From: Alkalibacillus aidingensis
Lineage (GTDB): Bacteria > Bacillota > Bacilli > Bacillales > Alkalibacillaceae
Length of the DNA stretch: 64,000 bases
NCBI RefSeq assembly: GCF_014595945.1
Contig: NZ_JABXWU010000001.1
Location: 248,001-312,000, forward strand
Direction: 5' to 3'
The translations under genes and the position numbers were made by a program. Positions 1-64,000 of the stretch are shown here, in pieces; within the stretch, counting starts at the first letter, position 1; each line of letters starts with the position of its first letter. The notes below the pieces were generated by a model that saw only the letters and a program-made list of their open reading frames with translations, was not told where the DNA came from and did not search any database.

Positions 1-828
1 ACCAATCATCGATTAAAATGTCATTATTGTGGTGATGAACACCCGATGCCAAATCAATGCCCAAATTGTGAAAGTGACGCTATTCGCTTTTTTGGAACGG
101 GAACTCAAAAAGTCGAAGAAGCATTACAACAACAGTTTGAACATGCTAGGATTATTCGAATGGATGTAGATACAACCAGTCGTAAAGGAGCACATGAGAA
201 ACTATTAAAGAAATTTGGAAACCATGAGGCAGACATACTCCTAGGTACTCAAATGATTGCTAAAGGCCTTGACTTTGAAAATGTCACCTTAGTAGGTGTC
301 ATTGCAGCCGATACGATGCTTCACTTACCTGATTTTCGAGCAGCCGAAAAATCGTTCCAGCTATTAACTCAAGTGAGTGGAAGGGCAGGAAGACATGAAC
401 TTCCCGGTGAGGTCATTGTGCAAACGTATACACCTGAACACTACACTGTTGAGCTAGCTGCCAATTATGATTATCAAGCTTTCTTTCAACGTGAAATGCA
501 AATTCGTAAACGGTTTGCTTATCCGCCTTATTTTTATTTAGTATTAATTAATATTTCCCATGAGAACCATGTTAAAGTGGTTGAAGCGTCACAACAAATC
601 GCTAATATGTTAGCACGGGAACTCTCGGCTGAGAGTCAACTGATGGGGCCGTCACCCTCTCCAATGCTCCGTATAAAGGATCGTTATCGTTACCAATGCA
701 TGATAAAATATAAAAAGCGTGAAGAAGTTGATGTAGCCTTACAAAACGTATTAGCTACTTTTCAAAAAGATGTGAATAAAAATGATTTATATTTAACCAT
801 TGATTTTGAACCATACTATTTTATGTAG
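1..828 (+). CDS. priA: Primosomal protein N' (PriA), C-terminal part
   Basis: This is the 3' part of the replication-restart helicase PriA; the reading frame is open from the first base, so the 5' end lies outside the window. PriA recognises stalled forks and loads the primosome. About 275 residues are visible. They begin in the zinc-binding insertion (CHYC, then CPNC) and continue through the second helicase lobe, with a motif V-like GTQMIAKGLDF and a motif VI region QVSGRAGRHELPG. The C-terminal domain is complete. The stop is 18 bases before fmt, so the two are probably co-transcribed. In B. subtilis a peptide deformylase gene lies between them; here it is absent. Identification is secure. 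Confidence 0.96.
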   Translation, partial: TNHRLKCHYCGDEHPMPNQCPNCESDAIRFFGTGTQKVEEALQQQFEHARIIRMDVDTTSRKGAHEKLLKKFGNHEADILLGTQMIAKGLDFENVTLVGVIAADTMLHLPDFRAAEKSFQLLTQVSGRAGRHELPGEVIVQTYTPEHYTVELAANYDYQAFFQREMQIRKRFAYPPYFYLVLINISHENHVKVVEASQQIANMLARELSAESQLMGPSPSPMLRIKDRYRYQCMIKYKKREEVDVALQNVLATFQKDVNKNDLYLTIDFEPYYFM

Positions 829-846
829 AAAAAGAAGGGATTTTTT

Positions 847-1785
847 ATGTCGAAAAGAATTATATTTATGGGAACGCCAGATTTTAGTGTACCTATTCTA
901 GAGGAGTTAATTAATTCAACATATGACGTTGTAGCTGTCGTGACTCAGCCGGATCGACCAAAAGGAAGGAAACGTAAACTGACTCCTTCCCCTGTAAAGG
1001 TTTGTGCACAAGAACATGAAATACCAGTACTTCAACCAGAGAAGATTAAGCATGAGTATCAAGATGTACTAGATTATAACCCTGATTTAATTGTGACGGC
1101 GGCTTTTGGCCAAATTTTGCCAAAGGAGCTTTTGGAGGTGCCACCACTGGGGTGTATTAATGTGCATGCATCCTTACTTCCAGAGTTAAGAGGTGGAGCA
1201 CCTATTCATTATGCGATTTTAGAGGGCAAGAAAAAAACAGGGGTAACGATTATGTATATGGTAGAAGCCTTGGATGCTGGGGATATGATTGCAAAACAAT
1301 CAGTTGAAATTGAAGAGAGTGATCATGTTGGAACGCTTCATGACAAGCTATCACAAGTAGGAGCGACGTTACTAAAGGAAGTACTGCCTAAATTGATTAG
1401 AGGAGAAATAGATGCCGAGCCACAGAATCACCATGAAGCAACCTTTGCTTATAATATTAAACGTGATCAAGAAAGAATTGACTGGACTAACTCTCAAGAG
1501 GCAATCTATAATCACATTCGTGGTTTACATCCATGGCCGGTAGCTTTCACCACTTATAACTATCAGACAATTAAGGTCTGGTGGGGCGAGAAGCTTAACC
1601 AAACGACTGAAGAAGCTCCTGGAACGATCATTGATATACAAGAACAAGGCTTGGTTATTGCAACAGGAGATGGGAAAGCTATTTTACTAACAGAAATCCA
1701 ACCATCTGGAAAGAATCGCATGAAAACGGCCGATTTCCTGCGTGGTTCCAAGGACTATTTTAAAATTGGTGAAAAGTTAGGGTGA
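847..1785 (+). CDS. fmt: Methionyl-tRNA formyltransferase
   Basis: The enzyme transfers a formyl group from 10-formyltetrahydrofolate to methionyl-initiator tRNA in the cytoplasm. The 312-residue length is normal. The N-terminal formyltransferase fold starts with [14 protein letters not shown] and carries the folate-site signature [20 protein letters not shown] with the catalytic Asn and His. The C-terminal OB-like domain starts near residue 205. A GA-rich ribosome site (aagaaggg) precedes the ATG. The stop is 4 bases before rsmB, consistent with a translation-gene operon. Confidence 0.97.
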
Positions 1786-1789
1786 TCAC

Positions 1790-3136
1790 ATGGGAAAGCC
1801 ATCAGTGAGAGAGATTTCAGTTACATTATTAAATCGCATCGGTGATCAAGGTGGATTTAGCCATATTTTAATTAATCAGGCAATGGGTAAACATCAATTA
1901 AAACAAGAAGATAAAGGATTACTAACAGAAATAGTATATGGAACCTTACAACGTCAGCTGACACTTGATTATTTTTTAGAACCATTTATAAAGGGAAAGA
2001 AAATTGACTCATGGGTGCGTTGGTTATTAAGAATATCTGTTTACCAAAAATATTATCTTTCTAAAGTGCCTGACCACGCGATAATTAATGAAGCAGTAAC
2101 CATTGCTAAACAGAAAGGTCATCGAGGAATTAGTGGATTTGTTAATGGAGTTCTTCGTAATATTCAAAGAAAAGGTGTCCCATCAACTGAACAAATTACA
2201 GACCCAATTAAACGACTCTCAATTGAAACAAGCCACCCGGAATGGCTTGTTAAAAGGTGGGAGCGACAATACGGTTTTGATACCGTTCAAAGAATGTGCG
2301 AATCAAATGTTTATGCTAAAAATGTTTCGGCTCGTATTCAACCTTTAAAGATTACAATTGATCAAGCGGTCAGTCACCTTAAAAATGAAGGAATTGAAGT
2401 AAAACGTTCCGAGTTATCTAATCAAGGGTTGATTATTAAAAAGGGAAATGTTTTACATAGTGAGCTATTCCCAAACCTATTAACGATTCAAGATGAAACG
2501 TCGATGCTCGTTTCAGAAATGTTAGATGTAAAGTCTGATATGACAGTTTTAGATGCGTGTAGTGCACCTGGTGGGAAGACTACACATATAGCTGAGAAAA
2601 TGAACAACCGAGGTCAGATTTTTGCTTATGATCTGCACGAAAAGAAAGTTAACTTAGTAAAGAATAAGGCGACAGACTTAGGACTAACGATTATTCAGAC
2701 TGGAGCGTATGACAGTCGAAACCTTCAAGAAATTCATCCAGAGCAACAATTTGATCGTATTTTATTGGATGCACCATGTTCTGGCTTAGGTGTTCTACGA
2801 AGTAAGCCAGATATTAAATATCAAAAATCAGAAAAAGATATCGAACAGCTAGCAAAAATCCAATCCGATTTATTACGCTCAGTTCTTCCTTTATTAAAGG
2901 AAAATGGTAAACTAGTATATAGTACATGCACAGTTGATCGCCAAGAAAATGAAGAGCAAGTGATTCAGCTTTTAGAGGAGTTAACGGAATATGAGGTGGA
3001 TCCTACATTCTTTGAAGAATTACCGGATGCTTGTAGTGGATTAGCAGGGTTAACCCCTTATGGAATCCAAATATTCCCACATGACTTTGATGCTGATGGA
3101 TTTTTTATGACCCGAATACGAAAGAAGAAATTTTGA
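1790..3136 (+). CDS. rsmB: 16S rRNA (cytosine-967-C5)-methyltransferase
   Basis: RsmB (Sun) methylates C967 of 16S rRNA using S-adenosylmethionine. At 448 residues it has the family's usual length. An N-terminal NusB-like all-alpha RNA-binding domain covers about residues 1-140. The methyltransferase domain contains the SAM motif LDACSAPGGKTTHIA and two catalytic cysteines, in DAPCSGLGVLR and in YSTCTV. The ATG is 4 bases after the fmt stop. prpC follows after a short gap, as in B. subtilis. Confidence 0.96.
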   Translation: MGKPSVREISVTLLNRIGDQGGFSHILINQAMGKHQLKQEDKGLLTEIVYGTLQRQLTLDYFLEPFIKGKKIDSWVRWLLRISVYQKYYLSKVPDHAIINEAVTIAKQKGHRGISGFVNGVLRNIQRKGVPSTEQITDPIKRLSIETSHPEWLVKRWERQYGFDTVQRMCESNVYAKNVSARIQPLKITIDQAVSHLKNEGIEVKRSELSNQGLIIKKGNVLHSELFPNLLTIQDETSMLVSEMLDVKSDMTVLDACSAPGGKTTHIAEKMNNRGQIFAYDLHEKKVNLVKNKATDLGLTIIQTGAYDSRNLQEIHPEQQFDRILLDAPCSGLGVLRSKPDIKYQKSEKDIEQLAKIQSDLLRSVLPLLKENGKLVYSTCTVDRQENEEQVIQLLEELTEYEVDPTFFEELPDACSGLAGLTPYGIQIFPHDFDADGFFMTRIRKKKF

Positions 3137-3163
3137 AATAGATGAAAAGAGGTGCATGAACCT

Positions 3164-3925
3164 ATGCATGCAGTTTTTAAAACTGACAAAGGGAAAATTC
3201 GAGAAGCAAACGAGGACGCTGGTGGTATTTTCTATAATGTCGATGGTCAACTGTTAGCAGTTGTTGCTGATGGAATGGGTGGTCATCAAGCTGGAGATGT
3301 GGCTAGTCGCCTAGCGGTCGAACATTTACGAGAAGAATGGGAACATATGAATCAGTTCACTGATGTTAATGAACTGAAAGATTGGCTAGAAAATGTGATC
3401 ACTGATACGAACGAAGTCTTAAAACAACATGCAGAAATTCATCAGGAATGTGCCGGAATGGGAACAACTTTAATCGCAGCATCTGTCATTGATCAACAGG
3501 TTATAGCAGGACATATTGGAGATAGTCGCTTGTATCATATCCACGACGGGGAAATAGATCAGAAAACAGATGACCACTCGTTCGTTAATGAACTTGTCCT
3601 ACAAGGTCATATAACTAAAGAAGAAGCGGAATCACATCCACGAAAAAATGTTCTCACTCGTGCATTAGGAACCGAAAATGAAGTAACTGTTGATACATTG
3701 TCTTTTGATTGGGAAGATCACTCATACTGTCTTCTATGTACGGATGGGTTAACGAATAAATTATCAGACTCCGAGTTGTTAGACCGTCTTATTGAAGAGG
3801 AATCAATGGAAAATAAGGTTGATAATTTATTAAATGAAGCCAATCAGCGTGGTGGGGAGGATAATATTACGGTTGCATTAATTCAATTATCTCATGATGA
3901 AGAAGGTGATTCATCATGGTCATAG
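3164..3925 (+). CDS. prpC: PP2C-family protein Ser/Thr phosphatase PrpC
   Basis: PrpC is the metal-dependent phosphatase that reverses phosphorylation by the neighbouring kinase PrkC. PP2C motifs are visible in order: the N-terminal REANED acid pair, VVADGMGGH with its metal-binding aspartate, GHIGDSRLY, CTDGLTNKL and GGEDNITV. I place the start at ATG 3164 because AAAAGAGGTG ends 9 bases upstream; the upstream in-frame GTG at 3152 overlaps that ribosome site. The resulting 253 residues match the B. subtilis protein. The 3' end overlaps the start of prkC by 10 bases, indicating translational coupling. Confidence 0.95.
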   Translation: MHAVFKTDKGKIREANEDAGGIFYNVDGQLLAVVADGMGGHQAGDVASRLAVEHLREEWEHMNQFTDVNELKDWLENVITDTNEVLKQHAEIHQECAGMGTTLIAASVIDQQVIAGHIGDSRLYHIHDGEIDQKTDDHSFVNELVLQGHITKEEAESHPRKNVLTRALGTENEVTVDTLSFDWEDHSYCLLCTDGLTNKLSDSELLDRLIEEESMENKVDNLLNEANQRGGEDNITVALIQLSHDEEGDSSWS

Positions 3926-5886
3926 GGAATGTGTTAAATGATCGTTATAAAATCATCCAATATATTGGTGGCGGAGGAATGGCTAATGTCTATTTAGCTA
4001 AAGATTTAATTCTTGGCCGAAACGTGGCTATTAAAATACTAAAAATGGAGTATTCGGACAACCAAGAGTTTATCGAACGTTTTCGCCGTGAAGCAGAATC
4101 TGCGATTAGTTTATCGAATGAACACATCGTTAGTATTTATGATGTTGGTGAAGAAGACGACATCTATTATATGGTGATGGAGCATGTAGATGGTACGACG
4201 TTAAAAGAATATATCCAACAAAAAGGCACTGTTTCTATGGATGAAGCAGTACGTATTATGATTCAGTTATCTGAAGCTGTCAAACATGCACATGATAACG
4301 GTATTATCCACCGTGATATTAAACCTCAAAATATATTAATTGATCATCAAGGTAAGGTTAAAATCACAGATTTCGGTATTGCTAGAGCACTAAGTTCAAC
4401 GGCACTAACAAAGACGAATGATGTATTAGGCTCAGTTCATTATCTATCGCCAGAACAAGCTAGGGGAGGCGTTGCAACTAAAAAGTCTGATATCTATGCA
4501 TTAGGGATTGTTTTATATGAATTATTAACAGGACGATTACCTTTTTCGGGAGAGTCTGCTGTTTCGATCGCCTTAAAGCACATGCAAACAGACCCACCAT
4601 TCGTTAGGTCATTCAATCCCGACATTCCTCAAAGTCTAGAAAATGTGGTGTTAAAAGCAACAGTTAAAAATCCACTTCATCGCTTCAGTTCTATTGAGGA
4701 ACTTAGAGCAAGTTTAGAGACGGTGTTTGATTCTTCCAGACTTCATGAACCCCGTTATATTCCTCCTGAAGAAGAAGGGGAGGATACAAAAGTCATTCCT
4801 GCAATCCAGGCTGACGATGGCCACGAACAGGACCATACAGCAGGAGCAGGTAGTAGTCAGGACTCTCAGCAAGAACCTAAGAAAAGGTCTAAGAAGTGGG
4901 TGATTTTTTTATCGTCTTTAGTCGCCATTCTTATTACGGCATTTATTGTAGCTTTGTTTGTTTTACCAAGTCTATTTATGCCAGAAGATGTAACCATTCC
5001 AGACTTAGAGGGCTATACTTATGAGGAAGCGGTAACTGAGTTATCCAATCTAGATCTAGAAGTTGAGCGTGAATCGGTATTTTCCGATGAAATTGAAGAA
5101 GGTCATATCGTTCGTACCTCTCCAAGAAGTGGCTCAACTGTTAAAGAAGGTTCAGATGTTACTTTATTTACTAGTTTAGGACAGGAAAAAATAGAATTTC
5201 CTGATTATGTAGGCAGTGATTATGAACAGACTCGTCGATACTTAGAATCAAATGGTTATCGTGAAGTCATTTCATATGAAAGAGAATCTGAAGAGCCTGA
5301 GGGATCAATTATCAGACAGATCCAACCTGATGCAGGCGAGGAAATCATCCCTGAAGATACGAGAGTGATATTTGATGTTAGTGTTGGTCCACCGAAGATC
5401 ACGATTCCATCATTTAGGAATTGGACTTTAGAGGAAGTTCAAGAGTATGTTCAGGAAGAAGAACTATCCTTAGTAACTGAAGAGGAACATTCTGATGAGG
5501 TATCAGAGGATCGAGTCATTCGACAGGAACCTAGTGCTAATTCAGAATTAGACCAGGGTGATGAAGTGACTGTTTATATTTCAGAAGGACCTGAACTTGA
5601 GCCGATTACAGAAGAGGTATCCTTCACGGTTACTTACGATGAGGATCTAGATTACTTAGATGATGATGAGAATAATGAGCAGTTGGGTCAACATGTCGAG
5701 ATTTTTGTTGAAGATCAGGACAATAGTATTGATGAAGTTTATCATGAGGAAATTATTTATCAAGACGTTGAATATACGATTGAACTCACTATTGAACCTG
5801 ATGAAGTTGGTATGTATCGTGTGTTAAAAGACGGTGAACTTTATGAACAGGAAGAAATTCCATATGAAAGATCAGGAGAGGATTAG
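3916..5886 (+). CDS. prkC: PASTA-domain membrane Ser/Thr kinase PrkC
   Basis: PrkC is a Hanks-type kinase that senses cell-wall fragments and, in Bacillus, signals during spore germination and growth. The cytoplasmic kinase domain occupies residues 10-270, with a glycine loop GGGGMANV, lysine 40, the catalytic HRDIKPQN (Asp134) and DFG at 152-154. One membrane segment lies at about 328-352. Three PASTA repeats follow outside the cell (about 356-560). The last 95 residues are a non-PASTA, strongly acidic extracellular tail. The start overlaps prpC, which encodes the opposing phosphatase. The long acidic tail may reflect salt adaptation (inference). Confidence 0.96.
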   Translation: MVIGNVLNDRYKIIQYIGGGGMANVYLAKDLILGRNVAIKILKMEYSDNQEFIERFRREAESAISLSNEHIVSIYDVGEEDDIYYMVMEHVDGTTLKEYIQQKGTVSMDEAVRIMIQLSEAVKHAHDNGIIHRDIKPQNILIDHQGKVKITDFGIARALSSTALTKTNDVLGSVHYLSPEQARGGVATKKSDIYALGIVLYELLTGRLPFSGESAVSIALKHMQTDPPFVRSFNPDIPQSLENVVLKATVKNPLHRFSSIEELRASLETVFDSSRLHEPRYIPPEEEGEDTKVIPAIQADDGHEQDHTAGAGSSQDSQQEPKKRSKKWVIFLSSLVAILITAFIVALFVLPSLFMPEDVTIPDLEGYTYEEAVTELSNLDLEVERESVFSDEIEEGHIVRTSPRSGSTVKEGSDVTLFTSLGQEKIEFPDYVGSDYEQTRRYLESNGYREVISYERESEEPEGSIIRQIQPDAGEEIIPEDTRVIFDVSVGPPKITIPSFRNWTLEEVQEYVQEEELSLVTEEEHSDEVSEDRVIRQEPSANSELDQGDEVTVYISEGPELEPITEEVSFTVTYDEDLDYLDDDENNEQLGQHVEIFVEDQDNSIDEVYHEEIIYQDVEYTIELTIEPDEVGMYRVLKDGELYEQEEIPYERSGED

Positions 5887-5889
5887 TTC

Positions 5890-6789
5890 ATGACTCACGG
5901 AAAAATTGTCAAAGCGTTAAGTGGCTTTTATGATGTATTGATTGATGATCAAGTGTATCGCTGTAAAGGGCGTGGTGTATTCAGAAATCAAAAAATCACT
6001 CCTTTAGTTGGTGATTATGTTGAAGTTACCCTCCAAGAGTCAAAAGATGGTGAAGAGGGACAAGTTGGCACCATTCAGGTTGTTAAGGACCGGATCAATC
6101 AATTAGTCAGACCACCTATCGCTAATGTCGACCAGGCTATTATTGTCACATCAATGGTCGAACCAGACTTCAATCCATTGTTACTTGATCGATTTCTTGT
6201 CTTAGTTGAAGACAAAGAAATCAAGCCATTGCTGTTATTTAGCAAGAAGGACCTTTTAGATAATGAAACACAAGAAATCATGCAGAACTATGCTGACATT
6301 TATCGGCGAATTGGTTATGATGTATTGATGGTTTCAAGTAAGGTGGGTGATCTAACGACTACTTTAAAACCGTATTTGAAAGATAAAGTTTCAGTTATAG
6401 CGGGTCAATCTGGCGTTGGTAAATCAACTATCCTAAATAATTTAGACCCACATCTAAACATTGAAACAGGTGATATCTCCAAAAGTTTAGGTAGAGGTAA
6501 ACATACAACCAGACACGTTGAGTTATTTATGGTAGGTGGGGGTTTTGTTGCTGATACGCCTGGTTTTAGCGCTTTAGAGTTTGACGAGTTATCGTTAGAG
6601 GATATACGTTTTTGTTTCCGTGAGTTTTTGTTATATGAAGAGTCATGCAAATTCAGAGGCTGTTATCATATTAATGAGCCTAAATGTGCGATAAAAAAAG
6701 CTGTTCAAGATGGTGAAATAGAAGAGTTTCGCTATCATCACTACCAACAATTTTATGAGGAAATCAAAAATAGAAAGCCGAGGTATTAG
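5890..6789 (+). CDS. rsgA: Ribosome small-subunit GTPase RsgA
   Basis: RsgA is a circularly permuted GTPase that checks late maturation of the 30S subunit. It has an N-terminal OB fold, then the permuted G4 motif (SKKD, with Ser in place of the usual Asn or Thr), G1 GQSGVGKST near residue 173, and G3 DTPGFSAL. The C-terminal zinc finger has the spacing [14 protein letters not shown]. The 299-residue length is typical. ATG 5890 is three bases after the prkC stop and is preceded by AGGAGAGG. rpe follows after two bases. Confidence 0.96.
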
Positions 6790-6791
6790 TC

Positions 6792-7442
6792 ATGGTTAAG
6801 ATAGCTCCATCGATTTTATCAGCTAATTTTGCTGAGTTGGCAAATGAGATTAAAACGGTCGAACAAGATGCTGATTATATTCATGTAGATGTTATGGATG
6901 GTCATTTTGTTCCTAATATTACTATAGGTCCTTTAATTGTCGAAGCGCTTCGACCGGTCACGGATTTACCTTTAGATGTTCATTTGATGATTGAAAACCC
7001 TGAAGATTATGTTTCTGACTTTGCGAAAGCAGGGGCAAATATCATTAGTGTCCATCAAGAAGCGTGTCCTCATTTACATCGAGTAATCCAAAAAATTAGA
7101 AATGAAGGGGTTAAGCCTGGAGTGGTTATTAACCCAGGAACACCGGTTTCCTTGATCGAACCTGTTTTAGAGGATGTCGATTTAGTTCTCGTTATGACGG
7201 TGAACCCTGGTTTTGGAGGTCAGTCATTTATCGAGTCTACTGTATCAAAGATTGAACAGTTAGCCCAGTTAAGAGAAGAAAAGGGACTAAACTATGAAAT
7301 CGAAGTAGATGGTGGTGTGAAAGAAGGTACTGCTAAGACCTGTGTCAATGCAGGAGCAGATGTTTTAGTAGCTGGAAGTGCCGTTTTTAATCAAGCAGAT
7401 CGACCATTAGCTATTCAAAAGATTAGAGATAGTTACAAATAG
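6792..7442 (+). CDS. rpe: Ribulose-phosphate 3-epimerase
   Basis: This enzyme interconverts ribulose 5-phosphate and xylulose 5-phosphate in the pentose phosphate pathway. It is a 216-residue TIM barrel. The metal and catalytic residues are visible in [12 protein letters not shown], in VHLMIENP and in VNPGFGGQ, and the phosphate-binding region is VDGGV...VAGSAVF. It sits between rsgA and thiN in the standard Bacillus order, with only short gaps. Confidence 0.97.
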
Positions 7443-7461
7443 CAAATAAGGTGTGTTGAAT

Positions 7462-8100
7462 GTGAATGTAATCGGTATTGTGGCGGGAGGCCCTAAGGAG
7501 GGTCTTCCGCCTCTTCATAATTATCCTATAGACTTATGGATAGGTGCAGACCGTGGAGCGTTAAGGTTGTGTGAACAAGATATTTCCCCCGATCTATCCA
7601 TCGGAGACTTCGATTCTGTTAATGATACAGAATTGAAACGAATAGAATCTAAATCCAAGCATATAACTTACTATCAACAGGAAAAAGACGAAACAGATTT
7701 AGAGTTAGCTATTGAAAATGCGATCAAATTTAACCCTAGGTGCATATATATATTTGGAGCAACTGGTGGAAGAATGGACCATGAAATCAGTCATATTCTG
7801 TTATTAAAATCTATCACCGATCAGGGAATCGATGCTTGGATTTGTAATGAACAGAATGAAATAACGGTTAAAAGTCCTGGTCACCACCAATTAGTAAGAG
7901 ATGATTCTTTCAAATATGTGTCTTTTATTCCTTTATCACCAGTTGTGTCTGATATCACGATTAAAGGTTTTTTATATGAGTTGGTCGATCACGAGCTTCA
8001 TTGGGGTTCGACACTAACCGTTTCAAATGAATGGAAAGAAAAAATAGGTACTTATTTGTTTAGTGAAGGCATATTAATAGTTGTAAAGAGTCGTGATTAA
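7462..8100 (+). CDS. thiN: Thiamine pyrophosphokinase
   Basis: ThiN transfers pyrophosphate from ATP to thiamine, giving thiamine pyrophosphate. Family motifs are IVAGGPKEGLPPL at the N-terminus, the metal-binding GDFDSV, QEKDETDLELAIE and FGATGGRMDHEISH. I place the start at GTG 7462 because AAGGTG lies 8 bases upstream; in-frame GTG 7453 and TTG 7456 lie in or too near that site. This gives 212 residues. It is the last long gene before spoVM. Confidence 0.93.
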   Translation: MNVIGIVAGGPKEGLPPLHNYPIDLWIGADRGALRLCEQDISPDLSIGDFDSVNDTELKRIESKSKHITYYQQEKDETDLELAIENAIKFNPRCIYIFGATGGRMDHEISHILLLKSITDQGIDAWICNEQNEITVKSPGHHQLVRDDSFKYVSFIPLSPVVSDITIKGFLYELVDHELHWGSTLTVSNEWKEKIGTYLFSEGILIVVKSRD

Positions 8101-8144
8101 CTCAGATTTATTCTGATGAAAGGTGTTTGTATAGGAGGGGGAAG

Positions 8145-8225
8145 ATGAAATTTTACACAATTAAGCTTCCTAAGTTTTTAGGAGGGATCGTTAAGTCAAT
8201 GATGGGGCTATTTAAGAAGGAATAG
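8145..8225 (+). CDS. spoVM: Stage V sporulation protein M (26 aa)
   Basis: SpoVM is a short amphipathic peptide that recognises the convex forespore membrane and anchors the coat ATPase SpoIVA. The 26 codons start MKFYTIKLPKFLGGIV and end MGLFKKE. That is near-identical to the B. subtilis peptide, including the membrane-inserting N-terminus and helix-breaking proline 9. A strong ribosome site (AGGAGGGGG) precedes ATG 8145. Its position between thiN and rpmB is the conserved one. It is direct evidence that the organism belongs to an endospore-forming lineage. Its usual sporulation sigma-factor promoter was not identified with confidence. Confidence 0.97.
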   Translation: MKFYTIKLPKFLGGIVKSMMGLFKKE

Positions 8226-8236
8226 TCAAGAACACG

Positions 8237-8291
8237 TAAAAAAGGGCTGACCTAAAGGATTTATTCAATCTTTAAGGTTCAGCCCTTTTTA
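8237..8291. terminator. Bidirectional terminator between spoVM and rpmB
   Basis: A long hairpin has the arms AAAAAAGGGCTGA and TCAGCCCTTTTT, with CCTAAAG and CTTTAAGG extending the stem inside. The A-run on one side and the T-run on the other make it usable on both strands. It lies between the converging spoVM (+) and rpmB (-). Confidence 0.92.
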
Positions 8292-8305
8292 CGTATATTG
8301 TTTCA

Positions 8306-8494
8306 TTATACGCGTTCTACTTTACCGGATTTAAGCGCGCGAGCAGATACATAAACTTTTTTAGGTTTGCCATCTACCATGATACGCACTTTTTGTACGT
8401 TTGATTTCCATTTACGCTTATTGGCATTCATCGCGTGTGAACGATGGTTACCAGTTGTCGTTTTACGTCCAGTTACTTGACATTTACGTGCCAT
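8306..8494 (-). CDS. rpmB: Large-subunit ribosomal protein bL28
   Basis: bL28 is a 62-residue basic protein of the 50S subunit. It starts [16 protein letters not shown] and ends [13 protein letters not shown], which is typical of the Bacillus protein. Only one N-terminal cysteine is seen, so this appears to be a form without the CxxC zinc motif. A GGAGGG ribosome site precedes the start on the minus strand. It is transcribed divergently from yloU. Confidence 0.97.
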
Positions 8495-8543
8495 CTGAAA
8501 ATCCCTCCTGCTTCATCAATAATCTCTTTTAAATTACTTTTCT

Positions 8544-8572
8544 ACTTTATCATAGAGGCACTTTGATTTCAA
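8544..8572 (-). promoter_or_regulatory. Sigma-A promoter of rpmB
   Basis: Read on the minus strand, TTGAAA (8572-8567) and TAAAGT (8549-8544) are separated by exactly 17 bases. They lie about 50 bases upstream of the rpmB start. Confidence 0.6.
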
Positions 8573-8605
8573 CGTTTGAGTTAGATAATTATCAAGTTTT
8601 AGGAC

Positions 8606-8634
8606 TTGACACCCAGTCTTTGTATCAATAATCT
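8606..8634 (+). promoter_or_regulatory. Possible sigma-A promoter of yloU-yloV
   Basis: A perfect TTGACA at 8606-8611 is followed after 17 bases by TAATCT, a poor -10 hexamer. A TAAAAT at 8657-8662 is an alternative -10 but lacks a good -35. The pair lies 65 bases before the yloU start. Confidence 0.4.
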
Positions 8635-8698
8635 TTTAAAATGAGTTGTATTGTAGTAAAATATCGGTAGTCATTGTTACGAACCGAGGAGGATGGAT

Positions 8699-9058
8699 AT
8701 GTCAATTGAGTTTCAGAACAATTATGGTCAAGTAACGGTTTCAAAGGAAGTCGTTTCTACGATTGCTGGTGGCGCCGCTATGGAATGCTATGGTATAGTC
8801 GGTATGGCTTCTAAAAAGCAATTCAAAGATGGATTGTCCGAAATTTTAGGAAAAGAAAATTTTTCTAAAGGTGTCGTTGTCAGACAAGAGGAAGACGAGT
8901 TAAACATAGATATGTACATTATTGTTAGTTACGGTACGAAAATCTCTGAAGTGGCCCATAATGTTCAAAATCAAGTGAAATATGCCTTAAAGAGGATGGT
9001 TGGATTGGACGTCGTATCCGTCAATATTTTTATACACGGTGTACGCGTGACTACATAG
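8699..9058 (+). CDS. yloU: Asp23/Gls24 family envelope stress protein YloU
   Basis: This is an Asp23/Gls24 (DUF322) family protein of 119 residues. Family members are linked to the cell envelope and alkaline stress, but the molecular role is not settled. The core features YGQVTVSKEVVSTIAGGAA and the C-terminal VNIFIHGVRV are typical. I place the start at the second ATG (8699): AGGAGG ends directly against the first ATG (8693), which leaves no spacing for that one. It is followed after 32 bases by yloV, its usual partner. Confidence 0.92.
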   Translation: MSIEFQNNYGQVTVSKEVVSTIAGGAAMECYGIVGMASKKQFKDGLSEILGKENFSKGVVVRQEEDELNIDMYIIVSYGTKISEVAHNVQNQVKYALKRMVGLDVVSVNIFIHGVRVTT

Positions 9059-9090
9059 ATCTATTGCAGTGAGTGAAGGAGGAAAATAGT

Positions 9091-10767
9091 GTGTCTAATC
9101 ATACATTAAATGGTGAGAAGTTTGCACAAATGGTTTTACTAGGTGCTAATCACCTATCAAACCAATCGCAAATGATTGACTCTCTTAATGTTTTTCCTGT
9201 ACCAGATGGTGATACAGGGACGAATATGAACTTAACGATGACTTCTGGAGCAAGTGAAGTTGAAAAGGTTTCAAATAATCATGTCGGGGAAGTGGGTACT
9301 TCTTTAGCTAAAGGTTTGCTAATGGGTGCTCGTGGTAACTCCGGTGTTATTCTTTCTCAATTATTTCGTGGTTTTTCAAAGAGCGTTCAAAATAAAGAAA
9401 CTTTAACAACGAAAGATTTTGCTGAGGCGCTTGAAGCTGGTGTTGAAACGGCATATAAAGCAGTCATGAAGCCGGTTGAAGGGACGATTTTAACTGTCGC
9501 AAAAGATGCTGCAAAAGCTAGTCTAAAAGTGGCCAAGCAATCAGATGATTTCATTGAATTTTTTGAGGCTGTTCTAACTGAAGCAAAGAAATCGCTTGAA
9601 CATACACCAGAGCTTCTTCCCGTCTTAAAAGAAGTAGGCGTGGTTGATAGTGGTGGACAAGGGTTGGTAACAGTCTATGAAGGGTTCTTAGCATCTTTAA
9701 AAGGAGAAGAATTACCACAAGATCATTCTGCTCCTTCATTAGATGAATTGGTTAATGCTGAGCACCACAAGATGCATCAAGATTTCATGGAAACTGAGGA
9801 TATTGAATTTGGTTATTGTACAGAATTTATGGTTAAATTTGAAGAAGATAAGCTAAAGGAAAACCCTTTTGATGAAAATGAATATCGTCAAGCGTTAAGT
9901 GAGCATGGTGATTCGTTATTAGTCGTTTCTGATGATGACGTAGTTAAAGTGCATATTCACGCAGAGTACCCTGGAGAAGTCATGACATTAGGTCAAAAAT
10001 ATGGTAGCTTGATCAATATTAAGATCGAGAATATGCGTGAACAGCATACGTCTATTGTCGGTGATCAAAAAGAAGGACAAGTGAAGCCAGAAGCCAATAC
10101 TAAGCGTTCACCATTAGCTGTCGTTACAGTTGGGATGGGTGATGGTATTAAGGAAATGTTCGAGAGTTTAGGTGCAACAGTTGTTATTGAAGGTGGCCAA
10201 ACGATGAACCCGAGTACATCGGATATTGTTGAGGCTGTCAACCAAGCCAATGCTGACCATGTCTTAGTTCTACCGAATAATAAAAATATTATTATGGCTG
10301 CAGAACAAGCAGAAGAGTTGGCAGATGCTAAGGTTAAAGTTGTACCGACTAAAACGGTACCTCAAGGTATGAGTGCCATGTTAGCCCTTAATTTAGAGGC
10401 AAGCTTAGAAGAAAATCATGAAGCAATGTCTGAAGCGATGCAATTTGTGAAAACAGGACAAGTTACTTACGCCGTACGAGATACTCAAATTGATGGCAAA
10501 GACATTGAAGAGGGTAACTTCATGGGAATATTAGATGGTTCAATTAAAGCTGTTAATCCTGATCAAATGGAAGCTATTTATGAATTGCTTTTAGAAATGG
10601 TTGATGATGAAGAGGATGAAATTGTAACAATCCTTCAGGGTGCTGAAGCAACAGACGAACAAGTAGGACTGATCGAGAGTTTTATCGAAGAAAAGTTTGA
10701 AGATATTGAAGTGGAAGTCCATAAAGGAAACCAACCAATCTATTCGTTTATTTTTTCAGTTGAATAG
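9091..10767 (+). CDS. fakA: Fatty acid kinase ATP-binding subunit (FakA / YloV)
   Basis: This DAK-family protein corresponds to B. subtilis YloV, now recognised as FakA. FakA, together with a fatty-acid-binding FakB, phosphorylates exogenous fatty acids for PlsX/PlsY-dependent phospholipid synthesis. The N-terminal DhaL-like domain has NVFPVPDGDTGTNMN with its metal-binding aspartates, and ARGNSGVILSQLFRG. Middle and C-terminal domains follow, to 558 residues. I chose GTG 9091 because AAGGAGG lies 8 bases upstream; the in-frame GTG 9073 precedes that site. The phospholipid enzymes plsX and fabD lie a few kilobases downstream. Confidence 0.92.
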   Translation: MSNHTLNGEKFAQMVLLGANHLSNQSQMIDSLNVFPVPDGDTGTNMNLTMTSGASEVEKVSNNHVGEVGTSLAKGLLMGARGNSGVILSQLFRGFSKSVQNKETLTTKDFAEALEAGVETAYKAVMKPVEGTILTVAKDAAKASLKVAKQSDDFIEFFEAVLTEAKKSLEHTPELLPVLKEVGVVDSGGQGLVTVYEGFLASLKGEELPQDHSAPSLDELVNAEHHKMHQDFMETEDIEFGYCTEFMVKFEEDKLKENPFDENEYRQALSEHGDSLLVVSDDDVVKVHIHAEYPGEVMTLGQKYGSLINIKIENMREQHTSIVGDQKEGQVKPEANTKRSPLAVVTVGMGDGIKEMFESLGATVVIEGGQTMNPSTSDIVEAVNQANADHVLVLPNNKNIIMAAEQAEELADAKVKVVPTKTVPQGMSAMLALNLEASLEENHEAMSEAMQFVKTGQVTYAVRDTQIDGKDIEEGNFMGILDGSIKAVNPDQMEAIYELLLEMVDDEEDEIVTILQGAEATDEQVGLIESFIEEKFEDIEVEVHKGNQPIYSFIFSVE

Positions 10768-10776
10768 TAAATGATA

Positions 10777-10813
10777 ATAAGCCCCCTGAACACGAAATGT
10801 GCAGGGGGCTTAT
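10777..10813 (+). terminator. Terminator after yloV
   Basis: A GC-rich stem of AAGCCCCCTG and CAGGGGGCTT encloses a 13-base loop, followed by a short T-rich stretch. It lies just past the yloV stop. Its symmetry would also let it work on the minus strand. Confidence 0.85.
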
Positions 10814-10908
10814 TTATATATGAAAACTAATTATCAAAATCAATCTTCGTTGAACACGCTTACTCGCAAAACGTGAGTGGGACGCGCCAACCCACAATCG
10901 AACTAAAG

Positions 10909-11247
10909 TAATGAATCTTAATTGACGGTAATTGCTTCGTGAGGTGGTTAAACGTTAATTAGACTGCTTCTAATTGACGGTAATAGCTTCGTGAGGTGGT
11001 TAAACGTTAATTAGACTGCTTCTAATTGACGGTGATAGCTTCGTGAGGCAGTGAAACGTTAATTAGACCACTTCTAATTGACGGTAATAGCCTCGCGAGG
11101 TAGTTAAATGTTAATTAGACCCTGTCTCATGGTCATTTTGCGCTTCATACAGAGCTAAAACAGTCTTGAGCCCCCGTCTCACGGACATTTCACGCTTCAA
11201 ACAGAGGCGAAACGTCCATGAAGACCACTTCCATCCGACGTTTTTTC
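10909..11247 (-). repeat. Six tandem 52-bp repeats plus a truncated unit
   Basis: Read on the minus strand, units start at 11220, 11168, 11116, 11064, 11012 and 10960, exactly 52 bases apart, with a partial unit at 11247-11221 in front. The last four begin AATTAACGTTTAACCACC or a close variant and contain GAAGCTAT, CCGTCAATTAGAAG. The first two are diverged and look more like the array at 31519-31986 (GACGTTTCGCC, TTTGAAGCG). The outer arms of each unit are complementary (AATTAACG with CGTCAATT, one wobble). The array lies directly 3' of the minus-strand permease. The period is not a multiple of three, so it is not coding. Confidence 0.93.
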
Positions 11248-11256
11248 CACCAAATT

Positions 11257-11313
11257 GCTCATCATATCATTGATCCCGATCACAAAGTCTGAGTAACGAA
11301 CATCATCCACCAA
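11257..11313 (-). repeat. Leader-like dispersed repeat, copy A
   Basis: On the minus strand this reads TTGGTGGATGATGTTC, then TTACTCAG, CTTTGTGATCG, TCAATG and TATGATGAGC. By manual alignment about 52 of 58 columns match copy B at 28242-28299. It begins 25 bases after the stop of the minus-strand permease and ends just before the truncated 52-bp unit. One reading frame happens to be open across it, but copy B carries an indel in that frame, so coding is unlikely. Confidence 0.85.
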
Positions 11314-11337
11314 TTGTGAACAAAAAAAGACGTCCAC

Positions 11338-12600
11338 CTACATAAAAGCTTTGGTTAAAAACTCTAGTAAGAATAAACTTGAGATAATGATTAACAATGG
11401 CGTTACTTCGTCTTTCTTACCAGCCACGATTTTTACGATTGGATAAGCAATGAAACCAAACGCCATTCCATCTGCAATACTATAAGTAAACGGAATCATA
11501 AACATAATTAGAAACGTTGGGAATGCTTCGGTCAGATCATCAACTTTAATGTGCTTAATGTTTTGCATCATGAGCACACCAACAATAATTAAGATCGGAC
11601 TAATAGCATTAGATGGAATCATAGAAATATAAGGGATTATGAAAAATGTCCCTAGAAATAATATACCGATCACCACACTGGTTAGACCAGTTCGGGCTTT
11701 AGCCGCAATGACCGCTGCACTCTCTGCAGCTGGTATTGTTGGCGATGTCCCAAAGAAACCACTTAAAGTAGCAGCAATTGCACTTGTTTGATTAGCTTTC
11801 TTAAAAGCATGATGTTTATTTAACATATCAAGTTGACCGTGTAATAAGCCCATGCTTTCGAAAATTAATACAATCGCTAAAGGTAACACAGCAATCCAAA
11901 ATGTGAGCTGCCAAATATGATCAAATGACGGTACCACCATGAAATCAGTGATACTCTCTACAGTAATGGTTGTTTGTTCGGTGTCTAAAACGCCAAATAA
12001 ATAGGCAATCGCTGTCCCAATCGCCATTGTGAATAAGAAGTTAGCTGGTACGTTTTTAACAAATAAGATAACACCTATTAACAACGATAGTAAGCTCACA
12101 ATGACATATGAAGATGAGAAATCACCTAAGGCAATTATTGAATAATCGCCACTAACGATTAAACCACCATTTTCTAACCCGATTAAAACGAGAAAGAGCC
12201 CTAAACCAATAGTAATACCATGTTTTAACGCATCAGGAATAGCTTTCTTGAATGACTCTCCTAATGGTGTTAAAACAGTTGCAAGGAATATTAAACTCGC
12301 AACGACGACTACACCAAGCCCTTGTTCATAAGTGAATTCATACTGCTGAACAATGGAGTAAGCAAATAAAGCGTTAACTCCCATACCTGGTATAATGATA
12401 ATTGGAACCCTTGCCCAAAGCCCCATTAAAATACAACCAAAGGTACTGGCTAAGATCGTCGCAATCATTGCATCTTCTCGGTTAATTCCAGTATCACTTA
12501 ATATAGCACTATTAACAACTACTATATATACAGTTGTTAAGTAGCCAATGATTCCAGCAATTACCTCGTTAGTCCAACGACTGTTAGGCCATGTTTTCAT
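11338..12600 (-). CDS. NCS2-type (AzgA family) purine permease
   Basis: This 420-residue polytopic membrane protein belongs to the AzgA-like branch of the nucleobase:cation symporters (B. subtilis PbuG, PbuO, AdeP). It takes up hypoxanthine, guanine or adenine; the exact substrate cannot be read from sequence. Visible features are about 12 hydrophobic segments, an N-terminal NSAILSDTG, the GMGVNALFAY half-helix and FGTSPTIPAAESAAVIAAKARTG, a hallmark of the family. It is transcribed against its neighbours and interrupts the usual yloV-sdaAB adjacency, suggesting insertion of a single-gene unit. It has its own promoter and no purine riboswitch in its short leader. Confidence 0.88.
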   Translation of the reverse strand: MKTWPNSRWTNEVIAGIIGYLTTVYIVVVNSAILSDTGINREDAMIATILASTFGCILMGLWARVPIIIIPGMGVNALFAYSIVQQYEFTYEQGLGVVVVASLIFLATVLTPLGESFKKAIPDALKHGITIGLGLFLVLIGLENGGLIVSGDYSIIALGDFSSSYVIVSLLSLLIGVILFVKNVPANFLFTMAIGTAIAYLFGVLDTEQTTITVESITDFMVVPSFDHIWQLTFWIAVLPLAIVLIFESMGLLHGQLDMLNKHHAFKKANQTSAIAATLSGFFGTSPTIPAAESAAVIAAKARTGLTSVVIGILFLGTFFIIPYISMIPSNAISPILIIVGVLMMQNIKHIKVDDLTEAFPTFLIMFMIPFTYSIADGMAFGFIAYPIVKIVAGKKDEVTPLLIIISSLFLLEFLTKAFM

Positions 12601-12659
12601 GAGTACTCCTTCTTTTGTTGTAAGCCCTCGCCCACCCGAGTCTTAAAAACCCATAGCAT

Positions 12660-12688
12660 ATTATAATCCTATTATGGGCGATTATCAA
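12660..12688 (-). promoter_or_regulatory. Sigma-A promoter of the purine permease
   Basis: On the minus strand TTGATA (12688-12683) and a perfect TATAAT (12665-12660) are 17 bases apart. The element is spanned by a dyad with 6-bp arms CCCATA and TATGGG, which could be an operator. The transcript leader would be only about 50 bases long. Confidence 0.75.
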
Positions 12689-12721
12689 CTAAACTTGCAT
12701 GACAAACCTATCGAATAATTG

Positions 12722-12750
12722 TTGGAATTTTACTTATTTAACGATAAAAT
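12722..12750 (+). promoter_or_regulatory. Sigma-A promoter of sdaAB-sdaAA-recG
   Basis: TTGGAA (12722-12727) and TAAAAT (12745-12750) are separated by 17 bases. The start of sdaAB is about 30 bases downstream of the predicted transcription start. Confidence 0.65.
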
Positions 12751-12787
12751 AAAGGTAGACTCAGGATTACAATAAGGTGGTGTCCAT

Positions 12788-13450
12788 ATGAAATTTAGAT
12801 CGGTTTTTGATATTATTGGTCCGGTTATGATTGGTCCATCAAGTTCACACACAGCAGGTGCTGCTCGTATCGGTAAAATGGCAAGAGAATTATTTGGCCG
12901 ACAACCGAACTGGGCAAAAATTCATCTTTATGGATCTTTTGCAAAAACGTATAAAGGGCATGGCACAGATGTTGCGCTTGTTGGTGGGTTATTAGGTTTC
13001 GACACTTATGATGAGCGTATTAAAGAAGCTTTAGAATTAGCAGATCAGGCGAATTTAAATATAGAATTTATTGAAGAAGATGGTTCTGCAGAACACCCAA
13101 ATACAGCGAGAATTCACATGGGTGATGAGGACGGTGAATTTGAGTTAGTTGGTATATCAATTGGTGGTGGAAAAGCAGAGATTACCGAGTTAAATGGCTT
13201 TGAGTTAAGGTTGACGGGGCGTTCTCCAGCGATACTTGTTATGCATAACGATCGCTTTGGGGCAATTGCGTCAGTGACTAATGTGCTAGCTAACTATAAA
13301 ATTAACATCGGTCATATGGAAGTAGCTAGACGTGAGGAAGGAAAGGATGCCATGATGATCATCGAAACAGATGAGAGAATTCCGAAAGACATCATGGAGG
13401 AATTAAAGACCTGTGATCATATTTCGCAGGTTGTGACGATTTCAGATTAA
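12788..13450 (+). CDS. sdaAB: L-serine dehydratase, beta subunit
   Basis: This is the beta subunit of the two-chain, iron-sulfur L-serine dehydratase, which deaminates serine to pyruvate. The 220 residues begin with DIIGPVMIGPSSSHTAGAARIG, whose SSSHT segment belongs to the serine-binding half. They end in an ACT domain (about residue 148 onward, AILVMHNDRFGAIASVTNVL). The ATG is preceded by AAGGTGGTG and lies just downstream of a good sigma-A promoter. The alpha subunit follows after 22 bases. Confidence 0.96.
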   Translation: MKFRSVFDIIGPVMIGPSSSHTAGAARIGKMARELFGRQPNWAKIHLYGSFAKTYKGHGTDVALVGGLLGFDTYDERIKEALELADQANLNIEFIEEDGSAEHPNTARIHMGDEDGEFELVGISIGGGKAEITELNGFELRLTGRSPAILVMHNDRFGAIASVTNVLANYKINIGHMEVARREEGKDAMMIIETDERIPKDIMEELKTCDHISQVVTISD

Positions 13451-13472
13451 CAACAGAAGGGAGTGGTTACAG

Positions 13473-14357
13473 GTGTTTAAAAATGTTAGTGAGTTAATTC
13501 ACTTAGCAGAATCTCAAAATATCCCAATCTCTGAGGTGATGATCCGTCAAGAAGTTGAGGAAACGGATAAACCTAGAGAAGAGATTGTTGCAGAGATGGG
13601 ACGTAATTTAGATATAATGGAAAAAGCAGTAGAAGACGGGTTGAACGGGGTCAAATCACGCTCTGGTTTAACAGGTGGAGATGCTGTTTTAATTAAAAAA
13701 TATATGGAAGAACAAGATAGCTTGTCAGGCAATTTATTGTTAGATGTGGTCAGTAAAGCAGTAGCAACGAATGAGGTTAACGCAGCTATGGGGACAATTT
13801 GTGCGACCCCTACAGCAGGTAGTGCAGGGTGTGTGCCAGGAGTATTGTTTGGTTTAAAGCCTAGGCTCAAGCCAACACGCGAACAAATGATACGCTTTTT
13901 ATTTACTTCAGGTGCTTTTGGTCAGGTAGTTGCTAATAATGCATCAATCTCAGGAGCTGCTGGTGGTTGTCAGGCTGAAGTTGGTTCTGCTGCTGGTATG
14001 GCCAGTGCTGCAGCTGTTGAAATGGCAGGTGGTAGCCCACAACAATCGGCAGAAGCGATGGCAATTACGCTAAAAAATATGCTTGGTCTTGTTTGTGATC
14101 CTGTAGCTGGTTTAGTGGAGGTGCCTTGTGTGAAAAGAAATGCCATGGGCTCTTCACAGGCTATTGTTTCAGCTGATTTAGCCTTAGCAGGAGTTACAAG
14201 CCGAATTCCGTGTGATGAAGTGATCGGAGCTATGTTTAGAATTGGTGAAAGCATGTCACCGGCTTTAAAAGAAACGGCAGAAGGTGGTTTAGCCGCAACG
14301 CCTACTGGTAGAGAATTAGCTAAGAAAGTCTTCGGTCCAGCGTTAGGAAGTGAGTGA
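13473..14357 (+). CDS. sdaAA: L-serine dehydratase, alpha subunit
   Basis: This is the catalytic alpha subunit, which carries the oxygen-sensitive [4Fe-4S] cluster. Conserved cysteines occur in GTICATPTAGSAGCVPG, in GAAGGCQAEVGSAAG and in GLVCDPVAGLVEVPCVKRN. The 294-residue length is typical. The start is GTG, preceded by AAGGGAG. The stop TGA overlaps the GTG start of recG by 4 bases, so dehydratase and recG are translationally coupled as in B. subtilis. Confidence 0.96.
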   Translation: MFKNVSELIHLAESQNIPISEVMIRQEVEETDKPREEIVAEMGRNLDIMEKAVEDGLNGVKSRSGLTGGDAVLIKKYMEEQDSLSGNLLLDVVSKAVATNEVNAAMGTICATPTAGSAGCVPGVLFGLKPRLKPTREQMIRFLFTSGAFGQVVANNASISGAAGGCQAEVGSAAGMASAAAVEMAGGSPQQSAEAMAITLKNMLGLVCDPVAGLVEVPCVKRNAMGSSQAIVSADLALAGVTSRIPCDEVIGAMFRIGESMSPALKETAEGGLAATPTGRELAKKVFGPALGSE

Positions 14358-16399
14358 TTAACGTGTTTAATGAACCTGTTAGTAATATTCCAAGTGTCGG
14401 AGAAAAAACTGAAGAACAATTAGCGATGTTAGATATTAAGAAAGTGGGAGATTTACTCTTCCACTTTCCTTTTCGTTATGACTTTTTAGAACTAAAGCCG
14501 TTAGAGGAAATTGGTCATGAAGAGGTGGCGACCATCGAAGGTGAAGTTGTCTCTCAGCCTAATGTATCCTTTTATGGAAGGAAAAAATCAAGACTAACTT
14601 GTACCATACAAGTTGGTGTGGTAGCAATCAAGGCAGTATTCTTTAATCAGGCCTTTTTGAAAGATCGTTTAATCATTGGAGAGAAGGTTACGTTAACCGG
14701 CAAATGGGATATGCATCGGTTGCAATTAACGGTACATAAGTTTCATCCACAATCATTTGATGAAGCCAGTTCGATTGAACCTATTTACCACACTAAGGGT
14801 AAGCTTACCACAGCAAATTTAAAAAAATTGATCTCCTATGCGATTAAGACATCATTAGATGAGCTTGAAGAGATCTTACCTGAAGCATATTTACATAATT
14901 ATAAGATTCCTGAAAGAAGACAAGCTATTAAGGAATTACATCAACCGTCTTCTAAAGTTACACTAAAACATGCTCGTAGACGGTTTATTTACGAAGAGTT
15001 ATTTATTTTTCAGTTAAAAATGCAATGGGTTAGACGCGAGAATAAGATGAATAGTCACGGCATTCCCAAACATATTGATCCGGATCAATTAAATGACTTT
15101 ATTTCAGAACTGCCTTTCCAATTAACCGATAGTCAACAACGTGTTTTGCACGAAGTTTTAACTGATTTAAAGAGTGATAATCGCATGAACAGATTACTTC
15201 AAGGTGATGTCGGTTCTGGTAAAACCATTATTGCAGCCATCGCTTTATATGCTACAGCCATGGCCAATCAGCAAGGGGCATTGATGGTACCGACTGAAAT
15301 TCTGGCAGAACAACACGAACAGTCTTTAAAAGAGCTATTTGATGACCGACTAAATATAGCGCTTTTAACTGGGTCTGTTAAAGGTAAGCGGCGTCGTGAA
15401 ATCTTAGAACAACTAGAACAAGGAAAGATTGACCTTGTTGTCGGAACACATGCGTTAATTCAAGAGGATACTGTTTTTCATAACCTTGGTTTGGTGATTG
15501 TCGATGAACAGCACCGTTTCGGAGTAGAGCAGCGAAAAACGTTACGTGATAAAGGGTTGACCCCGGATGTTCTGTTTATGACGGCAACTCCTATACCACG
15601 GACACTGTCGATTACGACGTTTGGTGATATGGATGTATCTGTTATTGATGAAATGCCTAAAGGTCGTCTGCCAGTAAAAACCTATTGGGCTAAAGAGAGT
15701 ATGTTAGAGCGAGTATATCAGTTTCTCATTAAAGAGATTCAAAAAGGACATCAAGCCTATGTAATTTGTCCATTAATAGAGGAGTCAGATCAACTTGATA
15801 TTCAAAATGCCGTTGATTTATTTGAAGAACTATCGGAAGTGTTACCAAGTACCGTTAATATCGGATTAATGCATGGACGTTTATCTCAACAGGATAAAGA
15901 AAGTTTAATGAGACAGTTTGCGAACAACGAAATTCAGTTACTTGTTTCAACTACCGTAATCGAAGTAGGGGTAAACGTGCCGAACGCTACGACCATGGTA
16001 ATCTACGATGCAGAACGGTTTGGCTTAGCCCAACTTCATCAGTTAAGGGGAAGAGTAGGGCGAGGAAGTCACCAAAGTTACTGTATTTTAATTGCCGATC
16101 CTAAATCTGAAAATGGTAAAGAGCGAATGCGAGTGATGACAGAGACAACAGATGGATTTGAGTTATCAGAACACGACTTACAAATTCGTGGGCCAGGAGA
16201 CTTCTTCGGTAAAAAACAAAGTGGCTTACCAGAGTTTAAAGTCGCCAATATAGTTGATGATTACCGGGCATTGGAAGTCGCTAGAAAAGACGCAGTTAAA
16301 GTAATGAATGAGCAGTTATTAGAAACTGATCCAGAATATGCGGAGTTAAAACAAGTGATCGAGTCAGATCCTTTAATTAAGGAGCGAATTTTTGATTAA
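14354..16399 (+). CDS. recG: ATP-dependent DNA helicase RecG
   Basis: RecG reverses stalled replication forks and migrates Holliday junctions. The order is an N-terminal wedge/OB domain (about residues 60-150), a helicase core with Walker A LLQGDVGSGKT near 281-291, DEQHRFG near 382, MTATPIPRT, and a C-terminal motif VI region LHQLRGRVGRG. The length of 681 residues is normal. GTG 14354 overlaps the sdaAA stop; GTG 14363 is an alternative start that would lose three residues, and the AGGAAG site does not clearly decide between them. Confidence 0.96.
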   Translation: MINVFNEPVSNIPSVGEKTEEQLAMLDIKKVGDLLFHFPFRYDFLELKPLEEIGHEEVATIEGEVVSQPNVSFYGRKKSRLTCTIQVGVVAIKAVFFNQAFLKDRLIIGEKVTLTGKWDMHRLQLTVHKFHPQSFDEASSIEPIYHTKGKLTTANLKKLISYAIKTSLDELEEILPEAYLHNYKIPERRQAIKELHQPSSKVTLKHARRRFIYEELFIFQLKMQWVRRENKMNSHGIPKHIDPDQLNDFISELPFQLTDSQQRVLHEVLTDLKSDNRMNRLLQGDVGSGKTIIAAIALYATAMANQQGALMVPTEILAEQHEQSLKELFDDRLNIALLTGSVKGKRRREILEQLEQGKIDLVVGTHALIQEDTVFHNLGLVIVDEQHRFGVEQRKTLRDKGLTPDVLFMTATPIPRTLSITTFGDMDVSVIDEMPKGRLPVKTYWAKESMLERVYQFLIKEIQKGHQAYVICPLIEESDQLDIQNAVDLFEELSEVLPSTVNIGLMHGRLSQQDKESLMRQFANNEIQLLVSTTVIEVGVNVPNATTMVIYDAERFGLAQLHQLRGRVGRGSHQSYCILIADPKSENGKERMRVMTETTDGFELSEHDLQIRGPGDFFGKKQSGLPEFKVANIVDDYRALEVARKDAVKVMNEQLLETDPEYAELKQVIESDPLIKERIFD

Positions 16400-16402
16400 T
16401 AA

Positions 16403-16431
16403 TTGCATCTTGCCTTAACGTATTATATATT
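16403..16431 (+). promoter_or_regulatory. Sigma-A promoter of the fapR lipid operon
   Basis: TTGCAT (16403-16408) and TATATT (16426-16431) are 17 bases apart. The predicted start of transcription falls inside the FapR box next to it. Confidence 0.7.
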
Positions 16432-16435
16432 ACTA

Positions 16436-16452
16436 TTAGGACCTAGTCATAA
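16436..16452 (+). promoter_or_regulatory. FapR operator
   Basis: The 17-base sequence TTAGGACCTAGTCATAA closely matches the known FapR box (a dyad around ACCTAGT). It lies immediately downstream of the -10 hexamer, where bound FapR would block transcription. Malonyl-CoA releases FapR in characterised Bacillus systems, so the operon is probably autoregulated by malonyl-CoA level. Confidence 0.88.
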
Positions 16453-16470
16453 ATCGGATGGTGTAAATAA

Positions 16471-17034
16471 ATGAAAATCAAAAAGAAAGAAAGACAAAAG
16501 CAATTATTACAGTTGATTGAAGAGAGTCCTTTTATTACAGATGAAGATTTAGCCAAAAGATTCGGCGTCAGTATTCAAACCATTCGTTTGGACCGATTAG
16601 AATTGTCTATCCCTGAATTAAGAGAACGAATTAAATACGTTGCTAAGAAACAATGGGACGAAACGGTAAAAGCCTTACCTTTAGATGAGGTTATAGGAGA
16701 AGTCATAGATTTAAAATTAGATGAGATGGCCATATCTATATTAGATATTAGAGAAGAGCACGTGTTTTCACGCAATTTAATCGCACGTGGACACCATTTA
16801 TTTGCGCAGGCTAACTCGTTAGCAGTTGCAGTAATTGATGACGATTTAGCATTAACGGCTAAAGCAGATATTCAATTTACACGCCCTGTAAAATTAGAAG
16901 AGCGTGTCGTCGCAAAAGCAAAGGTTACCGGTGAAGATAATAAGCGTAGGACACTTGTTGAAGTCAACAGTTATGTTAATCAAGAACTAGTTTTTGCTGG
17001 ACGTTTTAAGATGTATCGTACAACGGACCAATAA
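16471..17034 (+). CDS. fapR: Fatty acid/phospholipid biosynthesis repressor FapR
   Basis: FapR represses lipid-synthesis genes and is inactivated by malonyl-CoA. The N-terminal helix-turn-helix covers about residues 18-45 ([20 protein letters not shown]). The C-terminal hot-dog domain, which binds malonyl-CoA, includes [19 protein letters not shown]. The 187-residue length is as in B. subtilis. A FapR box overlaps the promoter just upstream, and plsX, fabD, fabG and acpP follow. The ribosome site is weak (GGATGGTG). Confidence 0.96.
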
Positions 17035-17049
17035 AAAGGAGTTTTGACT

Positions 17050-18057
17050 ATGAAACTTGCAATAGATGCGATGGGTGGAGATCATGCGCCACAAGCCGTG
17101 GTTGAAGGAGTTAAGTTAGCACTTGAGCACTATCAGGATTTATCAATTATTTTATTCGGAGATGAAAACCAGATCCGTCCATTACTTGGGGAGCAAAAGC
17201 ATCCTAGAATTAGTGTTCACCACACAACAGAAAAAATTGAAAATGATGATGAACCTGTAAGAGTTGTCCGTAAGAAAAAAAATGCCTCAATGGTGCTTAT
17301 GGCTGAAGCAGTGAAAGACAAAACAGCTGATGCTTGTATCTCAGCTGGAAATACCGGAGCTTTGATGAGTGCAGGGTTGTTTAAAGTTGGACGAATTAAA
17401 GGGATTGAACGTCCTGCCCTAAGCCCTACCCTCCCAACCATTGACGGATCAGGATTTTTGTTATTGGATGTTGGAGCGAATGTAGAGGCAAAAGCTCAAC
17501 ATTTACTTCAATATGCTATTATGGGATCGATTTACGTAGAGAATGTTAGAGAAGTTAAGAATCCTAGAGTAGGTTTATTGAATGTAGGAACCGAAGACCA
17601 AAAAGGAACAGAGTTAACTAAGAACGCTTTTAAATTACTGAGTGATGCACCGATTAACTTTATTGGTAATGTTGAAGCTCGAGACTTATTAGACGGAGTA
17701 GCCGATGTCGTTGTGACTGACGGTTTTTCTGGTAATATAGCATTAAAAACAATTGAGGGAACCGCATTATCCATGTTTTCTATGATTAAAGATGTGTTTA
17801 TGAAAAGCACTAAAACGAAACTGGCTGCTGCCATGGTCAAATCAGATTTGCGAGGTTTAAAAGATCAACTAGATTATTCTGAGTATGGTGGAGCTGCATT
17901 ATTTGGGTTAAGTGCACCAGTTATTAAGGCTCATGGTTCATCAAATGACCGGGCCATTTTTAGTGCGATTAAGCAGACATATCATTTAGTAGATAAAGAT
18001 GTCATCAATCTTATTAAAGATGAGGTGCAGTCACTAGAGGATAGAGAGGAGACTTAA
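17050..18057 (+). CDS. plsX: Phosphate acyltransferase PlsX
   Basis: PlsX converts acyl-ACP and phosphate to acyl-phosphate, the donor for PlsY in phospholipid synthesis. Family features are [30 protein letters not shown], and [15 protein letters not shown] chose ATG 17050 because AAAAGGAG ends 8 bases upstream; the in-frame TTG 17044 is too near that site. The protein then has 335 residues. It connects with the fatty acid kinase subunit at 9091, whose product is also acyl-phosphate. fabD begins immediately after its stop. Confidence 0.95.
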
Positions 18058-19005
18058 ATGATGAAGAAATTGGCTTTTTTATTCCCTGGCCAAGGCTCGC
18101 AAAGTGTTGGGATGGGGCAATCCTTTTATGAACAAGTACCAGAAGTCAAGCAGATGTTTAAACAAGCAGATGAAGTGTTAGGCTATTCATTGAGTGACTT
18201 AATGCTTAATGGACCAGACGATGAACTAACTAAAACGGAGAATGCTCAACCTGCCTTATTATTAAATAGTGTTGCTATTTTTGAACAGTTGAAAAAAGCA
18301 GAAGTTTCTCCTTCAATGGTAGCTGGTCATAGTTTGGGAGAATATAGCGCTCTTTACGCTGCTAATGCCATCTCTTTTGAAGATGCTCTTCAAGCGGTTC
18401 ATCAACGTGGTAAGCTAATGGAGCAAGCGGTGCCGTCAGGGCAAGGAACGATGGCAGCTGTATTAGGACTTGATGATGAGACCATTATGAACGTAACTGA
18501 CGAAATTACTAAGTCAGGTAACGTTGTAAATGTGGCAAACTATAATTGCCCAGGTCAAACCGTGATTTCCGGAACGACTCAGGGTGTGAATCTAGCAGTA
18601 GAGGCCTTAAAAGAAGCCGGTGCTAAACGTGTTTTACCTTTAAATGTTAGCGGTCCGTTTCACTCACAACTCATGAAACCAGCAAGTGCAGATTTTACAA
18701 CTGTGTTAGATCAAGCAGATATAAAGGATGCTGAACTGCCGGTCTATGCGAATGTAACAGCTGAGCCGGTACAAGACCAGGAACAAATTAAACAATTATT
18801 AATTGAACAGCTATACTCACCGGTTCAATTTACACAAACGCTAAAAAATATGGTTGAACAAGACGTTGATGCGTTTGTTGAAGTTGGTAATGGTAAAGTA
18901 TTATCTGGATTAGTTAAAAAAGTCCATCGTAGAGCAAAAGTATTTAGTGTCCAAGATCAAGACAGTTTTGATCAGCTAATTAATTGGTTGAAGGAGGAAG
19001 AGTAG
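18058..19005 (+). CDS. fabD: Malonyl-CoA:ACP transacylase
   Basis: FabD loads malonyl groups onto ACP for fatty acid elongation. The nucleophilic serine is S92 in [18 protein letters not shown] is at the N-terminus, and the catalytic histidine region GPFHSQLM is near residue 200. The 315-residue length is typical. The start ATG directly follows the plsX stop and is preceded by GAGGAG. There is a second ATG one codon later. Confidence 0.96.
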
Positions 19006-19007
19006 AC

Positions 19008-19748
19008 ATGTTAAATGGTAAAGCTGCTTTAGTGACAGGTGCATCTCGTGGAATTGGAAAAGCCATTGCGCTTGAGTTAGCTAAGCAAGGTGCTAATGTT
19101 GTTGTTAATTATGCAGGAAGCAAAGATAAAGCAGAAGCTGTTGTTGACGAGATTAAACAATTAGGACAAGAAGCGGTAGCTGTCCAAGCAAACGTATCGT
19201 CAGCAGACGAGGTTAAAGCATTAATTAAAGAAACGATTGACCAGTTTGGTTCGGTTGATATACTTGTGAATAATGCCGGAATTACCCGAGATAATTTATT
19301 AATGCGTATGAAAGAAGAGGAATTTGATGATGTAATTGAAACCAACTTAAAAGGTGTATATAACTGCATCAAAGGGGTTACACGTCAAATGATGAAACAA
19401 CGTGCTGGTAAAATTATCAATGTGGCATCAATTGTTGGTGTTACTGGTAACCCTGGTCAAACTAACTATGTTGCCGCTAAAGCAGGTGTGATTGGGATGA
19501 CTAAATCCGTAGCCAAAGAATTAGCTACACGTCATATTAATGTTAATGCGGTAGCACCTGGATTTATTGCAACAGATATGACAGATGAACTTTCAGATGA
19601 AGCTAAACAACAAATGTATGATTTAATACCATTAGGCCGTCTTGGCGATCCTGAAGATGTGGCAAAAGTTGTACGCTTTTTAGCATCCAGTGATGCGGAT
19701 TATCTAACAGGTCAGACCCTACATGTAGACGGTGGTATGGTAATGTAA
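19008..19748 (+). CDS. fabG: 3-oxoacyl-ACP reductase FabG
   Basis: FabG carries out the first NADPH-dependent reduction in each elongation cycle. It is a 246-residue short-chain dehydrogenase. The cofactor motif TGASRGIG is at residues 10-17, and the catalytic set is N113, S141, Y154 and K158. I chose ATG 19008 because AAGGAGG lies 10 bases upstream and because it gives the family's length; an in-frame upstream start would overlap fabD. The C-terminus [13 protein letters not shown] is standard. Confidence 0.97.
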
Positions 19749-19786
19749 TATAATAAATTGTCCAAGCTTTGAAGGGAGGTGACAAC

Positions 19787-20020
19787 ATGGCAGACGTATT
19801 TGATCGCGTAAAAAACATCATTGTTGAGCGTCTTGATGTTGATGAATCAAAAGTTACTGAGGCAGCTTCATTTAAAGATGATCTAGAGGCGGATTCTTTA
19901 GATGTCGTTGAATTAGTAATGGAACTTGAAGATGAGTTCGATATGGAAATTTCTGATGAAGAAGCAGAAAAAATTAATACAGTAGGTGATGCTGTGAACT
20001 ACATAAACAGCACCCAGTAA
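19787..20020 (+). CDS. acpP: Acyl carrier protein
   Basis: ACP carries acyl intermediates on a 4'-phosphopantetheine arm attached to serine 37 in [10 protein letters not shown]. It is a 77-residue, strongly acidic protein. The start is ATG 19787, preceded by a strong AAGGGAGGTGA site. A short hairpin follows the stop and may reduce read-through into rnc. Confidence 0.98.
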
Positions 20021-20031
20021 ATATCTGAGTT

Positions 20032-20070
20032 GAGGATGGCATCAAAGAGTCATCCTCTTCTGTTATATTT
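20032..20070 (+). terminator. Hairpin between acpP and rnc, possible attenuator
   Basis: Arms GAGGATG (20032-20038) and CATCCTC (20051-20057) enclose a 12-base loop, followed by a T-rich run TTCTGTTATATTT. The tail is imperfect, so it may be a partial terminator that lowers rnc expression relative to acpP, or an RNase III-processed stem. Confidence 0.6.
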
Positions 20071-20092
20071 ACGAATAGAAAAGGTGGAAGAT

Positions 20093-20770
20093 ATGGATTT
20101 GAAACAATTTCAAGAGTTACTAAACATTCAATTTAAAAATGAACAACTTTTAAAACAGGCTTTTATGCATACATCATATGTGAATGAGCATCAGGACCCA
20201 CAACTAGAAGATAACGAAAGGTTAGAATTTTTAGGTGATGCAGTACTAGAGCTCGCTGTATCCCAACATTTATATCGACACTATCCTGATATGAGTGAAG
20301 GAGAATTAACCAAATTCCGTGCCAATATTGTCTGTGAACCCTCGCTAGAGCAATTTGCTAAACAATTAAAGATTAATGAATGTGTATTGCTTGGTAAAGG
20401 TGAGGAAGCCTCTGGTGGAAGAAACAGGCCAGCGTTATTGGCAGATGCATTTGAAGCCTTTATTGGGGCGCTTTATTTAGACCAAGGTTTTGAAACGGCC
20501 TTATCCGTCTTACAAGCGCATATTTTTCCAAATATTGAACCGGGTGCTTTTTCGCATGTGATGGATTATAAAAGTAAATTACAAGAAGCTGTACAAAAAC
20601 GGGGGAAATCGGTTGAATACCAAATTATTGATGAAATTGGACCCGATCATAATCGTCAATTTATAGCAGCAGTTTATGTGGAAGATCAGAAGTTAGGTAC
20701 AGGGCAAGGACGTTCCAAAAAGGATGCCGAGCAAGAGGCTGCGCGTGAAGCGTTAAGTGCCATTCAATAA
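20093..20770 (+). CDS. rnc: Ribonuclease III
   Basis: RNase III cleaves double-stranded RNA in rRNA, mRNA and scRNA maturation. The signature [17 protein letters not shown] carries the catalytic acidic residues, and a C-terminal double-stranded RNA-binding domain ([11 protein letters not shown] to the end) is complete. I chose ATG 20093, preceded by AAGGTGG, giving 225 residues. The B. subtilis enzyme is about 249 residues and has a longer N-terminus. Upstream codons here overlap the acpP-rnc hairpin, so the shorter start is more likely. Confidence 0.95.
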
Positions 20771-20780
20771 CTGTGCTACT

Positions 20781-20822
20781 AAAAACACCGTACCAGTTTA
20801 AAGTTCTTGGTACGGTGTTTTA
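20781..20822. terminator. Bidirectional terminator between rnc and DUF1128 gene
   Basis: Arms AAAACACCGTACCA and TGGTACGGTGTTTT enclose a short loop. It lies between two converging genes and would serve both strands. Confidence 0.92.
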
Positions 20823-20833
20823 TTCGTGAATAA

Positions 20834-21055
20834 TTATTTACGATACTTTTTTAGCTCGTCAATAATAGCGTTTATTTCTGCTACACTTACTTGTCCTTGC
20901 ATGGTAAGCATGTCATAAATATCCTTGATTTCGTGATAGTGCTCTAGGTCATAATCTTCCGGATTTAGAAGCGAAGAGTTCATAACTTGTAGCTTTTTAG
21001 CTAGTTCATCGATAATATATTCTAAATTTTCAGCTGTAGCTTCGTTTAAATTCAT
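20834..21055 (-). CDS. DUF1128 family small protein (YfkK-like)
   Basis: This 73-residue acidic helical protein resembles the DUF1128 family (B. subtilis YfkK). Its function is unknown. Recognisable segments are ENLEYIIDELAKKLQVMNSSL, DYDLEHYHEIKDIYDML and the C-terminal AEINAIIDELKKYRK. I prefer the second ATG (21055) because GGGAG lies 8 bases before it; the first ATG at 21070 overlaps that site and would add five residues. It lies on the minus strand between rnc and smc, genes that are adjacent in B. subtilis, so it looks like a relocated single gene. Confidence 0.75.
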   Translation of the reverse strand: MNLNEATAENLEYIIDELAKKLQVMNSSLLNPEDYDLEHYHEIKDIYDMLTMQGQVSVAEINAIIDELKKYRK

Positions 21056-21121
21056 CTTTTCAACTCCCATTCATATTTTGAAACCTTCTTTGATTCTATG
21101 TTTTATGATAAAATAAATAGG

Positions 21122-21150
21122 TTGAAATGTTAAGTGTATTCATATAAAAA
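21122..21150 (+). promoter_or_regulatory. Possible promoter of smc
   Basis: TTGAAA (21122-21127) and TAAAAA (21145-21150) are 17 bases apart; the overlapping TATAAA at 21143 would give only 15. It lies about 85 bases upstream of smc, in an otherwise featureless AT-rich gap. Confidence 0.35.
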
Positions 21151-21235
21151 TACAACCGTGTACATATAAATTGTGTTCTTTAAATCAATGTTAGATTTTA
21201 AAGGGTAAGGATAGAAAGTAAGTAGGTGTTTATAA

Positions 21236-24200
21236 ATGTTTTTAAAAAAGCTAGAAACGGTCGGGTTTAAGTCCTTTGCAGAACGCATATCCGTTGATTT
21301 CGTTCCAGGTGTCACAGCGGTAGTGGGACCTAACGGAAGTGGTAAGTCCAATATTACCGACGCTATTCGTTGGGTACTGGGTGAGCAATCGGCTAAATCG
21401 TTACGTGGTGCAAAGATGGAAGATGTCATTTTTGCTGGAAGTGACACACGTAAAGCATTAAATGTTGCTGATGTCACATTAGTTTTAGATAATGAGGATC
21501 ATCAGCTACCCATTGATTATGATGAAGTAGCTGTAACTAGGCGTGTTTATCGTTCAGGTGATAGTGAATACTTAATCAATAAGCAGCCTTGTCGACTGAA
21601 AGATATCACCGACTTATTTATGGATTCAGGTTTAGGAAAAGAGGCCTTCTCGATCATAAGTCAGGGGAAGGTTGAAGAGATCTTAAGTTCGAAATCAGAG
21701 GAGCGACGTAGTATCTTTGAAGAAGCAGCAGGGGTACTTAAGTATAAAAAACGTAAATTAAACGCTCAAAAGAAGTTAGATGAAACCGAAGATAACCTAA
21801 ATCGTGTAGAAGATATTATTCATGAGATCGAAGGTCAACTAGAGCCATTAGAAAAACAAGCCGAAGTAGCAAGAAAGTATCTGGAAAAAAGAGAAGAACT
21901 TGAACGTGTCGAAGTGTCCTTGTTAGTGACTGAGATTGAACAAATTCATGAAGAGTGGGACCAGTTATTAAAGTCAATTGATCAGTTAAATGAGCAACTA
22001 CAAGTTGAAAAAGCTGTCATTCAAAAAGATGAAGCCCATTTGGAAGAAAAACGTCAATTAATCCAATCACTAGAACAACAAATTAACAAGTGGCAAGATG
22101 AGAAACTTTACTTAACCAAAGAAATCGAACAGTTAGAAGGACAAAAGAACCTAATTGCAGAACGTTTAAAACATTTTGATGAAAGTAAAGATAAATTAGA
22201 GGAAAGCATTCACACGCATGAGAATCAAATTGAACAGTATCAGCTTGATATTGATGATTATCAGAAACGATTGGATGTTTTACGGAGTGCACGAAACGAG
22301 ACTAAAGAAACGATTGCTCATTTAAAAGCCAAGCTTTCATCTGAAGAAGGAAATATTGAGGACCAAATTGAACAGCATAAAGCAGAATATATTGATTTGT
22401 TAAATGAGCAGGCAGCTAGTCGCAATGAGAAACACTCCATTGAGAAGCAAATTGAACAAATCAACGAACGTAAAAAGCGACTAGATGAGCGTTTTGAGAA
22501 AATGCTATTAGAGCGTGAAACTCTACAATCCAACTATGATCAATTTAAAGAAGAAAAAGAGAATGCTACACAAAGGCTAAATCAAATCAAAGCAGCTTAT
22601 CAACGTATAGAAAATGAATTCACATCACAACAAACTGCTATTCAAAGTGATGAAGAAAAATTAAATCAGGCCTACCGAATCATTGAGCAATTGAAATCAA
22701 AAAGAGAAATGCTTGAGGATATGAAAGACTCATATAGTGGGTTTTACTACGGTGTAAAGGCAATTTTACAAGCAAAAGAACGTGGCGAACTAACAGGTAT
22801 ACATGGTGCCGTTGCTCAATTGATCCAAGTCCCACAAGATTACGTAACGGCGTTAGAGACAGCATTAGGAGCACAAGCGCAGCATTTAGTGGTCAGTAAT
22901 GAGCAATCTGCTCGGGACGCCATCCAATTTTTAAAACGCACAAAGAGTGGTCGGGCAACCTTACTGCCTCTTTCGACCATGAAGTCACGCTTGGTTGACC
23001 AACGTGTCTATGACAGGGTCTCCAGTTTTAAAGGTTTTGTTGGCGTATTTTCAGAACTAGTTGAGGTTGAGAAATCTTATCAAACCATCGTTGAGAATTT
23101 ACTAGGAAATGTATTAGTGACGGAAACCTTAAAGGATGCTAATGAACTGGCGAAGCAAGTCAATCATCGGTTCCGAGTCGTTACACTAGAAGGTGATGTT
23201 GTTAATCCAGGTGGTTCAATGAGTGGTGGTGCTAAAAAGAATAGTAATCAAGTTTCACTATTTACTCGTGAACAGGAACTAGAAGAAGTCATTCAAAAGT
23301 TAGCCAACTATGAAGTCAAAACCAACCAATTTAAACAAGAGCTTGAGCAAAAACAAGCTAAATTAGCAGGTTTGCGTAAAGACTTAAGTGAAACGGAAAA
23401 ACAAAAAAATGAAATTCAAGAACAAGTTCATACACTCGATCAAGAGTTGGCGACGATTGAAGTACAACTATCCAATACTAATAAGCAATTAGAAGTCTAT
23501 GATCAAGAAAACAAACAATTTTCCCAAGAAGAACAACAGCTTAAAGATCAGCTCGATCAACTGGAAAATACGTTAGTTAATCAAAGCGAACGATCTGAAA
23601 CCTTAAGACAAAAGATTGATGACCTAACGGAAAACCAGTCATCTTACCAAGCACAACAGGATGAAAATCAAGAACAGTTGAATCATTTACAAATTCGTTT
23701 AGCCGAACAGGACACAGATGTTAGAAACCAAGAGGAACGGCTAGTGCAGTTACAAGAAAGTTTGCGCGAAGAACAAAGTGCTAAAGAGAAAATTGAAGAT
23801 GAGCTTAAAGATTTAAAAGAGTCCCATGAGAAGGCCCATACGATTGAAGGACTTACAGAAACATTGCAAAACCATCGTAACCATTTAGTTTCTGTTGATT
23901 CAAAGCTTGAGGAAGCAAGAGGTCAACGTGAAAACGAAATTCAGCTCCAAGAAGATTTAGAGCGTGAACTAAAAGAGAAAAACCGTCAATATGAAGAGAG
24001 AAAAAGTCAAGTACAAAAACAGGAAGTCCAAGCAAACCGTTTAGATGTTGATTTAGAAAATCGCTTGCAGCAATTAAGTGATGAGTACACAATGACGTTT
24101 GAACGAGCTAAAGATACTTATGGACCAGCTCATGATTTAAATGAAGCCAAACAGCAGGTGAATTTGATTAAACGAGAAATCAAAAATCTAGGAAATGTCA

Positions 24201-24805
24201 ATTTAGGTTCAATAGATGAGTTTGAGAGGATTCAAGAACGCTATGGCTTTTTAACTGATCAGCGTAATGATTTATTAGAGGCAAAAGAAACTCTTCATTC
24301 GATCATCGCTGAAATGGATGATGAAATGATCCGCAAGTTTAGCGAAACCTTTACTAAAATCCAAGAAGAGTTTTCAAAAGTATTTAAAGAGCTTTTTGGT
24401 GGTGGACGGGCTGAATTGACATTAACTAATCCTGATGATCTCCTAGAAACAGGAGTGGACATTATCGCTCAACCTCCAGGAAAGAAACTGCAACAACTCG
24501 GATTGTTATCCGGTGGCGAACGGGCATTAACCGCAATCGCTCTATTATTTGCGATATTACGTGTTCGTCCTGTTCCATTTTGTGTGTTAGATGAGGTAGA
24601 AGCTGCTTTAGATGAGGCAAATGTCGTTCGTTTTGCGGGATATTTAAAGCATTTCTCAGCTCAAACACAATTTATTGTGATTACTCACCGAAAAGGTACA
24701 ATGGAACGTGCAGACGTCTTATATGGTGTCACCATGCAAGAATCTGGGGTTTCTAAACTAGTTTCCGTTAAACTAGAGGAAACTGAAGAAATGATCAGTT
24801 CATAA
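21236..24805 (+). CDS. smc: Chromosome segregation protein SMC
   Basis: SMC forms, with ScpA and ScpB, the bacterial condensin that compacts and separates chromosomes. In the 1189 residues: Walker A GPNGSGKSN at 31-39, two long coiled-coil arms (about 170-500 and 670-1000) around a hinge (about 500-660, with GRATLLPL and NPGGSMSGG), the ABC signature LLSGGERAL near 1091, and Walker B FCVLDEVEAALDEAN near 1117. The length matches the family. It starts a segment continuing into ftsY. Confidence 0.97.
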   Translation: MFLKKLETVGFKSFAERISVDFVPGVTAVVGPNGSGKSNITDAIRWVLGEQSAKSLRGAKMEDVIFAGSDTRKALNVADVTLVLDNEDHQLPIDYDEVAVTRRVYRSGDSEYLINKQPCRLKDITDLFMDSGLGKEAFSIISQGKVEEILSSKSEERRSIFEEAAGVLKYKKRKLNAQKKLDETEDNLNRVEDIIHEIEGQLEPLEKQAEVARKYLEKREELERVEVSLLVTEIEQIHEEWDQLLKSIDQLNEQLQVEKAVIQKDEAHLEEKRQLIQSLEQQINKWQDEKLYLTKEIEQLEGQKNLIAERLKHFDESKDKLEESIHTHENQIEQYQLDIDDYQKRLDVLRSARNETKETIAHLKAKLSSEEGNIEDQIEQHKAEYIDLLNEQAASRNEKHSIEKQIEQINERKKRLDERFEKMLLERETLQSNYDQFKEEKENATQRLNQIKAAYQRIENEFTSQQTAIQSDEEKLNQAYRIIEQLKSKREMLEDMKDSYSGFYYGVKAILQAKERGELTGIHGAVAQLIQVPQDYVTALETALGAQAQHLVVSNEQSARDAIQFLKRTKSGRATLLPLSTMKSRLVDQRVYDRVSSFKGFVGVFSELVEVEKSYQTIVENLLGNVLVTETLKDANELAKQVNHRFRVVTLEGDVVNPGGSMSGGAKKNSNQVSLFTREQELEEVIQKLANYEVKTNQFKQELEQKQAKLAGLRKDLSETEKQKNEIQEQVHTLDQELATIEVQLSNTNKQLEVYDQENKQFSQEEQQLKDQLDQLENTLVNQSERSETLRQKIDDLTENQSSYQAQQDENQEQLNHLQIRLAEQDTDVRNQEERLVQLQESLREEQSAKEKIEDELKDLKESHEKAHTIEGLTETLQNHRNHLVSVDSKLEEARGQRENEIQLQEDLERELKEKNRQYEERKSQVQKQEVQANRLDVDLENRLQQLSDEYTMTFERAKDTYGPAHDLNEAKQQVNLIKREIKNLGNVNLGSIDEFERIQERYGFLTDQRNDLLEAKETLHSIIAEMDDEMIRKFSETFTKIQEEFSKVFKELFGGGRAELTLTNPDDLLETGVDIIAQPPGKKLQQLGLLSGGERALTAIALLFAILRVRPVPFCVLDEVEAALDEANVVRFAGYLKHFSAQTQFIVITHRKGTMERADVLYGVTMQESGVSKLVSVKLEETEEMISS

Positions 24806-24856
24806 CTTACTATTCAACACAATTTAGTGGTTAGAGCAAAGAAAGGAAGTCGACAA

Positions 24857-25864
24857 ATGGGTTTCTTTAAAAAGTTAAAAGAAAAAATTAGTACACAAAC
24901 TGACCAAGTCACAGATAAATTTAAAGACGGATTAACGAAAACGAGGGACAATTTCACCTCAAAGGTTAATGACCTTGTTGCTCGTTACCGAAAAGTAGAC
25001 GAAGAGTTCTTTGAAGAGTTAGAAGAAATTTTAATCTCTGCTGATGTCGGTGTTGAAACCGTCATGGAGTTAATCGAAGAACTTGAGATGGAGGTTAAGC
25101 GTCAAAACATCCAAGACACTGAGGCAGTTAAAGAGGTTATTTCTGAGAAGTTAGTTGATATTTATTATGGTGATGACAATGAATCGGTTGAAGAGTTAAA
25201 CCTTCAAGAAGATGATTTAACAGTCATTTTAATCGTGGGCGTTAACGGTGTAGGTAAAACCACAACTATTGGAAAGCTTGCTCACCAGTTAAAGCAAGAG
25301 GGTAAGTCAGTGTTATTAGCAGCAGGCGATACCTTCCGTGCTGGTGCGATTGATCAGCTTGATGTATGGGGTGAAAGAGCTGATGTTGATGTCATCAAGC
25401 ATAATGAAGGTAGTGACCCAGCAGCAGTTATTTATGATGGCATTCAAGCGGCAAAATCACGTGGTGCTGATGTCTTATTATGTGATACAGCAGGCCGTTT
25501 GCAAAACAAAGTTAACCTTATGAAAGAATTATCTAAAGTTAAGAAGGTTATTGAACGTGAAATTCCTCAAGCTCCGCATGAAACATTGCTTGTCCTAGAT
25601 GCGACAACGGGTCAGAATGCCATGAGCCAAGCGAAGGTCTTTAAAGAGGCGACTGATGTGTCTGGAATTGTTTTAACGAAGTTAGATGGAACAGCAAGAG
25701 GTGGAATTGTTCTAGCTATTCGTAATGAATTAGATATACCAGTTAAATATGTTGGCCTCGGTGAACAAATTACTGATCTGCAACCATTTAATGCCCATCA
25801 GTTTGTCTATGGATTATTTGGTGATTTAATGGTAGAAAGTAACGAGTCAGAACAGGAGTCATGA
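24857..25864 (+). CDS. ftsY: Signal recognition particle receptor FtsY
   Basis: FtsY docks the signal recognition particle to the membrane for co-translational protein insertion. It is a GTPase of 335 residues. The N domain is at about residues 30-110; the G domain has [40 protein letters not shown] and [11 protein letters not shown] chose ATG 24857, preceded by AAAGGAAG; an in-frame GTG at 24827 lacks a ribosome site. The short N-terminal A domain is typical of Gram-positive FtsY. Confidence 0.96.
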
Positions 25865-25898
25865 TTCCGGTAGTGAAAAGACCGTTAGGAGTGTTATC

Positions 25899-26225
25899 GT
25901 GCTTGAAAAAACAACACGTATAAATTATTTATTTGATTTTTATCAACAGTTATTAACCGATAAACAGCGAAAATATATGGAATTATATTATTTAGAAGAC
26001 TATTCTTTAGGAGAAATTTCTGAAACCTATCATGTAAGTCGACAAGCTGTTTATGATAATATAAAACGTACAGAGGCCATGTTAGAAGAATATGAGTCAC
26101 AACTGGGTTTATATGAACGTTTTGAAAAACGCAATGAACTTATTCAAGAAATGAAAGAAAAATTAGATACCCAAGAATATGATGATCTAAAGACTTTACT
26201 AGATCAATTGGAAAACCTAGAGTAG
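25899..26225 (+). CDS. ylxM: YlxM/p13 family DNA-binding protein
   Basis: YlxM is a 108-residue helix-turn-helix protein regularly encoded in front of ffh and thought to modulate the SRP pathway. The sigma-region-4-like helix-turn-helix is seen at [20 protein letters not shown]. The start is GTG, preceded by TAGGAG. It sits between ftsY and ffh with small gaps, as in other Bacillaceae. Confidence 0.93.
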
Positions 26226-26238
26226 GGGGACGGTCCAA

Positions 26239-27579
26239 ATGGCATTTGAAGGTTTAGCCGAGCGACTGCAAGGAACAATTAAAAAAATTACAGGTAAGGG
26301 TAAGGTATCTGAAGCAGACGTTAAAGAAATGACGCGTGAAGTCAGACTAGCTTTGCTTGAAGCCGATGTTAACTTTAAAGTCGTAAAGGATTTAATTAAA
26401 CGAATAAAAGAACGAGCTGTCGGTCAAGAAGTTTTAGAGAGCCTGACACCAGGGCAGCAAGTCATCAAAGTGGTTAAAGAAGAGTTGACGGAACTAATGG
26501 GTGGAGAGCAAAGTAAGATTGCTGTAGCTAATAAGCCACCAACCGTTATTATGATGGTAGGTTTACAAGGTGCGGGTAAAACAACGACTACAGGTAAGTT
26601 AGCTAATTTACTACGCAAAAAATATAACCGTAATCCATTGTTAGTAGCAGCTGACGTTTATCGGCCAGCTGCGATTGATCAGTTAGAAACGTTAGGCACG
26701 CAACTAGATATGCCTGTCTATTCTAAGGGAACTGATGCTAATCCGGTTGATATTGCCAATGAAGCGATCGATAAAGCTAAGGAAGAACACCACGATTATG
26801 TCATCATCGATACAGCCGGTCGTTTACATGTCGATGAAGATCTAATGGGAGAATTACAACAAATTAAAGAAGACACCAACCCTGATGAAATCTTCTTAGT
26901 TGTTGATGCGATGACAGGTCAGGATGCTGTAAACGTTGCTGAAAGTTTTGATGAACAACTTGATATTAGTGGGGTTGTTTTAACCAAATTAGATGGTGAC
27001 ACTCGTGGTGGTGCTGCTTTATCTATTCGAGCTGTAACAGGTAAACCAGTTAAATTCGCTGGTATGGGTGAGAAACTTGACCAATTAGAAGCTTTCCATC
27101 CTGATCGCATGGCTTCACGTATTTTAGGAATGGGGGATGTCTTTAGCTTAATTGAAAAGGCAGAAGCTGAAGTCGATGAGAAAAAAGCTAAAGAAATGCA
27201 AGACAAGATGCGGTCTATGTCTTTTACATTCGAAGACTTCCTAGAACAAATGGATCAAGTAAAAAATATGGGGCCATTAGATGAACTAATAAATATGATG
27301 CCTGGTGCCAATAAAATGAAAGGCATGAAAAACCTACAGGTGGATGATAAACAGCTATCTCATATTGAAGCTATTATCCAATCCATGACCAAGAAAGAAA
27401 GAGTCGACCCTAGCATAATTAATGCTAGTCGTAAGAAGCGAATTGCCAAGGGATCAGGCACTTCAGTTGCCCAGGTCAATCGCTTGCTTAAACAGTTTGA
27501 TGAAATGAAGAAAATGATGAAACAAATGACAAGTTCTAAGAAAGGGAAGAAGGGTGGAATGAATTTTCCGTTTATGTAA
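26239..27579 (+). CDS. ffh: Signal recognition particle protein Ffh
   Basis: Ffh binds the SRP RNA and hydrophobic signal sequences emerging from the ribosome. The N domain is residues 1-90. The G domain has GLQGAGKTTTTGKLA, DVYRPAAIDQL, DTAGRLHVDEDLMGEL and TKLDGDTRGGAAL. The methionine-rich M domain runs from about 300 to the end (446 residues), with several Met-Lys-rich helices. AGTAGGGGG precedes the ATG. It closes the SRP gene cluster ftsY-ylxM-ffh. Confidence 0.97.
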   Translation: MAFEGLAERLQGTIKKITGKGKVSEADVKEMTREVRLALLEADVNFKVVKDLIKRIKERAVGQEVLESLTPGQQVIKVVKEELTELMGGEQSKIAVANKPPTVIMMVGLQGAGKTTTTGKLANLLRKKYNRNPLLVAADVYRPAAIDQLETLGTQLDMPVYSKGTDANPVDIANEAIDKAKEEHHDYVIIDTAGRLHVDEDLMGELQQIKEDTNPDEIFLVVDAMTGQDAVNVAESFDEQLDISGVVLTKLDGDTRGGAALSIRAVTGKPVKFAGMGEKLDQLEAFHPDRMASRILGMGDVFSLIEKAEAEVDEKKAKEMQDKMRSMSFTFEDFLEQMDQVKNMGPLDELINMMPGANKMKGMKNLQVDDKQLSHIEAIIQSMTKKERVDPSIINASRKKRIAKGSGTSVAQVNRLLKQFDEMKKMMKQMTSSKKGKKGGMNFPFM

Positions 27580-27590
27580 TGGAAAAATCC

Positions 27591-27619
27591 TTTACACACT
27601 TTTAAATCTCTGATACAAT
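27591..27619 (+). promoter_or_regulatory. Sigma-A promoter of rpsP
   Basis: TTTACA (27591-27596) and TACAAT (27614-27619) are 17 bases apart, in the 78-base gap between ffh and rpsP. Confidence 0.75.
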
Positions 27620-27657
27620 CTTTACTTGTGATAAGCAATTTAATGGAGGTGTAAGAT

Positions 27658-27927
27658 ATGGCAGTTAAAATCCGCTTAAAAAGAATGGGTTCTAAAAGAA
27701 AACCTTTTTACCGTGTAGTAGTTGCAGATTCACGTTCACCTCGTGATGGACGTATTATTGAGCAAATTGGCACATATAATCCAGTTACTGAAACTCCAGA
27801 GGTTTCAATCGACGAAGAAAAAGCGTTAGACTGGATGACTAAAGGTGCAAAACCTAGTGACACAGTACGCAACTTATTCTCAAAGCAAGGCATCATGGAG
27901 AAGTTTCACGAGTCAAAAAATAACTAA
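27658..27927 (+). CDS. rpsP: Small-subunit ribosomal protein bS16
   Basis: bS16 is an 89-residue basic protein of the 30S subunit. It starts [19 protein letters not shown] and contains [18 protein letters not shown], the family signature. A good sigma-A promoter and AATGGAGGTG lie upstream. It heads the rpsP-khpA-ylqD-rimM-trmD group. Confidence 0.98.
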
Positions 27928-27944
27928 TAAGGATTTGTGATAGC

Positions 27945-28172
27945 ATGAAAGCCTTAATTGAAACAATTGTAAATCCATTGGTTGATTACCCAGAAGATGT
28001 TGATGTGACAGTTGAGGAGACGGATTATAAAATTCGTTATCATTTAACAGTACATGAACAAGACGTTGGAAAAGTAATTGGAAAAAATGGACGTATTGCT
28101 AAAGCAATTCGTACGGTTGTCCACGCAGCTAATACGAATTCAAGCAAAAAGGTTTTTGTTGATATTATGTAA
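27945..28172 (+). CDS. khpA: KH-domain RNA-binding protein KhpA
   Basis: KhpA (YlqC) is a 75-residue single KH-domain protein that pairs with KhpB/Jag in RNA binding and cell-size control in Firmicutes. The KH signature VGKVIGKNGRIAKAIRTVV is present. It is 17 bases after rpsP. A terminator follows immediately, so ylqD and rimM probably depend partly on read-through or another promoter. Confidence 0.94.
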   Translation: MKALIETIVNPLVDYPEDVDVTVEETDYKIRYHLTVHEQDVGKVIGKNGRIAKAIRTVVHAANTNSSKKVFVDIM

Positions 28173-28173
28173 A

Positions 28174-28205
28174 GAGGGAGAGGGGACAACCTTTCCCTTT
28201 TTTGT
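28174..28205 (+). terminator. Terminator after khpA
   Basis: Arms GGGAGAGG (28176-28183) and CCTTTCCC (28190-28197), with one G-U pair, are followed by a run of T. It begins immediately after the khpA stop. Confidence 0.8.
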
Positions 28206-28241
28206 AGTTAAAAATATAATTTTTCGTGACTTTTGCTTTAT

Positions 28242-28299
28242 TTGGTGGATGATGTTCATTTACTCAGGCTTTGTGATCGTGCTCAATGGTATGATGAGC
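28242..28299 (+). repeat. Leader-like dispersed repeat, copy B (solo)
   Basis: The sequence TTGGTGGATGATGTTC, TTACTCAG, CTTTGTGATCG, TCAATG, TATGATGAGC matches copy A (11257-11313, minus strand) at about 52 of 58 aligned positions. Unlike copies A and C, no 52-bp array follows it. It lies in the 196-base gap between khpA and ylqD, downstream of khpA on the same strand. Confidence 0.82.
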
Positions 28300-28368
28300 T
28301 TATATCCATATTGAGTTTAAGCATTTTATAAGATTCCATTTTTCTTTTGGAGACGGGGTGAATGCTCC

Positions 28369-28758
28369 ATGCAATTTATTCGCAAGACAACGATTAAACA
28401 AGTCGTCACAGAATCAAGTAAACAACAGCTACTGGATAAGTTCCAAAAGCTATTAAACAATAAGAAAAAAGAAATACAACAATTACAATTTGAAAAAAGA
28501 AAATTAATTTATCAGCGAACTTTTGACCAAGCTAAAGTCGAAGAGAAATTTGCTAAAGAGGAACTTAAACGCCAGCAATCGATCGATTGGTACGAACAAC
28601 AAATCTCACAACTAGAACAATTACCTCTAGGAAGCGAAATTATTGAAGGTGAAGTAGAAGAGATTGTTGAAAAGTCAATCGGAGATCCATGGGAAGATGT
28701 TGTCGGAGAAAAAGCAGTTGTCATTCAAGATGGTCAAATCGTTCGAATAGATAGGTGA
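28369..28758 (+). CDS. ylqD: YlqD family protein
   Basis: This is a 129-residue protein of the YlqD family, of unknown function, conserved at this place in Bacillaceae. The middle (about residues 20-85) is a charged, Gln- and Lys-rich coiled coil. The C-terminal half ([21 protein letters not shown]) is a compact acidic domain. The 3' end overlaps an alternative start of rimM; the chosen rimM ATG is 5 bases past the stop. Confidence 0.9.
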
Positions 28759-28763
28759 TTGAT

Positions 28764-29279
28764 ATGAGTAAAGAATACTTAAATGTTGGAAAGATCGTTA
28801 ATACACATGGTGTCCGAGGGGAAGTACGAGTTATTGCGGTAACTGATTTTGATGAGCGCTTTGAGCCGGGGAGTCGGTTGTACATTTTAGATGAACAGCA
28901 ATCGCCGACTGAGTTAATCGTCAAAACACATCGAAAGCATAAACAGTTCGACCTATTGTCATTTGAAGGCTACGAATCAATCAACGAGGTAGAACCTTTG
29001 AAGAATTATCAGTTAAAAGTCGCACAAGAAGACCTTCATGAATTAGATGAGGGGGAATTTTATTACTATGAAATTATCGGTTGTCAGGTTTACTTAACGG
29101 ATGGTTCACATATAGGTCACGTCAAAGAAATTCTATCTCCAGGAGCTAATGATGTTTGGGTTGTTCAGCGACAAGGTAAAAAGGATGCTCTGATTCCGTA
29201 TATTGATGATGTTGTAAAACAAGTGGACATTGAGAATCAACGAATCGTAATTGAAGAAATGGAAGGGTTGCTTACGTAA
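28764..29279 (+). CDS. rimM: 16S rRNA processing protein RimM
   Basis: RimM assists maturation of the 30S head together with bS19. The N-terminal RimM domain starts with [19 protein letters not shown], and the C-terminal PRC-barrel includes [10 protein letters not shown] and [19 protein letters not shown] chose ATG 28764, preceded by AGGTGAT, over GTG 28755, which has no ribosome site. The protein has 171 residues. Its TAA overlaps the ATG of trmD by one base. Confidence 0.95.
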
Positions 29280-30010
29280 TGAAGCTTGATATTTTAACGT
29301 TATTTCCTGAGATGTTTACAGGTGTATTTGAATCGTCCATTTTGAAGAAAGCAAGAGAAAAAGGAGCTTACGATTATCAATTGGTTGATTTTCGTGATTA
29401 TACGGAAAACAAGCATCGTAAAGTCGATGATTATCCATACGGGGGTGGTGCTGGAATGGTATTAACACCACAGCCCTTATTTGATGCGGTTGAAGATTTA
29501 AAAAAGCAGAATCAAACTGAGCCACGGGTTGTTCTATTGTGTCCACAAGGAGAACGCTACACTCAACAAAAAGCTGAGGAGTTAGCAGAAGAAGAACATT
29601 TAGTATTAGTCTGTGGGCATTATGAAGGGTTCGATGAGAGAGTCCGTACTGAATTAGCAACCGATGAAATTTCGATTGGTGACTATGTGTTAACAGGAGG
29701 AGAATTGGGAGCCATGGTTATTGCTGATAGTGTGGTTCGTTTGTTACCAGGAGTACTTGGTAATGAAGATTCTGCTGTCAAAGATTCTTTTTCGATAAAT
29801 CTATTGGAGCATCCACATTATACACGTCCTAGTGACTTTAGAGGACATAAAGTACCAGATGTCTTAATGTCTGGAAACCACCAAAAAATTGAAGAATGGC
29901 GCCGTTATCAATCACTTAAACGAACTTTTGAAAGAAGACCAGATCTTATTGATGAGGATCAGTTAAGTGAAGAAGATCGAAAAATATTAAAAGATATTAA
30001 AAAGAGATAG
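29279..30010 (+). CDS. trmD: tRNA (guanine-37-N1)-methyltransferase
   Basis: TrmD makes m1G37 next to the anticodon, which prevents frameshifting. The SPOUT knot motifs are visible: [23 protein letters not shown] and [16 protein letters not shown]. The length of 243 residues is typical. Its ATG overlaps the stop of rimM, as is common in Firmicutes. Confidence 0.97.
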
Positions 30011-30013
30011 ATA

Positions 30014-30042
30014 TTGCATCTGAATAACCTTTATGATATATT
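30014..30042 (+). promoter_or_regulatory. Sigma-A promoter of rplS
   Basis: TTGCAT (30014-30019) and TATATT (30037-30042) are 17 bases apart. It begins 4 bases after the trmD stop and would give an rplS transcript with a leader of about 90 bases. Confidence 0.72.
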
Positions 30043-30044
30043 AA

Positions 30045-30122
30045 GCTAGTGCTTAAGTGTTCACTTAAGCTTGATAACGATGTTCCGCTACTTAAGAGGT
30101 TAAGTAAGAGCATTAGTTTGGA
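30045..30122 (+). ncRNA. Candidate bL19 autoregulatory mRNA leader
   Basis: The leader contains a perfect stem GCTTAAGTG/CACTTAAGC with a two-base loop (30051-30070), the motif GATGTTCCGCT, and a second stem TACTTAA/TTAAGTA with loop GAGG (30089-30106). Bacillaceae rplS genes are known to carry a structured L19 leader bound by bL19; position and layout fit this. I could not run a covariance model. Confidence 0.55.
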
Positions 30123-30136
30123 AGGAGTGAACGAAC

Positions 30137-30481
30137 ATGCAAAACATTCTAGATCAAGTCGCACAAGACCAATTGCGTACTGATGTACCTGAATTTCGCG
30201 CGGGTGACTCTGTAAAGGTACACGTTAAAGTTGTCGAGGGTAACCGTGAACGTATCCAGGTATTCGAAGGTGTTGTGATCAAACGACGTGGTGGTGGAAT
30301 TAGCGAAACGTTTACCGTACGTAAGATTTCTTACGGTGTTGGCGTTGAGCGTACATTCCCGGTACATTCTCCACGAGTAGACAAAATCGAAGTTTCTCGT
30401 CGTGGTAAAGTACGTCGTGCGAAGCTTTATTACCTACGTGATCTACGTGGTAAAGCAGCGCGTATTCCAGAAAGACGATAA
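30137..30481 (+). CDS. rplS: Large-subunit ribosomal protein bL19
   Basis: bL19 lies at the 30S-50S interface. The 114 residues include [20 protein letters not shown] and the basic C-terminus [21 protein letters not shown] precedes the ATG. It has its own promoter, a structured leader and its own terminator, so it is a single-gene transcription unit. Confidence 0.98.
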
Positions 30482-30496
30482 TAACAAGATGAAACG

Positions 30497-30533
30497 AAAA
30501 GAGCCTGGCTTTCAAGTCAGGCTCTTTTTTTCT
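30497..30533 (+). terminator. Terminator after rplS
   Basis: Arms AAAAGAGCCTG and CAGGCTCTTTT with a long T-run form a strong terminator just after rplS. Confidence 0.94.
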
Positions 30534-30562
30534 TTGTTTTAAGATCAAATAACCGTTAAGAT
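30534..30562 (+). promoter_or_regulatory. Possible promoter of rbgA
   Basis: TTGTTT (30534-30539) and TAAGAT (30557-30562) are 17 bases apart, between the rplS terminator and rbgA. The hexamers are weak, but some promoter is needed after so strong a terminator. Confidence 0.4.
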
Positions 30563-30584
30563 ATAAGGTAGAGGTGAGTGAAAG

Positions 30585-31433
30585 ATGACAATTCAATGGT
30601 TTCCTGGACATATGGCCAAGGCCAAACGTGAAGTCGAAGAAAAACTAAAACTAGTCGACTTAGTCGTTGAATTAGTGGATGCAAGAGCACCACTATCTAG
30701 CCAAAATCCAATGCTTCAAGAAGTGCTAGGTGATAAACAAAAACTAGTTCTATTAATGAAAAGTGACTTAGCTGATCCAAAGTTAACTCAAGCTTGGGTC
30801 GATTATTTTCACTCTCAGAACTTACACGCTTTAGCCGTTAATGTAAATAACAAAAATGATATAAAGAAAATCGTTCAACAAGCTAAGAAAATAGGCGAAG
30901 GAATTAATGAAAGACGTGTAGAAAAAGGAATTAACCCCCGGTCGTTACGTGCGATGATTATTGGTATTCCTAATGTTGGGAAGTCCACTTTAATCAATCG
31001 ATTAGTTAATAAAAAACGTGCAGAAACGGGTGATCGACCTGGTGTGACTAAACAACAACAGTGGGTCAAGGTTCAAGGTGAGTTTGAACTTTTAGATACA
31101 CCAGGAATCTTATGGCCTAAATTTGAAGACGAAGAGGTTGGTTATAAGTTAGCTGCTATTGGTACGATTAAAGACCAAATTCTGCATTTAGACGATATTG
31201 CAGTGTTCATTTTACGCTATTTAAAGGAACACGATCCGAATGCTTTAACGGAAAGATACTCATTAGACCTAGATACCGATGATATTGTTGAATGGTTTGA
31301 TTCTATTGGCAAAAAGCGTGGGTGTCTAGTTTCAGGTGGAATGGTTGATTACGATAAAGTTGCGGATATCATTATTCAAGATTTAAGAAGTGGTGATTTG
31401 GGACAGGTAACATTTGACCGAATAGAGGAATAA
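30585..31433 (+). CDS. rbgA: Ribosome biogenesis GTPase RbgA (YlqF)
   Basis: RbgA is a circularly permuted GTPase needed for late assembly of the 50S subunit, acting with uL6. The N-terminal signature [20 protein letters not shown] is present. The permuted order is G4 (MKSD at 58-61), G1 GIPNVGKST near 126, then G3 [12 protein letters not shown] near 171. The G4 motif is unusual: methionine replaces the Asn of the usual NKxD. The 282-residue length is typical. AGAGGTGAG precedes the ATG. In B. subtilis rnhB follows closely; here a repeat array lies between. Confidence 0.95.
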
Positions 31434-31459
31434 TTGGTGACTGTTTTTAGGGGGATTGT

Positions 31460-31468
31460 TGTTATAAT
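31460..31468 (+). promoter_or_regulatory. Extended -10 promoter reading into the repeat array
   Basis: TGTTATAAT matches the TGnTATAAT extended -10 consensus exactly; no good -35 was seen. Transcription would start near 31475, the first base of leader copy C, and run into the nine repeats. Confidence 0.5.
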
Positions 31469-31474
31469 TGGTAT

Positions 31475-31502
31475 TTGATCGATGATGTTCATCATCACTC
31501 AG
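31475..31502 (+). repeat. Leader-like dispersed repeat, copy C (short)
   Basis: TTGATCGATGATGTTC, AT, then ACTCAG resembles the 5' part of copies A and B. It contains a small hairpin GATGAT/ATCATC with loop GTTC. The first full 52-bp unit starts 16 bases later. The match is short, so homology is less certain than between A and B. Confidence 0.55.
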
Positions 31503-31518
31503 AGAGTTCTTGGGCTTT

Positions 31519-31986
31519 CAATGACGTTTTGACACCGTGTGAAGCGAAAAACGTAAGATAGAAGCACTGTCAATGGCGTTTTGACACCGTGTGAAGCACA
31601 AAACGTAAGATAGAAGCACTGTCAATGACGTTTTACCACCGTCAGAAGCGAAAAACGTAAGATAGAAGCACTGTCAATGACGTTTTGACACCGTGTGAAG
31701 CGAAAAACGTAAGATAGAAGCACTGTCAATGACGTTTTACCATCATGTGAAGCACAAAACGTAAGAGAGAAGCAAACTCAATGACGTTTTGACACCGTGT
31801 GAAGCATAAAACGTAAGATAGAAGCACTGTCAATGACGTTTTGACACCGTGTGAAGCGAAAAACGTAAGATAGAAGCACTGTCAATGACGTTTTGACACC
31901 GTGTGAAGCGAAAAACGTAAGAGAGCAGCACTTTCAATGACGTTTCACCACCGTGAGAAGCGAAAACGTCATTGAAAAGCACCACC
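31519..31986 (+). repeat. Nine tandem 52-bp repeats
   Basis: Units start at 31519, 31571, 31623, 31675, 31727, 31779, 31831, 31883 and 31935, exactly 52 bases apart. Each starts CAATGACGTTTT (CAATGGCG in unit 2, CAATGACGTTTC in unit 9), contains GAAGC, and ends AGAAGCACTGT or a variant. Units 1, 4 and 7 are identical. The last unit keeps a perfect 12-bp dyad, TCAATGACGTTT/AAACGTCATTGA; in the others the right arm is AAAACGTAAGATAG. There are no unique spacers, and the period is not a multiple of three. It lies downstream of rbgA, same strand. Confidence 0.96.
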
Positions 31987-32080
31987 TAAAAAAAGTTACT
32001 GAACATCCTATCGCTAACTCGATATAAACAACAACGGATTTTAACAGAGAGAAAGATCAATAAAATGGGGGAGTAAAACC

Positions 32081-32857
32081 GTGAGAGGGCAGGGGACAAT
32101 AGCACAAATTAAGGAACAGATCAATCAACCAGATGTTTCAGAAGACTGGATTAAACAACTTAGACAAGACGACCGAGCTGGAGTACAAAAACTTATCAAA
32201 CAATACGATAAACGGCTGGAAGCTAAACAATTGCAATTATCCCAGTTTGAACAAATGAAACAATATGAATATAACCAACAAGCAGAAGGTTATCGGGCTA
32301 TTGCTGGAGTGGATGAAGTTGGCAGAGGTCCTTTAGCAGGCCCTGTTGTCGCTGCTTCAGTTATATTGGATATAAATGATCAGTCATTGCTAGGAATAAA
32401 TGATTCCAAAAAACTGACAGAAGAAAAACGAGCTGAGTATTTTGAAATTATCCAAAAGCAAGCTTATTCAATAGGTGTAGGAATCGTTGATAACCGTGTC
32501 ATTGATCAGATTAACATTTATGAAGCTTCTAAGAGAGCTATGCGCCTAGCTATTGAGAATATGAATTTAGAGGCTGATTTTTTACTATTAGATGCCATGA
32601 CGCTGCCAGATCTTAAAGTACCTCAGCAGTCTATTATTAAAGGGGATGCAAAAAGCATTTCAATTGCTGCTGCTAGTATTGTTGCCAAGGTAACGCGTGA
32701 CCGAATGATGAAAGATTTTAGTAAAAAATACCCAGCATTTCAGTTTGGGCAGAATATGGGTTATGGAACCAAACCACATTTAGAAGCATTACAACAATAT
32801 GGGCCAACCCCTTATCATAGAAAATCATTTAACCCCGTCTCGTTATATACCATATAA
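32081..32857 (+). CDS. rnhB: Ribonuclease HII
   Basis: RNase HII removes ribonucleotides and RNA primers from RNA-DNA hybrids. The catalytic acids are in IAGVDEVGRGPLAGPVV near residues 72-88 and in LLDAMTLP. An N-terminal coiled extension of about 70 residues is typical of the Bacillus enzyme. The start is GTG 32081, preceded by GGGGGAG at good distance. The protein has 258 residues. It follows the repeat array. Confidence 0.95.
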   Translation: MRGQGTIAQIKEQINQPDVSEDWIKQLRQDDRAGVQKLIKQYDKRLEAKQLQLSQFEQMKQYEYNQQAEGYRAIAGVDEVGRGPLAGPVVAASVILDINDQSLLGINDSKKLTEEKRAEYFEIIQKQAYSIGVGIVDNRVIDQINIYEASKRAMRLAIENMNLEADFLLLDAMTLPDLKVPQQSIIKGDAKSISIAAASIVAKVTRDRMMKDFSKKYPAFQFGQNMGYGTKPHLEALQQYGPTPYHRKSFNPVSLYTI

Positions 32858-32872
32858 AGGTGGTAGATTTGG

Positions 32873-34762
32873 ATGACAGAAGTTAATAAAATTTTCCAAT
32901 CAATTCGTGTGAAAGGATCCAACTCAACGCAACTTTCATTAAGGGATGGACAAGTTGTACGGGGGAAAGTTGTCAAGTTTTTTCCTGATAACAAGGCAAT
33001 GGTTAATATTGGTAGACAGCAGGTAGTTGCTCAATTAACTACGAATTTGCAAGCTAATCAAAATTATTTAATGCAGGTAAATCAAACGACCCCATACATA
33101 AGGTTAAGAATTGTGAGTGATGAACCAGCTAAAACCCCTGATGAAGCAGCTAGAATTTTACTAAAGTCTTCAGGACTGACAGCGAGTCGTGCAGAGCAAA
33201 GGTTAATAGCTTCACTATTAAAGGATCAACTACCTATCAGTGAAAGAAATTTAGCTCAAATTCTTCATTTGGCATCTCTAGGGTCTGATGAGAATTCTCA
33301 CCCGATCCTTAGAGAAATGTTGACTCGTAATTTCCCATTAACTGAACAGCTTTACTGGGCTATTAATCAACGAGTCAATCAACCTATATCTTTTAGTCAA
33401 TCGATACAACAAATCCAAGGGCAGTTAGCACAAAGTGAGAGCTTAACCTCACAACAAATACAACTCTCAGCTCATTTAAATGTTCTAACTGGTAACAATA
33501 TGAACGAACAACAGTTATTGAATACGTTTGTACATCAAGTGTTATACGAGCTTGGAAGAGGGTCCCAGACAACTTTTCAATTGTTTCAAAAGGGTGGGTT
33601 AATTTCATCTCAAATGAATTTTTCCCAGTGGGACAATCTATGGAGAAATTGGGCTCAAACTAATCAAGTTCAATTTCAGTTATCCACTAATAGTGAACTT
33701 ACTAGTAATATAAAGCCTGAGCAGCTGCCAATCAGTGTATCATCTAAACAAATTAGTGATGTTATTAACCAATTGGCTAACCAGCAATTAAATGGTTCAA
33801 GTAGGCAAATACGTATGCTTCAATCTTTTGTTCAGCAGCTTGGTATGCTAAAAGACGAAACACTTAGTAGGATGGCACCTAATCAGTTGAATTTGATGCA
33901 CAATATAACTCAACTACCTTCATATCAACAATTAGCTAATTCTTTACCCGCGACCATGCAGTCATACATGCAACATTTAACACAAATGATGCAGAATCAA
34001 AATTGGAAAATGGCTCAACAATTTTTGACTTCACAAGAAGGTCAACAATTATATCAAGAAATAAATAACCTTCTTACAAGTCAAGTCGTAGGCCAAGAAC
34101 AAAGGGCTTTACATTTTTGGAACGCATTGGTTCAGTCCCAAATGACCAACTTAAATTCGTTTATGAACCAATTAAGCGCTTTTTTTCAATTAACACAGTT
34201 TGAGCTAAGTGTTTTAAGAAATCAGTTGCCCGATTATCCGTCTATTCAATCGCTAATTTCAACCATGGCTGCTCAGACGTCTGGCACAGCTATGCAAGAA
34301 AACTTACAATCTGTAATTCAAATCTTACAAGCCATGCATTTATCTTATCAAGAGGCAAATCGAGACTGGGTTCAATTCAGTGCCCATTTACCTAAAGAGA
34401 TGTTTGGGTTAAACGAAGATCTGTGGATGGATTTTGAAGGTTCCAAGCGTGAAGATGGCTCGATTCATCCCCGGCATTGTCGTGTTATGTTCTATCTTAA
34501 TTTACCTAATATTGAAGAGACAGTTATAGATATGCAAGTGAAAAATAGTCAAATTGATTTAACCATTTATCATGATCAACCCAATCGAGTAAAAGGATTA
34601 GCAGAAGAGTTCAAACAGATGTTAGCTATTAATTTGGCTAGTCATCAGTATCAGTTAACAAATTTTGATGTTAAACCGTTAAGACAAAGTTATGAAGTAT
34701 TAGAGACACCATATAGAGGTCAGTCTAACCATGGCTATAAAGGAGTGGATTTAAAGGTATGA
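32873..34762 (+). CDS. ylqG: FliK-like protein YlqG
   Basis: This is a 629-residue, Gln/Asn-rich protein that corresponds in position to B. subtilis YlqG. The C-terminal 130 residues (from WMDFEGSKREDGSIHPRHCR) look like the flagellar hook-length control (FliK) C-terminal domain. The N-terminus forms a small beta-rich domain (LRDGQVVRGKVVKFFPDNKA). The long middle is low-complexity and helical. The FlhB-tail-like ylqH overlaps its 3' end, a pairing that mirrors FliK-FlhB in the flagellar export switch. Actual function is unknown. Confidence 0.82.
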   Translation: MTEVNKIFQSIRVKGSNSTQLSLRDGQVVRGKVVKFFPDNKAMVNIGRQQVVAQLTTNLQANQNYLMQVNQTTPYIRLRIVSDEPAKTPDEAARILLKSSGLTASRAEQRLIASLLKDQLPISERNLAQILHLASLGSDENSHPILREMLTRNFPLTEQLYWAINQRVNQPISFSQSIQQIQGQLAQSESLTSQQIQLSAHLNVLTGNNMNEQQLLNTFVHQVLYELGRGSQTTFQLFQKGGLISSQMNFSQWDNLWRNWAQTNQVQFQLSTNSELTSNIKPEQLPISVSSKQISDVINQLANQQLNGSSRQIRMLQSFVQQLGMLKDETLSRMAPNQLNLMHNITQLPSYQQLANSLPATMQSYMQHLTQMMQNQNWKMAQQFLTSQEGQQLYQEINNLLTSQVVGQEQRALHFWNALVQSQMTNLNSFMNQLSAFFQLTQFELSVLRNQLPDYPSIQSLISTMAAQTSGTAMQENLQSVIQILQAMHLSYQEANRDWVQFSAHLPKEMFGLNEDLWMDFEGSKREDGSIHPRHCRVMFYLNLPNIEETVIDMQVKNSQIDLTIYHDQPNRVKGLAEEFKQMLAINLASHQYQLTNFDVKPLRQSYEVLETPYRGQSNHGYKGVDLKV

Positions 34763-35034
34763 GTGATGGCAAGAGGAAAGAGGCAATTGCGTTAAAGTAT
34801 AATGAAGACCATCATGACGCTCCAAAAGTTATTGCTAAGGGGAAAGGGTTAATTGCAGAGGATATTATCAACTCAGCAGGAGAGCACGATATACCGGTAT
34901 ATGAGGATCAAGCATTAGTCGAGCTAATGAGTGAACTTAATATTAATGAGACCATCCCAGAGGACTTATATCAAGCTGTTGCAGAAGTTTTTGCTTTCAT
35001 TTATCAGCTAGATAAAAAGTATGAAAAATCCTAA
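34759..35034 (+). CDS. ylqH: FlhB C-terminal-like protein YlqH
   Basis: This 91-residue protein resembles the cytoplasmic C-terminal domain of FlhB without its membrane part. IALKYNEDHHDAPKVIAKGKG lines up with IALKYDESKSDAPFVVAKG of the FlhB encoded at 60737, and IPEDLYQAVAEVFAFIYQLD with IPEDFYQQVAEVLAYVYKLE. It begins directly where FlhB would be after its self-cleavage and lacks the NPTH site. It overlaps ylqG by 4 bases. It may bind export substrates or modulate the switch (inference). Confidence 0.88.
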   Translation: MSDGKRKEAIALKYNEDHHDAPKVIAKGKGLIAEDIINSAGEHDIPVYEDQALVELMSELNINETIPEDLYQAVAEVFAFIYQLDKKYEKS

Positions 35035-35044
35035 CCTATTTCTT

Positions 35045-35071
35045 TTGATTGTGACAATTTTCATGTATAAT
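35045..35071 (+). promoter_or_regulatory. Promoter of sucCD
   Basis: A perfect TATAAT at 35066-35071 is preceded by TTGATT at 35045-35050, giving only a 15-base spacer; no better -35 is seen. It lies about 65 bases before the sucC start. Confidence 0.5.
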
Positions 35072-35138
35072 ATACAAAGTGTGGTTTAAATATTTAGTAT
35101 ATATTTATTGCAGTGACTTTTTGATGGGAGGATGTAAC

Positions 35139-36299
35139 ATGAACATTCATGAGTACCAAGCGAAAGAAATTTTCCGCAATTACAATGTTGCTGTACCTAA
35201 CAGTAAAGTAGCATTCTCTGTTGATGAAGCAGTTGAAGCCGCTCAAGAATTAGGTTCAGGTGTAACAGTTGTAAAAGCGCAAATCCACGCTGGTGGACGT
35301 GGTAAAGCTGGCGGTGTAAAAATCGCTAAAAATTTAGATGACGTACGTGAATACGCTAATGAAATCTTAGGTAAGACATTAGTAACTCACCAAACAGGCC
35401 CAGAAGGTAAAGAAGTTAAACGTCTTCTTATTGAAGAAGGTTGCGACATCCAAAAAGAATATTACTTAGGAATTGTTTTAGATCGCGCGACATCTCGCGT
35501 GGTAATGATGGGTTCTGAAGAGGGTGGAACTGAGATTGAAGAAGTAGCAGCTGAAACTCCTGAGAAAATCTTCAAAGAAGTAATTGACCCTGTTACAGGT
35601 TTAACTCCTTTCCAAGCTAGAAGGTTAGCTTTCAACTTAAATATTCCTGATGAACTATTAGGTAAAGCAGTTAAGTTCATGATGAGCTTATACCAAGTAT
35701 TTACTGAAAAAGATTGTTCAATCGCAGAAATCAACCCACTAGTAACAACAGGTGATGGCGAAGTATTAGCGTTAGATGCGAAGTTAAACTTTGATGACAA
35801 CGCATTGTACCGTCATAAAGATATTGTTGATTTCCGTGACTTAGACGAAGAAGATGAAAAAGAAATCGAAGCTTCAAAACATGATCTAAGCTACATTTCA
35901 TTAGACGGTAACATTGGTTGTATGGTTAATGGCGCAGGATTAGCAATGGCTACTATGGATATCATTAAACATTATGGCGGCGAACCGGCTAACTTCTTAG
36001 ATGTAGGTGGCGGTGCGACTGCTGAAAAGGTTACTGAAGCATTTAAGATCATTTTGTCCGATGCCAATGTTAAAGGTATCCTAGTTAATATCTTCGGTGG
36101 AATTATGAAGTGTGACGTTATTGCTGAAGGTGTTGTCGAAGCAACTAAGCAAGTTGGTCTTGAAATTCCACTAGTTGTACGCTTAGAGGGTACTAATGTC
36201 GAACTAGGTAAGAAGATTTTAGATGAATCTGGCCTAAATATTACTTCAGCAGAATCAATGGCTGATGGCGCAGAGAAAATCGTATCTCTAGTAAAATAA
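35139..36299 (+). CDS. sucC: Succinyl-CoA synthetase, beta subunit
   Basis: SucC and SucD make the ATP- or GTP-linked succinyl-CoA synthetase of the citric acid cycle. The beta subunit has an ATP-grasp domain ([33 protein letters not shown]) and a C-terminal flavodoxin-like domain with [17 protein letters not shown] chose ATG 35139, preceded by GGGAGGATG; this gives 386 residues, the family's length. Upstream in-frame starts lie in the promoter region. Confidence 0.97.
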
Positions 36300-36315
36300 G
36301 AAAGGACGGGCGAAA

Positions 36316-37218
36316 ATGAGCGTATTTATTAATAAAGACACAAAAGTTATTGTTCAAGGTATTACGGGCGGAACAGCTCTTTTCCATACAAAACAAATGC
36401 TTGAATACGGTACACAAATCGTCGGTGGTGTAACACCTAAAAAAGGTGGAACAGAAGTTGAAGGTGTTCCAGTATTCAATACAGTTGAAGATGCTGTGAA
36501 AACAACTGGGGCAAATGCTTCTGTTGTATACGTGCCGGCACCATTTGCAGCTGATGCGATTATGGAAGCTGTGGATGCTGAATTAGATTTAGTCATTTGT
36601 ATTACAGAACATATTCCAGTTATGGACATGGTTAAAGTTAAGCGTTATATGGAAGGTAAAAAGACTCGCTTAGTAGGTCCTAACTGCCCTGGTGTTATTA
36701 CGCCTGAAGAGTGTAAAATCGGTATTATGCCAGGTTATATCCATAAGAAAGGACACATCGGTGTTGTATCACGTTCCGGTACTTTAACTTATGAAGCAGT
36801 TCATCAACTTTCAGAGAATGGCTTCGGTCAATCTACTGCTGTAGGAATCGGTGGGGACCCTGTTAATGGTACGGACTTCATTGATGTACTTAAAGCGTTT
36901 AATGAAGACCCTGAAACTGAAGCTGTTATTATGATCGGTGAAATCGGTGGTACGGCTGAAGAAGAAGCAGCAGAATGGGTTAAAGCTAACATGGATAAGC
37001 CGGTTGTTGGCTTTATCGGTGGAGCCACTGCACCTCCAGGAAAACGCATGGGCCACGCTGGTGCGATCATCTCAGGTGGTAAAGGTACAGCTGATGAGAA
37101 AATCCGTGTAATGAATGAATGCGGTATTAAAGTAGCTGAAACACCATCAGTTATGGGTGAAACTATGATTAGTGTTCTTGAAGAAAAAGGTTTAGTTGAT
37201 AAATGTAAAACACATTAA
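36316..37218 (+). CDS. sucD: Succinyl-CoA synthetase, alpha subunit
   Basis: The alpha subunit binds CoA and carries the phosphohistidine intermediate. The CoA-binding Rossmann fold starts [17 protein letters not shown], the P-loop-like [11 protein letters not shown] is near residue 155, and the active histidine is in [10 protein letters not shown]. The 300-residue length is normal. It is 16 bases after sucC, with AAGGACGGG before the ATG, and is closed by a strong terminator. Confidence 0.97.
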
Positions 37219-37232
37219 TTTCTATTAAAGCA

Positions 37233-37265
37233 GTTGGGTTTAGGTTTCTAAACCCAACTTTTTTA
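37233..37265 (+). terminator. Terminator after sucD
   Basis: An 11-bp perfect stem GTTGGGTTTAG/CTAAACCCAAC with loop GTTT is followed by a T-run. Confidence 0.95.
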
Positions 37266-37321
37266 CCATGAATAGAGGTCCTATAAATACTTTCCATCAA
37301 AACATAAGGAGTGAGGTTTAT

Positions 37322-38206
37322 TTGAGTGTTAAACAGGCCTTCTTACTTTATTATTTACTGCGTTTTCAAGACCTTAATCGGCGAAAAATCTTACAATATA
37401 TGGACAGTGATCCAACCTTAAATCAAGTTTTAAGTTCATCTCCGGAAGATTTACATAAAAATTTTCACCTCACAAAATCTTCAGCTCAACAGCTTTACAA
37501 TCATCTCCATAATGATAATCATAAGTTACTCGCCTGGAATCAATTTCAGAAATTTAATGTTTTAACTTGGTTTGATGAAAATTATCCCGATGCCTTTAGA
37601 CATATCCCAGATCCCCCTTTAGTCCTGTATTACCAAGGAAATCTGTCTCTGTTAAACACCCCTATGTTAAGTGTGATTGGAACAAGAAACCCTTCTTTAT
37701 ATGCCCAACAAAAAATAGAAGAATTGCTGTCAGCAGTAGTCGAAAATCAAATTACTATTACTAGTGGATTGGCCCAAGGAATAGATGGAATGAGCCATCG
37801 TTTTGCTTTATCACAAAACGCAAATACGATTGCAATACTAGGGTTTGGATTTGATCATATCTATCCATCCATGCACAAGGGGTTACTTCAGGAAATTAGT
37901 CAGTTAGGTCTGGTCATAACGGAATACCCACCTCATATCAAACCCCAAAAATGGCATTTCCCTGAACGGAATCGTTTAATAAGTGGTTTATCATCTGCTA
38001 TTTTAATTATTGAAGCAGCAGAGAGAAGTGGAACACTTATTACAGCAGATCAAGCCCTCGAGCAAGGAAAAGATATATTCGTCGTTCCTGATTCTATATT
38101 TCTAGAGCAGTCCAAAGGATGTCATAAATTACTTAGAGAAGGAGCAATCCCAATCACCAGTAATGATGAACTAAATAATTGGTTGCAAAAAATTTTGCAA
38201 CTATAA
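37322..38206 (+). CDS. dprA: DNA-processing protein DprA
   Basis: DprA (Smf) loads RecA onto incoming single-stranded DNA during natural transformation. The Rossmann-like core has SVIGTRNPSLYAQ, TSGLAQGIDGMSHRFAL, GFGFDHIYP and WHFPERNRLISGLS. I chose TTG 37322, because AAGGAGTGAGG lies 10 bases upstream and 294 residues fit the family; ATG 37268 lies within the sucD terminator tail. Its presence hints at competence genes elsewhere. Confidence 0.93.
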   Translation: MSVKQAFLLYYLLRFQDLNRRKILQYMDSDPTLNQVLSSSPEDLHKNFHLTKSSAQQLYNHLHNDNHKLLAWNQFQKFNVLTWFDENYPDAFRHIPDPPLVLYYQGNLSLLNTPMLSVIGTRNPSLYAQQKIEELLSAVVENQITITSGLAQGIDGMSHRFALSQNANTIAILGFGFDHIYPSMHKGLLQEISQLGLVITEYPPHIKPQKWHFPERNRLISGLSSAILIIEAAERSGTLITADQALEQGKDIFVVPDSIFLEQSKGCHKLLREGAIPITSNDELNNWLQKILQL

Positions 38207-38262
38207 ACAATAAATGGTAGTGTTAATTAATAAATTGTCGAACAGTTTTTTTTCATATGTGT

Positions 38263-38291
38263 TTGACAAATGATATAGAATTATTTAATAA
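38263..38291 (+). promoter_or_regulatory. Promoter of topA
   Basis: A perfect TTGACA (38263-38268) is followed after 17 bases by TAATAA (38286-38291). It lies about 80 bases upstream of the topA start. Confidence 0.6.
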
Positions 38292-38369
38292 TGAATGAGA
38301 TTAATTGTTCAAGTAAATTTACACAAATATCCAATAAAAAAGAAAATACCTCGTAGGAGGAATAGGTTA

Positions 38370-40445
38370 ATGTCTGATTACTTAGTTATAGTTGAATCAC
38401 CAGCAAAAGCCAAAACAATCGAACGCTACTTAGGGAAAAAATATAAAGTTAAAGCATCTATGGGACATGTAATTGATTTACCCAAAAGTCAAATGGGAGT
38501 AGACGTTGATAATAACTTCGAACCCCGTTATATCACGATTCGTGGTAAAGGGCCTGTTCTTAATGATTTGAAAAAGTCTGCCAAAAAAGCGAAAAAAATC
38601 TTTCTAGCAGCCGACCCCGATAGAGAAGGGGAGGCGATTGCTTGGCACTTAGCTCATAGTTTAGGTATTGATGAAGATGCAAACTGTCGAGTGGTCTTCA
38701 ACGAAATTACTAAAGATGCCGTTAAGGATTCATTTAAAGAGCCACGCTCAATAGATATGAGTCTTGTCAATTCTCAACAGGCTAGACGAGTTTTAGATCG
38801 TTTAGTCGGTTATAATATCAGTCCATTATTATGGAAGAAAGTCAAAAAAGGCTTAAGTGCCGGACGTGTTCAATCCGTTGCGGTTAAACTGATTATAGAC
38901 CGTGAGAATGAAATTAAAAACTTTGTACCAGAGGAATATTGGTCCATAACCAGTGAGTTTACTCATAAGCGTAAAAAGTTTGAAGCGAAGTTTTATGGAA
39001 TTGATGGTGAGAAAGTTGAATTAAAAAATGAAAATGATGTTAATTCAGTGTTAGAACGTCTTGATGGTGATGAGTTTCAAGTTGTGAAAGTTAACAAGCG
39101 TGAACGAAAAAGAAACCCAGCACAACCATTTACGACATCTTCGTTACAACAAGAAGCTTTCCGAAAGCTCAATTTTAGAGCGAAGAAAACGATGATGATT
39201 GCTCAACAATTGTATGAAGGTATTGATTTAGGTGGTAAAGATGGAACAACTGGTTTAATTACTTATATGAGAACAGATTCAACCAGAATTTCGGATACGG
39301 CCAAAGGTGATGCAGCGGAATTAATCGAAGCGAAGTTTGGTAAGGAGTTTCTTGGTAAACAAACAAAGGCTAAAAAAGATAACCGCTCACAAGATGCGCA
39401 CGAAGCTATTAGGCCGACAGTTGCTCATAAGGATCCTAAAACGATTAAGCCTAAATTATCAAATGATCAATATAAACTGTATAAGCTAATTTGGGACCGG
39501 TTTATAGCAAGTCAAATGGCACCAGCTGTTATGGATACCGTAACTGCTCATTTAACTAATCAGGGAGTTGAATTTAGAGCAACAGGATCACAAATTAAAT
39601 TCAAAGGATTTATGGAGTTATATGTAGAAGGTAGCGATGATCAGAAAAAAGATGAACAAAAAGTCCTGCCGCCATTAGAGGAAGGGCAACAGGTTAAATC
39701 CCAAGAGATCACCCCTAACCAACACTTTACACAGCCACCTCCGAGATACACCGAAGCAAGACTGGTTAGAACACTTGAAGAAAAAGGGATTGGTCGACCA
39801 TCTACTTATGCTCCGACACTTGATACGATCCAAAGAAGAGGATATGTAGCTCTTGATAATCGCCGGTTTGTCCCAACTGAATTAGGTGGGCTTGTGACGG
39901 AGTTATTGGAGGAATACTTTCCAGAGATAGTTAACGTACAGTTCACGGTTGATATGGAAAATAATTTAGATGCTGTAGAAGAAGGAAAAAAAGACTGGCG
40001 TCAAATCATTCATACGTTTTACCAAGATTTCCAAAAGCGCTTAGATCGAGCGGAAGAAGAAATTGAAAAAATTGAAGTCCGTGATGAACCGGCTGGTGAA
40101 GATTGCGAGAAGTGTGGACATGAGATGGTTTATAAAATGGGGAGATATGGTAAGTTTCTAGCATGCTCCAATTTCCCAGACTGTCGTAATACCAAACCAA
40201 TCTTAAAAGAAATCGGTGTAAAATGTCCGAGATGTAAAGAAGGTAATGTCGTTGAGCGTAAAAGTAAAAAGCGAAGAACTTTCTATGGATGTGATCAATA
40301 CCCAGAATGTGAATTCATTTCATGGGATAAACCAATAGAACGCCCATGTCCTAAATGTTCCTCTCTTTTAGTTGAGAAGAAACAGAAAAAAGGTGTTCAA
40401 GTTAAATGTACGGAATGCGATTATTCGGAGAATGTCCAACAATAA
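38370..40445 (+). CDS. topA: DNA topoisomerase I
   Basis: Topoisomerase I relaxes negative supercoils behind transcribing polymerase. The TOPRIM domain has [18 protein letters not shown] and [13 protein letters not shown]. The catalytic tyrosine is in [14 protein letters not shown]. Three C-terminal zinc ribbons are seen: CEKC...CSNFPDC, CPRC...CDQYPEC and CPKC...CTEC. I chose ATG 38370, preceded by GTAGGAGG, giving 691 residues. A terminator follows; in B. subtilis trmFO is next, but it is absent here. Confidence 0.97.
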
Positions 40446-40454
40446 TAAGAATAG

Positions 40455-40489
40455 AAAAAGACGAGTTTTGAATAACTCGTCTTTTTTTT
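40455..40489 (+). terminator. Terminator after topA
   Basis: Arms AAAAAGACGAGTT and AACTCGTCTTTTT are followed by more T, immediately after the topA stop. Confidence 0.93.
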
Positions 40490-40570
40490 CATTTTTTAGC
40501 AAATTTTTATATGAGTTTTGAATATTTTGTATACATTTTGTGAAACATGATAGTAGCCGAGTTGTTAAAA

Positions 40571-40599
40571 TTGACACACAATTTTTATTCATATAGAAT
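40571..40599 (+). promoter_or_regulatory. Upstream sigma-A promoter of xerC-hslVU-codY
   Basis: TTGACA (40571-40576) and TAGAAT (40594-40599) are 17 bases apart: a strong match, 155 bases upstream of xerC. Confidence 0.75.
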
Positions 40600-40697
40600 T
40601 TACGATTGGTTAGTAAGTTGTTACATAAGGAATTGAGGATTATGTATGTCATTAATTTTAAACAAAAAATATAAGGGTGACAACTATGTGATAATTG

Positions 40698-40726
40698 TTG
40701 AATTATTCGGAAAAGTTTGATAAAAT
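40698..40726 (+). promoter_or_regulatory. Proximal sigma-A promoter with a CodY-like site
   Basis: TTGAAT (40698-40703) and TAAAAT (40721-40726) are 17 bases apart. The spacer contains ATTATTCGGAAAAGT (40702-40716), which matches the CodY box AATTTTCWGAAAATT at 11 of 15 positions. The operon ends with codY, so feedback control is possible. Confidence 0.6.
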
Positions 40727-40754
40727 TTAATTTGCTTATTTAGGGAGGGTGAAT

Positions 40755-41654
40755 ATGGAATTGAAATCAATTGTTGAACAGTTCAAGCGCTTTCTTACTG
40801 TTGAAAAGAATGCCTCCCAACACACCATTCAACATTATATTCTAGATGTTGAACAGTTTATAACTTTCCTACAAAAAGAAGTTATCTCGGCTTTTCATGA
40901 TGTGCGTCACTCTGATATAAGATTGTTTTTAACTGAATTATACGATCAAGGGTTATCACGGGTCTCTGTATCAAGAAAATTATCAAGCTTAAGAAATTTT
41001 TATTTGTATTTAGAGAGAGAAGGTATAGTTGATCAAAATCCATTTCATTACGTGTCAATGCCAAAAAAAGATCAATACATACCCCAGTTCTTTTACGAGG
41101 AAGAATTACAGAAGCTTTTTCAAGTTGAGGATTTAACGACATCATTAGGCCAGCGTAATCAAGCATTAATTGAACTACTATATGCTACTGGTGTACGAGT
41201 GAGTGAATTAACACAGATTAAATTAGAACACCTTGATTTTAATCTTGGGATTGTACTTGTACACGGTAAAGGTAATAAACAGCGCTATGTCCCATTTGGG
41301 TTATATGCTCAACAAGCTTTAAAACGATATATCGATGATGGAAGGCTTACATTGATTGAAAAAGTGGATGAAGTACAAGAGCAATTATTTGTGAATCATC
41401 GTGGTGGGCCTCTAACTGACGAAGGAGTTAGATATATTTTAAATGACATGATGAAAAGAGCTGCATTAACTTCTTCCATTCATCCTCATAAATTGCGACA
41501 TACGTTTGCGACTCATTTGCTGAATGAGGGGGCTGATTTACGCTCTGTACAAGAATTGCTCGGTCATGAAAATTTATCATCAACGCAAATTTATACACAC
41601 GTAACAAAAGATTATTTACAAAATGTATACAAGAACGCACATCCAAGAGCTTAG
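40755..41654 (+). CDS. xerC: Tyrosine recombinase XerC (CodV)
   Basis: XerC, with XerD, resolves chromosome dimers at dif. The N-terminal SAM-like core-binding domain (about residues 1-90) is followed by the catalytic domain with ATGVRVSELTQ, HGKGNKQRYVPF, HPHKLRHTFATHLL, LLGHENLSSTQIYTHV with the tyrosine nucleophile. I chose ATG 40755, preceded by GGGAGGG; this gives 299 residues. It heads the xerC-hslV-hslU-codY operon. Confidence 0.95.
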   Translation: MELKSIVEQFKRFLTVEKNASQHTIQHYILDVEQFITFLQKEVISAFHDVRHSDIRLFLTELYDQGLSRVSVSRKLSSLRNFYLYLEREGIVDQNPFHYVSMPKKDQYIPQFFYEEELQKLFQVEDLTTSLGQRNQALIELLYATGVRVSELTQIKLEHLDFNLGIVLVHGKGNKQRYVPFGLYAQQALKRYIDDGRLTLIEKVDEVQEQLFVNHRGGPLTDEGVRYILNDMMKRAALTSSIHPHKLRHTFATHLLNEGADLRSVQELLGHENLSSTQIYTHVTKDYLQNVYKNAHPRA

Positions 41655-41681
41655 AAAACTTTAAGTGGAAGAGGTGTTAAT

Positions 41682-42245
41682 ATGGAACAATCGTTTCATG
41701 CAACGACGATATTTGCCGTTAGACATAATGGTGAAGCTGCTATGACTGGTGATGGGCAAGTTACTTTTGGCAATGCTGTCGTTATGAAGCATAAAGCTAA
41801 AAAAGTACGAAAACTATTTAATAACCAGGTAATTGCGGGTTTTGCTGGTTCTGTAGCAGATGCATTCACGTTATTTGAAAAGTTTGAAGCCAATTTGGAA
41901 AAATATAATGGTAATTTAAGCCGTTCAGCTGTTGAATTGGCTAAAGAATGGCGTAGTGATAAAGTGTTACGTCGACTTGAAGCCATGTTAATTGTGATGA
42001 ATAAAGACAAGATGCTCTTAGTCTCCGGTACTGGAGAGGTGATTGAACCAGATGATGATATACTCGCAATCGGTTCTGGTGGGCACTATGCTTTAAGTGC
42101 GGGTAGAGCATTAAAAAGGTATAGTGATGATCAAACTGCAAAAAGCATTGCAAAGGCAGCACTAGAGATAGCTGGTGAAGTCTGTGTTTACACAAATAAT
42201 GAAATTGTATTAGAAACATTGAGTGATAAAGGAGATCGTCAATGA
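41682..42245 (+). CDS. hslV: ATP-dependent protease peptidase subunit HslV (ClpQ)
   Basis: HslV forms the proteolytic chamber that works with HslU. It has [25 protein letters not shown] and [18 protein letters not shown]. The N-terminus is [11 protein letters not shown]. In B. subtilis the start is MSSFHA and a serine near the N-terminus is reported as nucleophile. Here Glu follows Met, so removal of a seven-residue propeptide to expose Thr8, as in E. coli-type HslV, seems likelier (inference). The 187-residue protein overlaps hslU by 4 bases. Confidence 0.95.
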
Positions 42246-43636
42246 GTATAAAAGCTACACCCAAACAAATTGTTGAACAGTTAGATCAATATATTATCGG
42301 ACAGTCAGATGCTAAACGTGCACTTGCTATTGCTTTACGTAATCGTTATAGAAGGATGCAAATACCTGAAAGCTTACGTGATGAAATTGTTCCTAAAAAT
42401 ATTTTAATGATGGGTCCGACAGGTGTAGGTAAAACTGAGTTGGCTAGAAGGTTAGCAAAACTAGTTGGTGCCCCCTTTACTAAAGTGGAGGCAACAAAGT
42501 TCACTGAAGTAGGGTATGTCGGGCGCGATGTCGAATCAATGGTTCGTGATTTGGTGGATACGAGTGTACGCATGGTTCGTGAGGATAAAATGGTAGAAGT
42601 ACAAAAAGAAGCACGCCGAGCTGCCGATAATCGAATCGTAGAGTTACTCGTTCCAGGTAAGAAAAAAACCAATCCACAAATGAAAAACCCATTAGAAATG
42701 TTGTTTAACCAACCTGATGAAGCGAACAATCAAACACAAGATCATGAAGAAACTGACCGTGCAGAAAAGCGTCGAGAAATCAAGGAACAGTTAGATAAAG
42801 GGCTCTTAGAAGACCGGAAAGTGACCATAGAAGTTGAAGAACAACAATCTTCAATGTTTGACATGCTACAAGGTTCGGGTATGGAACAAATGGGGATGAA
42901 CATGCAGGATGCTTTTAGTCAGTTTATGCCAAAGAAAACGAAAAAACGCCGATTACCTATAAAAGAAGCTCGTGAAGTTTTAACACAAAGTGAAGCTGAA
43001 AAAATGATTGATATGGATGAGGTTCACCAGCTTGCAATAGAACAAGCTGAACAATCAGGTATTATTTTTATTGATGAGATTGATAAAGTTTGTGGGAAGG
43101 AAGAAAAGCAAGCGAATGTATCTCGTGAAGGAGTACAGCGAGATATCTTACCAATTGTTGAAGGTTCAACAGTGGTGACTAAATACGGATCTGTTAAAAC
43201 CGATTATATGTTATTTATTGCAGCTGGGGCATTTCACATGGCTAAACCATCAGACCTCATCCCAGAATTACAAGGAAGATTCCCAATTAGGGTTGAACTT
43301 AACAAGTTAATGATTGAGGACTTTGTTAATATTTTGACTGAACCATCAAACGCTATCTTAAAGCAATATACAGCCTTGCTTGAAACAGAAGGGATTGGGC
43401 TGAATTTTACAGATGAGGCAATTAACCGGATTGCTGAAATTGCATTTGAGGTCAATCAAGAGACCGACAATATCGGTGCCAGAAGGCTACACACGATTAT
43501 GGAAAAGCTTTTAGAGGATCTATCCTTTGAAGCTCCAGATATTACGATGGAAACGATCGAGATAACAAGACCTTATGTTGATGAAAAACTATCCACGATC
43601 GTTAAAAATAAAGATTTATCTGAGTTTATTTTATAA
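42242..43636 (+). CDS. hslU: ATP-dependent protease ATPase subunit HslU (ClpY)
   Basis: HslU unfolds substrates and feeds them to HslV. AAA+ motifs are Walker A GPTGVGKT at residues 58-65, the pore loop in [12 protein letters not shown], Walker [10 protein letters not shown], and sensor regions near GRFPIRVEL. The intermediate (I) domain, about 110-240, is Gln- and Met-rich ([19 protein letters not shown]). The C-terminus DLSEFIL is the type that docks between HslV subunits. ATG 42242 overlaps the hslV stop. Confidence 0.97.
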
Positions 43637-43656
43637 AATGATTAGGAGGATTTACC

Positions 43657-44436
43657 ATGAATTTATTAGAAAAAACAAGAGTTATTAACGCAATGTTACA
43701 AAAAACACAAGGAAAAGCAGTCAACTTTAACGATATGTCAGGTACACTTCGTGATGTGATTGGTGCAAACATTTTTGTTCTTAGTCGTAAGGGTAAGTTA
43801 CTTGGCTACGCCATTAAACAGGAGATCGAAAATGATCGCATGAAGACAATGCTAGAAGAACGCCAATTCCCAGAAGAATATACAAATAATTTATTTGGTA
43901 TTACTGAGACTACTGCTAATATTGACATTAATAGTAGTTATACTGCTTTCCCTGTTGAAAACAAAGATTTATTTAAAAATGGTTTAACAACAATCACACC
44001 AATTATCGGAGGTGGTGAGCGTTTGGGGACATTAATTCTAAGTCGTATTGAAGACTCATTTGATAATGATGACCTGCTACTCGCTGAATATGGCGCAACG
44101 GTTGTTGGCATGGAAATTCTACATCAAAAAACGGAACAAATTGAAGAGGAAGCAAGAAGCAAAGCAGTTGTTCAAATGGCGATCAATTCATTATCATATA
44201 GTGAATTGGAAGCGATCGAGCATATATTTAATGAATTAGATAGTAATGAAGGTTTATTAGTTGCTAGTAAGGTAGCTGACCGTGTAGGTATTACGCGATC
44301 TGTTATTGTCAATGCACTTAGAAAACTAGAAAGTGCTGGAGTTATTGAATCTAGGTCACTTGGAATGAAAGGTACGTATATTAAAGTATTAAATGATAAA
44401 TTCCTTGTTGAATTAGATAAGCTTAATATTTCATAA
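43657..44436 (+). CDS. codY: GTP- and branched-chain-amino-acid-sensing repressor CodY
   Basis: CodY represses adaptation genes when GTP and isoleucine, leucine or valine are plentiful. The N-terminal GAF domain is at about residues 1-155 ([19 protein letters not shown]). The C-terminal winged helix-turn-helix is near 203-225 ([20 protein letters not shown]). The 259-residue length is standard. TAGGAGG precedes the ATG. A strong terminator separates it from the flagellar operon. Confidence 0.98.
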
Positions 44437-44455
44437 TCCTTTATAATAAAGTAAC

Positions 44456-44509
44456 AAGGGCTGTCCCATTAGTCATGAAAAACTGACTAATTGGGTACAG
44501 CCCTTTTTT
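44456..44509 (+). terminator. Terminator after codY
   Basis: A long stem with AAGGGCTGT and ACAGCCCTT at the base, and TTAGTCA/TGACTAA inside, ends in a T-run. Confidence 0.95.
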
Positions 44510-44741
44510 GTGGTTTATGAATATTTCTTAAGATTATTAACACCTTATACAATTGTTTACTGTTAAGTAGACATAATTAATTAGTTAAAAAGTACCTTTT
44601 TAATTATATATCGACAAATCTATTAAAATGTTTATAACAAATGTGTCATTATTCGAGAAAATATGCAATAATATAGACAAAATACTGTAAAGTTCTGATT
44701 ATGATACCATTCGAAAGTTGTCGAAGAAAGGTGGGGGTCGA
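44510..44741 (+). promoter_or_regulatory. Upstream region of the flagellar operon
   Basis: This AT-rich stretch must contain the fla/che promoter, but none is clear: TTATTC at 44649 with TATAGA 17 bases on is weak, and no sigma-D (TAAA-N15-GCCGATAT) match was found. A perfect dyad TTAAAAAG-TAC-CTTTTTAA lies at 44585-44603 and could be an operator. Confidence 0.5.
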
Positions 44742-45128
44742 GTGAAATTATTTGATAACACATTTCAAAATTTACATCGTGGATTGGATTACGCCTCAGT
44801 TAAAAACAAAACGATCGCAGATAATATCGCTAATGTTGATACACCAAACTATAAAGCAAAGACTGCAACTTTTAAAGACCATTTTAATGAGGCATCTGAT
44901 CGTTTGGAGGCTAAGAGGACAAGACCACAGCATATCCCATTTTCAAATGGTGAAAGCTCTATCTCTGTCAAGGCTAGAAATGATGTTACATACAACAATA
45001 ACGGAAACAGTGTCGACTTAGATAAAGAAATGAATGAATTAGCTCAGAATCAACTCTATTCTGAAGCATTAACCGAACGAATTAACGGTAAGTTTAATTC
45101 TATTAAAACGGTAACTGGAGGTAGATAA
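44742..45128 (+). CDS. flgB: Flagellar basal-body rod protein FlgB
   Basis: FlgB is the proximal rod subunit, exported through the flagellar type III apparatus. It has the rod-family N-terminal ...SVKNKTIADNIANVDTPNYKA and the C-terminal LDKEMNELAQNQLYSEAL. I chose GTG 44742, preceded by AAAGGTGGGGG, giving 128 residues; upstream in-frame codons overlap that site. It is the first gene of the long flagellar/chemotaxis operon, and flgC follows after two bases. Confidence 0.95.
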   Translation: MKLFDNTFQNLHRGLDYASVKNKTIADNIANVDTPNYKAKTATFKDHFNEASDRLEAKRTRPQHIPFSNGESSISVKARNDVTYNNNGNSVDLDKEMNELAQNQLYSEALTERINGKFNSIKTVTGGR

Positions 45129-45130
45129 GC

Positions 45131-45586
45131 ATGAGCATTTTTCATGGTATGAATACGAGTGGTAGTGCGTTAACGGCTAATCGCTTTAAAATGGATGTCG
45201 TATCTTCTAACATTGCGAATGCTGATACTACTCGTGCTGAGCTAAATGAAGATGGTGAATGGGAGCCTTATCGTCGTAAATTAGTATCTCAAGAGCCTAA
45301 GGATTCTAGTTTTAATTCCTTTCTGCAAAAATCGATGAAACAGACGAATACCCCTGGAAATGGTGTCCGGATTCAATCAGTTGTTGAAGACCAATCCCCT
45401 TTTGAGCAAGTCTACAACCCAAGTCATCCAGATGCAAATGAAGAAGGTTATGTTGAAATGCCAAATGTCGATCCATTAAAAGAGATGCTTGATTTAATGT
45501 CGACAACAAGAGCTTATGAGGCAAATGTAACTGCATTGAATGCTTCAAAGGGTATGTTAATGAAATCTTTAGAGATTGGGAAATAG
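45131..45586 (+). CDS. flgC: Flagellar basal-body rod protein FlgC
   Basis: FlgC is a proximal rod protein of 151 residues. The rod motif SGSALTANRFKMDVVSSNIANADTT is near the N-terminus, and the C-terminus MLDLMSTTRAYEANVTALNASK is the standard coiled segment. It is two bases after flgB and 11 bases before fliE. Confidence 0.96.
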   Translation: MSIFHGMNTSGSALTANRFKMDVVSSNIANADTTRAELNEDGEWEPYRRKLVSQEPKDSSFNSFLQKSMKQTNTPGNGVRIQSVVEDQSPFEQVYNPSHPDANEEGYVEMPNVDPLKEMLDLMSTTRAYEANVTALNASKGMLMKSLEIGK

Positions 45587-45597
45587 AGGTGTGAAAG

Positions 45598-45909
45598 ATG
45601 AACGCAATTAACAATCAGTTATTTACTCAGGCGCTTAATCAACCTACTAATAATAATCGTGCACAACAAGTTACGCCGAATGAGGCACATCAAAGTTTTG
45701 CTAACACATTAAAAAATGCGATCAATGAAGTGAATAAAACACAACACGAATCTAATGTGAAAACTGAACAGTTGATCAATGGCGAAGCTAAAGACTTACA
45801 TGATGTAATGATTACTGCCGAAAAGGCTGGTGTCACGCTTCAAACAGCAACAGAGATACAGAATAAAGCTATAGAAGCTTATCGTGAAGTCATGCGCATG
45901 CAAATCTAA
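45598..45909 (+). CDS. fliE: Hook-basal body protein FliE
   Basis: FliE links the MS ring to the rod. The 103 residues include ANTLKNAINEVNKTQHES and the C-terminal EIQNKAIEAYREVMRMQI, typical of the family. AGAGGTG precedes the ATG. A 93-base gap to fliF follows, in which I see no convincing promoter or terminator. Confidence 0.95.
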   Translation: MNAINNQLFTQALNQPTNNNRAQQVTPNEAHQSFANTLKNAINEVNKTQHESNVKTEQLINGEAKDLHDVMITAEKAGVTLQTATEIQNKAIEAYREVMRMQI

Positions 45910-46002
45910 TATTAAAACCTATTAACCAAATTAAATCTAAGGTTACAAAATGTGAGATGGAAAAACAGATAGCGTAATAGATTTAGAAGTCGGGGGAGCA
46001 CA

Positions 46003-47583
46003 ATGAATGAAACTATACAACAATACCGTAATCGAATAACTGAGTTTTGGCAGTCAAGAACTAACCCCCAACGCTCATTAATTGTTGGAGGGGCTTTGGG
46101 GTTAATAGCGCTGATTGTCACTATAACCGTTATTGCTTCTTCAACAAAGATGGTGCCTTTATATAGTAATTTATCATTAGAAGAAGCTGGTGAGTTAAGA
46201 CAAGAATTAGAAGACCGAGGCGTGTCGTATGAAATTGAGCAGGGTGGTAGTACGATACTAGTTCCTGAAGCCCAATCTGATGAACTTCTTGTTGATTTTG
46301 CAGCTCAAGGAATTCCTAATAGTGGAAATATTGATTATACGTTTTTTAGTGAAAATGTTTCTTGGGGAATGACTGATGAAGAAAGGCAAATTATTGAATT
46401 AGATGCTCTTCAAACAGAGTTATCCAACCTCATAAGTAATATTCAAGGAATCTCAGAGGCTAATGTCCTTATTAACCAAGCAAGAGATACGATCTTTGTT
46501 GGTGATGAAATGAATGATTCATCAGCATCTATTGTTGTTAATACAGATTATGGCTATGACTTTGATCAAGCACAGGTGAAAGGTTTGTACCACTTAGTTT
46601 CTAAAGCTGTACCTAACTTACCAGAGGAAAACATCGTGATTATGAATCAGCATTTTGAATATTACGACCTAGAAAACACAAATAACGGTGCCAATCATAC
46701 ATATGCTGAGCACCAGCAAATTCGTAAAGATGTTGAACGTGATATTCAAAGAAGAGTTCAGCAGATGCTAGGCACGATGATGGGTCAGGATAAAGTGGTT
46801 GTTTCTGTAACAACTGACATTGATTTCACTCAAGAAAATAGAATTGAAGAGCTAGTAGAACCTACTGACCTAGACAATATGGAAGGTCTACCAGTTAGTG
46901 TTGATCGAGTAACTGAGACTTACACAGGTTATGACGGATCTGAACTAGTTGATGGAGAAGCCGATATCGACAATTTAGTTGGTGTCATTGAAGACGGTGA
47001 AGAAGTGACCGATTATGAAATGGTACGTGAAACGATTAACAATGAATTCAACCGAATCCAACGTGAAATTGTAGAAAGCCCTTATGAAATAAGAGATTTA
47101 GGTATACAAGTCGCAGTTGATAACACGGTAGAGGAAGGAAATGAAATCGTCCAGCTAACTGAAGCGGAACAAGTGGCTGTAGAAGAGGATATTCAGTCCA
47201 TCTTAGGATCGATTATACAAACATCTGTCTCTTCAGAAGTAGAAACGGTTGAACCCATGGATAAAGTATCTATAGTCTTTCAAGAGTTTTCTGGTGCACC
47301 TGATTTCCAAAGTCCAACAACGCCAGCGATTCCAACATGGTTATATGTTGTCGGTGGGATTATGTTATTAGTTATTATAATTCTATTAATTATGGTATTC
47401 AAACGAAAACAAGAAGATGCACCTACAGACCTAGTAGAAACAGTTGAAGAAACAGAGCAAGATTATTCCATGGAAGAGGTAGAATCAGAATCCGTCATAA
47501 GAAGAAAACAACTAGAGCAAATGGCCAAAGAGAAACCTGAAGAATTTGCGAAATTACTCCGATCGTGGATTGCTGATGATTAA
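46003..47583 (+). CDS. fliF: Flagellar M-ring protein FliF
   Basis: FliF forms the MS ring in the cytoplasmic membrane. Two membrane segments are visible, at about residues 25-45 and 443-465, flanking a large acidic extracytoplasmic domain with ring-building motifs (VPLYSNLSLEEAGEL, ARDTIFVGD). The C-terminal cytoplasmic tail ending EFAKLLRSWIADD binds FliG. The length of 526 residues is normal. The ATG follows GGGGGAG. Confidence 0.96.
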   Translation: MNETIQQYRNRITEFWQSRTNPQRSLIVGGALGLIALIVTITVIASSTKMVPLYSNLSLEEAGELRQELEDRGVSYEIEQGGSTILVPEAQSDELLVDFAAQGIPNSGNIDYTFFSENVSWGMTDEERQIIELDALQTELSNLISNIQGISEANVLINQARDTIFVGDEMNDSSASIVVNTDYGYDFDQAQVKGLYHLVSKAVPNLPEENIVIMNQHFEYYDLENTNNGANHTYAEHQQIRKDVERDIQRRVQQMLGTMMGQDKVVVSVTTDIDFTQENRIEELVEPTDLDNMEGLPVSVDRVTETYTGYDGSELVDGEADIDNLVGVIEDGEEVTDYEMVRETINNEFNRIQREIVESPYEIRDLGIQVAVDNTVEEGNEIVQLTEAEQVAVEEDIQSILGSIIQTSVSSEVETVEPMDKVSIVFQEFSGAPDFQSPTTPAIPTWLYVVGGIMLLVIIILLIMVFKRKQEDAPTDLVETVEETEQDYSMEEVESESVIRRKQLEQMAKEKPEEFAKLLRSWIADD

Positions 47584-47598
47584 AGGAGGGCTCGGAAA

Positions 47599-48612
47599 AT
47601 GTCTGCACAAAAGAAGGAATTAAGTGGTAAACAAAAAGCTGCAGCACTCCTAATTTCATTAGGACCGGACGTGTCAGCAGAGGTATATAAACATTTAACA
47701 GAAGAAGAGATCGAGGAATTAACTTTAGAGATTTCATCCGTGAAAAAAGTTGATTCGTCTCAAAAAGAAGAAATAATGGATGAGTTTCACCAAATCGCTC
47801 TAGCACAAGATTATATCTCTCAAGGTGGTATTAATTACGCCAAGACCGTCTTAGAAAAAGCGTTAGGTGAAGGTCAAGCAAGTAAAATTATCGACCGTCT
47901 TACAACCAGTCTACAAGTAAGGCCATTTGATTTTGCTAGAAAAGCTGATGCTAATCAGATCTACAACTTTATTCAAAATGAACATCCACAAACAATTGCA
48001 TTAGTCTTATCATATCTAGAATCAGAACAAGCATCTCAGATTCTATCTGGGTTACCTGAGGAATACCAATCTGATATTGCTAGAAGAATTGCAGTTATGG
48101 ACTCAACTTCACCAGAAATCGTTAATGAAGTCGAACACCTTTTAGAGAAGAAACTTTCTGCAACTGTAACTGAGGATTATACCGAAACAGGTGGTATTGA
48201 ATCGATCGTCAATATTTTAAATAATGTTGATCGCTCAACTGAGAGAACTATATTAGATGATCTAGAGATTCAAGACCCTGAATTAGCTGAAGAAATTAAG
48301 AAGCGCATGTTTGTATTTGAGGACATTGTTACTCTTGATAATCGCGCAATCCAACGTATTATTCGTGAAACGGAAAATGAAGACTTGTTGTTAGCGATCA
48401 AAGTGGCTAGTGATGAAGTAAAAGAAGTATTATATAACAACATGTCGCAACGAATGGCAGAAACAATGAGAGAAGAAATCGAATTTATGGGTCCTGTTAG
48501 ACTCAAGGATGTTGAAGAAGCTCAAACCAGGATTGTGGGGACGATTCGTCGCTTAGAAGATATTGGTGAAATCGTCATCGCTCGTGGTGGAGGTGATGAT
48601 ATCATTGTCTAA
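47599..48612 (+). CDS. fliG: Flagellar motor switch protein FliG
   Basis: FliG couples the stator to the rotor and sits on FliF. The 337 residues begin SGKQKAAALLISLGPDVSAEV, have the middle-domain EHPQTIALVLSYL, and end in the torque domain (MFVFEDIVTLDNRAIQRI, then MGPVRLKDVEEAQTRIV). AAAGGAGGG precedes the ATG. The 3' end encodes GGGDDII and overlaps fliH by eight bases. Confidence 0.97.
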   Translation: MSAQKKELSGKQKAAALLISLGPDVSAEVYKHLTEEEIEELTLEISSVKKVDSSQKEEIMDEFHQIALAQDYISQGGINYAKTVLEKALGEGQASKIIDRLTTSLQVRPFDFARKADANQIYNFIQNEHPQTIALVLSYLESEQASQILSGLPEEYQSDIARRIAVMDSTSPEIVNEVEHLLEKKLSATVTEDYTETGGIESIVNILNNVDRSTERTILDDLEIQDPELAEEIKKRMFVFEDIVTLDNRAIQRIIRETENEDLLLAIKVASDEVKEVLYNNMSQRMAETMREEIEFMGPVRLKDVEEAQTRIVGTIRRLEDIGEIVIARGGGDDIIV

Positions 48613-49387
48613 CCTTTACCGTTTAACTAATAGTTATACGCAACATAGTAGTAAAAAGATTAAAGTTCAACCAATTGGATTGTCAATGGAACGAGAGCAA
48701 GAAGAAAGTGTTAACTCGCAGGAATCTGAGTTGGAACAGAAGTTAATCGAGGCAGAAGAGACTTTTAAACAAGCTGAAAAGACTAAAGAAACAGCACAAC
48801 AAGAAGCTGAACAAATGCTTAAAGACGCCAAAGCGCAAATTGAACAAGAGCGTGAGTGGTTTGAAGAAGAGAAGAAGGAAGCCCTTCAAAAAGCAGCAGA
48901 AGAAGGATACGCTCAAGGATTTCAAAAAGGGGAAGCTGAAGCCAAATTGGAATATCAACAGCACATAAAAGAGGCTGAGAGTATCGTGATGCAAACTAAT
49001 GAGGATTACCAAAGGAAAATAGCCTCGGCTGATGAAGATATTTTGCAAATTGCCCTAAAGGCTACCGATAAGATCATTCATCAACGCTTCTCAGAGCAAC
49101 CTGAACTTTTTGTTGACCTAATTAAAAAAGCTATCGAAGAAGTTGCTGAGCAGCCGAAGTTAAGTATCTATATTCATCCAAGCCAATACTCAATAGTTAA
49201 TGAACATCGCAATAAAATTGAGCAGCTACTTAATGAACAAGCTGAGTTATCGGTTTATCCTAAGGACCATCTATCAATTAATGATTGTATTATTGAATCC
49301 CCCTATGGTCGAATCGATACCAGTATTGATACCCAACTAAATCAGTTACAAAATGATTTGATTTCACTAGTAGAGGAGAATGACTAG
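48605..49387 (+). CDS. fliH: Flagellar assembly protein FliH
   Basis: FliH is the regulator and stator of the export ATPase FliI. The first half is a very charged coiled coil (Glu, Lys, Gln), with GYAQGFQKGEAEAKLEY before the C-terminal globular domain (residues about 135-260). Start choice is uncertain: TTG 48605 has GGTGAT 7 bases upstream, while ATG 48596 is only two bases from GGAGG. The region encodes both the glycine-rich end of FliG and this ribosome site. Confidence 0.88.
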   Translation: MSNLYRLTNSYTQHSSKKIKVQPIGLSMEREQEESVNSQESELEQKLIEAEETFKQAEKTKETAQQEAEQMLKDAKAQIEQEREWFEEEKKEALQKAAEEGYAQGFQKGEAEAKLEYQQHIKEAESIVMQTNEDYQRKIASADEDILQIALKATDKIIHQRFSEQPELFVDLIKKAIEEVAEQPKLSIYIHPSQYSIVNEHRNKIEQLLNEQAELSVYPKDHLSINDCIIESPYGRIDTSIDTQLNQLQNDLISLVEEND

Positions 49388-50707
49388 GTGAATCTTGAAC
49401 AGCTTTTAGATGTCATTGATCAAGCAAACTTAATCAAACGTTATGGTCGGGTTTATCGGAATGTTGGTTTACTTATTGAGTCCAATGGCCCCGAAGTTAA
49501 AATTGGTGATGTATGTTACATATATCCAGGTGATCGTGAACACACACCAGTTCAAGCAGAGGTCGTTGGCTTCCAGAATGAGCATGTTTTATTAATGCCA
49601 TATGAGCAAACTCAAAAAATAGGTCCGAACAGCTTGGTCGAGTCTTCGAACCAATCACTTACGATTAGTGTGGGTGAGCAGTTAATTGGGCAAGTGCTTA
49701 ATGGATTAGGTGAGCCATTAGATGGAACGCCTTTACCCAAAGGTCTGAGTAATTACGATACGGTTAGAGAACCACCAAATCCGTTAAATCGCCCACCTAT
49801 TACTGAGCAAGTATCAACAGGCGTCAAAGCGATTGATAGCTGTATTACTGTCGGGAGAGGACAAAGAGTTGGGATCTTCGCAGGTAGTGGTGTTGGTAAA
49901 AGTACATTGTTAGGAATGTTAGCACGTAATAGTGATGCGGGTATTAATGTGTTTGCACTCCTAGGTGAGAGAGGTCGAGAGGTCCGAGAGTTTATCGAAC
50001 ATGAGCTTGGTTCAGAAGGTCTAAAAAAATCGATCGTCGTTGTAGCAACATCTGATCAACCTGCTCTACAAAGGATTAAAGGCGCTTATACGGCTACAGC
50101 AATTAGTGAATTTTTTAGAGATAAAGGCTATCACGTCAACTTGATGATGGATTCTTTAACACGGATTGCAATGGCGCAGCGTGAATTAGGATTAGCAAGT
50201 GGAGAACCTCCAACCACTAAAGGCTACACACCAAGCGTATTTGCGTTATTACCTCAGCTTTTAGAACGCACGGGTACTGGAGGGCAAGGAAGTATCACTG
50301 CTTTTTATACGGTATTAGTTGATGGGGATGATATGGACGAGCCTGTAGCTGATGCTGTTCGTGGACTTTTAGATGGTCATTTAGTTATGGACCGACAATT
50401 AGCCGAACAAGGTCAATACCCAGCAATCAACGTGATGAAATCGGTTAGTCGTTTGATGCAAAAGATTGTTTCAAAAGAACACTTACAGGCTAGTCATCGT
50501 CTTAGATCAATTCTAGCAACCTATGAAGAGAATAAAGAGCTGATTCAAATTGGCGCCTACAAAAATGGAACTTCAGCTAAAATCGATGAAGCTATTCATT
50601 ATTACCCTAAAATAATGAAATTCCTGGCACAATCTATGGATGAACTTGCAACTGCTGAACAAACATATGACCAATTAGTCAATCTCTTAAATCATGGTGA
50701 TGCTTAA
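49388..50707 (+). CDS. fliI: Flagellum-specific ATPase FliI
   Basis: FliI is the ATPase of the flagellar export apparatus, related to F1 beta. Walker A GSGVGKST is at residues 166-173, with IFAG in front; LLGERGREVREFIEHEL, LMMDSLTRIAMAQRELGLA and the Walker B region follow. GTG 49388 directly follows the fliH stop, preceded by GAGGAGA. The 439-residue length is normal. It overlaps fliJ by one base. Confidence 0.97.
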   Translation: MNLEQLLDVIDQANLIKRYGRVYRNVGLLIESNGPEVKIGDVCYIYPGDREHTPVQAEVVGFQNEHVLLMPYEQTQKIGPNSLVESSNQSLTISVGEQLIGQVLNGLGEPLDGTPLPKGLSNYDTVREPPNPLNRPPITEQVSTGVKAIDSCITVGRGQRVGIFAGSGVGKSTLLGMLARNSDAGINVFALLGERGREVREFIEHELGSEGLKKSIVVVATSDQPALQRIKGAYTATAISEFFRDKGYHVNLMMDSLTRIAMAQRELGLASGEPPTTKGYTPSVFALLPQLLERTGTGGQGSITAFYTVLVDGDDMDEPVADAVRGLLDGHLVMDRQLAEQGQYPAINVMKSVSRLMQKIVSKEHLQASHRLRSILATYEENKELIQIGAYKNGTSAKIDEAIHYYPKIMKFLAQSMDELATAEQTYDQLVNLLNHGDA

Positions 50708-51147
50708 TGAATGGAGTAACAACGTTAAAAAAGCTCTATCAAATAAGAGAAAAAGAACTTGAAGAGGTACAGGCACAGTATAATCGGGCAGTTGATTTTT
50801 TTGAACAAGAAGCAACCAAACTCTATAATCTTCTAAAAAATAAAGAAAAGACTGAGGCTAATTTAAATGCAAGGTTAGTTAGTGGGCTTCAAGTCCATAA
50901 TTTAAATGATTATCAGAGGTATTACGACTCTCTTTATAAAGAAGAATCCAAGCATCAACAAAAAGTACACCAAGCAAGGGTCAATATGTATAACAAACAA
51001 GAAGCACTACAAGAAGCTCACACAGAACTTAAGAAGCTTGAGAAGCTCATCGAAAATAAGACAGAGCAGCAAAGGTTAATGGAAAAACAGGCTGAGGCCG
51101 CATTCTTAGATGAAATATCAGTTCAGCAATATTCTCGAACGAAATAA
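50707..51147 (+). CDS. fliJ: Flagellar export chaperone FliJ
   Basis: FliJ is a coiled-coil stalk-like protein of the FliHIJ complex. The 146 residues are almost entirely helical with charged heptads (LYQIREKELEEVQAQYNRAV). Its ATG shares one base with the TAA of fliI. Sequence conservation in this family is low; the call rests on size, coiled coil and position between fliI and ylxF. Confidence 0.92.
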   Translation: MNGVTTLKKLYQIREKELEEVQAQYNRAVDFFEQEATKLYNLLKNKEKTEANLNARLVSGLQVHNLNDYQRYYDSLYKEESKHQQKVHQARVNMYNKQEALQEAHTELKKLEKLIENKTEQQRLMEKQAEAAFLDEISVQQYSRTK

Positions 51148-51157
51148 AGGTGATGAG

Positions 51158-51745
51158 ATGGCAAATAAAGTCAAACAAGCAGAGAGAAAAACGAATAGGT
51201 TGCAATGGTTCTTATATGTCATTGTCATTCCCGTTGTATTTGCAGTTACAATCACATTGGTGGTTGCAACAATAGCTGGAGTGAATCTATTTCAAGTTGC
51301 ACAGGAATATGGAAGTAAAGCGCCAATTATTTCTACTTTTATTGATGATCCAGAGGAGGAGCAACTTATGGAGGACTTAGCTAGCCATGAAGCAACGATT
51401 CAAGATCAAGATACGACGATTAGTAATCTGGAATCGCAATTGACTTCCAAGGATCAAGAAATAGATGAGCTTAATGACCAAATTCAAACACTTGAGAATG
51501 AACTCGAACAAGCAGAAGAAGCGAGGGTTTCACGAGAAGAGTCAACTAGTCGACTTGCGAGATCTTTTACTGAAATGGATGCGTCTCGTGCTGCTGACAT
51601 CATCACTGAAATGGAACAAGCATTAGCTCTTGATATTCTTGAGGAAATGAGTGATGAACGTCGGGGTGAAATATTAGGAGCAATGGATTCAGAGTTAGCA
51701 GCTAACTTATCCAGTTCATTAATGAGACGTTCGGATTCAGAATAA
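51158..51745 (+). CDS. ylxF: YlxF / MotE-family protein
   Basis: YlxF resembles MotE-type proteins with an MgtE-N-like C-terminus (SFTEMDASRAADIITEME, ALDILEEMSDERRGEILGAM). There is one membrane anchor at about residues 15-40, followed by a long acidic coiled coil (about 70-130). Homologues are proposed to help stator or motor assembly; its exact role is not known. I chose ATG 51158, preceded by AAAGGTGATG, giving 195 residues. fliK follows. Confidence 0.88.
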   Translation: MANKVKQAERKTNRLQWFLYVIVIPVVFAVTITLVVATIAGVNLFQVAQEYGSKAPIISTFIDDPEEEQLMEDLASHEATIQDQDTTISNLESQLTSKDQEIDELNDQIQTLENELEQAEEARVSREESTSRLARSFTEMDASRAADIITEMEQALALDILEEMSDERRGEILGAMDSELAANLSSSLMRRSDSE

Positions 51746-51774
51746 CATAAGAAGCTTTGAAAGGGGGTGATAAG

Positions 51775-53073
51775 ATGAAAGGGATGGCAGCTTTATTACC
51801 AATGATGACACAAAATCAATTGACTCAAACAGCTACTAAAACAGGGAATGACTCTAGTGAGGGTGGAATGTTTCAAGCCGTATTAGCTGGTATATTTGAG
51901 GATAGTTCAATGCCCCTCTCGGAAAATCAAGATTTGTCTAGTGAGGAACTCATGCAGCTTATTGAGCAAATCGTTGAACAATTTTTACAAGCAGAAAATG
52001 AAACAGATTTTGAACTAACCGAAGAGATGGATGATTCACAACTTGGTCAATTAATTGAGGCATTACACCAGTTGTTTGAAACAGAGAGCTATGATGGGCT
52101 TGAGTTAGCCAGTATATCTGATGAGGAAACCTTAGAGGCTCTTGGTGATTTTCTATTAAACTTCTTAGAGGAACAAGGAGAATTAACAGAAGAAGTAGAT
52201 TTAGCTGCGACGAAAGACCTGGCGCAATTCCTAGGCAGTAGTCAAAGTTCTGATTTTGCCAAGTTAGCTAACCAAGTACCAAAGGCTGAACAAACGGTAT
52301 CAAGGATCATTGCAATGATCTTAAACCAACAGCAAAACAATGGTTTTCAGCAAACTGATAGCAAGTGGCAGCAATTATTACAGAAAGTTTCACAGCAGCT
52401 AGCAAGTCAGCAACCCCAGTTAAATCAGCTATCGACAAAATCAGATCAAGAAGTATCTATGATTAAAAATGCCTTACGTCAAATTCTTGGCCAACCATCA
52501 AGTTCGAAAGGTTTAACGGACAATCAATTACAAATGAACTTTCGTCCAGGTGACTCAATGGATCAGCTAGGTACTATGTCCAAACTAGAGCAATACACCA
52601 TTCACCTTTCCAGAACAGGTGGAGGTCAACAGACGAGTTCATCAAACCAGCAGCAAATTATTGAACAATTACAGAAAATAATTCAATCTAGCCAATTTGG
52701 TCGGTCGAATGGTACCAACCAATTAACCATTCAACTAAAACCGGCTAACCTTGGAAACATGACCCTACAATTTACACAAATTGATGGGCAGATGGCGGTA
52801 AAAATCTCCGTTATGAGTCATGCAGCTAAAGAAATGCTTGAAAATAACTTAAATCAATTAAGGCACATGTTTAGTCCAAGCCAAGTTGTCATCGAAAGAC
52901 AAGTTGATCAATCTAATACCGATTTTACTAAGCAACAAAATGCAAGTGACAAACAAGAAGAAGAACAGTCTGGAGAGAATGAACATCAACAACAAGACCA
53001 ACAGCAGCAAGGCGAAGCTTCTGATGAGTCGCTGAGCAGCTTTAAAGACTATCTTTTCCAAGAGGAGGTGTAA
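51775..53073 (+). CDS. fliK: Flagellar hook-length control protein FliK
   Basis: FliK measures the hook and triggers the export switch in FlhB. The 432 residues have a Gln- and Ser-rich, poorly conserved N-terminal part and a conserved C-terminal domain near residues 318-395 (NQLTIQLKPANLGNMTLQF, VKISVMSHAAKEMLENNLNQ). The tail is Gln/Glu-rich. I chose ATG 51775, preceded by AAAGGGGGTGAT; TTG 51757 lies before that site. Confidence 0.93.
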   Translation: MKGMAALLPMMTQNQLTQTATKTGNDSSEGGMFQAVLAGIFEDSSMPLSENQDLSSEELMQLIEQIVEQFLQAENETDFELTEEMDDSQLGQLIEALHQLFETESYDGLELASISDEETLEALGDFLLNFLEEQGELTEEVDLAATKDLAQFLGSSQSSDFAKLANQVPKAEQTVSRIIAMILNQQQNNGFQQTDSKWQQLLQKVSQQLASQQPQLNQLSTKSDQEVSMIKNALRQILGQPSSSKGLTDNQLQMNFRPGDSMDQLGTMSKLEQYTIHLSRTGGGQQTSSSNQQQIIEQLQKIIQSSQFGRSNGTNQLTIQLKPANLGNMTLQFTQIDGQMAVKISVMSHAAKEMLENNLNQLRHMFSPSQVVIERQVDQSNTDFTKQQNASDKQEEEQSGENEHQQQDQQQQGEASDESLSSFKDYLFQEEV

Positions 53074-53075
53074 AG

Positions 53076-53543
53076 ATGAAAATTGATGATTCATTGTATT
53101 TGCAAAATAATAATCAAGTCCGAGAAGGTGGAAATGACTTAGATAAAGATGCATTTTTACAAATTTTAATGACTCAGTTAACTAACCAAGATCCTCTAGA
53201 CCCAATGGATGATAAGGATTTCGTTGCCCAAATGGCCACATTTTCTCAACTTGAGCAAATCACCAATATGTCTAGTAACATTGAAGGATTTATGGAACAG
53301 CAAAGTTACTCTAACTTTTTACAATATTCCAATTTAATTGGACAAGCTGTCTCATATGGAGAATATGATGATTCCGGTGAGTTAGTGGGAGAAGAGAATG
53401 GAATTGTCAAATCCGTTCGCAAAGAAGGAGAAGAAATTGTCGTATCCCTTGAGAATGGTGAGGAAATTGATGCCTCACAGATTATGCAAATAGGAGCAGT
53501 TGATGTCAGTAACGAGGAAGAGGTGAATGGTAATGAATCATAA
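53076..53543 (+). CDS. flgD: Flagellar hook assembly protein FlgD
   Basis: FlgD caps the growing hook. The 155 residues contain the family signature DKDAFLQILMTQLTNQDPLDP and FVAQMATFSQLEQI. The C-terminal part is short (no long Ig-like domain), as in other Bacillus FlgD. AGGAGGTG precedes the ATG, two bases after fliK. It overlaps the next gene by 11 bases. Confidence 0.95.
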   Translation: MKIDDSLYLQNNNQVREGGNDLDKDAFLQILMTQLTNQDPLDPMDDKDFVAQMATFSQLEQITNMSSNIEGFMEQQSYSNFLQYSNLIGQAVSYGEYDDSGELVGEENGIVKSVRKEGEEIVVSLENGEEIDASQIMQIGAVDVSNEEEVNGNES

Positions 53544-53913
53544 AATTAATCACCTACAGCATCAACAGCCACTTCCATTACAACCGAAGTTGACTAATAA
53601 AACCGAGGCACCTAAAAAATCATTCCAATCGTTTTTACAAGAGGCTACTGATGAACTAAAGGTTAGTAAACATGCACAAAAGCGATTAGATGAACGAAAT
53701 ATTCAAATTAGTGAACAGGATTGGACTAAGATTCAAGAAAAGATGAATGAAGCGAAGCAAAAAGGCGTGACTGATTCAGCAATTGTTTTGAATGATGCTG
53801 TTTTAGTAGCTAGCACTAAAAACAATACCATTATTACAGCACTTGATCGTCAGGAAGCTACGAATCAATTGTTAACTAATATTAATGGAACGATTCTAAT
53901 GCAAGATAGCTAA
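53533..53913 (+). CDS. Flagellar operon protein (TIGR02530 family)
   Basis: This 126-residue protein belongs to the family found between flgD and flgE in many Firmicute operons; its function is unknown. The conserved part is FQSFLQEATDELKVSKHAQKRL, DERNI and GVTDSAIVLNDAVLVAS. I chose ATG 53533: AGAGGTG is 7 bases upstream, whereas ATG 53527 is one base from it. The start lies within the last codons of flgD. Confidence 0.9.
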   Translation: MNHKINHLQHQQPLPLQPKLTNKTEAPKKSFQSFLQEATDELKVSKHAQKRLDERNIQISEQDWTKIQEKMNEAKQKGVTDSAIVLNDAVLVASTKNNTIITALDRQEATNQLLTNINGTILMQDS

Positions 53914-54007
53914 ATGAAAGGCTGGACCGTATGGAGGCCTAAATGCTGCTGACCGACAGAAGCAGTAATCTAAATACTTAAAATGAATGAAAGGGCTGAT
54001 TTTTCTT

Positions 54008-55003
54008 ATGTTACGTTCAATGTACACAGGAATTTCCGGTATGAGTGGGTTCCAAAACAAGTTAGATGTTGTATCAAATAATATCTCTAATGTTAATACA
54101 TTTGGTTTTAAAAAAGGGCGTCAAACGTTTTCAGATTTAATGAGTCAAACTACTCAAGGGGCAACAGGTCCTGTAGGGGATGGACAGCTTGGTGGACGTA
54201 ATCCAATGCAAGTTGGTTTGGGTTCATCAACAGGAAGTATTGATAACATTCATACGCAAGGTAACCGTCAAACGACGAACCGTCCACTTGATTTAGCCAT
54301 AGAAGGTGATGGAATGTTTGTTGTTGCAGAGAGAAGTTGGTCAGCTGAAAACCTAGACGAAGTTGCTAATGATTTGCATGATGATGATTTTGATGACCTA
54401 AATGATGATGAGCAATCATCAGTTCTTAACTTCATTTCTCTTGAAGAAGATAATGTTAGCTATACTCGCGCCGGTAACTTTTATTTAGATGACGACGGAT
54501 ATATTGTTAATGATGATGGAGAGTATCTAGTAGGTAATTATGCTGAAAATGAAAATGCTGTGAATGATGAAGACCTAACTGATGATACTGGTCGAATTAG
54601 AATACCAGAAGGTGCTCAGAGTTTTAGTGTTGGTGGAGATGGAACAGTTAATTTTGTTGATGAAGAAGGGCAATCACGTATAGCCGGTCAGATTATGTTA
54701 GCTAACTTTTCTAATCCAGAAGGTCTTGAAAAAGCTGGAGGAAATAACTTTAACCTTACAAATAATGCTGGATTAATGGGATTAGATGAAGATGGTGATC
54801 CTGATGGAGACGTTGGTTATTTATTCGCCCCTGGTGAAGGTGGTACAGGTAACGTATTTGCTGGTGCGTTAGAGATGTCAAACGTTGACTTAGCTGAAGA
54901 GTTTACAGAAATGATCACTTCACAACGTGGTTTCCAAGCTAATACACGTGTGATTACGACATCAGATGAAATTCTTCAAGAGTTAGTTAACCTAAAACGA
55001 TAG
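54008..55003 (+). CDS. flgE: Flagellar hook protein FlgE
   Basis: This is the hook subunit (some annotations use flgG). The N-terminus MLRSMYTGISGMSGFQNKLD and C-terminus TEMITSQRGFQANTRVITTSD are the paired rod/hook-family ends. At 331 residues it is longer than the 264-residue B. subtilis protein; the extra length includes an acidic segment DLHDDDFDDLNDDEQSS near residues 122-138 and further Asp-rich stretches. I chose ATG 54008 by family conservation; ATG 53987 is in frame and would add seven residues. Its ribosome site (AAAGG) is distant. Confidence 0.92.
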   Translation: MLRSMYTGISGMSGFQNKLDVVSNNISNVNTFGFKKGRQTFSDLMSQTTQGATGPVGDGQLGGRNPMQVGLGSSTGSIDNIHTQGNRQTTNRPLDLAIEGDGMFVVAERSWSAENLDEVANDLHDDDFDDLNDDEQSSVLNFISLEEDNVSYTRAGNFYLDDDGYIVNDDGEYLVGNYAENENAVNDEDLTDDTGRIRIPEGAQSFSVGGDGTVNFVDEEGQSRIAGQIMLANFSNPEGLEKAGGNNFNLTNNAGLMGLDEDGDPDGDVGYLFAPGEGGTGNVFAGALEMSNVDLAEEFTEMITSQRGFQANTRVITTSDEILQELVNLKR

Positions 55004-55011
55004 GGGGATTA

Positions 55012-55033
55012 GGGGCTAACGATGCTTAGCCCC
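55012..55033 (+). promoter_or_regulatory. Hairpin just upstream of the flbD start
   Basis: A perfect 8-bp stem GGGGCTAA/TTAGCCCC with a six-base loop lies between AGGGGG (55002-55007) and ATG 55041. There is no T-run, so it is not a typical terminator. Folding would shorten the path from AGGGGG to the ATG from 33 to 11 bases. Confidence 0.7.
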
Positions 55034-55040
55034 AACCTTT

Positions 55041-55268
55041 ATGATTACAGTTACAAGATTAAATGGTGAGGAATTTGTTATTAATGCGCTTTACATAGAG
55101 AAGGTTCAAACTCTACCAGATACGACAATTACCTTATCAAATGGCAAAAAGTATTTTGTTAAAGAATCAATTAATGACGTTATCAGACTTTCAACAGAGT
55201 ACTATCAACAAGTTGGATTAATAGATTTACAGTCAAAGGCAGTTGATGAAAATGACGAAACCAGTTAA
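55041..55268 (+). CDS. swrD: FlbD/SwrD family flagellar protein
   Basis: This 75-residue protein matches the FlbD family (B. subtilis SwrD, formerly YlzI), which raises flagellar power for swarming. VTRLNGEEFVINALYIEKVQ and LSNGKKYFVKESINDVI are typical. No ribosome site lies directly before ATG 55041 (AACCTTT); a hairpin and a G-run lie further up. It overlaps fliL by 23 bases. Confidence 0.92.
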   Translation: MITVTRLNGEEFVINALYIEKVQTLPDTTITLSNGKKYFVKESINDVIRLSTEYYQQVGLIDLQSKAVDENDETS

Positions 55269-55674
55269 GATTATGCTCACTTCACTAATCACATTAACAA
55301 TTATTGGGGTTACCGCTATCATTCTCTTACTTTACGTAGATTTTAATGGCTCTGATGATGGTGAGCGAAGTATTCAAGATATGGCAAAACACTCTTTTGT
55401 AACGGATGAAATAACCACAGACCTATCAGATGGGAATTTTGTTAGAATTCAATTCCGTATTGTCACTGATGGTAAATCTGCTACTAATCAACTACAAGAA
55501 GGTGAGTTCTTTGTTTTAAACGATGCAGTTATTCAAGAGCTGACCGTATTAGAAGAAGAAGACTTTAGAAATAATCTTGAATATGTCAAAGAGCAAGTGC
55601 AAGCCACACTTAATGATCGACTAACTGAAGGGTTGGTAACGGACGTGTATATTACTGAAAAAACTGTTCAGTAA
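55246..55674 (+). CDS. fliL: Flagellar basal-body-associated protein FliL
   Basis: FliL is a membrane protein that supports stator function near the motor. There is an N-terminal membrane segment (about residues 8-30, MLTSLITLTIIGVTAIILLL) and an extracytoplasmic domain ending ERLTEGL-like NDRLTEGLVTDVYIT. I chose ATG 55246, preceded by AAAGG; ATG 55252 is also possible. The start lies within swrD. The length is 142 residues. Confidence 0.93.
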   Translation: MKMTKPVKIMLTSLITLTIIGVTAIILLLYVDFNGSDDGERSIQDMAKHSFVTDEITTDLSDGNFVRIQFRIVTDGKSATNQLQEGEFFVLNDAVIQELTVLEEEDFRNNLEYVKEQVQATLNDRLTEGLVTDVYITEKTVQ

Positions 55675-55707
55675 CGATGAGCACAGCTCCATAGCGGAGG
55701 TGAAAAG

Positions 55708-56703
55708 ATGTCAGAAGATGTATTATCCCAAGGTGAAATAGACGCTTTACTTTCGGCTATTTCCAGTGGTGAGATGGATGCCGATGAGTTAAAAGAACAA
55801 GAAAAAGAAGAAAAGAAAATAAGAGATTACGACTTTAAGAGAGCCTTAAGATTTTCAAAAGACCAAATCCGTGGTCTGACTAGGGTTCATGAGAATTTCG
55901 CAAGGTTATTGACGTCTTTCTTCGCAGGTCAATTGAGAACTTATGCCGATATTACTGTCGCATCAGTTGACCAAGTTCCATATGAGGAATTTATTCGTTC
56001 GATGCCTCAGCGTACTATTTTGAATATTTTCTCAGTTGATCCTTTGGAAGGCAGAATTATGTATGAAGTTAACCCGAATATTGCTTATGCTGTCTTAGAC
56101 AGGACATTAGGTGGTAAGGGACAAGGGATAAATAAAGTAGAAAATTTGACAGAAATAGAAAGTCGCATTATGTCCCGGTTCTTCGAGCGAGCTTTTGAGA
56201 CATTAGAGGAGGCATGGGAATCCTTAGTTGAAATAGATTTAACTTTAGAGGAATTTGAAGTGAATCCACAGTTTATTCAAATGGTTTCGCCAAACGAAAC
56301 GGTTGTCATTGTATCTCTGAATGTGACGGTGGGTGATAGTTCAGGAATGATCAATATTTGTATTCCACATATGGTGCTGGAACCTATTATTTCTAAACTA
56401 TCAGTTCACTATTGGATGCAAAACGAATCTTCTAAAAGTAATCCAGAAGACTACCAGCATTTATCTAAGACGTTAACTAAGGTGGACGTTGAATCCAAAG
56501 TTATACTAGGGGAGTCTGATATATCTATTGAGGAATTTTTGCATCTGGATGAGGACGATGTCATTATGCTAGGTCAGAAAATAGATGAACCGTTAACGAT
56601 GTACGTAAATGACGAGCCTAAATTTCACGTACAGCCAGGCAAGAGTAAACGTCAGATGGCAGTGCAAATCTTAGGCGAAATTAGGGGTGATGAAGATGAA
56701 TAA
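55708..56703 (+). CDS. fliM: Flagellar motor switch protein FliM
   Basis: FliM is the C-ring protein that receives CheY-P. The CheY-binding N-terminal peptide is LSQGEIDALLSAI. The CheC-like middle domain and the C-terminal SpoA domain (about 250-325, VILGESDISIEEFLHL) are present. The 331-residue length is standard. GCGGAGGTG precedes the ATG. It overlaps fliY by 8 bases. Confidence 0.97.
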   Translation: MSEDVLSQGEIDALLSAISSGEMDADELKEQEKEEKKIRDYDFKRALRFSKDQIRGLTRVHENFARLLTSFFAGQLRTYADITVASVDQVPYEEFIRSMPQRTILNIFSVDPLEGRIMYEVNPNIAYAVLDRTLGGKGQGINKVENLTEIESRIMSRFFERAFETLEEAWESLVEIDLTLEEFEVNPQFIQMVSPNETVVIVSLNVTVGDSSGMINICIPHMVLEPIISKLSVHYWMQNESSKSNPEDYQHLSKTLTKVDVESKVILGESDISIEEFLHLDEDDVIMLGQKIDEPLTMYVNDEPKFHVQPGKSKRQMAVQILGEIRGDEDE

Positions 56704-57901
56704 TAACGATGATATGCTCTCTCAAGAAGAAATTGATGCCCTATTAAACGGTGATCATGATCAGGAAGATACGCCAAACGAAGCTTCTAATGAAAATCAT
56801 CATGATCATAAGGAGGTGTCGTTGTCAATTAATGACTATTTATCTGACATTGAAGTAGATGCTATTGGGGAACTGGGGAATATTTCATTTGGTAGTTCAG
56901 CAACAGCGTTGTCGTCACTTTTAAATCAAAAAGTAGAGATTACAACGCCGACTGTTTCAGCAATTGACAGTGATTCTTTAGATAAAGCATTTCCGACACC
57001 TCATGTAGCCGTAAAAGTTGATTATACAGATGGATTTTCTGGTACCAACTTATTTGTGATCAAAAGTGATGATGCTTCAGTGATTGCTGATCTAATGTTA
57101 GGTGGAGATGGCACAGCACCTTCAGAAGTATTAGGTGAGATTCAACTCAGTGCCGTACAAGAGGCTATGAATCAAATGATGGGTTCTGCTGCAACGAGTA
57201 TGTCATCTATCTTTGATAAAAGGGTCGATATTACACCACCTCAAACAACACTTTTAGATGTTGAATCTGGTGAAGGGGTGGAGTATGTACCAGATGAAAG
57301 TGTGTTTATTAAAGTATCCTTTCAGTTGAAAGTTGGCGAATTAATTGATTCTAACATTATGCAATTGCTGCCGATTAATTTTGCCAAAGAATTTGTTGAT
57401 GGCCTGTTAAATAATGAGGGTGAGTCAAATCAACAAGCTGAAATCGAACAAAAAGAAGAACCAAAAGCAGAAGTATCTGCAACTCCACCACAACAGAATA
57501 GTCAACAACAAGAGAGTATCTCTCGACCATCAGGTGCCCAACAATTAGGTCAACAATCATATCAGAAGTCTGAAGCATCCAATGTTGAAAGTGCACAGTT
57601 TGAGGAATTTGGTCAGCCAAATAATTTACAACTTGATGAACGACGTAATTTGGACTTATTGATGGATATTCCACTTAACGTATCAGTGGAATTAGGTCGT
57701 TCTAGCCGAAGTATTAAGGAAATTTTAGAGTTAAATACCGGTTCAATTGTAGAGCTGGATAAATTAGCTGGTGAACCCGTTGATATTTTAGTGAATAACA
57801 AATTGATTGCCAAGGGTGAAGTGGTGGTTATTGATGAGAACTTTGGCGTTCGTGTTTCAGATATTCTCAGCCAATCTGAACGAATTAAAAAATTACGATA
57901 A
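56696..57901 (+). CDS. fliY: Flagellar motor switch phosphatase FliY
   Basis: FliY replaces FliN in Bacillus and dephosphorylates CheY-P at the switch. The N-terminal CheY-P-binding peptide is MLSQEEIDALLNG. Two CheC-type active sites are visible, ELGNISFGSSATAL and EAMNQMMGSAATSM. A Gln-rich linker (about 240-300) leads to the C-terminal FliN/SpoA domain. I chose ATG 56696, preceded by TTAGGGG at 8 bases, giving 401 residues. Confidence 0.95.
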   Translation: MNNNDDMLSQEEIDALLNGDHDQEDTPNEASNENHHDHKEVSLSINDYLSDIEVDAIGELGNISFGSSATALSSLLNQKVEITTPTVSAIDSDSLDKAFPTPHVAVKVDYTDGFSGTNLFVIKSDDASVIADLMLGGDGTAPSEVLGEIQLSAVQEAMNQMMGSAATSMSSIFDKRVDITPPQTTLLDVESGEGVEYVPDESVFIKVSFQLKVGELIDSNIMQLLPINFAKEFVDGLLNNEGESNQQAEIEQKEEPKAEVSATPPQQNSQQQESISRPSGAQQLGQQSYQKSEASNVESAQFEEFGQPNNLQLDERRNLDLLMDIPLNVSVELGRSSRSIKEILELNTGSIVELDKLAGEPVDILVNNKLIAKGEVVVIDENFGVRVSDILSQSERIKKLR

Positions 57902-57923
57902 ATAAAACACAGGGGGACTTAAC

Positions 57924-58286
57924 ATGGGAGATAAAATTTTAATTGTTGATGATGCAGCTTTTATGAGAATGATGATTAAGGACATTTTAGAAAAAAACGG
58001 ATATGAAGTAGTTGGAGAAGCTGAAAATGGTCAGGAAGCAGTTGATAAGTATTCGGAACTAGAACCAGATTTGGTTACTTTAGATATTACCATGCCAGAA
58101 AAGGATGGGATTGCTGCTTTAAAAGATATTATCGCTCAAGATGCTAATGCAAAAGTCGTGATGTGTTCAGCAATGGGACAACAGGCTATGGTAATTGATG
58201 CCATTCAGGCTGGTGCTAAGGATTTTATTGTTAAGCCGTTCCAAGCTGATCGAGTTTTAGAAGCAATAGGTAAAGCGTTAAGCTAA
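57924..58286 (+). CDS. cheY: Chemotaxis response regulator CheY
   Basis: CheY carries the phosphoryl signal from CheA to the switch; in Bacillus CheY-P promotes counterclockwise rotation. It is a 120-residue receiver. Acidic pocket D9 and D10, phosphorylation site D54 in TLDITMP, S82 and K104 in VKPF are all present. It sits between fliY and fliO within the operon, as in B. subtilis. Confidence 0.97.
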   Translation: MGDKILIVDDAAFMRMMIKDILEKNGYEVVGEAENGQEAVDKYSELEPDLVTLDITMPEKDGIAALKDIIAQDANAKVVMCSAMGQQAMVIDAIQAGAKDFIVKPFQADRVLEAIGKALS

Positions 58287-58312
58287 ATTATTCTTTGTTA
58301 GGGTCGATGTCC

Positions 58313-59011
58313 ATGAAATTAGTTAAAGTGATACCACTTTGTTTAATATTATCGATGTTTCTTTTTCAACCTGAGGTTACCTTGGCTATGCCAGGAAGTG
58401 GTGATCATGTATCTGATTGGTTTGAACAAGATGAAGGTGATGAAGGTGATGAACAAACTGTTGAGAGAAGTGAAAATGAACAAAATGATCAACAGCCGGC
58501 TATAGTCGATGACAATCAGGGTCAAGAAGCTGATCAAATAGGTCAGTCCAACCGTTCTTTATTTTTAGATTTTTTAAGAATGTTTGTGGCTTTAATTCTA
58601 GTATTAGGTTTAATCTATTTCTTACTTAAATTTTTACAGAAGAGATCTAGAATCTATCAACAGTCTCAATCACTAGAAAATGTCGGTGGTATTTCATTAG
58701 GATCTAATAAATCTGCACAGGTTGTCAGGGTCGGTAATGAATATTACCTTCTGGGTGTCGGTGATGATGTTCAAATGTTAACTAAAATTGATGATCCTGA
58801 GACGATCGAGAAGATGACCGATACAGGAGAGCTAGAATCTAAGCCGAACACTTTCCAATCACTATTGCAGAGTTTTCAAAACCGAAACCGAAATCCGTAT
58901 CAAGAACAAGAGACTAAACGTCAATTTCAAACGGAGCTTGAATCAATGAAACAGGCACGTCACCGAATGACGAAGCGTTATCAAGATAGGAATGACCGAA
59001 ACCATGACTGA
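58313..59011 (+). CDS. fliO: Flagellar export protein FliO (FliZ)
   Basis: FliO assists assembly of the FliP ring of the export gate. A signal peptide (KLVKVIPLCLILSMFLFQPEV, with cleavage near TLAMP) is followed by an acidic, Asp/Glu/Gln-rich outside region. One membrane helix lies at about residues 85-105 (LRMFVALILVLGLIYFLLKF), and then a cytoplasmic domain with LGSNKSAQVVRVGNEYYLLG. I chose ATG 58313, 9 bases after AGGG; ATG 58307 is too near. It overlaps fliP. Confidence 0.9.
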   Translation: MKLVKVIPLCLILSMFLFQPEVTLAMPGSGDHVSDWFEQDEGDEGDEQTVERSENEQNDQQPAIVDDNQGQEADQIGQSNRSLFLDFLRMFVALILVLGLIYFLLKFLQKRSRIYQQSQSLENVGGISLGSNKSAQVVRVGNEYYLLGVGDDVQMLTKIDDPETIEKMTDTGELESKPNTFQSLLQSFQNRNRNPYQEQETKRQFQTELESMKQARHRMTKRYQDRNDRNHD

Positions 59012-59672
59012 TGTAGTAAATATATTTGCAGAAAATGAACCAGGTAATATTTCAACCGCCGTCCAATTACTAATCTTATTAACGGTCTTAACACTGGCTC
59101 CTAGTATTCTTATTTTGATGACAAGTTTTACAAGGATTGTAATTGTTCTATCTTTTGTCCGTACATCATTGGCGACTCAACAAATGCCACCCAATCAGGT
59201 TCTGATAGGTTTAGCTTTGTTCTTAACATTTTTTATCATGGCACCGACTTTTTATGAAGTGAACGATCAAGCGTTACAACCTTTATTTAATGAAGAGATT
59301 ACCTTGGAAGAAGCTTATGATGAAGCAAGTGTTCCTTTCAAGGAGTTTATGTCACAGCACACTCGACAAAAGGATTTAGCTTTATTTCTCGATTACTCGG
59401 GCGCAGAAGCTCCGGAAACAATCGAGGATATCCCATTGACGGCACTAGTTCCCGCATTTGCTATTAGTGAGTTAAAGACAGCCTTTCAAATGGGATTTAT
59501 GATTTTCATCCCATTCTTAGTCATTGATATGGCTGTTGCGAGTGTTTTAATGTCGATGGGGATGATGATGCTACCACCGGTCATGATCTCATTGCCGTTT
59601 AAAGTCTTATTGTTTGTACTTGTTGACGGATGGTATTTAATAACCCATTCGGTGTTGGAAAGTTTTACGTAG
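59004..59672 (+). CDS. fliP: Flagellar export gate protein FliP
   Basis: FliP is the main gate component (FliP5FliQ4FliR1). It has LTVLTLAPSILILMTSFTR, the family motif, and the C-terminal membrane hairpin FLVIDMAVASVLMSMGMMML. Start choice is uncertain: ATG 59004 gives 222 residues, close to the B. subtilis length, and has TAGGA 12 bases upstream; ATG 58992 abuts that site. It overlaps fliO. Confidence 0.94.
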   Translation: MTDVVNIFAENEPGNISTAVQLLILLTVLTLAPSILILMTSFTRIVIVLSFVRTSLATQQMPPNQVLIGLALFLTFFIMAPTFYEVNDQALQPLFNEEITLEEAYDEASVPFKEFMSQHTRQKDLALFLDYSGAEAPETIEDIPLTALVPAFAISELKTAFQMGFMIFIPFLVIDMAVASVLMSMGMMMLPPVMISLPFKVLLFVLVDGWYLITHSVLESFT

Positions 59673-59687
59673 GAAGAAGGAATATTT

Positions 59688-59954
59688 ATGAGTCCAGATA
59701 TGGTTATAGCACTAGCAGAACAAGGGGTATACACCATTTTAATGGTGGTTGGTCCACTTTTATTAATTGCGCTATTCGTTGGTTTAACGGTAGCTATCTT
59801 TCAAGCGACCACACAAATACAAGAACAAACTTTGGCATTTATTCCTAAAATTATTGCTGTGTTTGTTGGTATTGTTATTTTAGGTCCATGGATGCTACAA
59901 CGGATGATTGAGTTTACCATGACTATATTTAACAATATTACAGTAGTTGGTTAA
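59688..59954 (+). CDS. fliQ: Flagellar export gate protein FliQ
   Basis: FliQ is an 88-residue protein with two membrane segments (about 15-40 and 53-78). QATTQIQEQTLAFIPKI is the family signature in the loop. It lies 15 bases after fliP, preceded by AGGAAGGA, and its stop is followed directly by fliR. Confidence 0.96.
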   Translation: MSPDMVIALAEQGVYTILMVVGPLLLIALFVGLTVAIFQATTQIQEQTLAFIPKIIAVFVGIVILGPWMLQRMIEFTMTIFNNITVVG

Positions 59955-59955
59955 G

Positions 59956-60735
59956 ATGCTAGAGATAATAGATTTTGCTAGAGTACCTGCATTTTTTCTA
60001 ATCGTTGCTAGATTATCAGGATTTTTTATGCTCGTTCCTTTTTTCTCCTATCATACAATTCCCATGATGCACCGTGTGGCGTTTGTTTTTATCTTATCTT
60101 GGGTGATGTATTTTTCGATTGATATCCCAGCTTTATTGCTTGATGGTCAGTTCTTTTTATTTTTACTAAAAGAATTAACCATCGGATTGATGATTGGACT
60201 AGTCGCTTATATCATTCTAACTGCTGTTCAAATCGCCGGTGGGTTTATTGATTTCCAGATGGGATTTGCGATCGCTAATGTCGTCGACCCCCAAACAGGT
60301 ATTCAAAGTCCAATTATTGGTCAGTATTATTATATTTTTGCTTTATTATTACTTGTAGTAACTAATGCACATCACTTATTGATCGATGGTATTTTTTATA
60401 GTTATCAGTTTGTTGGATTTACTGACATGATTCCCATTCATTCTGAGTCGTTTGTTACCTTTATCATCACGACGATGTCAGGAATGTTTTTAATCGCTTT
60501 TCAAATGGCTATTCCAATAGTAGGTATGCTCTTTCTTGTTGATGTTGCACTTGGAATGATTGCTAGGACTGTTCCACAAATGAACGTATTTGTTGTTGGT
60601 CTGCCACTTAAAATATTAGTTAGCTTTATAGTTATCTTTGTTTCATTTGGTTTTTTTGCTTTATTAATTAACCGTGTTTTTGAATATATGTTTTATGCCA
60701 TGCGAGACCTCATGCAAATCATAGGAGGGGCGTAA
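59956..60735 (+). CDS. fliR: Flagellar export gate protein FliR
   Basis: FliR is the single-copy gate component, 259 residues with about six membrane segments. RLSGFFMLVPFFSYHTIPM, GFIDFQMGFAIANVVDP and MNVFVVGLPLKILVSF are typical. I chose ATG 59956, the base after the fliQ stop plus one; the ribosome site is weak, suggesting translation coupled to fliQ. Confidence 0.95.
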   Translation: MLEIIDFARVPAFFLIVARLSGFFMLVPFFSYHTIPMMHRVAFVFILSWVMYFSIDIPALLLDGQFFLFLLKELTIGLMIGLVAYIILTAVQIAGGFIDFQMGFAIANVVDPQTGIQSPIIGQYYYIFALLLLVVTNAHHLLIDGIFYSYQFVGFTDMIPIHSESFVTFIITTMSGMFLIAFQMAIPIVGMLFLVDVALGMIARTVPQMNVFVVGLPLKILVSFIVIFVSFGFFALLINRVFEYMFYAMRDLMQIIGGA

Positions 60736-60736
60736 G

Positions 60737-61819
60737 ATGGAGTTATTACGCTTAGATTTACAATACTTTAATCAAGAGAAAACAGAGAAAGCCACTCCTA
60801 AGAAAAGACAAGATTCAAGACGTAAAGGACAAGTTGCTAAAAGTCAAGATGTTAATACAGCCATTCTATTATTTTGTGTATTTGTTTTTCTATTTGTGTT
60901 TGGTTCATATATGGGTGAAACATTGACCGGTATTTATACTCATGCATTCACTGAGTTTATACATTGGGATGTAACGGAATCTAATGTTGAACAAGTTTTC
61001 TCACAGATGACCATCGAGGCAGTTAAGATTATTTTGCCTGTTATGATTGTTGCGATAGTGGGTGCGTTAATCTCCAATTATATGCAAATAGGCTTCTTGT
61101 TCACAGGGGAGCCATTAAAGTTTGATCTTAAGAAAATTGATCCATTAAAAGGTATTAAAAGGATATTCTCTGCGCGTGCCTTAGTTGAATTTTTAAAATC
61201 ATTATTAAAGATCACTTCGGTTGGCGCTGTGTGCTTTGGAATTATATGGATGAACAAAGATGATATGATGATGCTATCACAAAAAACGGTCTTTGAATCT
61301 ATTAACTTTTTTGGACAATTAACGATTATCATTGGTGTCGCGGCATCGCTTATGTTAATGATGATTTCTGTGATTGACTATTTATATCAACGCTATGACC
61401 ATGAAAAAAATATCAAAATGTCAAAACAAGATGTTAAAGATGAGCATAAAAACATTGAAGGGGACCCATTAATTAAATCACGAATTAAAGAAAGGCAAAG
61501 ACAAATGGCGCAACAACGTATGATGAGTGAGGTACCCAGCGCCGACGTCGTTATTACCAACCCAACCCACTACTCTATTGCCCTCAAATATGATGAATCT
61601 AAATCGGATGCTCCTTTTGTTGTGGCAAAGGGTGTCGACTATGTAGCTCTAAAGATTAGAGAAGTGGCTAAAGCAAATAATGTCGTACAAGTTGAGAATC
61701 GCCCACTTGCAAGAGGATTGTATCAAGCAGTTGAAATTGGTGAGGTCATTCCTGAAGATTTTTATCAGCAAGTAGCAGAAGTACTAGCTTATGTCTATAA
61801 ATTAGAACAGCAGGCTTAA
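60737..61819 (+). CDS. flhB: Flagellar export switch protein FlhB
   Basis: FlhB changes export specificity from hook to filament after self-cleavage. Four membrane segments lie between about residues 30 and 215. The cleavage motif NPTH begins at N275. After it, YSIALKYDESKSDAPFVVAKG is shared with the small YlqH at 34759. The N-terminus EKTEKATPKKRQDSRRKGQV is the standard basic start. AGGAGGGG precedes the ATG. The length is 360 residues. Confidence 0.97.
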   Translation: MELLRLDLQYFNQEKTEKATPKKRQDSRRKGQVAKSQDVNTAILLFCVFVFLFVFGSYMGETLTGIYTHAFTEFIHWDVTESNVEQVFSQMTIEAVKIILPVMIVAIVGALISNYMQIGFLFTGEPLKFDLKKIDPLKGIKRIFSARALVEFLKSLLKITSVGAVCFGIIWMNKDDMMMLSQKTVFESINFFGQLTIIIGVAASLMLMMISVIDYLYQRYDHEKNIKMSKQDVKDEHKNIEGDPLIKSRIKERQRQMAQQRMMSEVPSADVVITNPTHYSIALKYDESKSDAPFVVAKGVDYVALKIREVAKANNVVQVENRPLARGLYQAVEIGEVIPEDFYQQVAEVLAYVYKLEQQA

Positions 61820-61842
61820 GTAATGAAGAGAGGATTTTGAGC

Positions 61843-63879
61843 ATGTCAGCAAGAGATTTGTCAGTTTTACTCGGTGTCATATTAATTATTGTGATGCTAG
61901 TCATTCCTCTACCGGGATGGCTTTTAAGTATTTTAATCTTAACTAATATATCATTGGCGCTTATTGTGATTCTCGTAACGATGAACACTCAAGAAGCGCT
62001 AGATTTTGCGATCTTTCCTTCATTACTACTACTATTAACGTTATTTCGTCTCGGCTTAAATGTATCGACAACTCGATCAATCCTTTCAGAAGCCGATGCT
62101 GGAGTTGTCGTTGATACGTTTGGTAATTTTGTAACCGGTGGTAATCCTTTTGTAGGTTTCGTTATATTTTTGATTCTTGTCATTATTCAATTCATTGTTA
62201 TTACTAAAGGTGCGGAACGTGTATCAGAGGTTGCCGCTAGGTTTACTTTAGATGCTATGCCGGGTAAGCAGATGAGTATTGATGCGGACTTAAACGCAGG
62301 CATGATTACCGAACAACAAGCTAAAGAACGTCGCGAGAAAATCGAAAACGAAGCGGATTTTTATGGTGCCATGGATGGTGCTAGTAAGTTTGTTAAAGGT
62401 GACGCGATTGCAGGGATTGTCATCGTATTAGTCAATATTATCTTTGGATTTATTATTGGGATGACTCAATGGGGCTTGTCTCCAGGTGAAACAGTTGACG
62501 TATTCTTGCGCTTAACTGTCGGGGATGGTTTAGTTTCACAAATTCCAGCATTATTAATTGCAACAGCTACGGGGATTATCGTTACTCGAGTAGCTGCTGA
62601 AGGTAATTTATCACACGATGTAACCGGTCAGTTATTCCGTTATCCACAACTATTATATGTTGCTGCTGGTACCATCTTCTTATTAGGATTTACACCAATC
62701 AATTTCTTGCTAACGACTATCATTGCTGGTTTATTAACTTTTGGTGGATATTATTTATCTCGTTCTCAAAAAGAAGAAGAAGTTGCGCAACAAGAGATGA
62801 CAGAAGAGAAAGAAGATGAGACTGAAATATCTTCACCGGATTCTGTTGTTCAACTTCTTAATATGGACCCGATAGAGTTTGAATTTGGTTATGCATTAAT
62901 ACCAATTGCTGATACTAATCAAGGTGGAGATTTATTAGACCGGATTGTCATGATCCGAAGACAGTTGGCTTTAGAATTAGGAGTGGTAATTCCTGTTGTA
63001 AGGATTCGAGATAATATTCAATTAAATCCTAATGAATATCAATTGAAAATTAAAGGGAATGAAGTGGCGAAAGGTGAACTGTACATGAATCATTATTTAG
63101 CTATGAGTCCAGGTATGGAAGATGATTCAATAGATGGAATTGACACGGTTGAGCCGGCTTTTGGTTTACCTGCAAAATGGATTAATGAAGAAATGAAGGA
63201 TGAAGCTGAGTTATCAGGTTATACAGTAGTTGATCCGCCTTCAGTGGTATCAACGCATATTACCGAAGTTATTAAGAAACACGCTAGTAAGTTACTAGGG
63301 CGAGAGGAAACTCAGCAACTAATTGATCATCTTAAGGAAAGTTATCCAACTTTAGTTGGGGAAGTGACACCTGAGCCACTTTCAGTAGGTGAGATTCAGA
63401 AGGTGTTAGCTAAATTGCTTGAAGAGCAAATCTCGATTCGTAATCTACCAGTTATTTTTGAAACATTAGCTGACTACGGGAAAATGACGAATGATACAGA
63501 CTTATTAGCCGAATATTGTCGTCAGGCCTTATCGATTCAAATAACTAAACAATATGCTACTGAAGATTACAAAATGAAAGTTGTCACGTTATCACCTCAA
63601 GTCGAGAAAAAGGTAGCGGAAAATATTCAGCAAACAGAGCATGGTAATTTCTTATCAATGGATCCAGAAACACAACAAAAAATTATTGAATCGATTCATC
63701 AACAGGCTAGTCAGGCATTTTTACAAGATACAACACCTATTTTACTATGCTCGCCTGCTATTAGAATGTATGTAAAGCAAATGGTCGGTCGCTACCTACC
63801 CGACTTAGTCGTTCTTTCATATAACGAATTAGAACCAGATTTAGAAGTTGAAAGTGCTGGGGTGGTGAATATCGCATGA
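61843..63879 (+). CDS. flhA: Flagellar export protein FlhA
   Basis: FlhA forms the nonameric export ring that takes substrates from chaperones. About eight membrane segments (residues 1-305) include the family signature FRLGLNVSTTRSIL and the FHIPEP-equivalent loop LDAMPGKQMSIDADLNAG. The cytoplasmic domain follows from about 325. I chose ATG 61843, preceded by AGAGAGGA, giving 678 residues; TTG 61837 is less likely. It overlaps flhF by 4 bases. Confidence 0.97.
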   Translation: MSARDLSVLLGVILIIVMLVIPLPGWLLSILILTNISLALIVILVTMNTQEALDFAIFPSLLLLLTLFRLGLNVSTTRSILSEADAGVVVDTFGNFVTGGNPFVGFVIFLILVIIQFIVITKGAERVSEVAARFTLDAMPGKQMSIDADLNAGMITEQQAKERREKIENEADFYGAMDGASKFVKGDAIAGIVIVLVNIIFGFIIGMTQWGLSPGETVDVFLRLTVGDGLVSQIPALLIATATGIIVTRVAAEGNLSHDVTGQLFRYPQLLYVAAGTIFLLGFTPINFLLTTIIAGLLTFGGYYLSRSQKEEEVAQQEMTEEKEDETEISSPDSVVQLLNMDPIEFEFGYALIPIADTNQGGDLLDRIVMIRRQLALELGVVIPVVRIRDNIQLNPNEYQLKIKGNEVAKGELYMNHYLAMSPGMEDDSIDGIDTVEPAFGLPAKWINEEMKDEAELSGYTVVDPPSVVSTHITEVIKKHASKLLGREETQQLIDHLKESYPTLVGEVTPEPLSVGEIQKVLAKLLEEQISIRNLPVIFETLADYGKMTNDTDLLAEYCRQALSIQITKQYATEDYKMKVVTLSPQVEKKVAENIQQTEHGNFLSMDPETQQKIIESIHQQASQAFLQDTTPILLCSPAIRMYVKQMVGRYLPDLVVLSYNELEPDLEVESAGVVNIA

Positions 63880-64000
63880 GGGTAAAAAAATATAGCGCAG
63901 CTACTATGCCTGAAGTTATGAAACAAGTTCGTAAAGAGTTGGGTGATTCTGCAGTCATTCTTAATTCTAAGGAAAAGCGAACAAAGGGAATATTAGGCCT
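63876..64000 (+). CDS. flhF: Flagellar SRP-type GTPase FlhF, 5' end
   Basis: Only the first 41 codons are in the window. They begin MRVKKYSAATMPEVMKQVRK and include ELGDSAVILNSKEKRTKGILG, the conserved FlhF N-terminus. FlhF is an SRP-like GTPase that sets the position and number of flagella. The ATG overlaps the flhA stop by 4 bases. The GTPase domain lies past the right edge. Confidence 0.93.
   Translation, partial: MRVKKYSAATMPEVMKQVRKELGDSAVILNSKEKRTKGILG

Follow-up and report, generated by a model that had tools for sequence, protein, structure and literature searches.

An exactly spaced 52-bp repeat array in Alkalibacillus aidingensis, its dispersed family and like-spaced arrays in other genera: candidate sites for a putative chromosomal protein

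A tandem array of protein-binding repeats is exemplified by sopC, the partition site of plasmid F, each unit of which carries an inverted protein-binding site, and EFAR is an example of a bacterial MITE. BOX elements of Streptococcus pneumoniae are intergenic, dispersed and modular, with a variable number of middle modules, inverted ends and a patchy occurrence between related species (PMC3049150). REP/BIME repeats, which are associated with RAYTs, are palindromic, alternate in orientation and lie mostly at gene ends, with gyrase or RNA roles proposed, and the bacterial MITEs named in the same source are bcr1, RUP and EFAR (PMC3733652). The Bacillus families Bant-1, Bhal-1, Bhal-2 and bcr1 measure 72-167 bp (PMC2267715). 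A literature search, with most subscription papers lying outside its coverage, returned no description of such arrays, and no catalogued repeat family was found to include the array, a prospect that the earlier note on this DNA had raised.

We analysed a 64,000-nucleotide stretch of the A. aidingensis genome (the window), in which nine units follow one another at exact 52-base steps from position 31519, as the earlier note had read them and as both direct reading and TRF (period 52, 8.6 copies, 89% matches, score 716) confirmed. Each unit consists of a 13-bp site, a 17-bp loop, an inverted 13-bp site and a 9-bp linker (site > N17 < site N9), the site in A. aidingensis being TCAATGACGTTTT and its reversed copy TCTCTTACGTTTT. 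Units 1, 4 and 7 (starting at 31519, 31675 and 31831) are identical, as claimed, and the last unit does hold an exact dyad, with arms of 14 bp, slightly above the 12 bp given for it. The array was also rightly described as non-coding (zero ORFs of at least 60 aa overlap it) and as distinct from CRISPR, its tandem units lacking unique spacers in the window copy; in comparable lattices of another genus, g47, the sites are themselves variable, not near-identical as CRISPR repeats are. The array is flanked by modules and inverted ends (the short 5′ module profile was built from six loci, the window copy and five others in the genome), and the window holds two further pieces of the same family that had gone unnoticed: a second element, with a long 5′ module and six units, and a long 5′ module fragment.

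10912..11326 (about), minus strand: second element, six units (two of CGTC type, four of AATT type)
28240..28299, plus strand: long 5′ module fragment without units (nhmmer E 2.9e-08 in the searched loci)
30585..31433, plus strand: gene left of the array, presumed ylqF/rbgA-like from its relatives
31471..31522, plus strand: the element's short 5′ module (nhmmer E 1.1e-14 with a profile that includes the window copy)
31484..31496, plus strand: left terminal inverted repeat, 11/13 match to GATGTTCATTAAC
31519..31986, plus strand: nine-unit 52-bp array (repeat listing, TRF and weight-matrix scan)
31932..31977, plus strand: last unit, exact 14-bp dyad arms 31932-31945 / 31964-31977 with 18 bp between
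31961..32025, plus strand: the element's 3′ module (nhmmer E 2.1e-14 with a profile that includes the window copy)
31995..32007, minus strand: right terminal inverted repeat GATGTTCAGTAAC, 13/13
32081..32857, plus strand: gene right of the array, which we take to be rnhB-like by judgement from its sequence

Separately, a Ribosomal protein L19 leader was recognized at 30077-30116 on the plus strand (Rfam 39 bits; gathering score 36).

Searching the whole genome for the unit, as had been proposed, placed the array as one member of a dispersed family: fetched sites and a weight-matrix scan resolved 24 loci across the 2.84 Mb (blastn gave 39 matches with a 104-base query and 63 with a consensus query). 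These loci carry 1 to 11 units each (a single unit at L159), with a period of 52 almost throughout and a few steps of 51; L161 (C23, about 36 kb) is a divergent array with mixed 51/52 spacing. The majority are modular, composed of a long or short 5′ module, n × 52-bp units and a 3′ module, and the last unit often carries a fuller palindrome. Their ends are imperfect inverted repeats: among 20 loci compared (L158-L161, four loci, were left out, and the figures are raw match counts without a chance level), the left end matched at least 10 of the 13 positions of GATGTTCATTAAC in 18, and the right end matched its partner equally well in 13. Allowing one mismatch, the end pattern had 32 genome matches, many of them in other sequence, compared with 8 for the reversed pattern, and two further arrays (L220 and L230) adjoin such matches. 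According to a purpose-made ORF caller, overlapping ORFs (61-113 aa) occur at 5 of the 24 loci, and the loci are oriented in sense (9) or antisense (7) between co-directional genes, or lie between convergent (5) or divergent (3) ones. Array-like ends also enclose a different palindromic interior at L218:1015-1500 (C1:560.5 kb), parts of which adjoin L041 and L046 as well.

The consensus query had no match at E 1e-3 in the other 21 genomes of the bacterial family, five congeners included, and at five comparable sites the congeners were without the array. Between ylqF and rnhB, the gap is 648 bases here versus 52, 52 and 49 in three congeners (measured directly), and in the remaining two (reverse strand) 64-67 bases separate the matched gene ends. 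The other four gaps, for which we assigned the gene names by judgement, are 454 here versus 77, 293, 85, 84 and 85 in congeners (rpsA-der); 414 versus 124, 123, 471, 160 and 168 (sigF-spoVAA); 748 versus 537, 423, 457, 364 and 364 (tuf-rpsJ); and 713 versus 217, 217, 238, 238 and 217 (polC-rimP). By eye, the congener gaps of 293 and 471 contain another palindromic repeat. Empty sites were sought in seven flank comparisons, and those at ileS-lspA and at the ppa site yielded none. The congeners are too diverged for a firm target-site duplication call, and inverted ends are seen in part of the loci. Also by eye, G002 and G004 have a different tandem repeat of ~20 bp with a TTTATCAGCGCTC core in the array's place between tuf and rpsJ (L234 and L236).

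From these comparisons, insertion in the A. aidingensis lineage is the simpler reading than loss in the congeners, and the arrays of this genome look like modular mobile elements that share with MITEs imperfect inverted ends, no coding capacity and empty sites. A selfish element of BOX or MITE type, in which the inner units would be structural or passengers with no host reader and a putative transposase would act on the ends, would account for the modular build, the variable unit number, the inverted ends (left in 18/20 and right in 13/20 loci), the empty sites and the similar ends around another interior at L218. We nevertheless consider it a rather unlikely full explanation, because the lattice geometry is common to genera with other ends (by eye, the 13 arrays inspected in g73 and g66 showed no such ends) and the site cores are conserved relative to the loops. 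Neither the end-pattern search nor 16 fetched stretches revealed, by eye, a transposase with matching ends.

The proposal of a REP-like mobile repeat fared well as regards dispersal, to which the inverted ends and empty sites attest, and poorly as regards REP/RAYT membership. Mobilization of REP/BIME-like repeats by a RAYT (Y1 transposase) is improbable in our estimation, even though the genome has one Y1 transposase gene (L216:1471-2046, contig C12), the five array-free congeners have none, and the encoded protein scores 79.8 bits against the NCBIfam REP-associated tyrosine transposase (cut-off 80). Also in its favour, a Y1 transposase gene in G056 (L374:7220-7987) adjoins an eight-site lattice, and 13 of 22 g47 arrays have REP-like cores, by an ad hoc pattern, no more than about 100 bp away. 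The gene in A. aidingensis, however, is flanked by a different, GTGCCTGTCACTTCCC-type repeat, the core of which occurs in 2 of 40 stretches of this genome, one being the RAYT locus itself; no lattice chain occurs within the 12-kb region around that RAYT; and long lattices are unlike tagged REPs of 20-40 bp. As a mover, the RAYT looked promising until the flanking repeat proved different.

Beyond this species, further genera of the order show the layout too. With the linker left free at 7 to 37 bases (period 39-69; no mismatch, both strands counted), a two-unit pattern matched 23 of 397 genomes in 11 of 136 genera, with one control match; among the matches listed, 148 of the 150 places had a length of 84, corresponding to a period of exactly 52, the exceptions being two places at one locus with a length of 81 (period 49). 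When the loops were left free instead (5 to 35, linker fixed), 11 of 28 hand-picked genomes (23 array carriers, A. aidingensis included, plus 5 others) matched, and all matches listed had a length of 84 save one locus at 83; each of these tests keeps the other gap fixed. Under strict filters, a sequence-only model of the unit matched just 2 of the 397 genomes, A. aidingensis and G084 of another family, in which TRF reported period-52 arrays of 23.8 and 20.3 copies. When GACNTTT and its inverse were searched as a fixed two-unit pattern that tolerated two mismatches at most, 51 of 397 genomes in 29 of 136 genera matched; as 8 control matches were also single, single matches are background, and at least five matches over both strands were found in 28 genomes of 16 genera (the sequence was inspected for part of the positive genomes). 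Presence of this pattern was patchy, with 1 of 6 congeners and 3 of 8 g47 genomes positive; in g73, 9 of 9 genomes were positive. Forty fetched stretches of other genera, themselves located by a 26-bp pattern, contained 39 chains of four exact sites at step 26 only (steps 18-35 tried), and 44 of 49 arrays in other genera had no overlapping ORF of at least 90 aa. By raw counts, the genes flanking these 49 arrays were tandem in 22 cases, convergent in 18, divergent in 4 and of unknown arrangement in 5; REPs are likewise described as scarce between divergent genes. The 80 named ylqF loci (852,047 bases) contained no chain of three exact sites. Among viral contigs, one matched a GACATTT pattern and none matched the unit pattern. 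A plasmid or phage origin was also considered and dropped, blastn giving no match for three arrays against plasmids or for one against phages.

In g73 (21 genomes), half of the loci next to a YitT-like gene (10 of 20) and half of those fetched next to cydB (5 of 10) carry at least three lattice steps; between G297 and G406 the difference is one unit at the former locus and four at the latter. Beside cydB in G404, a tandem array with a 53-bp unit of other sequence (L414) occurs where related species have the 52-bp lattice. Whole-unit differences between close species, together with the near homogeneity of some arrays, would fit a neutral tandem satellite that grows by slippage and whose likeness between genera reflects old descent or chance, and homogenized arrays can keep their period through copying alone. 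Yet the loops have diverged at unchanged length, the cores are conserved and reversed-pattern controls were almost empty, and of all the readings weighed here a satellite seems to us the most improbable.

Conservation within the unit was followed in g47, whose 13-bp site is TCTSTKACNTTTT (184 sites). Scoring sites without any spacing rule (leave-one-locus-out) recovered 185 sites there, compared with 28-32 for column-shuffled matrices, and of 144 neighbour distances up to 120, 135 fell at either 30 (76) or 22 (59), the spacing evidence being partly ascertained since these lattice loci were picked by an exact-52 pattern; the same method gave 75 at 30 and 57 at 22 among 148 distances in A. aidingensis (L161 left out). 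Loops of g47 are nearly random (identity 0.300 versus 0.264 shuffled). Across three groups of homologous g47 copies, picked by eye, cores differed at 28/480, 3/80 and 45/480 positions (4-9%) and loops at 110/408, 20/68 and 202/408 (27-50%), with differences at 27/144, 12/24 and 65/144 for degenerate site positions and 38/216, 18/36 and 126/216 for linkers, and with zero length change. The dyad arms are evidently constrained, where the earlier note had allowed for random unit variation without such constraint. Loop centres were AT-rich in four of five groups (0.83 versus 0.53 in g47; 0.52 versus 0.43 in g73, P = 0.001; 0.52 versus 0.37 in A. aidingensis; also richer in a mixed group, at P = 0.046; g71 showed no such enrichment, P = 0.68), and a 10.4-bp Fourier term was the biggest of three tested in all six groups, with a contribution from the fixed site letters.

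We also asked whether the array acts as a serially folded RNA, that is, as tandem hairpins with transcription through the array. In A. aidingensis, the arms of the units pair in 87.7% of cells versus 85.3% when shuffled (0 of 500 shuffles reach 87.7%; slid versions reach at most 43.7%), with 7 cells changed on both sides; folding of the whole element beats that of shuffled sequence on either strand (z = -3.57 and -2.71); and on the plus strand the variable column 34 yields G-C or G-U. Any inverted repeat would give such pairing and folding, however, a protein-read palindrome included. In g47, the degenerate positions 4, 6 and 9 are unpaired across the loop (19, 30 and 27 of 70 versus 25.6, 35.7 and 28.4), two of 12 pairing tests reaching P = 0.014, one across the loop (position 10) and one across the linker (position 9). 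RNAalifold found zero consensus pairs on the unit alignment, no Rfam family reached its gathering score over the array, element direction is mixed relative to co-directional genes, and RNA offers no reason for an exact 52. The signals in A. aidingensis fit a protein-read palindrome too; the g47 result tips the balance, and a folded RNA, one of the roles first suggested, is disfavoured and in our judgement quite improbable.

Among the three roles that had been suggested, a multi-site protein-binding array is the best supported, with site, orientation and spacing kept across genera while loops are free, although the protein itself is still putative. Site, orientation, spacing and a mostly intergenic position are directly observed, as is the conservation of cores over spacers in one other genus. 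A spacing that stays fixed while the spacer sequence varies, sites that are conserved yet tolerate change at some positions, and phasing in whole turns together argue for DNA that is read by protein, and we regard it as an even call that the array represents a lattice of helically phased sites for a putative sequence-specific chromosomal protein. The suggestion that 52 bp approximates five helical turns fits (52/5 = 10.4). Each unit presents two 13-bp sites in opposite directions, separated by 17-bp and 9-bp spacers of largely free sequence and fixed length, and the 7-bp cores lie 26 bp (2.5 turns) apart and like-oriented sites 52 bp (5 turns) apart. A protein dimer or polymer might read these sites on one side of the helix, perhaps aided by phased AT steps, and the phasing would be what selection keeps. 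Counting against exact spacing are the period of 49, some steps of 51, the 51/52 array at L161 and the 53-bp array in G404, and a scan of 20 neighbour proteins for a conserved binding protein gave nothing recurrent. Also weighing against the protein reading are the patchy presence, the ability of homogenized arrays to hold a period through copying, and the arm pairing and folding in A. aidingensis, which an RNA or cruciform would predict. In A. aidingensis, the lattice appears to spread inside BOX/MITE-like elements with imperfect inverted ends, and it may serve either the host or the element.

The same layout in other genera of the order hints at a shared putative DNA-binding partner. More tentatively, and possible rather than probable, the arrays could be Bacillales-wide scaffold sites, on which a putative shared protein would pair or polymerize along a 26-bp alternating lattice and bend or wrap intergenic DNA in whole 52-bp turns, organizing the chromosome or its supercoiling, the sites having drifted with the protein while the geometry stayed fixed. 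If the geometry does reflect a binding protein, it would point to a sequence-specific chromosomal system that has gone unnoticed across many genera of a single order, and the exactness of the 26/52-bp lattice would make its mechanism directly testable. Even if the arrays are selfish, they would show that what a bacterial repeat family conserves can be DNA geometry, not sequence.

Compared with known systems, the arrays share with sopC a tandem series of units that each contain an inverted site, and differ from that single plasmid site in being many and chromosomal and in having another unit length. They resemble bacterial MITEs (bcr1, RUP and EFAR) in being short and non-coding with inverted ends and empty sites, and differ in their inner lattice of variable copy number and in that no parental transposase was found in the stretches inspected. 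Like REP/BIME repeats, they are palindromic, alternate in orientation and lie mostly at gene ends; unlike them, they set 13-bp sites at a fixed 26/52-bp spacing with free loops, and the RAYT here accompanies another repeat. With BOX they share intergenic dispersal, inverted ends, patchiness between related species and an A-B(n)-C arrangement with a variable number of middle modules, a likeness of construction and not of membership, whereas the middle unit here is a 52-bp two-site lattice with a geometry that recurs in other genera.
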